Source: Blastocatellia bacterium | GTDB taxonomy: Bacteria > Acidobacteriota > Blastocatellia > HR10 > J050 | Direction of reading: 5' to 3' | Length of the DNA: 52,804 nt | Assembly: GCA_025054955.1 (NCBI GenBank) | Contig: JANWZE010000026.1 | Span: 1 to 52,804 of the forward strand | In this document: positions 1 to 52,804 of the stretch, in pieces | Numbering within the stretch: the stretch's first letter is position 1 | Layout of the letters: every line of letters starts with the position of its first letter | Made by a program: the position numbers and the translations under genes | Notes under the pieces: generated by a model | Database searches by the model: none | Told to the model about the DNA's origin: nothing | Seen by the model: only the letters and a program-made list of their open reading frames with translations

Positions 1-54
1 GGCCGGATTTCGTGAATTCAAAAATTCAAAGATCAAGCGAACGTCTCAAGACAG

Positions 55-70
55 AGCAATCAGTGTGCCA
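55..70 (-). promoter_or_regulatory. sigma-54 (-24/-12) promoter firing leftward out of the window
   Basis: The minus strand reads TGGCACACTGATTGCT. This has the invariant GG (69-68) and GC (57-56) separated by exactly 10 bases and matches the TGGCAC-N5-TTGC sigma-54 consensus at all ten positions. The start of transcription would be near position 44. The controlled gene lies beyond the left edge, and no start codon is visible in the 44 bases left. The promoter is preceded on its upstream side by five palindromic sites and by a sigma-54 activator gene on the same strand, which is the classical enhancer arrangement. Confidence 0.8.
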
Positions 71-169
71 TGTGGGAGCGAGTTGATCAGAGAAGTGGCA
101 ACACTTAGCTCTACCAATGGATAAATGAAATTCGCTGATGAGCGAGTAGAGACCTGTCGGAGGCATGGG

Positions 170-185
170 TTGCGAAATATCGCAA
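170..185. promoter_or_regulatory. isolated palindromic site, candidate enhancer (UAS)
   Basis: TTGCGA-AATA-TCGCAA is a perfect 6+4+6 palindrome. It has the same half-sites as the four-copy array at 250-328 and lies 80 bp from the first copy of that array. It sits about 100 bp upstream of the leftward sigma-54 promoter, a usual distance for an activator binding site. Confidence 0.65.
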
Positions 186-249
186 GTTTGCAAGTCGCTC
201 ATCTCAAGGAAATGAAGCAAAATCCTTCAGCATCAGCCAGAAGCCATGG

Positions 250-328
250 TTGCGACAGATCGCAAGCAGGTTGCGACAGATCGCAAGCAGGTTGCGACAG
301 GCCACAATCGGGTTGCGACCGATCACAA
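250..328. promoter_or_regulatory. four palindromic sites in 21-bp tandem array, candidate sigma-54 enhancer
   Basis: Copies begin at 250, 271, 292 and 313. The first two are exact TTGCGA-CAGA-TCGCAA palindromes. The third (TTGCGACAGGCCACAA) and fourth (TTGCGACCGATCACAA) keep the left half and have decayed right halves. The 21-bp period equals two helical turns, so all sites face the same side of the DNA. The array lies between the sigma-54 activator gene and the leftward -24/-12 promoter, 180-260 bp upstream of the latter. The likely ligand is the adjacent activator through its Fis-type HTH; this is inference. Confidence 0.7.
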
Positions 329-352
329 GTTCTCGTTCCGCAAACCCGCGCT

Positions 353-1915
353 TCATTTCTTCCTGATTTCAATTCCCAGCTTTTTCATCTTGCTATGAAG
401 TGTGGAGAGGGGAATCTTGAGCATCCGAGCGGCCTGGCTCTGATTGTAGTTGGTCATCTGTAGCGCAAGCTCAATCCGGTCTCGGATGGCGGCCTCCAGG
501 CTTAGGTCTTTCACATCTGGCTCAGCGGCCTTCACTGGGCTTGTTCGGATCGGCTCCGGCAGGTGTTTGACATCCAGGATTTCACCAGGCACGGTGGCCA
601 CCAACCGCTGAATGAGATGTTCTAGCTCGCGCACGTTGCCCGGCCAATCGTAGGCTTGCAAGGCCTCGTAGAACGCCGTCGTGGCGCAGCCCACCGTCTC
701 TACCTGATGGCAAACACCACAGACGCCTTCGCCCAGTAGGTCGCGTCGCATCTGTTGACAATGCTTCTGAAGAAAGTAGCCGGCCAGCAACGGGATGTCC
801 TCACGGCGCTCGCGCAAGGGCGGCACTCGGAGCGCAAACACACTCAAGCGGTCATAGAGGTCTTCCCGAAACCGCCTTCGCGCCAACAACACAGAGAGGT
901 CCTGGTTCGTCGCCGCGATCAGCCGCACATCCACACGAAGCGGCACATCCCGCCCGATGCGTTGCACCTCACCGTATTCAATCACCCGCAACAATGCTGC
1001 CTGAACTGTCCGAGGGGTATCAGCAATTTCGTCCAGGAAGAGCGTACCGCCTTCAGCCGCTTGGAATTTGCCTGCCCGTTTGCTGGCCGCGCCTGTGAAG
1101 GCATGCCGCTCATGTCCGAACAGTTCATCGGCCACCATGCTCTTTGGAAGCGCGGAGACGAGCACCGGCACGAATGGTTTGTCCCGCCGGTCGCTCCAAA
1201 AGTGAATCGCGCGGGCCGCAACTTCCTTGCCGCTGCCACGCGCGCCGGTGATGAGCACAGGGGCGTTAGTGCTGGCAATGAGACGGATCTGCCGCTCTAG
1301 CTCAAGAAAGGCCGAGCTGGCTCCAATCATGTCTACTTGAAGCTCACTCCGTCTCATCTCTTCTCTGAACAAGAGACGACGGATGGCCAGCACTGCGTCC
1401 GCCGCCAATGTTTCAAGCTGACACCGGTGCGCCTCACGGTAGTATCTTGGGCGGGACGACTCCACATACAGTATGCCCATGACTTGCGCCCCGTCCAGCA
1501 ACGGCACCCAAAGCGATGAGCGGCTGCCGGCCAGCAAGGGAAAATGAGTCGGATCGTGGCGGTGGTCGTCACTGCTGTACCACCGGCCTGATTGTATGAC
1601 CAGCTCGATGGCGCTTCGCGGATTCTGCTTCCACTTCTTTACCAGATCGGCCGGCGTATCAGCTAACGCGCCACGCAGCGCAGAAGCGACTAACTTCGGC
1701 TCCTGAGCGAAAAGCTCGAAGACGAACAGGCCACCTCCTACATCCGAGCGAGTGAGTGCCAGCGCCCGTTCCAGCAGATGACACACCAGCCGGTCTAAAT
1801 TCGTCGCAGGCCGTGATGCTAGGGTCAGCAGGTGATAAAGGAAATTGGTCGGTAGTGTTGCGCTGCGGACCTCCCGCTCGCCTACTCGGTTTGAACGCGA
1901 ATCAGAGCGGCGCAT
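353..1915 (-). CDS. sigma-54-dependent Fis-family regulator with GAF domain
   Basis: This 520-residue cytoplasmic regulator has a GAF-like sensor region (about 25-185), an AAA+ sigma-54 activation domain (about 195-425) and a Fis-type helix-turn-helix in the last 40 residues. Visible motifs are Walker A GARGSGKE (224-231), Walker B GTLFLDE near 292-298, and WPGNVRELE in the lid region. The sigma-54 contact loop reads HAFTGA (268-273) rather than GAFTGA. A short segment near 397-414 carries C-x2-C-H plus a third cysteine, unusual at that place in the family. The ATG at 1915 has AAGGAG seven bases upstream. The gene's 3' end faces the palindromic array and leftward -24/-12 promoter, its probable targets. 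The signal sensed by the GAF region cannot be told from sequence. Confidence 0.92.
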   Translation of the reverse strand: MRRSDSRSNRVGEREVRSATLPTNFLYHLLTLASRPATNLDRLVCHLLERALALTRSDVGGGLFVFELFAQEPKLVASALRGALADTPADLVKKWKQNPRSAIELVIQSGRWYSSDDHRHDPTHFPLLAGSRSSLWVPLLDGAQVMGILYVESSRPRYYREAHRCQLETLAADAVLAIRRLLFREEMRRSELQVDMIGASSAFLELERQIRLIASTNAPVLITGARGSGKEVAARAIHFWSDRRDKPFVPVLVSALPKSMVADELFGHERHAFTGAASKRAGKFQAAEGGTLFLDEIADTPRTVQAALLRVIEYGEVQRIGRDVPLRVDVRLIAATNQDLSVLLARRRFREDLYDRLSVFALRVPPLRERREDIPLLAGYFLQKHCQQMRRDLLGEGVCGVCHQVETVGCATTAFYEALQAYDWPGNVRELEHLIQRLVATVPGEILDVKHLPEPIRTSPVKAAEPDVKDLSLEAAIRDRIELALQMTNYNQSQAARMLKIPLSTLHSKMKKLGIEIRKK

Positions 1916-2062
1916 TGACCAACTCCTTACAATGAGGCGTCCGCGCTAATGAGTTTAGCCAGCTCGGCAGCCAAAACTTACTTTCTAAAGAAGCCAAAAC
2001 TCTGCACGTGTCAACCAAAAATGATTTGCCTAGTTCTTCGTGCCCTCGGTCACTCTCTGGGG

Positions 2063-2278
2063 CTAGAAGATAATAGGTATAGCAAGCGTTCCAGGGCCAC
2101 CCGCCGGTCCTGGGTTACCGAAGATGAGAATGAGGAACCCAATAACCAACGTCGCCAAGGCCAACGTATTCGAGCCCAATAACACGGCCAGGAGGAGTCC
2201 AACTTTGGGAAAAGCCACGGGAACCGCGCAAGCAAGAGGAATAGCAACCATGCCAATCAGCGCCAAACCCTTCTTCAT
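2063..2278 (-). CDS. small hydrophobic membrane protein, unknown function
   Basis: This 71-residue product has a KKG start, an N-terminal hydrophobic stretch that could be a signal anchor, a second strongly hydrophobic segment around residues 25-55, and a Gly/Pro-rich tail. I recognise no family. The start at 2278 is chosen because GGAGG stands six bases upstream; an ATG 30 bases earlier lacks one. A sigma-70-type promoter with ideal spacing (2324-2352) lies about 45 bp upstream, which supports that it is a real, separately transcribed gene. It probably sits in the inner membrane as one or two helices. Confidence 0.6.
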   Translation of the reverse strand: MKKGLALIGMVAIPLACAVPVAFPKVGLLLAVLLGSNTLALATLVIGFLILIFGNPGPAGGPGTLAIPIIF

Positions 2279-2323
2279 AGTGACCTCCATCGAGATGTTG
2301 GGTGACATATCTAAGGCGCGCCC

Positions 2324-2352
2324 ATTCTATGTTATTGCCTATCCCTTGTCAA
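2324..2352 (-). promoter_or_regulatory. sigma-70-type promoter for the small membrane protein
   Basis: On the minus strand TTGACA (2352-2347) is followed after 17 bases by TAGAAT (2329-2324). Transcription would start near 2317, giving a leader of about 39 bases that contains the GGAGG ribosome binding site of the gene starting at 2278. Confidence 0.7.
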
Positions 2353-2470
2353 GAAAATTCTAAAGTGTGCCCTGCTGCCGAATTTGCGTGCTGGCCAAGG
2401 AGCTTGGATGAGTTATCAGATTGCAGACTGACATTGCGGGCTCCTGGCAGGAGGCCGCTCAATCGCAGGC

Positions 2471-2499
2471 TTGACACAGGTTCGGCAGATCACTACTCT
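2471..2499 (+). promoter_or_regulatory. sigma-70-type promoter for the kinase-CHASE2 operon
   Basis: TTGACA (2471-2476), a 17-base spacer and TACTCT (2494-2499) lie about 120 bp upstream of the kinase start at 2618. The expected start of transcription is near 2506. The remaining sequence between 2353 and 2617 shows no other gene. Confidence 0.6.
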
Positions 2500-2617
2500 A
2501 TGGCTCGGTGTTGATCAATCAGGACACGGGCGCAGGAGATCCGTCGAAAATGAATCGCTGCTTCTGTCGTCAAGCATAGTGATGGCTCACAAGAGACTCA
2601 CTCCGAGGAAATAACTC

Positions 2618-5600
2618 ATGAGTACGCCGTTGATGGCTCGCTATGAAGTGCTTGGCACCTTGGGCAAAGGTGGCATGGGCGAGGTGTTGAAAGCGCGTGA
2701 TCTTCAACTGAAGCGGGTTGTGGCTATCAAGAAATTGCTGCCTAGCTCGCTCGGCGGTGAAGAGGCAAAAGCGCGATTTTTGCGGGAAGCGCGGCTGGCG
2801 GCGCAACTGAGTCACCCCAACATCGCTACCATCTACGATGTGTTCGATGCCGATGGTGAAGCTTTCATCGTGATGGAATTGGTTGAAGGAGAGACGCTGC
2901 GTGAGCTGACGGCGCGCGGCCCGCTGCCGTTGGATCGGGTGTTTGACATCGGCTTACAAATCGCTAGTGCGTTGGCAGCCGCTCACAAACAGCATGTCGT
3001 TCACCGGGACATTAAATCGGATAATATCAAGATCACTCCGGATGGACACGTGAAAATACTGGATTTTGGGCTGGCCAAGCGCGTTGAAACGATTGATCCG
3101 ACCATTGAGCAAACCGTTAAGGCCGAGTCGTTGTGGGTTACGCAAGAAGGCTTCGCGGCTGGCTCGCCTGGGTACACGGCTCCTGAACAATGGCGCGGCG
3201 AACCGGTTGACGCGCGCGCTGATATTTTCTCATTCGGCGTCGTGCTCTACGAGATGATCACTGGCCAGTCGCCATTCCCCGGCAAGTCAGTCGTCGAACG
3301 GATCACTGCGACCATGCACGTTGACCCCAATCCGGTGACCCAGTATGCCTCTGTGCCGGGCCAGCTCGAACATGTCGTCAAAAAAGCGTTGGCCAAGAAT
3401 CCGACCGAGCGGTATCAGTCGGTGGTTGAGATGCAACGCGACCTGGAATCACTCCGCACGCAACAGCTCATGGCGGCGACCGTCGGCCAGATGCCGGCCG
3501 ATGTGTCGGCTTCAGCCGCGTTGCAAGCGCGATACGAAATACTGGGTGAGTTGGGCCAAGGTGGCATGGGCAAGGTCTACAAGGCCAAGGATCGGAAGCT
3601 TGGTCGCATCGTCGCCGTCAAAGAGCTTCGTCAAGGCGTGCTGGCCGATCAGACCTCACGCGCTCGATTTTCCCGCGAAGCAAAATTACTGGCGCAATTG
3701 AACCACCCACATGTAGCCACCATCCACGACATCATTGAAGATGGCCAGCAACTGTTCATCATCTTGGAATACATAGATGGGGAGCGGCTGCTGGACAAGG
3801 TCAAGGCCGGCCCGCTGCCTCCGGAGCAAGCTTATCAATTTGCTCTGGAAGGAGCCGAGGCGCTAGCTCACGCGCACAATCATCAGATCATTCATCGCGA
3901 CATCAAAACGGCCAACATCATGCTGACGCGTGATGGTCACGTCAAGGTGCTCGATTTTGGTCTGGCCAAGCGGCTGACGCCCGAAGAGCTTTCTCAATAT
4001 GCTCAGACACAGAGCATCGCCATCGGATTAACAGCAACCCGCGTGACGTTCGGCACGCCGAAATATATGTCACCGGAACAACGCATGACCGCCGACGTTG
4101 ATGCACGCAGTGATTTGTTCTCATACGGCGTTGTTTTGTGCGAGATGCTGGTTGGGGAATTGTCACTCATGGGTGAAGTGGTCGCCGAATTGCTCGAGAC
4201 GGACCCTGCGTTGTGGCCAGCGCCGCTGAATCGAATTCCTAAGCCGTGGCAACCAATCCTGAAAAAGTGTCTGGCTCGTGATGTTGACGCCCGCTATCAG
4301 ACAGCGGCTGAGTTGATCGCTGATTTGAAGCAGCTTCGATACGTGGCTGACGAGCGTACCGAAATGGCCACCATCGCTGAACGCGCCGTTGAGTGGCCAC
4401 GAGAAAGGATTGCTGCTGGACCGCCCGTCATGCCGACCTTGGTGCGCAGTGGACTGGCGCTCGTGCCGGCTTTGTTCCTGGTTCATCAAGTTGGGCAGGC
4501 ATCTTCAGCCATCGCCGCGCTGTTCTACCTAGCCCTGCTAATTGCGCTGCCGGTGATGATTTTTCAATTGCCCAGGTGGCTCGCCGGCCGCTTCATGTTC
4601 ATGCGCCAACTGGTTCATGAAACCAGTGCGTTGGCATTTCCACTGTTGATGGTCAATCTGGTTTTGGTTTGTCTGGCGGCGATGAGTTTCTTCGATTTCA
4701 TGGGCTGGCAGAGCTGGGGCGATTGGCGATACGCCGTTCGTCATGAACCGGTGAGCCAGGACATTGTATTGGTAGCCATTGATGCGGAAACGAAGGCCTA
4801 TTTCGACACGGTGTTGCAAAAACCGCTGAAAAGCGGCGCCGATCTGTGGAAATTGCGCGAGTACCATCCGATTGTGCTGCGCAAACTGGCTGCCGCGCAA
4901 CCAAAGGTGATCGCCTTCGATTTGTACTTCAGCCATGTCAGCGAAGTGCCTCAGTATGATGATGCGTTTGCTGAGGCCTTGCGCGAGGTGCGGACCCAAC
5001 ATCAGATTCCTATAATCGTTGGACAAGATTTTGATCCACAGCAGCACGAATTCGTGCCGACCACAACGAAACTGCAAGCTGCGTTGGCCGATTCACCGGA
5101 TCAGCCGTTTTGGGGTCATCCTATTGTATTATCGGATCAGACCGGTGGACCTGGCTTCGAGCAGGGCATTGTTCGTGTCGTGCCGATGCAGATCGTTCGC
5201 ACGGCCAGCCTCGATGGCCATGCTGCCACGCTATGGTTTCCTTCGATCTCGCTTTTGATGATGACTGCTGGACAGTACGATATTGGCATAGAGCCGGCCG
5301 GTGGGATATTGACTGTCGCTCAGGTGCACATCCCACTTGATCGTGGTTCGCCCTACCTGAAGAATTTGCCGCCGGGGCCATACCACTATCAGTATCACAA
5401 CATGCTGGTCAATTTCCCCGATGAGCCATTTCGCACTGTCTCGTATGCGAGCCTTATCAATGGCGAAATTAAGCGGGACGATTTCTTTCAGAAGTATGTG
5501 TTAATTGGCAGCGAGTTTCCCGATTTTGAGCCATACCGCTCAACACCCTTGGGGCAATGGTCGCCTTACAAAATTCACGCCAGCGCCCTCAATACGATGT

Positions 5601-5857
5601 TGCTGAAGCAGTATATCCGGCGGTTTGATGGCCTGGGCAAGTTGCTCGTGATGTTGGCTGCTGCTTATCTGATTTTGGCCTTTGCTATCAGATGGCCTGC
5701 GCCATCATGGAGAATCGCAGCGTTGACCGCTGGCGTTTGCGTGGTGATGTTTGCAGTCGCATTGTTCTTATTCTTGCGTGAGCGCATTTGGTTCGATGCG
5801 AGTTATCCCAACCTAGCCGCTGTGTTGACAGGGATATTGGTCTACGTGAAGCGGTGA
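2618..5857 (+). CDS. tandem double Ser/Thr protein kinase with CHASE2 sensor
   Basis: This 1079-residue membrane protein has two complete Hanks-type kinase domains followed by a CHASE2 domain. Kinase 1 (about 9-280) shows GKGGMGEV (16-23), the VAIK lysine K38, HRD at 129-131 and DFG at 149-151. Kinase 2 (about 303-570) shows GQGGMG (313-318), K335, HRD at 426-428 and DFG at 446-448, so both look active. Hydrophobic segments near 610-695 lead into the CHASE2 region (about 705-1005), and three hydrophobic segments close the chain. CHASE2 is known as an extracytoplasmic sensory domain of kinases and cyclases. A kinase placed N-terminally and duplicated is unusual. The ATG at 2618 follows GAGGAA. 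It leads a probable operon with the FecR/TPR, Big_5 and TonB-receptor genes; the signal is unknown. Confidence 0.92.
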   Translation: MSTPLMARYEVLGTLGKGGMGEVLKARDLQLKRVVAIKKLLPSSLGGEEAKARFLREARLAAQLSHPNIATIYDVFDADGEAFIVMELVEGETLRELTARGPLPLDRVFDIGLQIASALAAAHKQHVVHRDIKSDNIKITPDGHVKILDFGLAKRVETIDPTIEQTVKAESLWVTQEGFAAGSPGYTAPEQWRGEPVDARADIFSFGVVLYEMITGQSPFPGKSVVERITATMHVDPNPVTQYASVPGQLEHVVKKALAKNPTERYQSVVEMQRDLESLRTQQLMAATVGQMPADVSASAALQARYEILGELGQGGMGKVYKAKDRKLGRIVAVKELRQGVLADQTSRARFSREAKLLAQLNHPHVATIHDIIEDGQQLFIILEYIDGERLLDKVKAGPLPPEQAYQFALEGAEALAHAHNHQIIHRDIKTANIMLTRDGHVKVLDFGLAKRLTPEELSQYAQTQSIAIGLTATRVTFGTPKYMSPEQRMTADVDARSDLFSYGVVLCEMLVGELSLMGEVVAELLETDPALWPAPLNRIPKPWQPILKKCLARDVDARYQTAAELIADLKQLRYVADERTEMATIAERAVEWPRERIAAGPPVMPTLVRSGLALVPALFLVHQVGQASSAIAALFYLALLIALPVMIFQLPRWLAGRFMFMRQLVHETSALAFPLLMVNLVLVCLAAMSFFDFMGWQSWGDWRYAVRHEPVSQDIVLVAIDAETKAYFDTVLQKPLKSGADLWKLREYHPIVLRKLAAAQPKVIAFDLYFSHVSEVPQYDDAFAEALREVRTQHQIPIIVGQDFDPQQHEFVPTTTKLQAALADSPDQPFWGHPIVLSDQTGGPGFEQGIVRVVPMQIVRTASLDGHAATLWFPSISLLMMTAGQYDIGIEPAGGILTVAQVHIPLDRGSPYLKNLPPGPYHYQYHNMLVNFPDEPFRTVSYASLINGEIKRDDFFQKYVLIGSEFPDFEPYRSTPLGQWSPYKIHASALNTMLLKQYIRRFDGLGKLLVMLAAAYLILAFAIRWPAPSWRIAALTAGVCVVMFAVALFLFLRERIWFDASYPNLAAVLTGILVYVKR

Positions 5858-5946
5858 CCAAAAAAATCTTTCACTGTGATAACGCTTTTGAACCATTGCG
5901 CGTCTAATAGCGTGCAGGCTCAAATCGAGAGATGGAGATCGGGCGT

Positions 5947-7641
5947 ATGTTGCCGAGGCTGAGCAAGAATCTTCACAAGAGCCAGGTCTGTTTATTGATT
6001 GTCATCGTGAGCATGCTAGCTACGCCGGTGTTGGCCCAGACGCAAGTTGGTCAGATTCGTCACATTGAGAAGCCGCCGACGGGCGCCAGCGAATTTGCCT
6101 CGCGCGAATTAGTCCGTAGCGTGGAAGTCTTTCGCCAGAATGGCCCGCGCGATTTTGGCTACAAGGACATGCCATTGCAGGCTGGCGATGGCATCGCCGT
6201 TCGCAGTGCTGATCCTCGCGTCTATCGGGTGATCGTCGGTTTCACGGATCCGACCCGTCAACAACTCAAGATTGGCCCCGGCCGGGGGATTGTCTATCTG
6301 GCCGGTCGAGATAGTTTTCGCGCGGAGGCTGAGCAAGGCTTTCTCGGATGGGTCAAAGGCAAAGTGCAAGCGACGACCAAATATGTTCAAGCGATTGCGC
6401 CGGGCACGGAGTATGGGTTGGTCATTGATGGCGAGCGAGCGCGCGTCTTTGTTTGGGAAGGAGAAGTGCGCGTGACTAACCTCGGCCCCAATCCACTGAC
6501 CGTTGCTGTCACTGAAAAGAGAGTGACGGATGTGTTCGGTCCCAATCAACCGAGCCAACCGCGCGTGCCTAAATTTGAGGAAGTCAGAGAGCTTGTCCTT
6601 TTCGGCCTTGACTTAGACCCGGTCATCCGCGCCACGGTCACCGACGAACGACTGCGCCAACGGTTACATGAAGACCTGATCCGCGCTCTTTTTGAAAGCC
6701 GCGTCCAACGGAGCGCCGTCGCACCGCAGATCAATCTGGCCAATGCGTATCTGTTTTTAGGAAAGACGCAAGATGCTTTGAGTATGTTTGATGAAGCCGA
6801 GCGGATTTCGCCTCGACCGGCAGCCATATTTAACGGTCGCGGCGTCGCGTTGACACAGCTCGGCCAATATGCGCAGGCGGCCGATGCGTTCAATCAAGCG
6901 TTGAGCCGCGACCGTGACTCAATCTACTACAATAATCGCGGCAATCTTCTGCTCATACAGGGCAGTGAGAAAATCGAGCAGGCCCTGTCTGACTACGACC
7001 AAGCCATTCGACGGGATCGAACCAACGCCGCGCCACTGAACGGCCGCGCAGTAGCGTTTTTCCAGCGAAACGAATTCCTGGCAGCGGAAGCCAATCTGAA
7101 CCAATCATTGCGATTGCGCGACCGCGCTGTTGCTCGCAGTAATTTGGGGAATCTTTGGTTGATGCAAAACAGACTCGCGGCGGCGGAGGCTGAATATGCC
7201 AGGGCATTGCAGTTCGATCCCCAGGATGCCACCGCATTGCATAATCGCGGAGTCTGCCGGTTGAAGCAACAGCAGTTTGAACAAGCCCGCGATGATTTCG
7301 CCGCTGCGATTGAAGCTGATCCACGACAGGCAGCCCCACGCATCGGCTTGGGACTAGCTTACGTTGGCTTGAATCGGATAGATGAGGCTGTGACGGCGTT
7401 CATCAGCGCTCTGCAACCCGATTATACCAATCGAACAGCATACAGAAATCTGGCTTACTTGTTCATCAGCCGAGAGCAGGCGCGCAACCTCATTCAACAA
7501 CGCTTACAACAAACGGCCGACATCGAACCTGCTGCGCAGGCGCCGCTGAACCAATTTATTCGATTTTTAGAAACGTTGCCGTCCGTGCCTCGCGCAGACT
7601 TTGACCGCGCATTTGACCGATTTCAATTAGCCGCCCGGTGA
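5947..7641 (+). CDS. exported FecR-domain protein with TPR repeats
   Basis: The 564-residue product begins with a signal peptide (hydrophobic core LLIVIVSMLATPVLA). A FecR-like beta-rich region follows (about 75-195) with typical segments such as YVQAIAPGTEYGLVI and VFVWEGEVRV. The C-terminal two thirds consist of at least six TPR units (about 235-500). The ATG at 5947 is preferred because GGAG stands nine bases upstream; an in-frame ATG at 5932 has its only purine-rich stretch directly abutting it. FecR domains in such proteins are periplasmic and often encoded beside CHASE2 proteins, as here (89 bp after the kinase-CHASE2 gene, 25 bp before the next). It may be a periplasmic partner of the CHASE2 sensor or a scaffold; that is inference. 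Confidence 0.85.
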   Translation: MLPRLSKNLHKSQVCLLIVIVSMLATPVLAQTQVGQIRHIEKPPTGASEFASRELVRSVEVFRQNGPRDFGYKDMPLQAGDGIAVRSADPRVYRVIVGFTDPTRQQLKIGPGRGIVYLAGRDSFRAEAEQGFLGWVKGKVQATTKYVQAIAPGTEYGLVIDGERARVFVWEGEVRVTNLGPNPLTVAVTEKRVTDVFGPNQPSQPRVPKFEEVRELVLFGLDLDPVIRATVTDERLRQRLHEDLIRALFESRVQRSAVAPQINLANAYLFLGKTQDALSMFDEAERISPRPAAIFNGRGVALTQLGQYAQAADAFNQALSRDRDSIYYNNRGNLLLIQGSEKIEQALSDYDQAIRRDRTNAAPLNGRAVAFFQRNEFLAAEANLNQSLRLRDRAVARSNLGNLWLMQNRLAAAEAEYARALQFDPQDATALHNRGVCRLKQQQFEQARDDFAAAIEADPRQAAPRIGLGLAYVGLNRIDEAVTAFISALQPDYTNRTAYRNLAYLFISREQARNLIQQRLQQTADIEPAAQAPLNQFIRFLETLPSVPRADFDRAFDRFQLAAR

Positions 7642-7666
7642 AGTTCGTTCAAGGAGAATTCAAATT

Positions 7667-10180
7667 ATGAACAGAGGGGTTCGGCTTAGAATCATGACAC
7701 GATCATGGCTAGCTATCATGGTGAGTGTGACACTATGCTTGCCATTACTGCCAACGAGCCGAGCAGGTCAACTGCCGCTGCTCGTGCTGGCGATCACGCC
7801 GGCCAATAATGCCACAGGCGTTTCGACGCGAACGACGATAGTGGCCACTTTTTCACAAACCCTGATTGCAGAGACTGTCAACCGAGAGACCTTTCTGCTG
7901 ATTCAGCCTACCGGCCAACCCGTGGCAGGTATTGTCACCGCCACTGGTCCGCTTGCTGTTTTTGCGCCGCTTCAAGAATTGTCACCCAATACGTCCTACC
8001 GTGTGCTCATTCGAGGTGGTCCGAATGGTGTGGCCGGAGGTCTTTTCGGATTCCCGTCGTTTTTGGTTCAGGATTTCACCAGCCGTTTTACCACCGGCTC
8101 CGGGGGCGCAGGCGATGGCACGGAGGTTACACCTGAGCAAGGCGGCACAGTCACAGACCCGCGTCGTGGGTCTGCCATTATTATCCCACCGAATACGCTG
8201 CGGGTGACGGCTCGCGTGCGTGTGCTTACGCTCGATACGCTTGATCAGCAGATCAACAACGATTGTGGCGTGCCAATTCGACCAGGCGAAGAGCTACCGG
8301 GGGTTCCCGGCTTTGAGCGTGTGACTGAGGTGGTGCGCTACGAGGCGGACCCTTGCGGCGTGGTTGCTTTTGCGCCGGGAGGCCGTTTGTTATTGCCGTT
8401 GATCCAGCAGAAATTTCCTATAGGTTTACCGATTCGCTCAACAGCCCCATTTCGCCTCTTCGAGTTATCCCGCCGCGGCGGCCGATTGCAGTTCCTCGAC
8501 ACAGGCATTGCGGCTAAGCTCACCTCGGAAGGCGGGACAAATCGCACGCGCGGCAATTTCGTTACCACGCCGGATATTCAGATTTTCGGTACCTTTGCTG
8601 CCTTCCGGCAAATATCTCAGAAGAAACATTCGGGCAGCGATGCGGACGACTTCGCGGTGGCCGAGGCGACATCCGCCGTTGAGCAGAACAATCCGGTTCG
8701 GCTCTACTTTCCCGTCATCAGCCAGGGCAGCGGGCGCGCCACGCGAATTTCTATCGCCAATCCCGATACAAGCGCCAACGTGGACATCCTGTTCAGGGCT
8801 TACCGCGATAACGGAACGCTAGCCGGCACGCAACTGCGCACGGTCAATGCCAATCGTCAAGCCTCATTCTTGGTGTCTGATCTATTTCCGACATTGACGA
8901 GCGGAGCCATCATCGCCGAGCGTCAAGCTGGCGGCGCCCTGACGGGCTTTTACGAAATCGCCGATAGCTTCACGGCGCCAAATCGGCTGAGCGGCGCTGA
9001 AGCCGCCACACAGCTTCAAACCACGTTGCTCTTTCCGGTGGTCAAGTCGTTGAATCAGGTATTCACGGAAGTGCATGTGTTCAACCCACATGGGATGCCG
9101 GTCAATATCACGCTCTCAGGGTTCACTGCCGCAGGAACACGTGTGCCGGCAACCAACGCCATCGGTCAACCGCTGACGACAATTTCTTTGTCGCCGTTTG
9201 AGAAGTTAATTGTTTACAACGATGGCTCGACAACAAAAGCCAACGTGCGTCTCGATTTTACCAATCTTGACGGTGGTTATGTGTTCGTTCAATCGGTTGA
9301 TGCTGTTGCGATCACCGGTGGAGAACTGTTTGGCGAGATGATGAGCGGGCAGATGAGCCTGGCGTTGCTTAACAGTTTACCGTTCCCGCGTGGGTGTTTA
9401 CCTTCGAGCACCGACCCATGCGCTTGTCAAGTTGGCAACCCCGCCACGTCACCCGTGCCCAGTGCGCTTCATCAGCACACGATGTATGCTCCGTATTTCG
9501 AGAATGACCCGGCCAGCTCGATCATCTATTTAGTCAATGTCAGCGAGCATCCGGCTGAGCTGGGCTTTCGCGTGTACGGCGAGGATGGACAATTCCGGGC
9601 CAGTTTCCCGCCGACCGGTTTTTTGACGATTGCGCCTCATCAGGTGTTTCAGGCTGACCCAATGACCCTTTTCGGGTTTAATCCAAGCCCCGGTTATGTG
9701 CGTGTTGAGGATCAGAACTCAGCATTTGTCGGTGGATTGATCAATCGCAACACGTCAACCGGCCGATTTGCCACGATCATTCCGCTGATTCCTGACGATC
9801 CGCAGATTACGCAAATTCCTACCAGCACGTACTTCTCGCGCGTGCAGATTGATCCAGCTTCGGCAAATCCACGTCAGACGACAGGTATGCTGGTGATGAA
9901 TCCGACGCTGAATTCGCTTCAGTTTCGCATCCGGATTACGACGCCTACCGGTCAGCTCCGGCAATCATCGGTTCTGACCGCGCCGGCGCTTGGAGCGTAT
10001 ACGTTGACGCGGCTGTCGCTAGCCACGCTGTTTTCCGGGTTAACCCTGAATGGCGGATACGCCAATGTGCTCGTGACGACGGTGCCCGGACCGGGGCAGG
10101 GCGGCCGGGTCATTCCCGTAGCCACGTATCGCACCAGCCAGCTCGTTTCGACGGTGCAACAACAGAATCAGCAGCCGTGA
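7667..10180 (+). CDS. secreted Big_5 Ig-like surface protein
   Basis: This 837-residue protein has an N-terminal signal peptide and then a Big_5 (SbsA-type Ig-like) domain at about 40-145, with ITPANNATGVS near its start. A long module follows (about 146-837) that is clearly paralogous to the C-terminal 690 residues of the protein at 18812-23905. Shared features include paired cysteines in NNDCGVPI and EADPCGVVAF, a VRLYFPVI strand, a VHVFNP strand and a Cys-rich loop near 583. No catalytic motif is visible. AAGGAG lies ten bases before the ATG. It sits between the FecR/TPR gene and the TonB-receptor gene with short gaps, so it is probably cotranscribed and acts at the cell surface or periplasm. 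Confidence 0.75.
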   Translation: MNRGVRLRIMTRSWLAIMVSVTLCLPLLPTSRAGQLPLLVLAITPANNATGVSTRTTIVATFSQTLIAETVNRETFLLIQPTGQPVAGIVTATGPLAVFAPLQELSPNTSYRVLIRGGPNGVAGGLFGFPSFLVQDFTSRFTTGSGGAGDGTEVTPEQGGTVTDPRRGSAIIIPPNTLRVTARVRVLTLDTLDQQINNDCGVPIRPGEELPGVPGFERVTEVVRYEADPCGVVAFAPGGRLLLPLIQQKFPIGLPIRSTAPFRLFELSRRGGRLQFLDTGIAAKLTSEGGTNRTRGNFVTTPDIQIFGTFAAFRQISQKKHSGSDADDFAVAEATSAVEQNNPVRLYFPVISQGSGRATRISIANPDTSANVDILFRAYRDNGTLAGTQLRTVNANRQASFLVSDLFPTLTSGAIIAERQAGGALTGFYEIADSFTAPNRLSGAEAATQLQTTLLFPVVKSLNQVFTEVHVFNPHGMPVNITLSGFTAAGTRVPATNAIGQPLTTISLSPFEKLIVYNDGSTTKANVRLDFTNLDGGYVFVQSVDAVAITGGELFGEMMSGQMSLALLNSLPFPRGCLPSSTDPCACQVGNPATSPVPSALHQHTMYAPYFENDPASSIIYLVNVSEHPAELGFRVYGEDGQFRASFPPTGFLTIAPHQVFQADPMTLFGFNPSPGYVRVEDQNSAFVGGLINRNTSTGRFATIIPLIPDDPQITQIPTSTYFSRVQIDPASANPRQTTGMLVMNPTLNSLQFRIRITTPTGQLRQSSVLTAPALGAYTLTRLSLATLFSGLTLNGGYANVLVTTVPGPGQGGRVIPVATYRTSQLVSTVQQQNQQP

Positions 10181-10218
10181 TCGCTCATCGTCGGCTGTGA
10201 TCATCACGGAGGGAAACA

Positions 10219-13200
10219 ATGCAGATACGGTGGAGGTGGTGGATGCGTTACGTGTGGTTGCTCATGATCTGTGCTGTGCCTGCTGCGGCGCAGGTTCCGA
10301 TTACCGGTCGAGTAGTGGGAACGATTGAGAACGAAGCTGGGGTTGCGCTGGCTGATGTCCGCGTCACGCTGGCCTATCAAGGGGCAGCGCCATCCACAGG
10401 CGCAGTGATGCCGCAAGCTCGAACGGTCAACTCCGATAGCAATGGTGTGTTTGTCATTGATCAGGTTGATCCGGGTCTCTATCGGTTGACTGTTCAGGCC
10501 GCATTTTTCGAGCCAGTGACGACGACGATTGAAGTCCTGACGGCTAACTCCAAAATCCTCAAGATTGTGCTCGGTCGGCGCAGTCGCGTGGCTTTTTCAA
10601 CCGATGTCGCTGTGGAAGATGGCTTCCGTGTCCCTGTGATTTCAACCGTTGAATTTCAGCTTGGCACTGATGTGAAAGAGCCGGTGGTCAATACGCGTGA
10701 AGGGCAACTTGGCGGGTCGTTCGAGCCGCAGCGCATCACTGCATTGCCGCTCGACGGGCGAAATTACCTTGATCTGCTCAAGCTTCAGCCAGGCGTGTTC
10801 GATGAAAACGGCGGAGAAGGATTCGCTTCGTTCAACGGCGGACGCGGCACAGCGCAAAACTTCACGCTCGACGGCACAGAGAATACCGATGCTGATGTGG
10901 CGCTCCCTTCGCTGTTTGAAGATGGGGCAGTTTCGCTTGATGCCATTCAAGAATTTCGCGTCATCACCAGCAACGCGAATGCTGAGTATGGACGCAATTC
11001 AGGCGGACAAGTCAGCTTGTTCGTCAAGCGCGGCGGCAACGAGTTTCACGGGCTACTCTACCACTACTTCATGCACGATAAGCTGAATGCGCGAAATTTT
11101 TTCGATCTCGATCCGCAGTTCATCAAGCGTGGATTAAAGCCGCCCGCGCTGCGCCATCAATTTGGCGCTAATGGCGGCGGGCCGCTGGTGAAAGATCGTC
11201 AGTTCTTTTTCACGAGCTATGAGGGCTTTCGTAATCGCGAAGGATTGCCGCGCCATCCGCGCGTGCCAACCGTTGGGGAAGTAGACGGCGTGAACCTGTT
11301 TCGCAATCAACTGGAAGCGCAATTCCGCTTTGTCGAAAACCTTGAACCTAGTGGCCTGCCGCCTTCGAGCTTTCCTAGTCCGCTGCTCACCGCTCTGTTC
11401 AAGTTCGGTTATCCGGCCCCGACGCGGCCGCTGATCACGCCAAGCGGAGAGCCGGATTCAGTCGTCGGCATTTTCGACACGACGGTTCCGTTCCAGAACG
11501 ACACGGACAGTTTCATCGTGCGAACCGATCATCAACTGACAGCCAGCAATCGCATGCACGTGCGCTACGGGCTGAGCAATGGCGATGAAAGTATTGTCGG
11601 CAACGGTCTGCCTGGCAGCGGCGCTGGCAAGGACTTTCGCACGCAGAACGTCTCGATTGTCAATACCCATCTGATCGGGGCCAATCAGGTGAATGAATTT
11701 CGCTTCGGTTTCAGTCGCAATCGCGTTGATTTCCCGACCGCACAAACGCCGATGGCAATTCAGAGGCTGGCAGGCATGACACTGGCTGAAGCGCTTGATT
11801 GCGGCGCTGAAGCCTTCAGCGTTGAATGTCAGCAGAGTCGGCGAACCTTCGCTCAGTTGTATCCGTCCATTCGTTTCGGCGCTGATAACAGCACCAGCCA
11901 AGGGTTTCCTTACTTCATTTTTCCGAGCGGCACGTTTGCTAATTTCGGCGTTGACGCCGGTCTGTTTCCACAAGGCCGAGCGCGCAACACATTCCAGTTT
12001 GGCGACACCTATTCGGCTGTGGTTGGACGTCACACGATTCGCGCGGGCATGGATATTCGCCGGTTGCAGCAAAATTCTATTTCTGGATTCCACCTGCGAC
12101 CGTCGTTCATTCTTGTAGATATTCCTGACCGCGCTGCTGGCAGTATTCCTGGCATCAGTTCAGATCAAATCTTCGGCGGCCAGCAAAACTATTTCTTCAC
12201 GCGCGAATGCGGCGCCGGCGATATGAGAGCGTGCGCGGCTTCAGATCGCAATGGCGACGGCATCCCTGACGGCCCGATCATCCGCGGCTTGCGCAGCACC
12301 GAATATGGGTTGTTCATTCAAGACAATGTGAAGTTGACGCGCCGACTGACCTTGGATGCTGGTTTACGGTATGAAATTTTTGGACGAGAAGGTGAAGCTG
12401 ATAGCTTCTTGTCGCGGGCTACGAACGCGCAGTTTTTACCGAATGGGACTTTGTCACCGAATTTCTCGGTACAACAATTTGGATCAGGCATCGGTCGCAC
12501 GGTGCGCGACGCCGACTTGAACAATTTCGGGCCGCGACTGGGCTTGGCCTGGGACCCATTCGGTGACGGGAAAATGGCTGTGCGGGCCAGCTACGGCATC
12601 TACTATGACCACATTCAGGGGACAACGATATTCCCCAGTCAATTGAATCCGCCGGGTGTGCTAGGCTTCTCGATTCCCAATGACATCATCTTGGCGAATG
12701 AGTCTCGTGTGTTTGGTCGCGTTGGCCTTGTGCCGGTGAGATTGGCGCCGGGCGCGTTGCTGCAAACCGATCTGGGCGGCAACGTCGCGATCGGGCCAAA
12801 TGGCCAACCAGGGCGGTATCCGTTGCCCTTGCACGTGATTGATCCGGCCACTCGCGACCCCTATACGCAACGTTGGAATCTGACCATCCAACGCGAGCTC
12901 GATCAGGATACCTTGATTGAGCTGAGCTACGTCGGCTCGAAAGGAACTCGCTTGCTGCGCGTGCGCACGCCGAACCTGGGGCCGTTCATCATTGATCAAC
13001 CAGCGTTGGGTCAAATTTTCTTTGGCGATTTTCGCTCATTTCGCCGACCGAATACGCAGTTTGGCTCGGTGACTTGGCAGGAATCTTCGGCCAACTCGAT
13101 CTATCACGCTTTTCAATTGCACGCACAGCGACGATTCAGTCGCGGCATCTCGTTTCAAGTTAGTTACACGATCGGCAAATCGCTGGATGACGCCTCCAGC

Positions 13201-14001
13201 AACGTGGCCGATGCCGGTCGTGGCGGCAGCATATTCCCGCAGAATTCGTTTGATCTTTCTTCAGAACGGGGTCGTTCGGCCTTTGACGTGCGGCAGCGGC
13301 TGGTCTTCAACTATGTCGTTGACTTGCCGCTGGGGCCGGGCCGGACGTTTCTGAGCAATGTGAATGGAGTTGGTGGCCGTCTGCTGGAAGGCTGGTCGGT
13401 CAGCGGCATCACGGTTATCCAGACCGGCTTCCCCTTGACGTTGCTGGCCGGTTATGACGTCAATGGCGATGGCGTATTGAATGATCGTCCTTTTTTAGTC
13501 CCGGGTCGTTCGTTGAATGACTTGCTTGTGCCCGGTGGCGGGAAGAACGGGAACACACGCTTTTTCCGCGACCCGACCGGCGGCGATAATCAGTTCTGTG
13601 ATTTCAATGGAACGCCCACGACGAGCTCATTTCCTTGTCAACGGAGTCGCAACATCGTCACGCCGGGACGACAGCGATATTTCTTCGATCCAACCGCGCC
13701 AACCTACTTCGATCAACGGCCCAATCTGCTCCGCCCGTTTGATCCGAACCTGTTATTGGGACGTGGCCTGTTGACCGGCCCGGGTCGCATCAAATTCGAT
13801 CTGGCAGTGCGCAAGGTCACAAGCTTGAGCCGTCTGCGCGAAGGCATGAACATCGAACTGCGAGCTGAGTTCTTCAATCTGTTCAATCACACGAATTTTG
13901 CTGATCCCGAAGTGAATATTCTCTCGCCACAGTTCGGTGAGCTGACAGCTACCTCGACATCTTCACGGCTGATTCAACTGGCGCTGCGCCTGGCGTTTTA
14001 G
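10219..14001 (+). CDS. TonB-dependent receptor, Oar-like, with carboxypeptidase-regulatory domain
   Basis: This 1260-residue outer-membrane protein has a signal peptide ending near AAAQ, an N-terminal CarboxypepD_reg beta-sandwich (about 28-120), a plug-like region containing ALPLDGRNYLDLLKLQPGVF and FTLDGTENTD (about 170-240), and a long beta-barrel with many aromatic strands. It ends in ALRLAF with a terminal phenylalanine, typical of BAM-inserted barrels. Two NGDG-type loops (about 675 and 1080) resemble calcium-binding loops. GGAGG stands seven bases before the ATG. The 38-bp gap from the upstream Big_5 gene suggests one operon. Acidobacteria carry many such Oar-like receptors; the substrate cannot be told. 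Confidence 0.9.
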   Translation: MQIRWRWWMRYVWLLMICAVPAAAQVPITGRVVGTIENEAGVALADVRVTLAYQGAAPSTGAVMPQARTVNSDSNGVFVIDQVDPGLYRLTVQAAFFEPVTTTIEVLTANSKILKIVLGRRSRVAFSTDVAVEDGFRVPVISTVEFQLGTDVKEPVVNTREGQLGGSFEPQRITALPLDGRNYLDLLKLQPGVFDENGGEGFASFNGGRGTAQNFTLDGTENTDADVALPSLFEDGAVSLDAIQEFRVITSNANAEYGRNSGGQVSLFVKRGGNEFHGLLYHYFMHDKLNARNFFDLDPQFIKRGLKPPALRHQFGANGGGPLVKDRQFFFTSYEGFRNREGLPRHPRVPTVGEVDGVNLFRNQLEAQFRFVENLEPSGLPPSSFPSPLLTALFKFGYPAPTRPLITPSGEPDSVVGIFDTTVPFQNDTDSFIVRTDHQLTASNRMHVRYGLSNGDESIVGNGLPGSGAGKDFRTQNVSIVNTHLIGANQVNEFRFGFSRNRVDFPTAQTPMAIQRLAGMTLAEALDCGAEAFSVECQQSRRTFAQLYPSIRFGADNSTSQGFPYFIFPSGTFANFGVDAGLFPQGRARNTFQFGDTYSAVVGRHTIRAGMDIRRLQQNSISGFHLRPSFILVDIPDRAAGSIPGISSDQIFGGQQNYFFTRECGAGDMRACAASDRNGDGIPDGPIIRGLRSTEYGLFIQDNVKLTRRLTLDAGLRYEIFGREGEADSFLSRATNAQFLPNGTLSPNFSVQQFGSGIGRTVRDADLNNFGPRLGLAWDPFGDGKMAVRASYGIYYDHIQGTTIFPSQLNPPGVLGFSIPNDIILANESRVFGRVGLVPVRLAPGALLQTDLGGNVAIGPNGQPGRYPLPLHVIDPATRDPYTQRWNLTIQRELDQDTLIELSYVGSKGTRLLRVRTPNLGPFIIDQPALGQIFFGDFRSFRRPNTQFGSVTWQESSANSIYHAFQLHAQRRFSRGISFQVSYTIGKSLDDASSNVADAGRGGSIFPQNSFDLSSERGRSAFDVRQRLVFNYVVDLPLGPGRTFLSNVNGVGGRLLEGWSVSGITVIQTGFPLTLLAGYDVNGDGVLNDRPFLVPGRSLNDLLVPGGGKNGNTRFFRDPTGGDNQFCDFNGTPTTSSFPCQRSRNIVTPGRQRYFFDPTAPTYFDQRPNLLRPFDPNLLLGRGLLTGPGRIKFDLAVRKVTSLSRLREGMNIELRAEFFNLFNHTNFADPEVNILSPQFGELTATSTSSRLIQLALRLAF

Positions 14002-14016
14002 AGTAGTTTTCAATTG

Positions 14017-14052
14017 CCTTTAGCCCAGGGCCTCGCATCTTGCGGCTAAAGG
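14017..14052. terminator. hairpin after the TonB-receptor operon
   Basis: CCTTTAGCC (14017-14025) and GGCTAAAGG (14044-14052) form a perfect 9-bp stem with an 18-base loop, 15 bp after the receptor stop codon. There is no U-run, so it may be a weak terminator or a repeat-derived hairpin. The flank GTAGTTTTCAATTGCCTT recurs just after the paralogous protein gene ending at 23905. Confidence 0.4.
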
Positions 14053-14149
14053 TGAAGCGTATGCTCCCAGGATAAACTCATTCACAAGCCGCTCTAGTAG
14101 CAATGCAACTGCAATTCGCTATAGTGAACCACGAAGAGATACAAGGGGC

Positions 14150-14735
14150 AGGAGGAATCCGAAACCCGAGGCCCTCTTCGAGGGAAATCAGCCCTCTTCG
14201 AGGGAAATCCCAAACCCTAAATCCGAAATCCGAAACAAATTCCAATGACCAAACTCCAAAAAATCCGAAGCACTAAATCCGAAGCCCAAAGCCCGCGGAG
14301 CGGGAAATCCCAAGCCCCTGCGGGGAAATCCCAAGCACGAAATCCGAAATCCGAAACAAATTCCAATGACCAAACTCTCAAATGTGATAAAGGGAGTGGG
14401 GCAGTGTTTGGAAGATTGGGATTTTGAACGTTTCAACTTGTTTCGGATTTCGAGCTTCGGATTTCGCATTTCCCTCGAAGAGGGCTTCGGATTTCCCTCG
14501 AAGAGGGCTGGATTTCCCTCGAAGAGGGCTTCGGATTTCGAGCTTCGGATTTCGGATTTCCCTCGAAGAGGGCTTCGGATTTCCCTCGAAGAGCTTCGGA
14601 TTTCGAGCTTCGGATTTCGGATCTCTCCCGAAGACGGTTTAGGGTTTTGGATTTTGAATTTGTTTCGGATTTCGTGCTTGGGATTTGGGATTTCCCTCGA
14701 AGAGGGCCGGATTTCCCTCGAAGAGGGTTTGGTAT
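14150..14735. repeat. block of hairpin-forming repeats arranged as a large imperfect inverted repeat
   Basis: The core unit TTCGGATTTCCCTCGAAGAG contains CCCTC-GAA-GAGGG, a 5-bp stem with a three-base loop. Plus-oriented copies start near 14471, 14492, 14513, 14558, 14692 and 14712, with degenerate ones near 14581 and 14625. Minus-oriented copies lie at about 14171 and 14191, so the two ends of the block face each other. A 37-base segment containing CAAATTCCAATGACCAAACT is repeated at about 14225 and 14342. Open reading frames through the block give Phe-Gly-Phe-Arg-Ile-Ser repeats and are almost surely not genes. The first bases of the window (CGGATTTCGTG) match the family too. Confidence 0.85.
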
Positions 14736-14743
14736 CAGATTTT

Positions 14744-14777
14744 CAAAACAAAAAGGGAGCGGCACTGGGCCGCTCCC
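14744..14777 (-). terminator. rho-independent terminator of the metalloprotease gene
   Basis: On the minus strand GGGAGCGGC and GCCGCTCCC form a 9-bp stem with a five-base loop, followed directly by TTTTTGTTTT. It lies about 60 bp downstream of the stop codon of the minus-strand gene at 14841-16739. Confidence 0.85.
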
Positions 14778-14840
14778 CCTGTAATGCGCCGTTCGTCCTG
14801 GCAGGCTCATGCAGGACGAGCGACGCCGGCAGTCGTTCGG

Positions 14841-16739
14841 TTATGGGTCTACAATGATGGATTGATAGTGGGCCAATCCGTTATCACCTTCAGAACTTTC
14901 GGTCACGATGCCCGTGCGATCCATGAAGACACCAATGAAGTAAGTGCCTGGCGTGACATCGGCGGGGATCGTCAGCGTGCGCGTGAACGAGCCAAAGCCG
15001 CCAGCATTCGCAAAAGCGCCGGTGTTGAATCCAAGCAATCGGTCGCCGGTTGAGATGATGTTGTTGCTGCTCAGGTAGAATCCGATCTCGAAGTTACCGG
15101 AATTGAGATTGCCTCTATTGCCAAAGCTGTATTCCAACGTCACACTCTGACCACGACGAATCCGCGTGGGCAGGGCATTGACACGAACTGCCGCGGTGGA
15201 TTCACTGTCGGTTCGCTTGACCCAGTTACTCGCATACAGATTGCGCTCACTGCCACTGCCAGGATAGAGGAACCGGACGCCAGCGCGATCATCGGCATGA
15301 AAGCCTTCAACAGCGGCGCCATACGAATAGATCGAATTCATGGTGGCGACAACGCTTCGATCTTCATGTCGAAGGCCCAGCGCGTGACCGAACTCATGAC
15401 GGGCGACACCGCGGAAGCTGAAATTTGAATAAGGCGGCGCGGCATCGGCATCTAAGCCGGGCACGTATGGCTGATCCACGTTGAACCACACATCTTTATC
15501 GCGAATCTCATCACCAGAGGCGGTATGGAATGTTACAGCCAGAATGCTGCTGCTATCGAAGCTCGATCCATTCATGAAGACGACAGAGTTGATGCCGTTA
15601 TTATGATCGTGATGATTGGTCGAACGAGTGCGCACGTAGAAGCGGAACGCGGAGCCTGTCACCGCATTCCAATCGCTCATCGCATATTGCGCGTTAAGAT
15701 TCCAGGTACTGCCTTCGGGGAAGCTGACCGGATGCAGATCGAAGGTCATTCGCGCATCTTCCCACACCACTTTGTTGCCACCAGAGGTTCGGTATGAGTA
15801 AGGAAATGCCACGCTGGCGCCGCAGCCAATAATGAGGCATAGCCCGATCAGCTTTTGCAGGCTGGAGCGGCGATTGCGGCTTCGTGAGCGTGAACGGAAG
15901 AAGAGGAGCGCGCCAAGGCTGAGTGGCAGACCAGCCATCAAGCTCAACGGGCTGCTGCCGGAGGATGATGAAGGTCGCGTGGCGCTCAGCTCGCCATCAG
16001 GCGGCGCAGCCGGCTTCTCGGTGCCTTGTCGGGGCGCAGTCGTGGGAGAGACATTCTTTTGCTCTTGCTGCAATTTGATAGGAGTGCGCTTGATCTCTTC
16101 AGCAAGCTGCCGGACGTTGACCAGGAACTCCATCGCGGTCATGGCCTGTCGCAGTCCACGTCGAGGATTGGTTTTGACAGGTTGACTGACTTGCCCTGTT
16201 TCAGTGATGCCGCCAAAGGCACTGCCATCGGCCTTTAACTGGACAGCCTCTTCAGCTTTGAGCAGCTCACCATTGCGAATTCCTAAAATAGGCCGACCGG
16301 CGGCATCCAGGATCGTCTCACGGCCTTGATCATCTATCTCGATGCGGAAGTATCCCTGCGACCAGCCGACTAACGGGCAGATGGCCTGACCGTTGCCATG
16401 AGCGAAGAGCAAGACCTGCTGGTCTCGTTCAAACATTGGCACTTCGCCGACCTCAATCGTGGTATCGCCGACGGTGCCACCTTCAAACCGCAACTCAACG
16501 GTGCTACCGACTTGACCTTTGAGCGCCTCACTCAGCGCGAACGTCACGAATGTATAAGTGGTGGTATGATCGGGTGACCATTCGCTGCGAATATCAATGA
16601 CGCGACCGGTGAAGATCATCTCCGCTTCATTGGTCAGTTCATTCAGGTTTTTGGGAATGAGCGTCGTCGCCCACGTCATGGTGGCGCTGGCGCTCACGAT
16701 CAATGTGAGGATCAGTGCGTATCGTAGTAGTGTGTGCAT
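14841..16739 (-). CDS. matrixin-like zinc metalloprotease with CARDB domain, fused to an N-terminal export module
   Basis: This 632-residue exported protein starts at 16739, seven bases after AAAGGAG, and has a clear signal peptide. Residues about 25-160 form a beta-rich module (starting IPKNLNELTNEAEMIFTGRV) that I cannot assign. A Ser-rich, hydrophobic, Arg-rich stretch follows (about 258-292), resembling a C-terminal sorting tail, then a second signal-peptide-like stretch (KLIGLCLIIGCGASVAF). The metzincin domain (about 315-500) has HEFGHALGLRH (448-458), with the three zinc-binding histidines, the catalytic Glu449 and a downstream Met-turn TMNSIY. The C-terminus (about 510-632) is a CARDB adhesion-type domain. 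A -24/-12 promoter lies upstream and a strong terminator downstream. The order suggests an old fusion of two exported proteins. Confidence 0.85.
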   Translation of the reverse strand: MHTLLRYALILTLIVSASATMTWATTLIPKNLNELTNEAEMIFTGRVIDIRSEWSPDHTTTYTFVTFALSEALKGQVGSTVELRFEGGTVGDTTIEVGEVPMFERDQQVLLFAHGNGQAICPLVGWSQGYFRIEIDDQGRETILDAAGRPILGIRNGELLKAEEAVQLKADGSAFGGITETGQVSQPVKTNPRRGLRQAMTAMEFLVNVRQLAEEIKRTPIKLQQEQKNVSPTTAPRQGTEKPAAPPDGELSATRPSSSSGSSPLSLMAGLPLSLGALLFFRSRSRSRNRRSSLQKLIGLCLIIGCGASVAFPYSYRTSGGNKVVWEDARMTFDLHPVSFPEGSTWNLNAQYAMSDWNAVTGSAFRFYVRTRSTNHHDHNNGINSVVFMNGSSFDSSSILAVTFHTASGDEIRDKDVWFNVDQPYVPGLDADAAPPYSNFSFRGVARHEFGHALGLRHEDRSVVATMNSIYSYGAAVEGFHADDRAGVRFLYPGSGSERNLYASNWVKRTDSESTAAVRVNALPTRIRRGQSVTLEYSFGNRGNLNSGNFEIGFYLSSNNIISTGDRLLGFNTGAFANAGGFGSFTRTLTIPADVTPGTYFIGVFMDRTGIVTESSEGDNGLAHYQSIIVDP

Positions 16740-16794
16740 CGTTTTATCTCCTTTGGTGTGATGTGTGTTGCTCATAACTCAGAGCGAGCTGTTG

Positions 16795-16810
16795 TGCAAC
16801 CGCTGTGCCA
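16795..16810 (-). promoter_or_regulatory. sigma-54 promoter of the metalloprotease gene
   Basis: The minus strand reads TGGCACAGCGGTTGCA, with GG (16809-16808) and GC (16797-16796) exactly 10 bases apart and all ten consensus bases of TGGCAC-N5-TTGC present. Transcription would start near 16784, about 45 bases before the metalloprotease start at 16739. The region between here and 17025 holds no gene. Confidence 0.8.
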
Positions 16811-17025
16811 TCAGTAGAAGAGGTCTCAGAGATGGTGCAGGCCTATTGGTCAGAGCTTGTCACGACAATGCGTTACGCTTCGTCAGCCGCATCCACCAAG
16901 ATGATCGCTCTCCATTGCGCTTGAGATAGACCGGCCCGCTCAAGGTTGACATCGGAATCTGCTTTCAGTCGGTAAATTGCGCACGCATCGCCAGTTGATC
17001 GAACGTGGTAACGAAATTAACGTTT

Positions 17026-17042
17026 TGTGAACGTCGTTGACA
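17026..17042. promoter_or_regulatory. 17-bp palindrome, candidate operator of the second sigma-54 activator
   Basis: TGTGAACGTCGTTGACA fits TGTnAACG-n-CGTTnACA, a palindrome with one mismatched pair. It lies about 217 bp upstream of the leftward -24/-12 promoter of the metalloprotease gene and 24 bp upstream of the rightward one. A near-identical sequence (15 of 17) stands at 25385-25401, about 196 bp before the next -24/-12 promoter. Confidence 0.5.
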
Positions 17043-17064
17043 GGCGGGTGATCTCGTGGTAGGC

Positions 17065-17080
17065 TGGCGGCAAACTTGCA
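17065..17080 (+). promoter_or_regulatory. probable sigma-54 promoter of the second activator gene
   Basis: TGGCGGCAAACTTGCA has GG (17066-17067) and GC (17078-17079) exactly 10 bases apart and a full TTGCA, but only TGGC of the -24 hexamer. Transcription would start near 17091, about 50 bases before the start codon at 17142. It is weaker than the three TGGCAC-type promoters in the window. Confidence 0.55.
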
Positions 17081-17141
17081 GCATCCACCCATCGTCATCA
17101 TGGGGAATGGATGGTTCGTAATTGGACGTGAAGGAGGCGCA

Positions 17142-18695
17142 ATGTCACAATCAACCAAAGCCACACAGATCAACGTCATGACTCCGGCAGAAGACAAGCT
17201 GCTGGCCATTTTGAATATATGTCAAAAGATGAATTCAGAGCGCGATTTGCCGGCTCTTTTTAACTTGATTGCCCGTGAGGCGGCGCGATTACTTGAGGCC
17301 GACCGAGCGAGCATCTTCCTATTGGATAAAGAGCGAAGTGAATTGTGGTCCATCGTGGCGCTTGAGAGTGATCCCATTCGGTTTGACGCGCGACTCGGTA
17401 TTGCCGGCGCAGTGGCGTTGACTGGCCGGGCAGTCAATGTGCCGGATGTAAGTCGAGACCCACGCTTCAATCCGGGCATTGATGCGCGGACGCGCTACCG
17501 CACAAAGAGTGTTCTAGCCGTTCCGCTGCGGAATCATGAAGGCGAGGTGATTGGAACCTTCGAGGTGCTCAACAAAAAGACAAGCGAAATGTTTACTCAA
17601 GCCGACGAAGACCTACTCAACGCATTAGCTGCTCATGCAGCGATTGCGCTGGAGACGGCTCAACTGTTGGGTGAACTGAAACAGCATCGCGATCAGTTGC
17701 TCGAAGAAAATACGCAATTATGGCGCGAAGTTGAAGGCCGTTTCTCGGCTCACAACATCCTTGGCACAAGTGAAAAGATTCAGCACATCGTCCGACTTAT
17801 CGAACAAATCAGCGACACGACAGTCAACGTGCTCATCACCGGCGAGAGCGGCACGGGGAAAGAGATGGTGGCCAAAGCGATTCATTACAACAGCCCACGT
17901 GCGCGACAGCCGTTCGTGGCGTTGAATTGCGCTGCCTTGCCGGAGAACCTTGTCGAGAGTGAACTCTTTGGCATTGAAAAAGGCGTCGCGACGGGCGTAG
18001 ATCGCCGGATCGGCAAGTTTGAAGAAGCTGACGGGGGCACGTTGTTTCTGGATGAAATCGGCGATCTGAGCCTGAGCGCGCAGGCGAAAATTCTGCGCGT
18101 GCTCCAAGAAAAAGTCGTTGAGCGTGTCGGCGGTCGAAAGCTCATTCCGGTTGATGCTCGCGTGTTGGCTGCGACCAATAAAGACTTGGAAGCGGAAATC
18201 AAGAAAGGAACGTTTCGTGAAGACCTCTACTATCGGTTAAAGGTCATTCATATTCAAACGCCGCCATTGCGAGAGATTCCACAAGATATACCACTCTTGG
18301 CCAACTATTTTTTGAATAAGTACTGCCAGGAGATGAACCGCGAGCCGAAGCGATTATCGGCTGGGGCGCTCCGCTGCCTGACCGGATACGCCTGGCCAGG
18401 CAATGTGCGACAGCTCGAAAATGAAATGAAGCGCCTGGCTGTTTTTGTGCGGCGCACGATTGTAACCGAAGAAGATTTGTCAGACGCAATCCGCAGCCCC
18501 GGACCTGCCAAGTTGCTGGCCGGCATTCAATCGGGCCGCTCGCTCAAGGAGGTTGTTGAGGAGATTGAGAAGCGGATGATCCTGGAGGCGCTGGACAATT
18601 GCCGATGGAATCAATTGCAAGCGGCCAAGGTCTTGGGTCTGAGTCGGCAGGGCCTGATCAAAAAGATGAAGCGGTATGGGATCAAAAATGGATGA
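17142..18695 (+). CDS. sigma-54-type Fis-family regulator with GAF domain and altered contact loop
   Basis: This 517-residue regulator has an N-terminal GAF domain (about 20-175), a coiled linker, an AAA+ domain (about 200-425) and a Fis-type HTH at the end (NQLQAAKVLGLSRQGLIKKM). Walker A is GESGTGKE (234-241) and Walker B is GTLFLDE. The loop that contacts sigma-54, normally GAFTGA, reads GVATGV (281-286): the conserved Phe is lost and the Thr kept. The start at 17142 follows GGAGG by five bases; a frame-compatible TTG at 17076 lies inside the -12 element and is rejected. It is divergent from the metalloprotease gene and 116 bp before the giant secreted protein. Its probable targets are the nearby -24/-12 promoters. 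Confidence 0.92.
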   Translation: MSQSTKATQINVMTPAEDKLLAILNICQKMNSERDLPALFNLIAREAARLLEADRASIFLLDKERSELWSIVALESDPIRFDARLGIAGAVALTGRAVNVPDVSRDPRFNPGIDARTRYRTKSVLAVPLRNHEGEVIGTFEVLNKKTSEMFTQADEDLLNALAAHAAIALETAQLLGELKQHRDQLLEENTQLWREVEGRFSAHNILGTSEKIQHIVRLIEQISDTTVNVLITGESGTGKEMVAKAIHYNSPRARQPFVALNCAALPENLVESELFGIEKGVATGVDRRIGKFEEADGGTLFLDEIGDLSLSAQAKILRVLQEKVVERVGGRKLIPVDARVLAATNKDLEAEIKKGTFREDLYYRLKVIHIQTPPLREIPQDIPLLANYFLNKYCQEMNREPKRLSAGALRCLTGYAWPGNVRQLENEMKRLAVFVRRTIVTEEDLSDAIRSPGPAKLLAGIQSGRSLKEVVEEIEKRMILEALDNCRWNQLQAAKVLGLSRQGLIKKMKRYGIKNG

Positions 18696-18811
18696 CGTTG
18701 ACGTTGATTGACCTGTGCGTCTACACTTGTGCCGTCTTTACCGATCACCAGCGCACCTGAGGGTGCGTCAGGATATTCCAAAGCAGCCCGGTGCTCAAAA
18801 CAGGAGTGGCG

Positions 18812-21800
18812 ATGATGAGACGTTGGTTGGTTTTCACGTGTTTGTTGGTATTGCTTTGCGTTGGCGTTGAACGGCATCGGTTAGCAGTAGCGCAACAGTT
18901 CTCCTCTGCGCAGAATCTTTCCAATACCCCTTCGCCTTCAACAGAACCCGGTATTGCCATAGCGCGCGCGACAGGCAATATCCATGTTGTCTGGGCTGAT
19001 GCCGGGCGCATCTTGTTGCGTCGGACGACGGGTGACAATACCAACTTCGGCGCTGCCGTCACTGTAGCCGTCGGTTTTTCCAGCACAGCAGAGCCGGATG
19101 TGGCAGTTGACCAAACTGGCAACAACATCTATGTGGCATTTGCTGCAACTTTGCCCGGCGGAGGCGGACAAGTCGCCAGAATATATTTCTGTCGTTCAAC
19201 CAACGCCGGCGCTAACTTTTCGCAACCGGTGGTTCTTTCCACAGGTACACAAGCCACAGCTCCTGCTCTTGCTACCGACATGGCTGGCCGGAATGTCTAT
19301 GTTGTTTGGTCTGAGGTGAACCCCGATGGTCGGCCTGTTATTTCACTTCGACGTTCGAGCGACGGTGGCGTGTCTTTTGGTCCTTCGCTCACCTTATCGG
19401 CTCCTGCTGATACGAGGCCTTCTCAGCCCGATGTTGCCGTTGATCAAACGACCGGCGTATACGTCGTGTGGCATTCGCAGGTAGATTCACAGACGACTCC
19501 ATTCCGCATTCGGTTTGTCCGTTCAACGAATCAGGCCGCGACATTCTCCGCGCCGACAACTATCTCAACCACTCCAGGGCCATCTACGGAACCAGCCATA
19601 GCGGTTGATGAACTGGGCTTGTTTAGCATCGTCTGGGCTGAGAACGGCGGCCCGCTGCCCGGCATTTTGCATGCTCGGTCTACGTTGCAAGGAACGCTTT
19701 CGGTAACGCGTGCAATTGCGCCGACATCGCCGGGCGAGGCCGCTTCACATCCCAACGTTGCGATTGACAGTAGTGGCGCAATCAATGTCGTTGGCGCGTT
19801 GGCTATCTCTGGTATCACAGCACTGCCTGCCGAAGTCTACTTCGCTCGCTCGACGAACAACGGGGCCAGCTTTTCCTCAGCCGTCAACCTGTCTCAGACA
19901 GCAGGTAATTCAATTCTTCCGGTCATCGCCGCGCAAACCACGGGCAATCTGGCCATCGCCTGGGATGATAATTCAACGGCCAATCGTGAAATTTTATTCG
20001 TTCGTGGCGTGCTGGCGCCGGCGGCTGTCCCGGATATTGATGTTGCCCCCACGAGCCTGAATTTCGGCAACGTCAATCTTGGGCAGAGCCGTGACCAGTC
20101 ATTCACCATCAGGAACGTGGGCAACGCTGCGCTGCTCATTGACGCGCTCAGCATCAACAATCCGCAGTTCACGCTCGTTTCCCCCAGCGGAGTCGCAGGA
20201 ACCGAGCTGGCGATTGATGATGGTAGCGCGGAATCACTCATCGGATTGAATCAGGCTGGCACGATCTATTGCATCAATCGGCTGCGACCATCGAGCTATC
20301 CGGCGACGCTCTCGCATGTAAGAATTTTCTTTGCCGGTGGTCGGTCGAATTTGTCACTGGGAGCGGCTCTGGCGGTGCTGGTTGGCGTCAATCCTGATGG
20401 CGATGAGAATATCAACGGGACGAACTTTCAGGCGACCAACGCCAGTGTGCAACTACTCGATGGTTTCAACACCTATGATGTCCCTGATGTCACCATCAGC
20501 GAAGGCGATTTTGTCGTCGGTTTTCGCATGACGATTCCCAACACGGTCTTCCCCGGCGCGTTGGATACGACGCCGCCATCAAATCGTCGCTCCTATTTTT
20601 CTTCCGATGGAACAACATTCGCCCTAACGCCGAATGTGGGCATTGACGGAGATTGGTTAATTCGTGGGCGACTCGCCGGCGGGCTCACGATTGCGCCCAA
20701 CGGAGAGCAACTGGTGACAGTTCGGTTTGCGCCGACGGCTGTGGGCACACAATCGGGCTTGTTGAGCATCACGAGTAACGACCCGGATGAATCGTCAGTG
20801 AACGTCAGTCTCACGGGCGTTGGCGTGCAAGCGCCGACCGGCATATTGAATGTATCGCCGACGACGTTGACATTCAACACAACGGTCGGACAAACAACGC
20901 CGCCAACAATGAGCTTCACCGTCAGTAATCAAGGCACTGCGGCATTCAGTTACAGCATCAGCAATAACAATCCGGCGTTGGTGAGCGTTTCTCCAGAATC
21001 AGGCACGCTGGCCGGTGGTCAGTCGAATGTGATCACTGTCGTTGTGACACCTCCCACGCAACCGGGAACCCGGCAGGCAATACTGACAGTCACAGCCCCC
21101 GGCGCGCAAAACGGCGTCCAATCGGTGACTGTGACAGTCAATACCACGGCGCCGGCGCTGCCTGATTTCGTCGTGAGCCAACTCACGATTTCGCCGACCA
21201 GCGTGCAAGCAGGCGGCCAGGTGCTGATGAACGTCTCCATTCTCAATCAAGGCACCGGTTCAGCGGGCGCCGCCACTCATGAGGTTCGCTTGTCCAGCGA
21301 TGCCGTGATTACATCAGCAGATCAATTGCTCCTGGTGATTACGTCCAATCCGCTGAGTCCCGGCGCAGCAGCGACCTTCACGCAACTGCCGGTCACGATT
21401 CCCGCCGGGACGGCGCCCGGCCCGATGTTCCTTGGCGTCATCGCTGATGCTGCGAATGCGGTGGCTGAATCAAATGAAACGAACAATATCGCTACCGTTG
21501 CGCTGACCATCACCTCACCGCAACAGGCTTTCAATGTGGTCAACATATTCCCAGCAGATCGCGCGCAGAATGTGCCGCAGGAGACGCGCATTCAGGTTGA
21601 TTTTTCTGCGCCGCTTGTGGCCAGCTCAGTGACGCCGCAATCGCTCACGCTGACGACCCTGGCCGGTCAGCCGATTCCTGGAACCGTGGCAGCCGTTGGC
21701 AACCGAGCGTTTTTCTTCCCGAGCGAACGGTTGCCGGCGCAAACAACTTTTCAAATCAGGCTCGCCGCCAGCATTCAAGGAAGAGTAGAGGAAACCATCG

Positions 21801-23905
21801 TCAGGTTGGGAAGGGACTTGCTTAGTACCTTCACCACCGAGCCAGCCGTTGCTCGCGGCCAACCGCCTACAGATAGCGGCCAACCTGTCCGGTTCGACGT
21901 CGGCGGTGTGGTCACCGACGATGCACAAACCGGCGCGATGGTGCGCATACCGGAATACACGTTGAAAACGGATGTGCGGGTGAACATCGTTGTGCTGGAT
22001 TCTGACCAACGATTGCCGCTGATCAATAATCAATGCGATGTGCCGATTGATGCCTCCACGCGAGTGCGGCCGGTCGCCGGATTTGTGCGTGTTTCGGAGT
22101 TGGTTCGCTTTGAAGCGCAGCCATGTGACGCGGTGGCGTTCAGTCCTGCGATGGATATGACGATTCCGTTGCGCTCGGCATTTCGCGGCGCCTTCGTTGT
22201 CGGAACCCGATTACCATTGTTCCAACTGGCTCAAACGGACGATGGACTCGCCTTTTTGGATACCGGTATAGAAGCTGAAGTGACACTGCCAGGAACATTA
22301 TTCTTTGGTGATTTCGCCATCGCGTCGGGCGTTGAAGTGTTTGGGACGTTTGCTTTGTTTGCTCCGATTAGCCAAGCCTCGGGCCGCCTCCGCATGCCGC
22401 TCGTTCCCTCGTGGTACGAAGTGGCTGCCTATGAAGAAGTGGCTAACTCGCCCACGTCGGTGGCGCAATCATCCCAACAGCCGCACACGCTCTACTTCCC
22501 AGCAGTGTTCGGTCAGCCGTCGGTGCGGGATACGCAATTGTCGTTCGTCAATCTGGCTCAGAACGAGGCACGAACGGTTCGGTTATTCGCGTATAACAAC
22601 GATGGTAGCCCACACGGCTTGCAACAGACAATTTTGTTGCCGGCCGGTCGGCGAGCCGCAGTGCTCGTATCAAATCTCTTTCCAGGGTTACAAGGTTCGA
22701 TTGTCGCGCGCGCCGACGGGCCGGTCAGCGGCTTGTACGAAACTGCGAATGACTTCATTGACGTCCCGCAGGTCCTTACCGGCGTCCAGGCCATTACTTC
22801 GCCACAACCAGCGATTGTGTTTCCCAACCTGCGAACACAAGGCGGGGCCTTCACAGAAATTCACATTTTCAATCCCAATGAGGCAGATGTTCAACTGCGA
22901 ATCACTGCCTTCAGCGCCACCGGTGGCGAAGTGCTCGGTCATACCCTCTTGCTCAGACCACAAGAAAAACTGGTCCGCTCCAGCATAGGAACATCATCGG
23001 GAGAACCTTCGCTGGTAATACCATTTGATCAGCTCGACGGCGGTTCGCTCATTGTCGAATCGCTCGGCGGAGGTGATATTGTCGGTGTGCAGTTGTATGG
23101 AGAAACGATGCGAAACCTCGCCGCGTTAAATGCTGTCGGTCTGCCTGCCGGATGTCGGGCGACAGGCACGGGAAGCTGCCAGTTTGATCCGTTAGTGCCA
23201 CCGGCGGCGCGGCAGCATAGCCTCTTTGCCCTCTACGTTGATTCGGCCAACAATACCGATGTGGTGGTGGCTAACGTGAGTGATACCGACAAACTTGTCG
23301 CCTTCTCTGCCTTTGACTCATCGGGACGCTTTCTGGCCAGTTTCCCGACGCGCGATTTTATGCCGTTGCCTGGGCATCATGTTTTGCGGCGATCTATAGC
23401 TTCATTGTTTGGCTCGGTCGCATCGGCGGTGAGTTATGTGCGCGTCGAGGATCAAAACTCGGTATTGGTTGGAGCCAATCCCAGTCAGGATCGCTCGTCA
23501 GGAAGCTACCTAACGACGGTGCAGTTAGCTGCTGATCTTGCCTCGCAGGGTCTGGATGCAGCCGACCTGATTTTCGCTCGGTTACAAAACCAGCCGCCGA
23601 CAGTAACGGGTTTGCTGGTCATGAACCCGAATAATAACGCGGTCAGGTTCCGAATTATCGTCACCGACACAGCGGGGAATACGATCCAATCCCCGCCGGC
23701 CACGGCGGCGCCTCATACGGTGGCAGCTCGCGGCGTGTATACCTTCACGCGACAATCGTTATCCACATTGTTCCCTAGCGTGACGAGCGGCCACTTCATG
23801 ATCCGCGTCATACCCGATGCTTCGCCAGCGACCGGCGAGAAGTTGCTTCCGGTCGCGATTTATCGTGGGGCAAATTATGTATCGGCGGTGATGGCAGAGA
23901 AGTGA
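18812..23905 (+). CDS. giant multidomain secreted protein (BNR-like, ASH, BACON, CARDB, Big_5)
   Basis: The 1697-residue protein begins with a signal peptide; the ATG at 18812 follows AGGAG by six bases. Residues about 25-405 are six or more sialidase-like (BNR/propeller) repeats with recurring AVDQTGNNIYVAF-type strands. An ASH/choice-of-anchor beta domain begins near 408 and is interrupted by a 160-residue insert (about 463-622) before resuming at LTIAPNGEQLVTVRFAP. A BACON-like domain (about 672-780), a CARDB domain (about 785-905) and a Big_5 domain (about 910-1010) follow. The rest (about 1010-1697) is paralogous to the protein at 7667-10180. No enzyme motif is certain. It is most likely an adhesin or surface-displayed binding protein, perhaps cotranscribed with the activator 116 bp upstream. 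Confidence 0.8.
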   Translation: MMRRWLVFTCLLVLLCVGVERHRLAVAQQFSSAQNLSNTPSPSTEPGIAIARATGNIHVVWADAGRILLRRTTGDNTNFGAAVTVAVGFSSTAEPDVAVDQTGNNIYVAFAATLPGGGGQVARIYFCRSTNAGANFSQPVVLSTGTQATAPALATDMAGRNVYVVWSEVNPDGRPVISLRRSSDGGVSFGPSLTLSAPADTRPSQPDVAVDQTTGVYVVWHSQVDSQTTPFRIRFVRSTNQAATFSAPTTISTTPGPSTEPAIAVDELGLFSIVWAENGGPLPGILHARSTLQGTLSVTRAIAPTSPGEAASHPNVAIDSSGAINVVGALAISGITALPAEVYFARSTNNGASFSSAVNLSQTAGNSILPVIAAQTTGNLAIAWDDNSTANREILFVRGVLAPAAVPDIDVAPTSLNFGNVNLGQSRDQSFTIRNVGNAALLIDALSINNPQFTLVSPSGVAGTELAIDDGSAESLIGLNQAGTIYCINRLRPSSYPATLSHVRIFFAGGRSNLSLGAALAVLVGVNPDGDENINGTNFQATNASVQLLDGFNTYDVPDVTISEGDFVVGFRMTIPNTVFPGALDTTPPSNRRSYFSSDGTTFALTPNVGIDGDWLIRGRLAGGLTIAPNGEQLVTVRFAPTAVGTQSGLLSITSNDPDESSVNVSLTGVGVQAPTGILNVSPTTLTFNTTVGQTTPPTMSFTVSNQGTAAFSYSISNNNPALVSVSPESGTLAGGQSNVITVVVTPPTQPGTRQAILTVTAPGAQNGVQSVTVTVNTTAPALPDFVVSQLTISPTSVQAGGQVLMNVSILNQGTGSAGAATHEVRLSSDAVITSADQLLLVITSNPLSPGAAATFTQLPVTIPAGTAPGPMFLGVIADAANAVAESNETNNIATVALTITSPQQAFNVVNIFPADRAQNVPQETRIQVDFSAPLVASSVTPQSLTLTTLAGQPIPGTVAAVGNRAFFFPSERLPAQTTFQIRLAASIQGRVEETIVRLGRDLLSTFTTEPAVARGQPPTDSGQPVRFDVGGVVTDDAQTGAMVRIPEYTLKTDVRVNIVVLDSDQRLPLINNQCDVPIDASTRVRPVAGFVRVSELVRFEAQPCDAVAFSPAMDMTIPLRSAFRGAFVVGTRLPLFQLAQTDDGLAFLDTGIEAEVTLPGTLFFGDFAIASGVEVFGTFALFAPISQASGRLRMPLVPSWYEVAAYEEVANSPTSVAQSSQQPHTLYFPAVFGQPSVRDTQLSFVNLAQNEARTVRLFAYNNDGSPHGLQQTILLPAGRRAAVLVSNLFPGLQGSIVARADGPVSGLYETANDFIDVPQVLTGVQAITSPQPAIVFPNLRTQGGAFTEIHIFNPNEADVQLRITAFSATGGEVLGHTLLLRPQEKLVRSSIGTSSGEPSLVIPFDQLDGGSLIVESLGGGDIVGVQLYGETMRNLAALNAVGLPAGCRATGTGSCQFDPLVPPAARQHSLFALYVDSANNTDVVVANVSDTDKLVAFSAFDSSGRFLASFPTRDFMPLPGHHVLRRSIASLFGSVASAVSYVRVEDQNSVLVGANPSQDRSSGSYLTTVQLAADLASQGLDAADLIFARLQNQPPTVTGLLVMNPNNNAVRFRIIVTDTAGNTIQSPPATAAPHTVAARGVYTFTRQSLSTLFPSVTSGHFMIRVIPDASPATGEKLLPVAIYRGANYVSAVMAEK

Positions 23906-24524
23906 TCATGTGTAGTTTTCAATTGCCTTCTGCCAGAGAGCGGCAATAGGAGCGCGCGCAGCCGCGATGATAATATCAATAATCCGCAGAAAGGCCATGT
24001 TTGATGAAATGACATGGAAAGCGGGAGCAGAAGTTGCCAAGCGCCGGTCTCCGATTCTCTGTGCGCATTTCATGACCTCGTCATGATGGTGGGTCACCTC
24101 CGGAAGCCGCGCAACCGGCCTGTGGCAACGTTGCCAGACGTGCAACGCCTGGGGCAGCAAAGCAGACCATCGTGGCGCGTTGCAGACGCCCCACAGCAAG
24201 CGCGTTTGTGGCCAGTGATTGGAGAGCCTGAACGGGATTCTGAGAGAACGAGGTGACGCCTCTTGAAGGCGTGACGGATTGGGGGATGACGGCTCCCAGA
24301 CGTTGCACATCTGGCTACCGGCCGTGCGGGCGGCTACCGCGCCGGCTGCTCGACGTCAGCGGGCAGCCACGGAGCGACACCCCTCCAGCCATGCGCCGCC
24401 GCAGCACAAAGCCGCCAAGTTCCAGTCACAGGCCGGCGCCTGAGGACGCTCGCTCCACGAGCCCGGGCGGGTGAGCCGCTGACAGTGAACCCGCGCCTGC
24501 TCTCAGGCCACCGAAGCAGCAACC
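23906..24524. other. noncoding stretch with a repeated element (about 23995-24310)
   Basis: No credible gene is visible. The part from about 23995 resembles 52270-52470: both contain CTGTGCGCATTT, then ATGAC with CATGATGGTGGG, then GCAAC- or CATT-GCCAGA followed by GTGCA. The copy here also has small palindromes, TCATGA-CCTCG-TCATGA near 24068 and ACGCCT-CTTGA-AGGCGT near 24255. The section 24300-24500 is distinctly GC-rich. The element could be a degenerate mobile sequence or a structured repeat. Confidence 0.5.
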
Positions 24525-25061
24525 TTACTTCAATCTGAACTCGACACTGGCGCGCGTGTTTTCCCACTCCAGTTTCATCACGCCGCCTTTGCCCGATTTG
24601 TCAAAGCTGATGGTGAACTGTTCGACGGGCGTCTGAAGCGATTCGACTTTCATTTCGATACGCGCCAGGTCTTGCGACTCATCGTAGACGGTTCCCCACT
24701 GTCCCGTCTGTTTGTTAATGATTAGCGTCCATTTGTTGGGTGACGGGATGGTATAGAGTGTGTAGCTGCCTTTAGGAATAGTTTTGCCACCCATAACAAG
24801 ATCGGCCTCGGTGGTGAAGCTGGTAGCTTCGTTAGCACCGGTGCGCCAGACCTTATCGTAGGGAACGAGCGCGCCCATGATTTTGCGTCCGCGCATTGAG
24901 GGCCGGCTGTAGGTCACGGTGATTTTCTTGCCATCAAGCGTGAACTCGGCCGTGTCCAATGGGCTGAGGCGCTGTCGTTGGCCAAAAGCCGACGCCGCAA
25001 AAACTACACATGAGACAAGCAAGCAACCTATGGTGATGCGAGTGAGTAAATGTGACATCAT
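24525..25061 (-). CDS. exported DUF2911 protein
   Basis: The 178-residue product has a signal peptide (ITIGCLLVSCVVFAASAFG) and then a DUF2911 domain over nearly its whole length. Typical segments are VTYSRPSMRGRKIMG, VWRTGANEAT and PKGSYTLYTIP. The family is a periplasmic or secreted beta-sandwich of unknown biochemical role, common in Bacteroidota and Acidobacteriota. The start at 25061 is chosen because GGAGGAG lies six bases upstream; the longer in-frame form starting at 25088 lacks a site. It stands alone on the minus strand between plus-strand genes, with repeat sequence directly upstream. Confidence 0.85.
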   Translation of the reverse strand: MMSHLLTRITIGCLLVSCVVFAASAFGQRQRLSPLDTAEFTLDGKKITVTYSRPSMRGRKIMGALVPYDKVWRTGANEATSFTTEADLVMGGKTIPKGSYTLYTIPSPNKWTLIINKQTGQWGTVYDESQDLARIEMKVESLQTPVEQFTISFDKSGKGGVMKLEWENTRASVEFRLK

Positions 25062-25078
25062 GCTGAGCTCCTCCAAAA

Positions 25079-25190
25079 ATGCAGGCACAGATGCACTGAT
25101 GAACAGATTTTCAATCAGTCAATCAGCGGTGCTTGTTTTTCATCGTTTCTCCCGTGTCGTCACGGACGACATCAGCAACTCCTCCAACAA
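25079..25190. repeat. dispersed repeat, copy 1 (partner at 47528-47636)
   Basis: The stretch GCAGGCACAGATGCACTGAT and the following GAACAGATTTTCA, GTGCTTGTTTTTCATCGTTT and CTCCCGTGTCG match 47528-47636 with scattered differences. The second half (TTTTTCATCGTTTCTC onward to AACTCCTC) also matches 47390-47440. It lies directly upstream of the DUF2911 gene. Confidence 0.7.
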
Positions 25191-25193
25191 TGT

Positions 25194-25218
25194 GGCGCAA
25201 GAGGTTTTATCTTGCGCC
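25194..25218. repeat. perfect hairpin
   Basis: GGCGCAAG and CTTGCGCC form an 8-bp perfect stem, extendable by one A-T pair, with a loop of seven to nine bases. It abuts the dispersed repeat at 25079-25190 and is not followed by a U-run, so it reads as a palindromic repeat rather than a terminator. Confidence 0.6.
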
Positions 25219-25384
25219 TATGGGTTCACCGTTTTCGCAGGTCGCGCCATCGAGTCAATGACGCATCAGCGAACCGAGCGGCAAATCTATCGGGCAACCG
25301 AGCGCCCGTCAAGAGAAGTGAAAAACATCAGTGATGAGCCTTGCTGCGTCGTGGTCATCAGGTTCTGTCACGACGTGGACAGAT

Positions 25385-25474
25385 TGTGAACATCGTTGTC
25401 AGTGTTAGCCAACATGCCCTGTGTCAAGCAGTAGCGCGTCAGCGGTGACCACGAAGTGTCAACGATTATGAACA
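25385..25474. promoter_or_regulatory. two candidate activator sites upstream of a sigma-54 promoter
   Basis: TGTGAACATCGTTGTCA (25385-25401) differs at two positions from the palindrome at 17026-17042. TGTCAACGATTATGAACA (25457-25474) matches its reverse-complement left half over nine bases. They lie about 196 and 123 bp upstream of the -24/-12 promoter at 25596, normal distances for sigma-54 activator sites. The rest of 25219-25595 shows no gene. Confidence 0.45.
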
Positions 25475-25595
25475 CGGTCGCACATCGAGTGCGGGCTGAT
25501 CAGCATTGAGCCAACGCAGTGTGACGCAGGCTAACGGTTGACGTGCAGTGTGTTGTCATTGGGTGAGATCGGCATCATCTGGATTTGTGAGAGGA

Positions 25596-25611
25596 TGGCA
25601 CACTGCTTGCA
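25596..25611 (+). promoter_or_regulatory. sigma-54 promoter of the propeller-like secreted protein
   Basis: TGGCACACTGCTTGCA has GG (25597-25598) and GC (25609-25610) 10 bases apart and all ten consensus bases of TGGCAC-N5-TTGC. Transcription would start near 25622, some 40 bases before the start codon at 25663. Confidence 0.82.
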
Positions 25612-25662
25612 CTCTCCGGTTGTGAGGTTCCAATGAACCCAAATCAAACCAAAGGAGAGGCA

Positions 25663-26859
25663 ATGATGATTTCAAGAACATTTTTCACTCATCACTGGTT
25701 GAGAAGGTGTGTGGCGCTTGTCGTAACGCTGCTTGCTCAACTTTCATTACTTCATGCCAGCCCTGTGGGTGGGCAGATTCCCGTGGAAACAAACAATCTA
25801 CCGCAACAGCGCCCCGATGTCGCGTATGACACGCTGGCCAGCCGTTATCTTGTGGTCTATTCCGAGGGCGTCGGAGCTGGGCAGGAAATTTTCGCTAAGC
25901 TCTTTCGCGATAATGGGACGCTGTTAGCCGGACCGGTGAACATCAGTGCACATGCCGGTCAGCCTGATGATCAACCCGCCGTCGCTTTTAAGGCGGCGAC
26001 CAACGAGTATCTGGTTGTCTGGCGATATGGCGTTGCTGGTGGCAATGACATTTATGCGCGACGGGTTAATAGCAACGGCGTGCCGGTCGGCGCTCCGTTT
26101 CCCGTATCAAGTACGCCGGCGGATGAAGGGCAGCCGGATGTCGCCGCTGATCCGCTGAGCAATGGCCTGTTTCTGGTCGCTTGGCACGAAGTTCCCACCG
26201 CCAGCAATCGAGGTCAATTTCTTACCAATGCTGGGGCGTTAGTCGGTCCTTCATTTCAACTTTTTACCGTGACGCGGACGATGCCGCGACTGAGCTACGG
26301 GGACTCCGGCATAGCCAATTACTTTGTTGCTACGACGATTGACGCCAATACCCGCGTCTTAGCGCGTCGCGTCGCCAGTGGGCCGGCGCTGGGTCCGATC
26401 ATGGTGGTCAACGCGACGCCCGCCGTGATGTCTCCCGACCGTGACGCGCCGGTGGCCTTTCATCGGAGTGTGGGGCGATTCCTGATCGCCTACATTGCGC
26501 AAGGCGCTAATCAGATTCGAGGTCGGTTCCTTGATGTCGCGCCCAATCCGGTGTTGGCTGAGGTGCTGATCGTGCCAGTGGGTGGCGTTGTTCGCTCGTT
26601 GGATGTGGCGTCCGGGTTTGACACCAACTTGCAGCCGCGATTCATTGTGTCGTTCGATCGTTTAGGCGACATCTTCTGCGTGCCATTGAATGGCATCGCC
26701 GTCGTGGGACCACAGGAGCCGATTAACGTTGACGGCGTGGATAACGATTCGCAACCCGCCGTGACGTTCGGGCGAGCGCCGCTGGACTTCTTCACCGTAT
26801 GGCAACATGCCGGTCCGGCCTCGCCGGACATTCTCGGACAGCGGCATGAATTGCCGTAG
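25663..26859 (+). CDS. secreted beta-propeller-like repeat protein, unknown function
   Basis: The 398-residue protein has an N-terminal signal peptide (VALVVTLLAQLSLLHA) and then repeats of about 50 residues built around motifs such as PDVAYDTLASRYLVVYS, PAVAFKAATNEYLVVW and PDVAADPLSNGLFLVAW. These resemble propeller blades like those at the N-terminus of the giant protein at 18812. No catalytic residues are recognised. The start at 25663 is chosen because AAAGGAGAGG precedes it; an ATG at 25633 has no such site. It is a single-gene unit between a -24/-12 promoter and a long terminator hairpin, so it is probably expressed only when sigma-54 and an activator are engaged. Confidence 0.8.
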   Translation: MMISRTFFTHHWLRRCVALVVTLLAQLSLLHASPVGGQIPVETNNLPQQRPDVAYDTLASRYLVVYSEGVGAGQEIFAKLFRDNGTLLAGPVNISAHAGQPDDQPAVAFKAATNEYLVVWRYGVAGGNDIYARRVNSNGVPVGAPFPVSSTPADEGQPDVAADPLSNGLFLVAWHEVPTASNRGQFLTNAGALVGPSFQLFTVTRTMPRLSYGDSGIANYFVATTIDANTRVLARRVASGPALGPIMVVNATPAVMSPDRDAPVAFHRSVGRFLIAYIAQGANQIRGRFLDVAPNPVLAEVLIVPVGGVVRSLDVASGFDTNLQPRFIVSFDRLGDIFCVPLNGIAVVGPQEPINVDGVDNDSQPAVTFGRAPLDFFTVWQHAGPASPDILGQRHELP

Positions 26860-26877
26860 TTGAATAAAGCTTGACCC

Positions 26878-26960
26878 AAACCGCAGAGTTCGCCAACGGC
26901 GGCTGGATTCAACACCAGATGCGCCCTCCGTCCGTCGCCGTGGCGGTCTCTGCGGTTTTT
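26878..26960 (+). terminator. long hairpin terminator after the propeller-like protein
   Basis: AAACCGCAGAG at the left and CTCTGCGGTTTTT at the right pair, and the arms continue inward with few mismatches (CGCCAACGGCG against CGCCGTGGCG), giving about 22 paired positions around a central loop. The right arm ends in a run of five T residues, 100 bp after the stop codon. Confidence 0.65.
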
Positions 26961-27037
26961 GCTCGTGCTGCGTTGGACAGCGCCTCTTCATGCGCAAATC
27001 ATCGGTTCTGCGGTTCGATCTATCCATGGGCGATCGG

Positions 27038-27066
27038 TTGACTTGGTCATGCTTGACTCCTAGAAT
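27038..27066 (+). promoter_or_regulatory. sigma-70-type promoter of the metallo-hydrolase gene
   Basis: TTGACT (27038-27043), a 17-base spacer and TAGAAT (27061-27066). The predicted start of transcription is near 27073, giving a 40-base leader with AAGGAGG before the ATG at 27113. It also argues against the longer reading frame beginning at 26990. Confidence 0.65.
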
Positions 27067-27112
27067 GTGCCCCGCCATGCAAACAGGCAACACCTCAAGC
27101 AAGGAGGCCTCA

Positions 27113-28000
27113 ATGAGTGCAAAGTGGTTGATGGTTCTTTGTTGTCTTGCCGTAGCCGTCAAGCCGACGCTCGCGCAACAGGATTTCTCCAACGTGCAAA
27201 TGAAAACGACGCCGGTCTCCGGCCACGTTTACATGCTTGAAGGCGCCGGCGGTAACATTGGTGTCTCTGCTGGCCCTGATGGCATATTGATCGTGGATGA
27301 TCAATTTGCCCCATTGGCCGAAAAAATCCGCGCGGCGCTCAAAGCGATCAATCCCGGCAAATTGAAGTTTGTGTTAAATACTCATTGGCATGGAGACCAT
27401 ACAGGCAGCAATCGGATCTTCGGCGCCGAAGCCACTATCATCGCTCATGAGAATGTGCGAAAGCGGTTGATGACAGACCAGCATCTACTGGGACGACATG
27501 TGCCGGCTGAACCGAAAGAGGCTTGGCCGGTGATTACGTTCGATGAGTCGCTCACTATCCACTTCAATGATGACGAGATTCGGATGATTCACTTTCCGCA
27601 TGGGCATACCGATGGTGATAGCATCATCTTCTTCACCAAGGCCAACGTGGTGCACATGGGTGATGACTTTTTCGCCGGCCGATTTCCGTTTGTGGATTTG
27701 AATAGCGGAGGCAGCGTTGACGGCCTTATCAAGAACGTCGAAACGCTGATTCGACAGCTCTCGCCGGATGTCAAGATCATCCCGGGTCACGGGCCGCTAT
27801 CCACGCTCGATGATTTACGGGCTTATCATCGGATGTTAGTTGAGACGACCAGTCTGATTCGCCTGCGCATCGCAGCCGGCAAAACGCTCGAACAGATTAA
27901 AGCCGAAGGATTGCCTGATCAGTGGAAGTCGTGGGGCTCCGGCTTCATCTCAACGGAGCGTTGGATCGAAATTGTCTACAACAGCCTGACGAAGAAATGA
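27113..28000 (+). CDS. exported metallo-beta-lactamase-fold hydrolase
   Basis: The 295-residue product has a signal peptide (MSAKWLMVLCCLAVAVKPTL...) and an MBL fold. Metal ligands are visible in HWHGDH (91-96), HGHTDGDS (His163/His165) and PGHG (224-227), with GDD in VHMGDDFF between them. This is the exported SoxH/quinoprotein-relay-like or class-B-like MBL type; the substrate cannot be inferred and beta-lactamase activity should not be assumed. AAGGAGG lies five bases before the chosen ATG at 27113. It lies 66 bp upstream of the kinase gene but that gene has its own promoter overlapping the intergenic space. Confidence 0.88.
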   Translation: MSAKWLMVLCCLAVAVKPTLAQQDFSNVQMKTTPVSGHVYMLEGAGGNIGVSAGPDGILIVDDQFAPLAEKIRAALKAINPGKLKFVLNTHWHGDHTGSNRIFGAEATIIAHENVRKRLMTDQHLLGRHVPAEPKEAWPVITFDESLTIHFNDDEIRMIHFPHGHTDGDSIIFFTKANVVHMGDDFFAGRFPFVDLNSGGSVDGLIKNVETLIRQLSPDVKIIPGHGPLSTLDDLRAYHRMLVETTSLIRLRIAAGKTLEQIKAEGLPDQWKSWGSGFISTERWIEIVYNSLTKK

Positions 28001-28017
28001 ATCGTTCTGGGTGCTGG

Positions 28018-28046
28018 TTGCATGGTCATGGTGCGTTTCCTATAAT
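28018..28046 (+). promoter_or_regulatory. sigma-70-type promoter of the kinase/TPR gene
   Basis: TTGCAT (28018-28023), 17 bases, then a perfect TATAAT (28041-28046). Transcription should begin near 28053, downstream of the ATG at 28049, so translation must start at the next in-frame ATG, 28067. Confidence 0.7.
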
Positions 28047-28066
28047 CCATGACGAGAGTGGCTGAT

Positions 28067-30535
28067 ATGGACAAGCAGATCCTCCACTACCGAATTTTGT
28101 CGCAGCTCGGCGAAGGCGGTGGCGGGACCGTTTATAAAGCTGAAGATACAAAACTGAAGCGCACGGTCGTGATCAAGGTGCTGGCTCGTGATCTGGCTCT
28201 TGATCCAACGGGCCGCCAGCGATTTTTGCGAGAAGCGCGATTAGCCTCAGCGCTGGATCATCCCAATATCTGCACCATCTACGAAATTAACGAGATTGAG
28301 GGGACATTCTTCATCGTCATGCAATTTGTCGAAGGCAAGACGCTGAAGGAGATTCTGGCCAAAGGCCCACTGGATCTGAAAAGCGCGTTGGCCATTGCTA
28401 TTCAACTGGCCGATGCGCTGACAGCGGCTCATGAACGCGGGATTGTTCACCGTGACATGAAATCAGCCAATATCATCATCACCCCGGAAGGCCAGTGTAA
28501 AATTCTCGATTTCGGACTCGCCAAGCAGTATGGCGAAGGGGCTACCGGCGATGAATTGACGATGCAAGGCGCATTGTTGGGCACGCCGTCGTTCATGTCG
28601 CCAGAGCAAGCTCGCGGCGAGCGCGTTGATTTTCGCTCGGATATTTTCTCGTTGGGCATCATCATGTACGAGATGATGACGGGGGAGCGTCCGTTCAAAG
28701 GGCGGTCGCGCGTCGAAATTCTCCAATCGGTGATCGCTCACGATCCGCCGCCGATGAGCCAGTTCAATCGGCAAATCTCGCCTGAGCTCGAACAAATTGT
28801 CCGCCGCGCCTTGGCCAAGGATCGTCAGGACCGCTATGCGCGCACGCGCGACTTGCTCAACGCTTTGAAGCAGGTGGCGCGCGAGCAATTTGGCGAAACC
28901 GGCATGATTCCCGGCGAGATGTCGGCTCATATCAGCTCACCTCAACATCTGGAGCGCCCGTGGTTCGGCAAGGGCCTGTTCAACAAATTGTTTGGCAAAT
29001 CACGCCGCTCGCCCGGTTCGGTTGAGACCGTCTCGGCCGGCACGCCGGCGGAGCGAACCGTCACACCCTCGGAGCCATCCATTAGCTCCTGGACAACCAA
29101 GGAGCGCAAGACGCTGGCCATTCTGCCGTTCAAAAATCTTGGCGCTGATCCGGCTAGCGATTTCTATGGATTCTCACTGGCCGATAGTGTCATCACCGAG
29201 TTGGCAAAAGTACAATCGTTGGTGGTAACACCGTCCAGTTACATTGCCCGTTATCAACATCGTGACATTGACCCGCGCGAGGCTGGTCGCGAGCTGTCGG
29301 TGGATGCCGTGTTAGTTGGTAGTTTTCTATCGGCAGGGACGCGATTTCGTGTCACGCCGCAACTGGTTGACATCGTGACCGGAGAGATTTTGTGGACGGA
29401 TAAAATTGATGTAGATCATGCGGACATCATCACGTTGCAAGATGCTATTGCCGGCAAGATTGTCACCGGTTTGAAGGTGAAGCTCAGTCAGGCCGAGCAG
29501 GAGCAGATGAATCGCCCGACAACCACCAGCCCGGAGGCCTACGAGGCTATGTTGCGTGGCAAGCACCTGCAGATCAAGGCAATTTATCAAACCTACAGCA
29601 AAGATGATCTGGATGGAGCCGTCCAGATGTTCAAAGAAGCGATTGCCCTGGACCCACAGTTTGCTCAGGCTTACGCCGGTTTGGGACGATGTTATGCCAA
29701 TTATGTCATTCGCAGTTTGGGCGGTGTGCAGTATTATGAGCTGGCTGAAAGCGTTCTTCAAAAGGCATTAGAATTGGACGATGGGTTAATTGATGCGCGC
29801 ATTCATCTGGTCTATATCTACCTCTTCAAGGGGCAGAAAGAAAAAGCGAGACAGGAAGTGAGCGAATTGCTTCAACGCGCTCCGAACGATGCCACTGTGC
29901 ATGCCGTAGCTGCCAATCTGTATCGCTGGGATGGACTTTACGAGGCCGCCTTACAACAATACAACATCCGCATTAGTTTGTTTCCTGTGGCGGCGCCGGA
30001 AGGGTATTCCGGTCGGGCGCGCATCTTCACTTATCAGGGACGCTACGAGCGCGCTTTGGAAGAATTCAACAAGGGGCTGGCCATCGAACCTCATCACGCT
30101 GGACTGAAAGCGTTCATGGCTGAAACGCTGTTTTATATGGGTCGCATAGATGAGGCGATGGAGATGCTGAACGAATCGCTGGCCGCTAATCCCAATGTGC
30201 AATATTCCCGCATCTTCCTTGCCATGTGCTACGCCAAAAAAGGCGAGCCTGAGAAAGCGCGTGAGATGATTGATGAGAAGGTGGAAACCTTTGCCCGAGC
30301 CGATGGCGACGGCGCCTTTTGGCTTGGCTCCATCTTTGCTTTGTTGGGACAGACCGATGAGGCCATCCAATGGTTGACGCTGGCGACCCGCATCGGTTAC
30401 GAGAATTTCCCCTGGTTTGAGCGAAATCCTAACCTCGATCCGATACGTCAGGAACCGCGCTTCATCGAGTTAATGGATCACTTGCGAGCTCGCTGGGAAC
30501 AACTGGCGCAAGAGACCGAGCGATCAAGCCGTTGA
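28067..30535 (+). CDS. Ser/Thr protein kinase with FlgO/TolB-like domain and TPR repeats
   Basis: This 822-residue, apparently cytoplasmic protein starts with a Hanks-type kinase domain (about 8-270): GEGGGG (15-20), Lys37 in VVIK, HRD (128-130) and DFG (148-150). After a basic, Ser/Pro-rich linker comes a FlgO/TolB-N-like domain (about 348-480) starting TLAILPFKNLG, known from kinases and adenylate cyclases of Acidobacteria and others. TPR-like repeats fill about 490-815. No transmembrane segment is seen. The start at 28067 is favoured by the TATAAT placement and by kinase alignments, which begin near HYRIL. It ends convergently with the ispA cluster. Its substrates are unknown. Confidence 0.9.
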   Translation: MDKQILHYRILSQLGEGGGGTVYKAEDTKLKRTVVIKVLARDLALDPTGRQRFLREARLASALDHPNICTIYEINEIEGTFFIVMQFVEGKTLKEILAKGPLDLKSALAIAIQLADALTAAHERGIVHRDMKSANIIITPEGQCKILDFGLAKQYGEGATGDELTMQGALLGTPSFMSPEQARGERVDFRSDIFSLGIIMYEMMTGERPFKGRSRVEILQSVIAHDPPPMSQFNRQISPELEQIVRRALAKDRQDRYARTRDLLNALKQVAREQFGETGMIPGEMSAHISSPQHLERPWFGKGLFNKLFGKSRRSPGSVETVSAGTPAERTVTPSEPSISSWTTKERKTLAILPFKNLGADPASDFYGFSLADSVITELAKVQSLVVTPSSYIARYQHRDIDPREAGRELSVDAVLVGSFLSAGTRFRVTPQLVDIVTGEILWTDKIDVDHADIITLQDAIAGKIVTGLKVKLSQAEQEQMNRPTTTSPEAYEAMLRGKHLQIKAIYQTYSKDDLDGAVQMFKEAIALDPQFAQAYAGLGRCYANYVIRSLGGVQYYELAESVLQKALELDDGLIDARIHLVYIYLFKGQKEKARQEVSELLQRAPNDATVHAVAANLYRWDGLYEAALQQYNIRISLFPVAAPEGYSGRARIFTYQGRYERALEEFNKGLAIEPHHAGLKAFMAETLFYMGRIDEAMEMLNESLAANPNVQYSRIFLAMCYAKKGEPEKAREMIDEKVETFARADGDGAFWLGSIFALLGQTDEAIQWLTLATRIGYENFPWFERNPNLDPIRQEPRFIELMDHLRARWEQLAQETERSSR

Positions 30536-30614
30536 CTGACCCTCGCCGTCCACACAACGTATACGCGCGGCGCCCACTGGCGCACAGGATCGAGCGATCA
30601 AGCTGTTGACCGAC
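30519..30614. repeat. pair of 24-base direct repeats around the kinase stop codon
   Basis: GAGCGATCAAGCCGTTGACT (30519 on) recurs as GAGCGATCAAGCTGTTGACC (30591 on), 72 bp apart; over 24 bases there are two differences. The first copy encodes the last residues of the kinase, so this looks like a small tandem duplication of the gene's 3' end. Confidence 0.6.
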
Positions 30615-30657
30615 CAATCTACTGTTGTTCGATGTCAGCCTGTCACAGCATCGGCGG

Positions 30658-31551
30658 TCATGAGATTCGTTCGATGATGTAACGCGCCAGTTGCTCAAGT
30701 CGAGTGACATCACGATGCAGGTAGGTAATTTCGGCCACGGCTCCATCCACGAGTTGATGTGCAAGCTGACGCGACTGCTGGAGGCCGTAGAATGCCGGGT
30801 AGGTCGCTTTGCCGACCTTCATGTCCTTGCCCGGCGTTTTTCCCAGTTGGGCGCGCGTAGCGGTCAGGTCGAGGATGTCATCCACGATTTGAAAAGCCAG
30901 TCCAATGGCTTCTGCATAAGCGGTGAGCCGCTGAAGCTCCAGCTCATTGGCATCGCCCAGTAGGCCGCCAGCGCGGACGGATACTTTGATTAAGGCGCCT
31001 GTTTTGGCTCGGTGCAGGCGTTCCAACGCGGTCGCATCAATCGGCGAGCCTTCAGCCAACATATCCATGACTTGTCCTGCGATCATCCCTTGTTCGGTGC
31101 CGGCAGCCATCGCGATCTCGGCTATCAATTGACTCTGTCGTTGAAGAAACAATGGGTCACTCGATGCCTGAGCCAGCGTTTGAAACGCTCGTGTTAGCAA
31201 TGCATCACCGGCTAAGATGGCAATCGCTTCGCCGAACACTTTATGGCAGGTTGGTTGCCCACGTCGCATCTCGTCATTATCCATAGCAGGCAGATCATCA
31301 TGGATGAGCGAGTAGGTGTGAATCATCTCAAGCGCGCAACAGACAGGCTTGAGCCAATCTTCCGGCGCGTTGAAGACTTCGCCGGCCGCGAGCGCCAGAA
31401 TAGGACGTAGTCGTTTTCCGCCGGCAAAGATGCTATACCGCATGGCTCGATGTATTTCGCCAGGCGGCGTATCTTCGGGCGGTAGATAACCGTCGAGCCA
31501 GGCATCAACCTGTTCACGCCTGACTCGCATGTACTCGTCGAAGTTAGCCAT
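30658..31551 (-). CDS. ispA: polyprenyl (farnesyl-type) diphosphate synthase
   Basis: The 297-residue enzyme condenses isopentenyl diphosphate with allylic diphosphates. The first aspartate-rich motif is DDLPAMD (85-91) and the second DDILD (224-228). GGKRLRP (44-50) supplies the diphosphate-binding Lys/Arg. Length and the DDxxxxD first motif fit bacterial short-chain (farnesyl/geranylgeranyl) synthases, but chain length cannot be fixed from sequence. Its start overlaps the end of xseB by 8 bp, the widespread xseA-xseB-ispA arrangement. It would feed menaquinone and undecaprenol synthesis, in line with mqnC elsewhere in the window. Confidence 0.92.
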   Translation of the reverse strand: MANFDEYMRVRREQVDAWLDGYLPPEDTPPGEIHRAMRYSIFAGGKRLRPILALAAGEVFNAPEDWLKPVCCALEMIHTYSLIHDDLPAMDNDEMRRGQPTCHKVFGEAIAILAGDALLTRAFQTLAQASSDPLFLQRQSQLIAEIAMAAGTEQGMIAGQVMDMLAEGSPIDATALERLHRAKTGALIKVSVRAGGLLGDANELELQRLTAYAEAIGLAFQIVDDILDLTATRAQLGKTPGKDMKVGKATYPAFYGLQQSRQLAHQLVDGAVAEITYLHRDVTRLEQLARYIIERIS

Positions 31552-31795
31552 CCTTCAAGTCAGCGTCGAACGGCACGGTGGTCGTTTGTCCGTTTTGCGT
31601 TTGCACGAGCATCTCGATTTTGCGCTCGGCTTCGTCCAGTCGTTGTTGACAGATTCGCGTCAACCCAATGCCTCGTTCAAATAATTCAAGGGATTTCTCC
31701 AGCGGGAGATCACCCCGTTCAAGTTGTTCAACGATATTTTCCAGTTCTTTCAGAGCTGACTCGAATGTCGGCTCCCGTGTTGCTTTTGTCATCAT
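31544..31795 (-). CDS. xseB: exodeoxyribonuclease VII small subunit
   Basis: The 83-residue protein has the family signature FESALKELENIVEQLERGDLPLEKSLELFERG and ends the usual helical hairpin with RICQQRLDEAERKIEML. XseB binds the large subunit to form exonuclease VII, which degrades single-stranded DNA. GAGG lies six bases before the ATG at 31795. The gene overlaps the xseA 3' end by 68 bp in another frame, longer than the usual few bases, and overlaps ispA by 8 bp, so translation is probably coupled. Confidence 0.9.
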   Translation of the reverse strand: MMTKATREPTFESALKELENIVEQLERGDLPLEKSLELFERGIGLTRICQQRLDEAERKIEMLVQTQNGQTTTVPFDADLKDG

Positions 31796-33152
31796 CTATG
31801 ACCTCTTGTGTGATGCAGGTGAGTTGTCCTTCTGCTAACCGGATCAATAATGGATCGCCGACAACAACCTCTGCCGCGCGGCGCACAATCTGGTGAGTGG
31901 GTCCCCACACGATGGCGTAACCGCGTTGTAACACCTGAAGCGGACTGAGGGCATCCAGTTTGGAGCAAACCACCTCAAAATGTCTATGACAGATGTCCAG
32001 TCGCTGGCGCAATCCGTGGAGCAGCTTTTGTTGTGCAAGATTGATGTGCCCGCGTTGTCGGGCGATGCGCTCACGCAGCCGCACGCTGGCTACCTGCCGC
32101 GACAATCGCTCAAATTGCTCCCGCCGGGCCTTAATCAAGGTTGTCAGACTGACGTAGAGCCGATGAGCGAGCTCATCAACACGCTGAATGTATTGCTGCA
32201 AGGCTCCTGCGGTCTGATTGAAGCCACGACGGGCTTGTAATTGTGCAAGGCGATGTCGCCATGTCGTCAATTGAAAGCTCATTGCTTTATGCAAGCGGCG
32301 CGAGTAAGCAGCTACTGCATCGAGTAACTCATCCCGTCGTGCTGCCACCATTTCAGCCGCGGCTGACGGCGTCGGCGCGCGGACGTCAGCGACGAAATCG
32401 GCAATGGTAAAATCTGTTTCGTGTCCCACTGCTGAAATGACTGGCAATCGGGAATGAAAAATGGCTCGAGCGACCACTTCTTCGTTGAACGCCCATAGGT
32501 CTTCCATCGAGCCGCCGCCACGTCCGACAATCAGCACGTCTACATCGTCTCGTTGATTCATCACCTTGATAGCGTGAGCAATTTGTTGGGCTGCGCCTTG
32601 ACCTTGCACGGCGACCGGATACAACAACACGCTGACGCCTTTGTTACGTCTGGTCAAGACGCGCAGCATGTCACGAATGACAGCGCCTGTCGGTGAGGTG
32701 ATCACGCCGACACGCCGCGGCAGCAAGGGAAGCGGCCGCTTGCGAGCTTGATCAAACAGTCCCTCTTGTTGCAATCGCGCTTTGAGTTGCTCAAACGCCA
32801 TCTGCAATGAGCCGATGCCAACCGGCTCCATGTGCTCGACGACCAGTTGATAGTCGCCTCGTTGCTCGTAGACGGTGACGCGCCCACGCGCAAACACTTC
32901 AACGCCATCAGCCGGCGTAAATTTGATCAGCCGGTTGAACATTTTGAATGAAGCGCAACGCAACTGAGCCGTGGCGTCTTTGAGTGTGAAATACCAATGA
33001 CCTGAACTGTGCGCCTTGAAATTCGAAATCTCGCCGCGCACCCACACATCGCGAAACTTGCCTTCCAGCAACGTCTTGATCTGTTGCGTCAATTGGGTGA
33101 CGGTCAGGGTCAGTCGCTCGTTGCTCAGGTGTGCCAGAAGGGGTTCTGCCAT
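31728..33152 (-). CDS. xseA: exodeoxyribonuclease VII large subunit
   Basis: The 474-residue protein has an N-terminal OB-fold (VRGEISNFKAHSSGHWYFTL), the catalytic core with GVITSPTGAVIRDML, DVLIVGRGGGSMEDLWAFN and AVGHETDFTIADFVADVRAPTP, and a long helical C-terminal part. The start at 33152 (MAEPLL) agrees with family length. There is no ribosome binding site, and the promoter at 33162-33190 would place the transcript start only about three bases upstream, so the mRNA may be leaderless. A 14-residue longer in-frame start at 33194 lies upstream of the predicted transcript start. Confidence 0.92.
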   Translation of the reverse strand: MAEPLLAHLSNERLTLTVTQLTQQIKTLLEGKFRDVWVRGEISNFKAHSSGHWYFTLKDATAQLRCASFKMFNRLIKFTPADGVEVFARGRVTVYEQRGDYQLVVEHMEPVGIGSLQMAFEQLKARLQQEGLFDQARKRPLPLLPRRVGVITSPTGAVIRDMLRVLTRRNKGVSVLLYPVAVQGQGAAQQIAHAIKVMNQRDDVDVLIVGRGGGSMEDLWAFNEEVVARAIFHSRLPVISAVGHETDFTIADFVADVRAPTPSAAAEMVAARRDELLDAVAAYSRRLHKAMSFQLTTWRHRLAQLQARRGFNQTAGALQQYIQRVDELAHRLYVSLTTLIKARREQFERLSRQVASVRLRERIARQRGHINLAQQKLLHGLRQRLDICHRHFEVVCSKLDALSPLQVLQRGYAIVWGPTHQIVRRAAEVVVGDPLLIRLAEGQLTCITQEVIDDDKSNTGADIRVSSERTGKYR

Positions 33153-33161
33153 GAGGCAGCA

Positions 33162-33190
33162 ATGGTAACGTTGGCGCTCAGTTGTGTCAA
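33162..33190 (-). promoter_or_regulatory. sigma-70-type promoter of xseA-xseB-ispA
   Basis: On the minus strand TTGACA (33190-33185), a 17-base spacer and TACCAT (33167-33162). The predicted start near 33155 nearly coincides with the xseA start codon at 33152. Confidence 0.55.
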
Positions 33191-33562
33191 TCAACGCATC
33201 GGCTGGCCTGTGTGACGTTGGTTCGTGCTCGCCGCCTCATGGTTGAAAGTCAGCGTGGCCGTGATCCGTGTCACATTGCTGCCCCTGCAACCAATCGGGG
33301 TCAGTTCTACGAAGGGCTTTATCGGGAACAACGCAGTACTGAACCCCGCTTGATTGCAAGATGGCAGTATTATGCCTACTGGAGTCGTGTTGGACAAGGG
33401 AATTTTATCATTCTTGTGATTCTGGTTGGCTCACGGTGTGGCGAGCCGTTGCATTTCCTGTCAACCTCCGCCACAATTAGCACGGTCGTATGACGAAAAT
33501 CGTTGTGGGTGTATTGTTGAGCAACATAAACCGCATGGCGGCAACCCAGCTTGTGACAGCGT
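33191..33562. other. intergenic stretch between divergent xseA and rsgA
   Basis: Short open frames here lack ribosome binding sites and recognisable protein features. A small inverted repeat GGCTC/GAGCC lies at 33428-33447. I found no convincing promoter for rsgA, and no other structure. Confidence 0.4.
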
Positions 33563-34501
33563 ATGAGTGATAGGTTTGCAGGGATTGTCTTGAAAGCGAT
33601 CCGCGGGCACTACTGGGTTGAGGCTGACGACACAGTTTTCCGCTGCGTTGCTCGTGATGTCCTGGTTAAATCGGTCAAATCGTCCACGGCGATCACCGTT
33701 GGCGATCACGTTCTCTTTGACGTGCAGGACTGGCAGCATAAGCAAGGCGTCATCGTGCAAGTATTGCCGCGACGAACCAAATTGTCTCGCAAACAACAGG
33801 CTGATGGGTATGATGCCGCTGCTCAAGAGGACGTCGTGGCAGCCAACATTGATCAGGTTGTCATTGTAGCCTCTGCTCACAATCCGCCCTTGCGTCCTGG
33901 ATTGATTGATCGCTATCTGGTAGCTTCGCTCAAGGGAGGGTTATCGCCGATCATTTGTATCAACAAAATTGACCTGGCCGTGCTGGCTGAAGTGCAACCT
34001 ATTGCCGAGCTGTATGAGCGCCTCAATTATCCTGTGTTGATGACCTGCGCCAAGTCGGGACAAGGCGTGGACGAGCTGCGACGCCATCTGTCAGGCCGCG
34101 CGTCTGTGTTTGCTGGTCATTCCGGCGTTGGAAAGACGACGTTGCTGAAGCAATTGTGTCCGGGCATTGAAGTCAAGACTCAGGAAGTGAGCAGCAAAAC
34201 AGGGCGGGGCAAACATACAACGACCAGCGCTGAATTGGTCCGTTTGCCCAGTGGCGGCTACGTGATTGATACGCCAGGCATCCGTCAGTTCAGTCTTTGG
34301 GACCTGACGCCCGAAGACGTGGCCTGCTATTTCGTGGAGATAGCTGAGCAGAGTCGCGCCTGCCGTTTTCGTGATTGCTCGCACACAGTCGAGCCAGCGT
34401 GCGCTGTCCGGCAAGCCCTCCAAGAAGGTTTGATTCACCCGTTGCGCTACGAGAGCTATCTGAAGTTGCTGCAGGAGTGCAAGTATGAAAAATCCTATTA
34501 A
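33563..34501 (+). CDS. rsgA: ribosome small subunit-dependent GTPase A
   Basis: The 312-residue circularly permuted GTPase helps late 30S subunit maturation. It has an N-terminal OB-fold (about 5-70), INKIDL (G4) before the P-loop, GHSGVGKTT (185-193, G1), and a switch region ending DTPGIRQF (G3), which is the permuted order typical of RsgA. The C-terminal zinc site is C-x4-C-x-H-x5-C (CRFRDCSHTVEPAC). No clear ribosome binding site precedes the ATG. Its end overlaps the phosphoesterase gene by 17 bp. Confidence 0.94.
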   Translation: MSDRFAGIVLKAIRGHYWVEADDTVFRCVARDVLVKSVKSSTAITVGDHVLFDVQDWQHKQGVIVQVLPRRTKLSRKQQADGYDAAAQEDVVAANIDQVVIVASAHNPPLRPGLIDRYLVASLKGGLSPIICINKIDLAVLAEVQPIAELYERLNYPVLMTCAKSGQGVDELRRHLSGRASVFAGHSGVGKTTLLKQLCPGIEVKTQEVSSKTGRGKHTTTSAELVRLPSGGYVIDTPGIRQFSLWDLTPEDVACYFVEIAEQSRACRFRDCSHTVEPACAVRQALQEGLIHPLRYESYLKLLQECKYEKSY

Positions 34502-35396
34502 TCGGTTGAGCAAATCATTGGTTGCATTGCTCGTGGTTGGTCTCTGGTTGACCGCCACGTTGATGGCCGCCGGCCAGGCTCTTGCAGGGTCGGCCAGCCC
34601 GGTTGTCAAGTTTGCCGTCATCGGCGATAGCGGGACGGGCGGTGAAGATCAAAAGCGCGTCGCCGCGCAAATGCTGGCCTGGCATGACGTCAACCGATAC
34701 GAATTTGTATTGATGGTTGGCGACAATATCTACCCGTCGGGAAATCCGCGCGATTACCCTAAAAAGTTTGAACAGCCTTATGCGCCGTTGTTGGCCCGCG
34801 GCGTGAAGTTTTATGCCGCGCTTGGCAATCATGATGTCAGAGGCGATAACGAACGCTACGCCATTCACTATCCTCATTTCAATATGGGTGGGCAACGGTA
34901 TTATACGTTCATCAAAGGTGATGGCTTGGTCCAGTTCTTTGCCCTTGATTCCACAACCATGAGTGACGGCCAACGAGATCACGATCAACTGCGTTGGCTC
35001 ACCGAAGCATTGAGCGCCTCGCAAGCTCGGTGGAAAATCGCCTTTTTTCATCATCCATTGTACTCGTCAGGCCAGACGCATGGCTCAAGCCACAAGCTGC
35101 GGGCGATCCTCGAGCCAATCTTGTTGCAAGGAAACGTGCGGGTTGTGTTTTCCGGCCATGACCACGTCTATGAGCGCCTTGTTCCTCAACGTGGCATCCA
35201 TTACTTTGTCACCGGCGCAGCCGGTAAGTTACGTCGGGGCGATCTGGATCGCACATCAAAGCTCACCGTCAAAGGGAACGATCAGGTGCATCACTTCATG
35301 TACATCGAAATTGACGCAAGGCAGATGCGCTTCCAAGCGGTGAGCAAACATGGCGAGGTGTTTGACCAGGGAACAATTCCCGCCTCGTTGCCGTGA
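34485..35396 (+). CDS. exported calcineurin-type metallophosphoesterase
   Basis: The 303-residue protein has a signal peptide and a calcineurin-like (purple-acid-phosphatase-like) fold. Metal-binding motifs are GDSGTGG, GDNIY, GNHD, FHHPLYS and GHDHVYER, all in the expected order. It is probably a periplasmic acid phosphatase; the substrate is not evident. AGGAG stands before the ATG inside the end of rsgA, with which it overlaps by 17 bp, so the two are cotranscribed. It ends 9 bp from the convergent rlmH. Confidence 0.88.
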   Translation: MKNPINRLSKSLVALLVVGLWLTATLMAAGQALAGSASPVVKFAVIGDSGTGGEDQKRVAAQMLAWHDVNRYEFVLMVGDNIYPSGNPRDYPKKFEQPYAPLLARGVKFYAALGNHDVRGDNERYAIHYPHFNMGGQRYYTFIKGDGLVQFFALDSTTMSDGQRDHDQLRWLTEALSASQARWKIAFFHHPLYSSGQTHGSSHKLRAILEPILLQGNVRVVFSGHDHVYERLVPQRGIHYFVTGAAGKLRRGDLDRTSKLTVKGNDQVHHFMYIEIDARQMRFQAVSKHGEVFDQGTIPASLP

Positions 35397-35405
35397 AACC
35401 CGCGC

Positions 35406-35867
35406 TCATTCCTTGTGATAGGGCAGATGGTTGAGAATGCAAAACGCGCGATAAATCTGTTCAAGCAAGATGACGCGCGCCATCTCATGAGGCAACGTCA
35501 TGCGGCTTAACGATAAGATCAAATCAGCATGCTGACGAAGCTCCGGTGATAATCCAGCGGCGCCGCCGACAATAAACACGATCTCTTTAATCCCGTTGCG
35601 TTGATAACCGGCCAGTCGCTCGGCCAGCTCACTTGATGAGAGGTGAGTTCCCGACTCGTCCAACACGATGGTAGTCGCTTCTGCTCTGAGGTGCTTCTCA
35701 ATCGCTTTAGTTTCCGCTCGTCTGGCAGCGGCATCGTGTGGGTCGCTTTCTTTGACGACTTTCACAGTGCAGCTCGTGAAATGACTGATGCGAGTCAGGT
35801 AGGTCTGTTCAAGCGCCGCCCAATGTCGGCTTTTGGTCTTTCCAACCCAGATAAACGTGAGCCTCAT
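35406..35867 (-). CDS. rlmH: 23S rRNA pseudouridine-1915 N3-methyltransferase
   Basis: The 153-residue SPOUT-class enzyme methylates pseudouridine 1915 in helix 69 of 23S rRNA. The knotted SAM-binding region is seen in EIVFIVGGAAGLSPE and LSLSRMTLPHEMARVILLEQ, and the protein ends HLPYHKE as in the family. Length is standard. It is the last gene of the rplU-rpmA-obgE-nadD-rsfS-rlmH cluster, 35 bp after rsfS, a common genomic order. Confidence 0.95.
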   Translation of the reverse strand: MRLTFIWVGKTKSRHWAALEQTYLTRISHFTSCTVKVVKESDPHDAAARRAETKAIEKHLRAEATTIVLDESGTHLSSSELAERLAGYQRNGIKEIVFIVGGAAGLSPELRQHADLILSLSRMTLPHEMARVILLEQIYRAFCILNHLPYHKE

Positions 35868-35902
35868 GAGGGGAGATCAACAACAGGGTCAGTCGCTCGC
35901 GC

Positions 35903-36275
35903 TTATGGCGCGACGTCCTGAATCTCGATTCGCGCGCCATCTCGCCACAGTCGTTCGAGATCATAAAAGTCTCTGGCTCGTTCGCTGAAGACGTGAACAA
36001 CGAGGTACCCGTAGTCAATTAAAATCCATTCCGCCACGTCGTATCCTTCAACGTGCATTGGCCGTGAGCCTGCCGCGCGGAGTTTGTCTATGATTGCATC
36101 AGCAATGGCTTGAACCTGACGATTGGATGTCCCACTACAGATCAAAAAGGCATCAGCAATCGAAGTGATATTGCGCAGATCAAGCGCGGTCAGCCGGAGC
36201 GCTTTTTTTTCCAGCGCGGCCTTTGCTGCCACGACTAAGTTCTCGTTTACCTCCATCAGCATGTTTTCTGAGTGA

Positions 36276-36292
<17 letters not shown>
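35903..36292 (-). CDS. rsfS: ribosome silencing factor
   Basis: The 129-residue protein binds L14 and blocks subunit joining under nutrient limitation. Family motifs are visible: DLRNITSIADAFLICSGTSNRQVQAIA, DYGYLVVHVF and FYDLERLW. The start at 36292 is chosen because AAGGGACGG precedes it; it lies 17 bp inside the 3' end of nadD. The longer frame to 36355 would extend deep into nadD. Confidence 0.93.
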
Positions 36293-38011
<1,719 letters not shown>

Positions 38012-38058
38012 CTAGGGAGCGGGTTGGAAGGGTCATCCCGGCTACGAGTGGAAACGGA

Positions 38059-38322
38059 TCAATTCGTTGTTGTCGGAATGATGTTGATGTACGTTCCTTT
38101 GCTGCCTCGATTGACGAACTGAACAGTCCCGGCAATCTTGGCGAACAAGGTGTCGTCTTTTCCGCGGCCAACATTGAGTCCGGGTTTGTAGCGAGTGCCT
38201 CGTTGCCGCACGAGAATTGAACCGCCGCTGACGAATTCTCCACCAAACCGTTTGATGCCCAATCGTTGCGCGTTGGAGTCGCGGCCGTTGCGAGAACTGC
38301 CCAATCCTTTTTTATGTGCCAT
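38059..38322 (-). CDS. rpmA: 50S ribosomal protein L27
   Basis: The 87-residue protein begins [20 protein letters not shown] and contains [17 protein letters not shown] and [10 protein letters not shown], typical of bacterial L27. There is no N-terminal extension of the kind removed by a protease in Firmicutes. It follows rplU by 12 bp. Confidence 0.97.
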
Positions 38323-38334
38323 GATGCAAATTCC

Positions 38335-38646
38335 TCATGCGTGCGTAATCTGCTGAATGTGGAGCGTCGTGTAACCTTGACGATGTCCTTTCTTCAAGCG
38401 GTACTGTTTTCTTCGGCGGAATTTGAAAACCACCAGTTTCCGTCCACGCCCATGCTCAACCACACGGCAGGTGACCGATGCCGTTTCCACACGTGGTTGA
38501 CCGATGACAATGCCGCCCTCATGTTTGAGGACAAGCGGCTTGAACTCGATGGTCGAGCCAACCTCTGCCTTGATTGAAGGAACACGAATGCGCTCTCCTG
38601 GTTGAACGCGAAACTGCATTCCTCCAGTTTCGATGACCGCGTAATT
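38335..38646 (-). CDS. rplU: 50S ribosomal protein L21
   Basis: The start is taken as GTG at 38646, giving 103 residues, the length of E. coli L21, and the typical opening NYAVIETGGMQFRV. GGAGG stands eight bases before this GTG and would fall inside the coding sequence if the ATG at 38664 were used. The C-terminus contains KFRRRKQYRLKKGHRQ, the rRNA-binding segment. It is the first gene of the ribosomal/Obg cluster. Confidence 0.95.
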   Translation of the reverse strand, partial: NYAVIETGGMQFRVQPGERIRVPSIKAEVGSTIEFKPLVLKHEGGIVIGQPRVETASVTCRVVEHGRGRKLVVFKFRRRKQYRLKKGHRQGYTTLHIQQITHA

Positions 38647-38688
38647 CACAGGTCCTGCCTCCATACAATGAACTCACGAAAGGTGGCG

Positions 38689-38717
38689 ATTATACATAGG
38701 CGCTATTTGACTGTCAA
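38689..38717 (-). promoter_or_regulatory. consensus sigma-70 promoter of the rplU-rpmA-obgE operon
   Basis: On the minus strand TTGACA (38717-38712), exactly 17 bases, then TATAAT (38694-38689): a full consensus match. Transcription would start near 38682, giving a leader of about 36 bases. Confidence 0.88.
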
Positions 38718-38812
38718 TTTTTGGCAGCAACCCAAATTCCTATGCGGTTATGCAACCGACACGAAGCAGCCCACGTGGCAAGCATGATTGGTGGTTGAAG
38801 GCATCTGATAGC

Positions 38813-40795
38813 TTAGCGGGGCACTGTCAAAACCGATCCAACCAGGACCTTATTGGTCTTCATTCGATTCAAACTCTTCAGTGTCGCCACGCTGATGCCG
38901 TGCCGCTCAGCGATACTGGACAGGGTATCGCCTTTACGCACGCGGTAAACGGAGTTCTTTTTGGCTGGCGATTTGGCATTGGCCGAACGTTCTGGCGAGG
39001 ACATGCCTTGGGGCGTCACCACCAGACGTTGACCATATTTCACCGTGGATGACCGCAGGCCATTCCACTGGCGTAGCTCGGCTATGCTCACGCCATACTT
39101 CCGAGCAATGCTTTGTAATGTCTCGCCGCGCCGGACCAGGTGCATGGTCGGTGGCTGGGCTTTCGTCGTGATCCGTGAAGCCGCCGATGCGATCGGGTGA
39201 GATTGGTTCGGGACGTTCAAGTAGAGTCGTTGACCGGTGCGCAGTTTGGCTCGTGTGCTGATACGGTTGAGTCTGGCCAGCTCGCGGGCTGACACGCCAT
39301 AGCGAGCGGCGATCATCGTCAGGTTATCGCCGGGCCGAACGGTTATGGACATGCGGGTCGTTGAGGCTCGCGCCAGTTGGATGCTTGCCGGTTCAACCGT
39401 ATTGCGCAGTGGAGCACGAGCCGTGCTGATGGGCAACACCAACGGCATCCCAGGACGGAGCGTCTCCTCAAGCGCAAGTTGATTGATTCGGGCCAGCTCT
39501 TCAACCTCAATGCGATGTTGTTCGCTGAGGCTGGCTAACGTGTCACCATCCTTGACGCGAATGACGCGCCACGAGTCTCTCTGGTCTTCAGGGATGCGAC
39601 TGATCACGGTCTGGAACGTCGCGGCTGTTCCCGGCGGCAGTCGCAGGTGGTATCGCATATCGGGTGGCGTCTTGCCACGCTTCAGCTCAGGATTCAATTC
39701 CTGAATCGTCTCATAGGGCGTATTTGTGATCTCAGCGACCAACCGAAGGTCAATTGAATCGGTCACAGGAACTGTTTCATATTGCAACGGTGCGTCCGGT
39801 TTAATATGACCGAAGCCAAATCGCTCAGGGTTCTTGGCGATGATGATGATGGCCAGAATGATTGGCACGTAGTTGCTTGTCTCTCTGGGCAGGAGGCCGC
39901 GATTGTAAAAGTACCAAAAGTCAGAATAGCCCGTTGCCGCGATGGCGCTGTCAATACGTCCTTCACCGCAGTTGTACGCCGCCATCGCCAATTGCCAATC
40001 GTTAAACCGATTGTAGAGAAACCGCAGATAACGCGCCGACGCGCGCGTGGCCTGTTCGATTCCACTTCGTTCATCAATCCACTGATTCTGCCTCAAGCCA
40101 TATCGTTGACCGGTTCCTGACACAAACTGCCAGATGCCAACGGCGCCAGCCCACGATCGGGCGCGCGGCTTCCAATTGCTTTCAGCCTGCGCCAGCCAAA
40201 CAAGGTCTTGTGGGACTTTTTCTTCTTTGAACACTTTCTTGGCCAACGCTAAATAGCGTCCCGCTCGCTGTAGACCGGCAGCCATCGTGGCGCGACCTTT
40301 GGGATTCTGCGAAAAATAATGAATGAATTGAAGAACCTGCGGAGTGAGCGTAAAAGCAAAATCCAATGATGGCTTTTCGATGACGATGTTAGCAGCAGCT
40401 AGGTCTTCCTCATCTAACTCAACTTGAGCGAGCTCGTCTAACAAAGAAGGCTCATAATGTTGCTCACTGACGCCATCACCCCGCAAAGCAGCTTGAACCT
40501 CGAGCTGGTGAATCTTTTCGATTAAGTTTCGGTAGTAGGTTTGTAAGCGAGGGTGAGTACGGGTATCAAAGCCGCTTTTGAGGATCGCATCAACAGCTTG
40601 GTCGAATTGAACTCTCGCTGCCTCCATGCCTTCGGCCTGAAGCGCTTGCAGGCCCAGATCGTAGTGGTGCTGGGCTGCGGCCATGATGGCATCAACCTTT
40701 GCTTCCGGCATCGAAGAGGAATGATGCTGAGCTAAAACCAATGAAGGCATGAGAACCAACACTATCAGCGCCGTGCAGATTATTCTTCTTATCAT
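38813..40795 (-). CDS. MltD-like lytic transglycosylase with four LysM domains
   Basis: The 660-residue exported protein has a signal peptide (IICTALIVLVLMPSLVLAQ), a helical region, and an SLT domain (about 190-330) with AESNWKPRARSWAGAVGIWQF; the catalytic Glu is residue 205. Four LysM peptidoglycan-binding repeats follow, each with a GDTLxxI-type core (for example RPGDNLTMIAARYGVS and RKGDTLSSIAERHGIS). MltD of E. coli carries two LysM repeats, so this one binds with higher valency. The start at 40795 is chosen for its signal peptide. A possible promoter with TTGACA at 40925-40920 lies upstream, with a poor -10. It cleaves glycan strands in the periplasm. Confidence 0.92.
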   Translation of the reverse strand: MIRRIICTALIVLVLMPSLVLAQHHSSSMPEAKVDAIMAAAQHHYDLGLQALQAEGMEAARVQFDQAVDAILKSGFDTRTHPRLQTYYRNLIEKIHQLEVQAALRGDGVSEQHYEPSLLDELAQVELDEEDLAAANIVIEKPSLDFAFTLTPQVLQFIHYFSQNPKGRATMAAGLQRAGRYLALAKKVFKEEKVPQDLVWLAQAESNWKPRARSWAGAVGIWQFVSGTGQRYGLRQNQWIDERSGIEQATRASARYLRFLYNRFNDWQLAMAAYNCGEGRIDSAIAATGYSDFWYFYNRGLLPRETSNYVPIILAIIIIAKNPERFGFGHIKPDAPLQYETVPVTDSIDLRLVAEITNTPYETIQELNPELKRGKTPPDMRYHLRLPPGTAATFQTVISRIPEDQRDSWRVIRVKDGDTLASLSEQHRIEVEELARINQLALEETLRPGMPLVLPISTARAPLRNTVEPASIQLARASTTRMSITVRPGDNLTMIAARYGVSARELARLNRISTRAKLRTGQRLYLNVPNQSHPIASAASRITTKAQPPTMHLVRRGETLQSIARKYGVSIAELRQWNGLRSSTVKYGQRLVVTPQGMSSPERSANAKSPAKKNSVYRVRKGDTLSSIAERHGISVATLKSLNRMKTNKVLVGSVLTVPR

Positions 40796-40965
40796 CCGTT
40801 CTTTCCGCTCCAAAATAATGTTGCGCCTGAACTGCTGGCGCTTCACGCAACCCCACGGATATGCCCACGGCCTTCTCTCATGCGCGAGCGCTTTAACCCT
40901 AACATAAAATCGCTTGAAGTGTCAAACAATAGTTTTTTTCTCGTGTGTTATCAATGGGTTATCAG

Positions 40966-40995
40966 TTGACCGAGTATCTGGCTTACAAGGATTAT
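40966..40995 (+). promoter_or_regulatory. possible promoter of carB
   Basis: TTGACC (40966-40971), an 18-base spacer and GATTAT (40990-40995), about 220 bp upstream of the carB start. The leader between has no recognisable pyrimidine-responsive structure. The stretch from 40796 to 41214 holds no gene. Confidence 0.3.
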
Positions 40996-41214
40996 TGGCG
41001 TTGTTTGCGGCTTCGGTTGGGGGAGTATATAGGCGGCCTCGTGCCAAATGCCTTTGAGCTGAAGTTTGGTGCTTTAAACCGAGCAACCTCGCGCCTGCTA
41101 AAGTTTCAGCGTCTGTGTATGGCCGTGTGGCGCACGTCTGTATAGGCATCGCTGTGTGGACGCTTGTCTTTGATGGTTCAATTGCCTATCATCTGTCGCC
41201 CAACAAGATCAACA

Positions 41215-44200
41215 ATGCCGAAACGAACAGACATTCATCGCATTTTCATCATCGGGTCTGGTCCAATTGTCATTGGTCAAGCCTGTGAGTTTGATTATTC
41301 GGGGACGCAAGCCTGCAAGGCGCTGCGCGGTGAAGGCTACGAGGTCATCTTAGTGAATTCAAACCCGGCAACGATCATGACGGACCCAGAAATCGCTGAT
41401 CGCACCTACGTGGAGCCGTTGACGGTGGAGGCGCTCGAAAAAATTATCGAGCGCGAACGTCCCGACGCCCTTTTGCCGACGGTGGGTGGGCAGACCGCAT
41501 TAAATTTGGCTGTTGAGTTGGCCGAGCGTGGCGTCCTTGAGCGATTCGGCGTGCGCATGATCGGCGCTAATCTGCATGCTGTGAAAGTTGCTGAAGACCG
41601 ACAGCTCTTTCGGCAAGCTATGGAACAGATCGGCCTGCAGATGCCGCGTGCTCGCACGGCTCATTCGGTGGACGAAGGATGGCGAGTCGTCGAAGAGTTT
41701 CAGTTGCCTTATCCCATCATCATTCGTCCGAGCTTCACGTTGGGTGGCACTGGCGGTGGAATTGCTTACAACGACGAGGAGTTTGTTCAGATCGTCGAGC
41801 GCGGGTTGGCTGCGTCGCCGATTCATCAAGTGTTGGTTGAGGAATCGGTGATCGGCTGGAAAGAATTTGAACTGGAAGTCATGCGGGACCGCGCGGACAA
41901 TGTCGTGATCATTTGCTCCATCGAGAATATTGATCCGATGGGCGTCCACACAGGCGATTCAGTGACGGTTGCGCCGGCTCAGACGCTGACGGACAAAGAG
42001 TATCAACGCATGCGCGATGCGGCAATCGCGGTGATTCGTCAGGTGGGCGTCGAAACCGGCGGCTCGAACATCCAATTTGCCGTCAATCCACGCAACGGCG
42101 ACCTGCGCGTGATTGAGATGAATCCGCGCGTGTCGCGTTCATCGGCGCTCGCGTCTAAGGCGACGGGCTTTCCCATTGCCAAAATTGCCGCCAAACTGGC
42201 CGTCGGCTACACGCTCGATGAAATTCCCAATGACATCACGCAGAAAACGCCGGCCTGCTTTGAACCGACGATTGATTATGTGGTGGTCAAGATTCCCAAG
42301 TGGGCATTTGAGAAGTTCCCGGATGCCGACCCGACGTTGACCACTCAGATGAAATCGGTGGGCGAAGTCATGGCGATTGGTCGAACGTTCAAGGAAGCGT
42401 TTCAGAAGGCTGTGCGCTCGCTCGAAATTGGCCGCGTGTTTACTCCGCCACCGCTCAGTGACGATGAGCTGCGGCGCAAACTGATTGTGCCCAATGCCGA
42501 GCGTTTTTACTACATCCAGCATGCGTTTGAGCGGGGCTTTTCCGTTGACTTGGTCGCTGAACTGACCAACATTGACCCGTGGTTTTTGCAGCATCTCAGT
42601 GAGATTATTGATGACCGCCTCTGGCTGAAGCAGCAAACGCTGGAGAGCCTGACGGCAGCGCAGTTGTTCAATTTGAAGCAAAAAGGTTTCTCTGATGCGC
42701 GGCTGGCGCTGACGTTCGGCTGTGAAGTCGAAGATGTGCGTCGCCATTGTCGGCAGATGGGCGTGCGACCCGTCTATAATCGCGTGGATACCTGTGCGGC
42801 TGAATTCGAATCCTTCACGCCATACCTCTACTCAACCTACGGTCTGGAAGATGAATCCTCTCCGCAACCACGTAAGAAGATCATGATCCTAGGCAGCGGA
42901 CCCAATCGGATTGGGCAGGGCATCGAGTTTGATTATTGTTGCTGCCATGCCGCTTTCGCGCTACGGGAAGATGGCTACGAGACGATCATGGTCAATTGTA
43001 ATCCTGAGACGGTCTCGACTGACTATGACACGGCCGATCGCCTCTATTTTGATCCATTGACATTCGAAGATGTCATGAACATCTACGAGGTTGAACAACC
43101 CGATGGCGTCATTGTTCAGTTTGGTGGGCAAACGCCTCTGAATTTGGCCATGCGCCTGTGGCGAGCGGGCGTCAAGATCATTGGCACTTCTCCTGATTCA
43201 ATTGATCTGGCCGAGGATCGGCAGCGCTTCGGGCGCTTGCTCCGCGATCTGGATATTGCGCAGCCCCCTCACGGGACGGCCAGTAGCGCCCAAGAGGCTC
43301 GTCGCGTGGCAGCGCAAATTGGCTATCCTGTGTTGGTGCGTCCCAGTTATGTGCTCGGCGGGCGCGCGATGGCCATCGTTTATGATGAGCGCGACCTGGA
43401 TAATTACATGACCTCAGCCGTCGCTGCCTCGCCTGAACGCCCTGTGCTGATTGATCGGTTTTTGGAAGATGCCGTTGAGTATGATGTGGATGCGCTGGCC
43501 GACGGCTATGAATGTGTGATCGCAGGCATTCAGGAACATATCGAAGAGGCCGGCATCCATTCAGGCGATAGCTCGTCAGTGTTGCCAGCAACCAACGTGA
43601 CGCCGAGCGTGCTTGAAAAGATTCGTCTTTACACGCGGCAATTAGCCTCGGCGCTGCATGTGGTTGGATTGATGAACGTGCAGTATGCGGTCAAAGATGG
43701 TCAGGTCTTTGTCCTGGAAGTGAACCCGCGAGCTTCACGAACCGTGCCATTTGTCAGCAAAGCGACCGGCGTGCCGCTGGCTAAGATCGCCGCGCGATTG
43801 ATGACTGGTCGGAGGCTCAAAGAATTCAATCTGCCGGCGGAGCTGAGTGTAGACCGATTTTACATCAAAGCCCCTGTGTTTCCGTTCTCCAAATTTCCTG
43901 GCGTTGACCCAGTTCTCGGCCCTGAGATGCGTTCAACCGGCGAAGTGATGGGCATTGCCGAGAGTTTTGGCGCAGCGTTTCTCAAGGCCATGCTTGCAGC
44001 AGGCATGAGCTTGCCGCGGCAGGGTACTGTTTTTCTCAGCGTCAATGATCGTGATAAGCCGGCGCTGCTGCCCATTGCTCGCCGACTCCTTGAACTTGGT
44101 TTCGCGATTGTCGCCACGCGCGGCACGGCGAACTTGCTCCAGAGCCATGGCATGGCTGCCCGCTCAGTATTTAAAGTGAATGAAGGACGACCAAACGTGG

Positions 44201-44430
44201 TTGACCTGATCAAGAGCGAGCAAATCCAATTGATCATCAACACACCGCTTGGCCGCGCCTCGTTTTTTGATGAGAAAGCCATTCGCCGCGCCGCTGTTCA
44301 GTACCGTGTGCCTTGCATTACGACTATGACGGGCGCTAAAGCGACGGTCAGCGCAATTGAATCATTGCAGCGGGAGCAATTGGAGGTCTGCACATTGCAG
44401 GAGTATCATCTCCATTCATCGAACCGGTGA
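41215..44430 (+). CDS. carB: carbamoyl-phosphate synthase large subunit
   Basis: The 1071-residue enzyme (E. coli: 1073) makes carbamoyl phosphate for arginine and pyrimidine synthesis. Two homologous ATP-grasp halves are visible: [20 protein letters not shown] at the start and [20 protein letters not shown] near 563, each followed by its glycine-rich ATP-binding segment ([28 protein letters not shown]). The C-terminal MGS allosteric domain includes [13 protein letters not shown]. The start at 41215 matches the family; the frame extends 17 codons further upstream without support. carA is not in the window. Its last 15 bp overlap the convergent ATL gene. Confidence 0.97.
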
Positions 44431-44817
44431 ACGGCGGGTCGCGCCGGTGGATCGTTTGTTCGTCGCGTGGCGTGCGTGATGCGGCTGTTGCGTAGCTCGG
44501 GGCCGCCAACGATGTCGTTCCATGTTGACCCGATCTGAGGCCATGAACGCGACACCTTCCGCTTCAAGCAAATGCCTTTGCAGATCGGCCAGCGCGACCG
44601 ACCGTTTGCCGATGGATAATTCACCTCGATGATTTACAACGCGAAACCAGGGCACGCCATCAGGGGCAACCGACATCGCCCAGCCAACTGTGCGCGCCGA
44701 GACAGGACTTTTGCACATCGCCGCCACATCGCCGTATGACAGCACCCGCCCAGCCGGAATGCGTTTCACAATGCGATAAATCTCTGTGAATGTGCTTGCC
44801 ATGAGCTTTGCGCTCAT
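44416..44817 (-). CDS. alkyltransferase-like (ATL) DNA repair protein
   Basis: The 133-residue protein resembles the DNA-binding domain of O6-alkylguanine-DNA alkyltransferases: [24 protein letters not shown] and [12 protein letters not shown]. The reactive Cys of PCHRV is replaced by Trp (PWFRV), the hallmark of ATL proteins, which bind alkylated guanine without repairing it and hand it to nucleotide excision repair. The tail after about residue 100 is basic and low in complexity. Translation may start at 44817, overlapping the aminotransferase stop (ATGA), or at the ATG 15 bases later. The first five codons lie in a palindrome identical to a dispersed repeat of the window. Confidence 0.82.
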
Positions 44818-46049
44818 TGGTTGGTAGATGATGGTCGGTGGCCAGTCAACAGGCGTTTGATCGTCTCAACGATGAATTCGATTTGTTCGTCGGTCAATTC
44901 TGGATAGCAAGGCAATGACAGAACACGTTGTGCGCAGGCTTCAGCGACAGGGAAGTCGCCTTGTTTGTAGCCGAGATATTCATAGGCCGGTTGCACATGC
45001 AGTGGCTTCGGATAGTGGATGCCGGCGCTGATGCCCTGTTCATTGAGCCATCGGAACAGCTCATCGCGCCGTGGTGTTTGAATGACGTACAGATGGAAGA
45101 CGTGTCGTCGCAAGTCTGAAATCGTCGGCGTTGTAACGTCCGGCAGATCGCTCAGGAGTCGGTTGTACTGCTGCGCGATTGCACGACGTCGAGCATTCCA
45201 CGAATCAAGGTAGGGCAGTTTGACTCGCAAGATAGCTGCCTGTAAGGTGTCGAGCCGATAGTTACGCCCCTCAAACGCGTGGGTATATTTATCGGTGCGA
45301 CCTTGGTCAACAAACAATCGCATGTAGGAGGCTAAGCGCACGTCGTCAGTGACGACACACCCGGCATCGCCGTAAGCGCCCAAGTTTTTGCCAGGATAGA
45401 AACTGAATGTGGCGGCTATGCCGAAGCTGCCAGCCCGTTTCCAGGCGCCATGTTCATCGCGCGCTTCGGCGCCGTGCGCTTGGGCTGCGTCTTCGATGAT
45501 GTGGAGATTATAGCTGCGTGCTAGTTCGAGCAACGGTTTCATGTCGGCCATCTGTCCGTACAGATGAACCGGCATGATAGCTTTCAGCCGTCGTTGTGAC
45601 AGGCGGTTGACGAGATATCCGATTCGCTCGTCAAAGTAGTAATCGGCATGAATCCGTTCTCGGACTTTCTCCACGTCGAGGGTGAATGTTTGTTCATCAA
45701 TATCAACGAAGACAGGCCGCGCCCCCGCATGCGTGATTTCAGCGGTTGTGGCGATGAACGTCATCGGCGTGGTGATGACTTCATCGCCGAGCCCGATTCG
45801 GAGCGCAGCCAACGCTGTATGAATTGCTGTTGTCCCTGAACTGGTGCCAACGGCAAACTGAACGCCACAGTATTGAGCAAATTCCTTCTCAAACGCGGCC
45901 AGCTCCTCGCCAAGAATAAACGAGCTGGTCTCAATGATCCGCCGGATAGCTGCATCAATCTCCGGTTTAATCGTCTGGTATTGGGCGTTCAGGTTGACCA
46001 GGGGAATGGTGGTTGATGGGTTGGGCATGTTCAATGGCTGATTAGACAT
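44814..46049 (-). CDS. DegT/DnrJ/EryC1/StrS-family aminotransferase
   Basis: The 411-residue PLP-dependent enzyme has VGTSSGTTAIHTALAAL (phosphate binding), EDAAQAHGAE (Asp contacting the pyridine nitrogen) and the PLP lysine in FSFYPGKNLGAYGDAG near residue 220. The family transaminates keto-sugar nucleotides to amino sugars for surface polysaccharides or antibiotics. It overlaps mqnC by 8 bp upstream and the ATL gene by 4 bp downstream, so it is translated in a three-gene unit; neither partner hints at its substrate. Confidence 0.92.
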   Translation of the reverse strand: MSNQPLNMPNPSTTIPLVNLNAQYQTIKPEIDAAIRRIIETSSFILGEELAAFEKEFAQYCGVQFAVGTSSGTTAIHTALAALRIGLGDEVITTPMTFIATTAEITHAGARPVFVDIDEQTFTLDVEKVRERIHADYYFDERIGYLVNRLSQRRLKAIMPVHLYGQMADMKPLLELARSYNLHIIEDAAQAHGAEARDEHGAWKRAGSFGIAATFSFYPGKNLGAYGDAGCVVTDDVRLASYMRLFVDQGRTDKYTHAFEGRNYRLDTLQAAILRVKLPYLDSWNARRRAIAQQYNRLLSDLPDVTTPTISDLRRHVFHLYVIQTPRRDELFRWLNEQGISAGIHYPKPLHVQPAYEYLGYKQGDFPVAEACAQRVLSLPCYPELTDEQIEFIVETIKRLLTGHRPSSTNQ

Positions 46050-47151
46050 TAGCCACCTGGCGATTGGTCACGTAGCGATAGAGCGTATCGCGTTGCTGCG
46101 GTTCAAAGCCGGCTTCTCTGATCAGTTCGCGAACTTTTAACTCGCTTGGGTAGATGTGCGGAATGCCGGCTGCTGTGACGACATTTTCTTCGATGATGAT
46201 GCTGCCGAAATCGTCGGCTCCATAGTGCAAGCCTTCCTTGGCTGTTTCATAGCCCATCGTCAGCCACGAGGTTTGTAGGTGAGCAATGTTATCGAGAAAC
46301 AGACGCGCAACGGCAACCAGTTTCAGATATTCTTCCGCCGTTGCTTTCTTCCAGCCATGTTTGCCCAATTCAGTGTTATCTGGCTGATAGGTCCACACGA
46401 TGAATGCTGTGAATCCGCCTGTTTCGTCTTGCAGGTCGCGAATCCGTTGCAGATGAATGACGCGCTGCCGCAGCGTTTCACCAAAACCGATCACCATCGT
46501 AGCAGTTGTTGGCAGACCTTCTTCATGAGCGATGCGCATAGTTCCCAGCCATTCTTCTGAGGTGCAACGCCGGTTGATGCTCATGCGGACATCGTCATCT
46601 AGAATTTCGCCGCCACCGCCGGGAATTGAATCGAGCCCAGCCGCCTTGAGTCGCCGTATGACCTCACGCACGGACAGTTTCGAGACCTTGGCGATGTGGA
46701 CGATTTCAGTTGGCGAGAAGCAGTGCAGGTGAATCTGATACCGCGCTTTGATCGAGCGGAGCAAGTCTTCGTACCATTCAATTTTCAAGTATGGATTCAA
46801 GCCGCCCTGCATCAGGATGCCTGTGCCGCCCAGGGCCAGGACTTCTTCAATTTTCTGAAAGATAGCCTCTTTTGGCAGGACGTATGCGTCATCGGCTCCA
46901 GGCAAGCGATAGAACGCGCAGAAGCTACAGAAGGCGACGCACACGTTGGTGTAGCTGACGTTGCGGTCAATGATGTAGGTGACGATGTTTGTTGGATGCC
47001 ATCGCAGCCGCATTGCGTGAGCTGCTTGCCGCAGTGCGGGCATATCGTCTGAAGCGAGCAACGTCACAGCTTCTTCCGCTGTCATGCGCTGTCCGCTCAG
47101 CACACGCTGCAAAATCGGTTGGATTGACTCCCGATGCCCGGTTTGATCCAT
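46042..47151 (-). CDS. mqnC: cyclic dehypoxanthine futalosine synthase (radical SAM)
   Basis: The 369-residue enzyme catalyses cyclisation of dehypoxanthine futalosine in the futalosine route to menaquinone. The radical-SAM cluster motif C-x3-C-x2-C is CVAFCSFC (Cys71, Cys75, Cys78), preceded by YIIDRNVSYTNV and followed by AFYR, which separates MqnC from MqnE and CofH. GGGGEILDD and NRRCTSEEWL also fit MqnC. GGAG lies about 12 bases before the ATG. No other mqn gene is in the window. Confidence 0.9.
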   Translation of the reverse strand: MDQTGHRESIQPILQRVLSGQRMTAEEAVTLLASDDMPALRQAAHAMRLRWHPTNIVTYIIDRNVSYTNVCVAFCSFCAFYRLPGADDAYVLPKEAIFQKIEEVLALGGTGILMQGGLNPYLKIEWYEDLLRSIKARYQIHLHCFSPTEIVHIAKVSKLSVREVIRRLKAAGLDSIPGGGGEILDDDVRMSINRRCTSEEWLGTMRIAHEEGLPTTATMVIGFGETLRQRVIHLQRIRDLQDETGGFTAFIVWTYQPDNTELGKHGWKKATAEEYLKLVAVARLFLDNIAHLQTSWLTMGYETAKEGLHYGADDFGSIIIEENVVTAAGIPHIYPSELKVRELIREAGFEPQQRDTLYRYVTNRQVANV

Positions 47152-47238
47152 AGAAAATTGTTTCTCCTTCGAAGATAACCATTTTCATGGTTCGTGGTGA
47201 GCGCAAAGCTCATGGGCGATTCCTGACTTTATCTTGGC

Positions 47239-47350
47239 CAAAGCGGCGTCGCGCCCTGCGGGCTTGCCGCCGCACTCCAAAACGCATTCTTATATGCTCC
47301 TGACTTTACCTTGGAGTGCGCCGGCAGAGCGAAGCGGCGACGGCGCTTTC
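47239..47350. repeat. long imperfect inverted repeat (REP-like)
   Basis: GCCGCCGCACTCCAA (47266-47280) pairs with TTGGAGTGCGCCGGC (47311-47325) with one mismatch, and the arms extend outward (CAAAGCGGCGTCGC against GCGACGGCGCTTT) to about 40 bases each. The loop is about 30 bases. The design and sequence resemble abundant noncoding palindromic repeats of soil bacteria; no transposase is adjacent. Confidence 0.65.
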
Positions 47351-47366
47351 CCCTCTGAAAAAGTGG

Positions 47367-47394
47367 CACAGGCGTTCCCGCCTGTGGTGTTTTT
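47367..47394. repeat. hairpin with T-rich flank
   Basis: CACAGGCG-TTCC-CGCCTGTG is an 8-bp perfect stem, followed by GTGTTTTT. It has the form of a plus-strand terminator, but no plus-strand gene lies upstream, so it is more likely part of the repeat cluster. Confidence 0.55.
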
Positions 47395-47640
47395 CATCGT
47401 TTCTCTCGTGTCGTCCAGACAACATGAACAACTCCTCTGAAAATCGCCCACGAAACACACGAACCTCACGAAAGAATTCTATTTTCATCGTTCGTGATGA
47501 GCGCAAAGCTCATGGGCGGTTCCTGTGAAAAGGCAGGCGCAGATTCACTGATGAACAGGTTTTCACACTCACCGAATCTGTGCTTGTTTTTCATTGTTTC
47601 TCCCGCGTCGCCACCAGCGACATAAACGATTCCTTAACGA
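47390..47640. repeat. dispersed repeat, copies 2 and 3
   Basis: 47390-47440 (TTTTTCATCGTTTCTCTCGT onward to AACTCCTC) and 47528-47636 (GGCGCAGATTCACTGATGAA onward to CCAGCGACATAAACGATTCC) are relatives of 25079-25190. The remainder of the gap before gyrA, 47641-47774, shows no gene or clear terminator. Confidence 0.65.
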
Positions 47641-47774
47641 TTGGCAATTGAACCACAGGCTACCGGCATCGTCAATCGGTCTTCTGATAAAAGTTGGCAA
47701 AAGGGAGCGGTGCTCTCGTTGGTGCTTGCAGCCATCGCTTTGCTCTCTGCCAATTGATCGCGGTCATAGCGCCT

Positions 47775-50306
<2,532 letters not shown>

Positions 50307-50381
50307 GACTTCAGTCTTTCCTTGTCGTGCTTGCCGACGATGAGGTATTCATCGTGTTGTGGCGGTTGATCTGCAAGCGGC

Positions 50382-50411
50382 ATTATAGCCTGAACATTTT
50401 TCCAGAGGCAA
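50382..50411 (-). promoter_or_regulatory. sigma-70-type promoter of gyrA
   Basis: On the minus strand TTGCCT (50411-50406), an 18-base spacer and a perfect TATAAT (50387-50382). Transcription would start near 50375, about 70 bases before the gyrA start. Confidence 0.65.
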
Positions 50412-50492
50412 TTTGATAGCGGGTGTGAAATGCCTTGTATCCGTTTTTCCTCGCGGGGATTCACTGCTACAATAAATTTTCTCAATTTTCTG

Positions 50493-50518
50493 GGAACAGA
50501 TCGGTGCGATCCGGTGTC
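50493..50518 (+). promoter_or_regulatory. possible ECF-type promoter of the sigma factor gene
   Basis: GGAAC (50493-50497) and GTC (50516-50518) are 18 bases apart, the spacing of RpoE-like ECF promoters, and stand about 75 bp before the ECF sigma gene. Autoregulation is common in the family. The motif is short, so the call is tentative. Confidence 0.35.
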
Positions 50519-50591
50519 TCAGTAATTCGGGTCAAAGAAGACGTTGAGAAGAGCGTAGGTGAACGAGCCGAGTTCGTCAAATAGGAGCCGC

Positions 50592-51242
50592 ATGATGTCG
50601 GCAGTGGTTGTTGACCAGGTTTATTCCAGCGCGTCGGTCCAGGTGGCGGGCCACGAGATAGAAGCGCAGTGGATCGAGCGGATTCGACGTGGCGATCACC
50701 TCGCCTTTGAGCAGTTGGTGAGAACCTACCAGCACAGCGTTTATCGCTTGCTGTACCGCATGATTGGCGATGGGGAAGAAGCCAGAGACCTTGCTCAGGA
50801 AACGTTTTTGAAGGTTTATCAGAAGATTGACCAATTTCGTGGAGAGGCTGATTTGAAAACGTGGATTCTCAGGATCGCCGCCAATCAGGCGATCAATCAT
50901 CGCCGATGGTGGTTACGCCGGTGGCGGCATCGCACGCTTTCGCTGGACGAGCCGGCGGATGAGCAGCAGTGCGTGCTGAGCGAGACGATCAGCGACCAAC
51001 ATCCGAGCATGGAGCAAGCGCTGCTGGAGCGCGAACGCGATGGCCGATTAGCCCAAGCGTTGCTCAAGATCAAACCCGCCTATCGGGTGGCCGTCGTGTT
51101 ACGAGACATCGAAGGACTCAGCTACGAGCAGATCGCTGCCGTGCTAAAGATTTCCGTTGGAACGGTCAAGTCGCGCATCTGGCGGGGCCGAGAGTTGTTG
51201 AGGCAAGAGGTGATCCAGGACCCGCGTGGGTGGCTCGGATGA
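50592..51242 (+). CDS. ECF (RpoE-like) RNA polymerase sigma factor
   Basis: The 216-residue protein has region 2 (about 25-95: AFEQLVRTYQHSVYRLLYRM, DLAQETFLKVYQ, FRGEADLKTWILRIAANQAI) and region 4 (about 150-205: AYRVAVVLRDIEGLSYEQIA, VGTVKSRIWRGRELL), without region 3, as in group 4 sigma factors. AGGAG precedes the adjacent ATG codons at 50592 and 50595; either may be used. It is followed after 154 bp by a gene for a zinc-finger anti-sigma factor, the usual pairing. Confidence 0.93.
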   Translation: MMSAVVVDQVYSSASVQVAGHEIEAQWIERIRRGDHLAFEQLVRTYQHSVYRLLYRMIGDGEEARDLAQETFLKVYQKIDQFRGEADLKTWILRIAANQAINHRRWWLRRWRHRTLSLDEPADEQQCVLSETISDQHPSMEQALLERERDGRLAQALLKIKPAYRVAVVLRDIEGLSYEQIAAVLKISVGTVKSRIWRGRELLRQEVIQDPRGWLG

Positions 51243-51396
51243 TTGACCAGCTCCGGCTTGAAAATTGAAAAACGCCGATGGGTCAAACGGCGGGCTCGTT
51301 GAACGTCAGGTCAACAACCCTTCTGTCCGCCTGGAGCGGACCAAGCCGGAGCCGGTGAATCATACCTGTTGTTGGTGCGATGAGGAGTTTGAGAAT

Positions 51397-52119
51397 ATGC
51401 AGTGCGTGCAATACAAAAAACTGGCATCCGCTTATCACGATCGTCAGTTGGACCCAGCAATGCAACGGACGTTGAAGCAGCACATGAGCCACTGTCGAGC
51501 GTGCCGCGAGTATTTGGCGCAGCTTCAAGCAGTCGCGGATCGGCTGGCACGCCTTTCAGCGCCCAGTTTACCCACAGACTTTGTTGAGCGAACCGTCGTC
51601 GCTTTCAAAGAGCTTCGCTATGAGCCGAAGCCAACCCTGTGGCGGTCGCTGGTTAATTTCGCGTTCATCCATTCACGGCTCGTTTCCACTGTCTGCAGTT
51701 TTCTGATCACGATCCTCTGTTCGGGAGCGATCTTAGGACAATTCAAACCAATCCCCCTCAACGTTGTTTCGACTGCCGGATTTGTGCAGTTAACGCAGGC
51801 TCAGTTTGATCAGGTCAATGGTCGGGATGACTCACTGCCTCGCGCGGGGTCTTACGCATTTCCGCGAGTCCAACGCGGCAGTCAGATTGATCTGGCATCG
51901 GTTGGATTGCCTGCCGCGTCCATTGTTGTCTTAGCGTATGTTCGCTCCGACGGTCGAGCTTCCTTGATCGAAGTGTTAGACCCGCCGAGCTCGCCTCAAC
52001 TCGTGGCTCGTGTGCAAGGCGCATTGAGCAATTTGCGCTTTCGTCCGGCGCTGGCTGACGGGCGTCCCGTCCCGACGCAACTGGTGTTAGTTGTAGAGCA
52101 GATAGATGTCCGTGGCTGA
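51397..52119 (+). CDS. zinc-finger anti-sigma factor with TonB_C-like periplasmic domain
   Basis: The 240-residue protein has an N-terminal ZAS (anti-sigma zinc) domain with C3, H29, C33 and C36 (H-x3-C-x2-C), a transmembrane segment at about 95-116 (STVCSFLITILCSGAILG), and a periplasmic part. Residues about 168-236 resemble the TonB C-terminal domain: VVLAYVRSDGRASLIEVLDP and LSNLRFRPALADGRPV. The start at 51397 is chosen because GAGGAG precedes it and the ZAS motif then sits at the N-terminus as usual; a TTG at 51265 would add 44 residues without a binding site. It should hold the upstream ECF factor at the membrane. Confidence 0.82.
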   Translation: MQCVQYKKLASAYHDRQLDPAMQRTLKQHMSHCRACREYLAQLQAVADRLARLSAPSLPTDFVERTVVAFKELRYEPKPTLWRSLVNFAFIHSRLVSTVCSFLITILCSGAILGQFKPIPLNVVSTAGFVQLTQAQFDQVNGRDDSLPRAGSYAFPRVQRGSQIDLASVGLPAASIVVLAYVRSDGRASLIEVLDPPSSPQLVARVQGALSNLRFRPALADGRPVPTQLVLVVEQIDVRG

Positions 52120-52804
52120 TTAGCCCCGCCTGCCGTTAGAGCGCACTGGGTTGCACTAGAGCGGTTTGCGAATAAGTTACGCTGGGAGCGCCCGCTTCCA
52201 ACGTGCATTACGCGCAAGATGCGGGGCAACAAGGCTAAACGCAATTAAAAATCGCCCCTGCTGCCAAGAGTTCCGAGAAAGGCTGTTTTTTATGAAGCGA
52301 CCTGGAGAGCAGGAGCAGAACATCCCAAGCGACGTCCTAACGACTTTCTGTGCGCATTTGATGACATCGGCATGATGGTGGGGCAGCATCCAGCGGCCAT
52401 GCAAGTGGCCCGTGATCACATTGCCAGATGTGCACCATCTGGGTGGAGGTCATCCCCAAGCCCTCTTGCCTAAAGGGGCGCGACCCGTTCCCTCATTAAC
52501 TCGTTCATGTTGTCAAGGCCCCATCACGGATGCGCTGCTATGGCGCGTCACGAACAGACCACCACAGGGCTTGCTCTGTTGTTCCAGCCGTTGCACGCTT
52601 GGCGCTCCTCTGGTCGGCGGTTGCCGCCGCTGCTGGGAGCTCGCTCGGTTCAAAACACCACATGTCAGCGGACGCCAACAACGATACCCCCTACAAGGGG
52701 CGTGGTCTTTAATTTGGCGTAAGGTTGAGCTCAGGCGAGCTGTGAGAGCAAAGCCGGAAGCATCTGTGAGAATGCTGACTTGGCCAATACCTGATCACAG
52801 CCGG
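52120..52804. other. noncoding right end with second copy of a repeated element (about 52270-52470)
   Basis: No gene is convincing here. The stretch from about 52270 resembles 23995-24310: GAAAGGC near the start, CTGTGCGCATTT, then GATGAC with GCATGATGGTGGG, and TTGCCAGATGTGCA. The short frames in it show no family features. From 52500 to the end I see nothing further that can be named. Confidence 0.45.

Follow-up and report, generated by a model that had tools for sequence, protein, structure and literature searches.

A probable sigma-54 regulatory cassette with a 21-bp dyad array beside its putative activator gene in a Blastocatellia bacterium

At the left end of contig C26 (52,804 bp, analysed in full and referred to here as the window; the genome comprises 4.69 Mb in 152 contigs), a sigma-54-type promoter is preceded by a series of palindromes and by the gene of a putative activator. 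Enhancers of this general kind are well known in bacteria; the present one is a variant, and phased sites are not new in themselves. The elements concerned are as follows.

1..141, no strand: k-mer-sized assembly overlap with promoter and 5' leader, an exact match to the start of contig C126 and the end of contig C131
55..70, minus strand: -24/-12 sigma-54 promoter TGGCACACTGATTGCT, near-consensus GG-N10-GC, with the same distance to the sites in a second copy and in relatives
170..185, no strand: proximal dyad TTGCGA-N4-TCGCAA, exact, centre 107.5 bp from the -24 element
250..265, no strand: distal dyad 1, exact, centre 187.5 bp from the -24 element
271..286, no strand: distal dyad 2, exact, in an identical 21-bp unit; its counterpart in genome G017 is 21 bp upstream of the distal dyad there
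292..307, no strand: distal dyad 3, degenerate with two mismatches (TTGCGACAGGCCACAA), right half CCACAA
313..328, no strand: distal dyad 4, one mismatch (TTGCGACCGATCACAA), right half TCACAA
248..331, no strand: tandem array of four 21-bp units, half-sites 10-11 bp apart on one helix face
353..1915, minus strand: bacterial enhancer-binding protein with GAF, AAA+ (PF00158) and Fis-type HTH (PF02954) domains and a HAFTGA loop

The preliminary description had placed a consensus -24/-12 promoter at 55-70, and the element indeed agrees with the consensus at 11 of 12 informative bases, with a predicted transcription start near position 45. Sigma-54 promoters of the -24/-12 type are real in this genome: the pattern TGGCAY-N5-TTGCW has 45 matches genome-wide versus 5 for the reversed control, and a single rpoN gene is present, on contig C35 (PF04552 match above cut-off). 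Further strong promoters of this type lie in the window at 16795-16810 (minus strand) and 25596-25611 (plus strand), neither with the dyad arrangement found ahead of 55-70.

Five TTGCGA-N4-TCGCAA palindromes had been described. All are found at the positions first assigned to them, but only those at 170, 250 and 271 are exact, the right half-site being damaged in two of the five (292 and 313). The spacing of the last four by 21 bp does correspond to two helical turns (21/10.5 = 2.0), and TRF resolves 248-329 into 3.9 tandem copies of a 21-bp unit with 85% matches. The array half-sites (250, 260, 271, 281, 292 and so on) follow each other at one turn each on one face, a phasing that arises because the 21-bp unit was duplicated in tandem. 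However, the 80-bp gap to the remaining dyad, previously taken to be close to a whole number of turns, equals 7.6 turns (80/10.5), and the dyad at 170 is therefore out of phase with the array.

Across the window, dyads with up to two mismatches number 8 versus 5.0 expected, and 17 of 100 shuffles reach 8; the signal lies in the clustering, and the count is not unusual. Genome-wide, dyads with at most one mismatch occur at 32 places versus 19 for the reversed control. Most of them are chance occurrences, and therefore a wider regulon could not be inferred. The sole other exact dyad in the genome, at C23:81660, is located, by eye, in an apparently coding region. Two exact dyads 21 bp apart were not found in the viral contigs scanned, and a locus of genome G161 was the only match in a scan of genome contigs. 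A literature search of open-licence papers returned no paper linking TTGCGA with sigma-54.

The next gene upstream on the same strand had been read as a sigma-54 activator with a Fis-type HTH, and domain searches agree (353-1915; PF00158, 195 bits; PF02954, 36.5 bits). The gene is open over 520 codons. Its GAFTGA loop reads HAFTGA, in which AFTGA is retained and the first Gly is replaced by His; Tyr or Asn replaces this Gly in two paralogues. Full-length relatives are present in 3 of the 162 genomes of the class: a paralogue on contig C112 of this genome (62%), one protein in G017 (55%) and three in G161 (56, 48 and 46%). When the search was extended to the whole phylum, the sole addition was a distant activator (G162, 39%), with nothing similar in the first 1.7 kb of its locus. 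At the end of the AAA+ region, the motif Cys386-x12-Cys399-x2-Cys402-x7-Cys410 is kept in all six family members; of 26 activator sequences from class genomes that were scanned for it, the G017 member alone has it. A structure prediction (two sequences) gave a mean pLDDT of 43.6, too low to judge the geometry of the cysteines. That these cysteines respond to redox state or to a metal is conjecture. The C112 paralogue (L072:1113-2669) has a natural YAFTDA in place of GAFTGA, with the second Gly changed to Asp. This position apparently matches that of NorR G266D, a variant that escapes repression by the GAF domain (PMC2941729), and by this analogy the paralogue may be constitutive.

The order of activator, dyads, -24/-12 promoter and target on one strand is found for five of the six members (the window, C112, G017, G161 C251 and G161 C99). 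For the sixth, G161 C165, neither promoter nor dyads were recognisable. The distances from dyad centre to -24 element (bp) are as follows.

Window and second copy: 187.5 and 107.5
C112: 181.5 and 104.5, with a different dyad, TTCACC-N6-GGTGAA
G017: 206.5 and 185.5, with a weaker dyad at 106.5
G161 C99: ~181.5 and 103.5
G161 C251: ~186.5 and 107.5

At these loci the dyads stand about 185 and 106 bp upstream of the -24 box (181.5-187.5 and 103.5-107.5), and the two positions are separated by 77-80 bp, or ~7.3-7.6 turns. Conservation in relatives had been proposed as a check, and GCGA-N4-TCGC dyads do occur beside the orthologues at the same distances from the -24/-12 element. Of 20000 dinucleotide shuffles, 12 (G161 C99), 3 (G161 C251) and 29 (G017) equalled the sites at the window-defined positions, in a test framed after the window was seen and with the G017 and G161 C251 promoters picked from the same stretch. 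These two promoters agree with the consensus at 9 of 12 informative bases each, and that of G017 is one of two candidates. The C112 geometry was reproduced by none of 4000 shuffles. Among the 42 strong sigma-54 promoters of this genome with enough upstream DNA, the two-position geometry occurs at the window and C112 alone, and GCGA-N4-TCGC at both positions at the window promoter alone; other dyads upstream of the 42 promoters do not have this geometry. The operator differs between the paralogues while the spacing stays constant, and nothing else speaks as strongly for binding by the neighbouring activator. Independent support is limited because the loci are few and those of G017 and G161 C251 are closely related. 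At another sigma-54 promoter of this genome (L041, C99:42589), two TGTCAGAAAAATCTGACA dyads lie 18 bp apart, with centres 148.5 and 130.5 bp upstream.

The first 141 bp of the window are the mark of a de Bruijn overlap; to the left, the sequence may continue into C126, into C131, or into each of them in different cells. The overlap is common to both contigs, and therefore both continuations carry the promoter; their 5' leaders are alignable beyond it. The target gene had been expected just off the left edge, with a start within about 200 bp. A gene does start within this distance in the C126 continuation, where an ATG with a ribosome-binding site (L009:258) lies 117 bp left of the window. The product of L009:258-953 has 231 residues, an apparent signal peptide and a cysteine-rich tail, and a thioredoxin-domain protein is encoded next. 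In the C131 continuation the reading frame is apparently broken, with a cysteine-rich tail at its end and a CPBP protease next. Both continuations appear, from their sequences, to lead into genes for exported proteins with cysteine-rich tails. Homologues of L009:258-953 (L109-L119) occur in 16 of the 162 class genomes, including this one, with similar C-terminal tails in most of those read. No Pfam or NCBIfam model covers these proteins, which apparently constitute an undescribed, putatively exported family.

C126 also carries, at ~L009:3086-3460, a remnant of the activator 3' end with an array that has one unit fewer. The promoter of this second copy is weaker (8 of 12) and has the same distances from its dyads (187.5/107.5), and the gene after it encodes a further protein that is apparently exported and has a cysteine-rich tail. 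This copy seems to stem from a duplication of the cassette, with the extra activator lost.

Three members of the activator family are located at radical-SAM gene clusters. After the G017 activator gene come those for a 52-residue candidate precursor peptide, a PqqD/radical-SAM/SPASM protein, an ABC transporter and a B12-type radical-SAM protein, and radical-SAM and ABC-transporter genes are present at G161 C99 and G161 C165. Judged by gene content alone, these clusters would make modified peptides. The gene after the C112 activator encodes a protein of 1628 residues that is apparently exported. Among open-licence papers, a literature search found none on the control of such clusters by sigma-54 in Acidobacteriota. 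At G161 C165, a short Cys/Gly-rich candidate precursor peptide (L082:8213-8040, minus strand) lies upstream of a radical-SAM protein and an ABC transporter.

The locus most closely recalls E. coli NorR and norVW, with a GAF-AAA+-Fis HTH activator, an enhancer between its own gene and the target, and several dyads about two helical turns apart (the NorR sites are spaced by 21 and 24 bp). However, norR is divergent from norV, whereas activator and target are co-directional here; the window activator is 40% identical to NorR, and an extra site lies 80 bp from the array. Identity with NorR itself was rejected: the NCBIfam NorR equivalog scores 310 bits against a cut-off of 476, the HAC iron-ligand stretch of the E. 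coli NorR GAF domain (His111/Cys113 region) is a gap for the window family in the alignment, and the window dyads (TTGCGA-N4-TCGCAA) do not agree with the NorR operator GTCA-N3-TGAC. Myxococcus Nla28 is likewise an enhancer-binding protein acting on sigma-54 promoters, and it controls natural product genes; its kind of site is said to lie typically 80-150 bp upstream (PMC7910581). In contrast, its half-site is CT(C/G)CG(C/G)AG, its targets are polyketide and non-ribosomal peptide genes, and it serves several loci rather than its own neighbour. Like NifA, in which such residues are tied to redox sensing (PMC10590331), the family has conserved cysteines where the AAA+ region ends. Unlike NifA, the window family has C-x12-C-x2-C-x7-C, located before a PGNVRE motif.

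Taken as a whole, the locus is likely to be a self-contained sigma-54 cassette in which a local activator and its enhancer work like NorR. The sequence elements, their recurrence beside orthologues and their conserved spacing are direct observations, and the conserved cassette is very probably functional. The activator encoded at 353-1915 would bind, as dimers, the TTGCGA-N4-TCGCAA dyads directly downstream of its own gene, with a single proximal dyad near -106 and the others, from ~-185 on, in a distal cluster that would have grown by duplication of the 21-bp unit. The GAF domain, and perhaps also the four-cysteine element, would sense a signal, upon which dimers on several dyads would, by analogy with NorR, seed one AAA+ hexamer. 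This hexamer would then loop to the sigma-54 polymerase at 55-70 and drive the leftward gene, whose putatively exported product ends in a cysteine-rich tail. The cooperative loading of several hexamers, as originally envisaged, is unlikely; three dimer sites are required by NorR for one higher-order oligomer (PMC2941729).

Most of the weight among the alternatives falls on the array itself. There is a substantial chance, somewhat short of even, that the 21-bp units are a near-neutral minisatellite and that regulation depends on no more than one or two dyads (170 and 250). The units are near-identical and in tandem, two of the four are decayed, the C126 copy has one unit fewer, and a single distal dyad suffices in most relatives. 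However, the distal dyads of G017 are also 21 bp apart and differ in their outer bases, which argues against a simple recent duplicate, and several sites are used by NorR-type activators. A minisatellite would be compatible with the cassette, since it concerns the extra units alone.

It is improbable that the dyads are bound by a different regulator, such as a repressor or a global factor, with the neighbouring activator acting elsewhere. The apparently coding location of the dyad on C23, which leaves no wider regulon, may be counted on the side of this explanation. However, the dyads track a rare activator family across genomes at typical enhancer distances, and the C112 operator changes in sequence together with its activator while the geometry is constant. 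Equally improbable is a relic promoter, with the left contigs as recombining, decaying copies of a switch out of use. The apparent frame shift in the C131 downstream gene and the decayed activator tail with a second array on C126 are in line with such decay, whereas the intact activator frame, the well-preserved promoter and the C126 target, an open frame that has a ribosome-binding site and is represented by homologues in 15 other class genomes, speak against it.

Beyond the single cassette, the members may belong to a Blastocatellia family of local activators with a rigid two-site frame (~-185/-106, 77-80 bp apart and about half a turn out of phase), in which the operator is re-specified member by member. 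Such a family would activate genes for exported cysteine-rich proteins or radical-SAM peptide clusters, and cysteines of the AAA+ domain might serve it as a sensor of redox state or of a metal. We regard this wider proposal as tentative, with the odds somewhat against it. If it is true, the geometry of the enhancer is conserved and its sequence is not, which would separate reading by the activator from the needs of looping and hexamer assembly, and would suggest how peptide clusters and cysteine-rich proteins destined for export are switched on in a bacterial class that has received little study.

Elsewhere in the window, positions 2618-5857 encode a protein in which two Ser/Thr kinase domains precede a CHASE2 domain, and 14171-14727 is densely occupied by TTTCCCTCGAAGAGGGC-type repeat units with periods of 7, 20-23, 44, 65 and 88.
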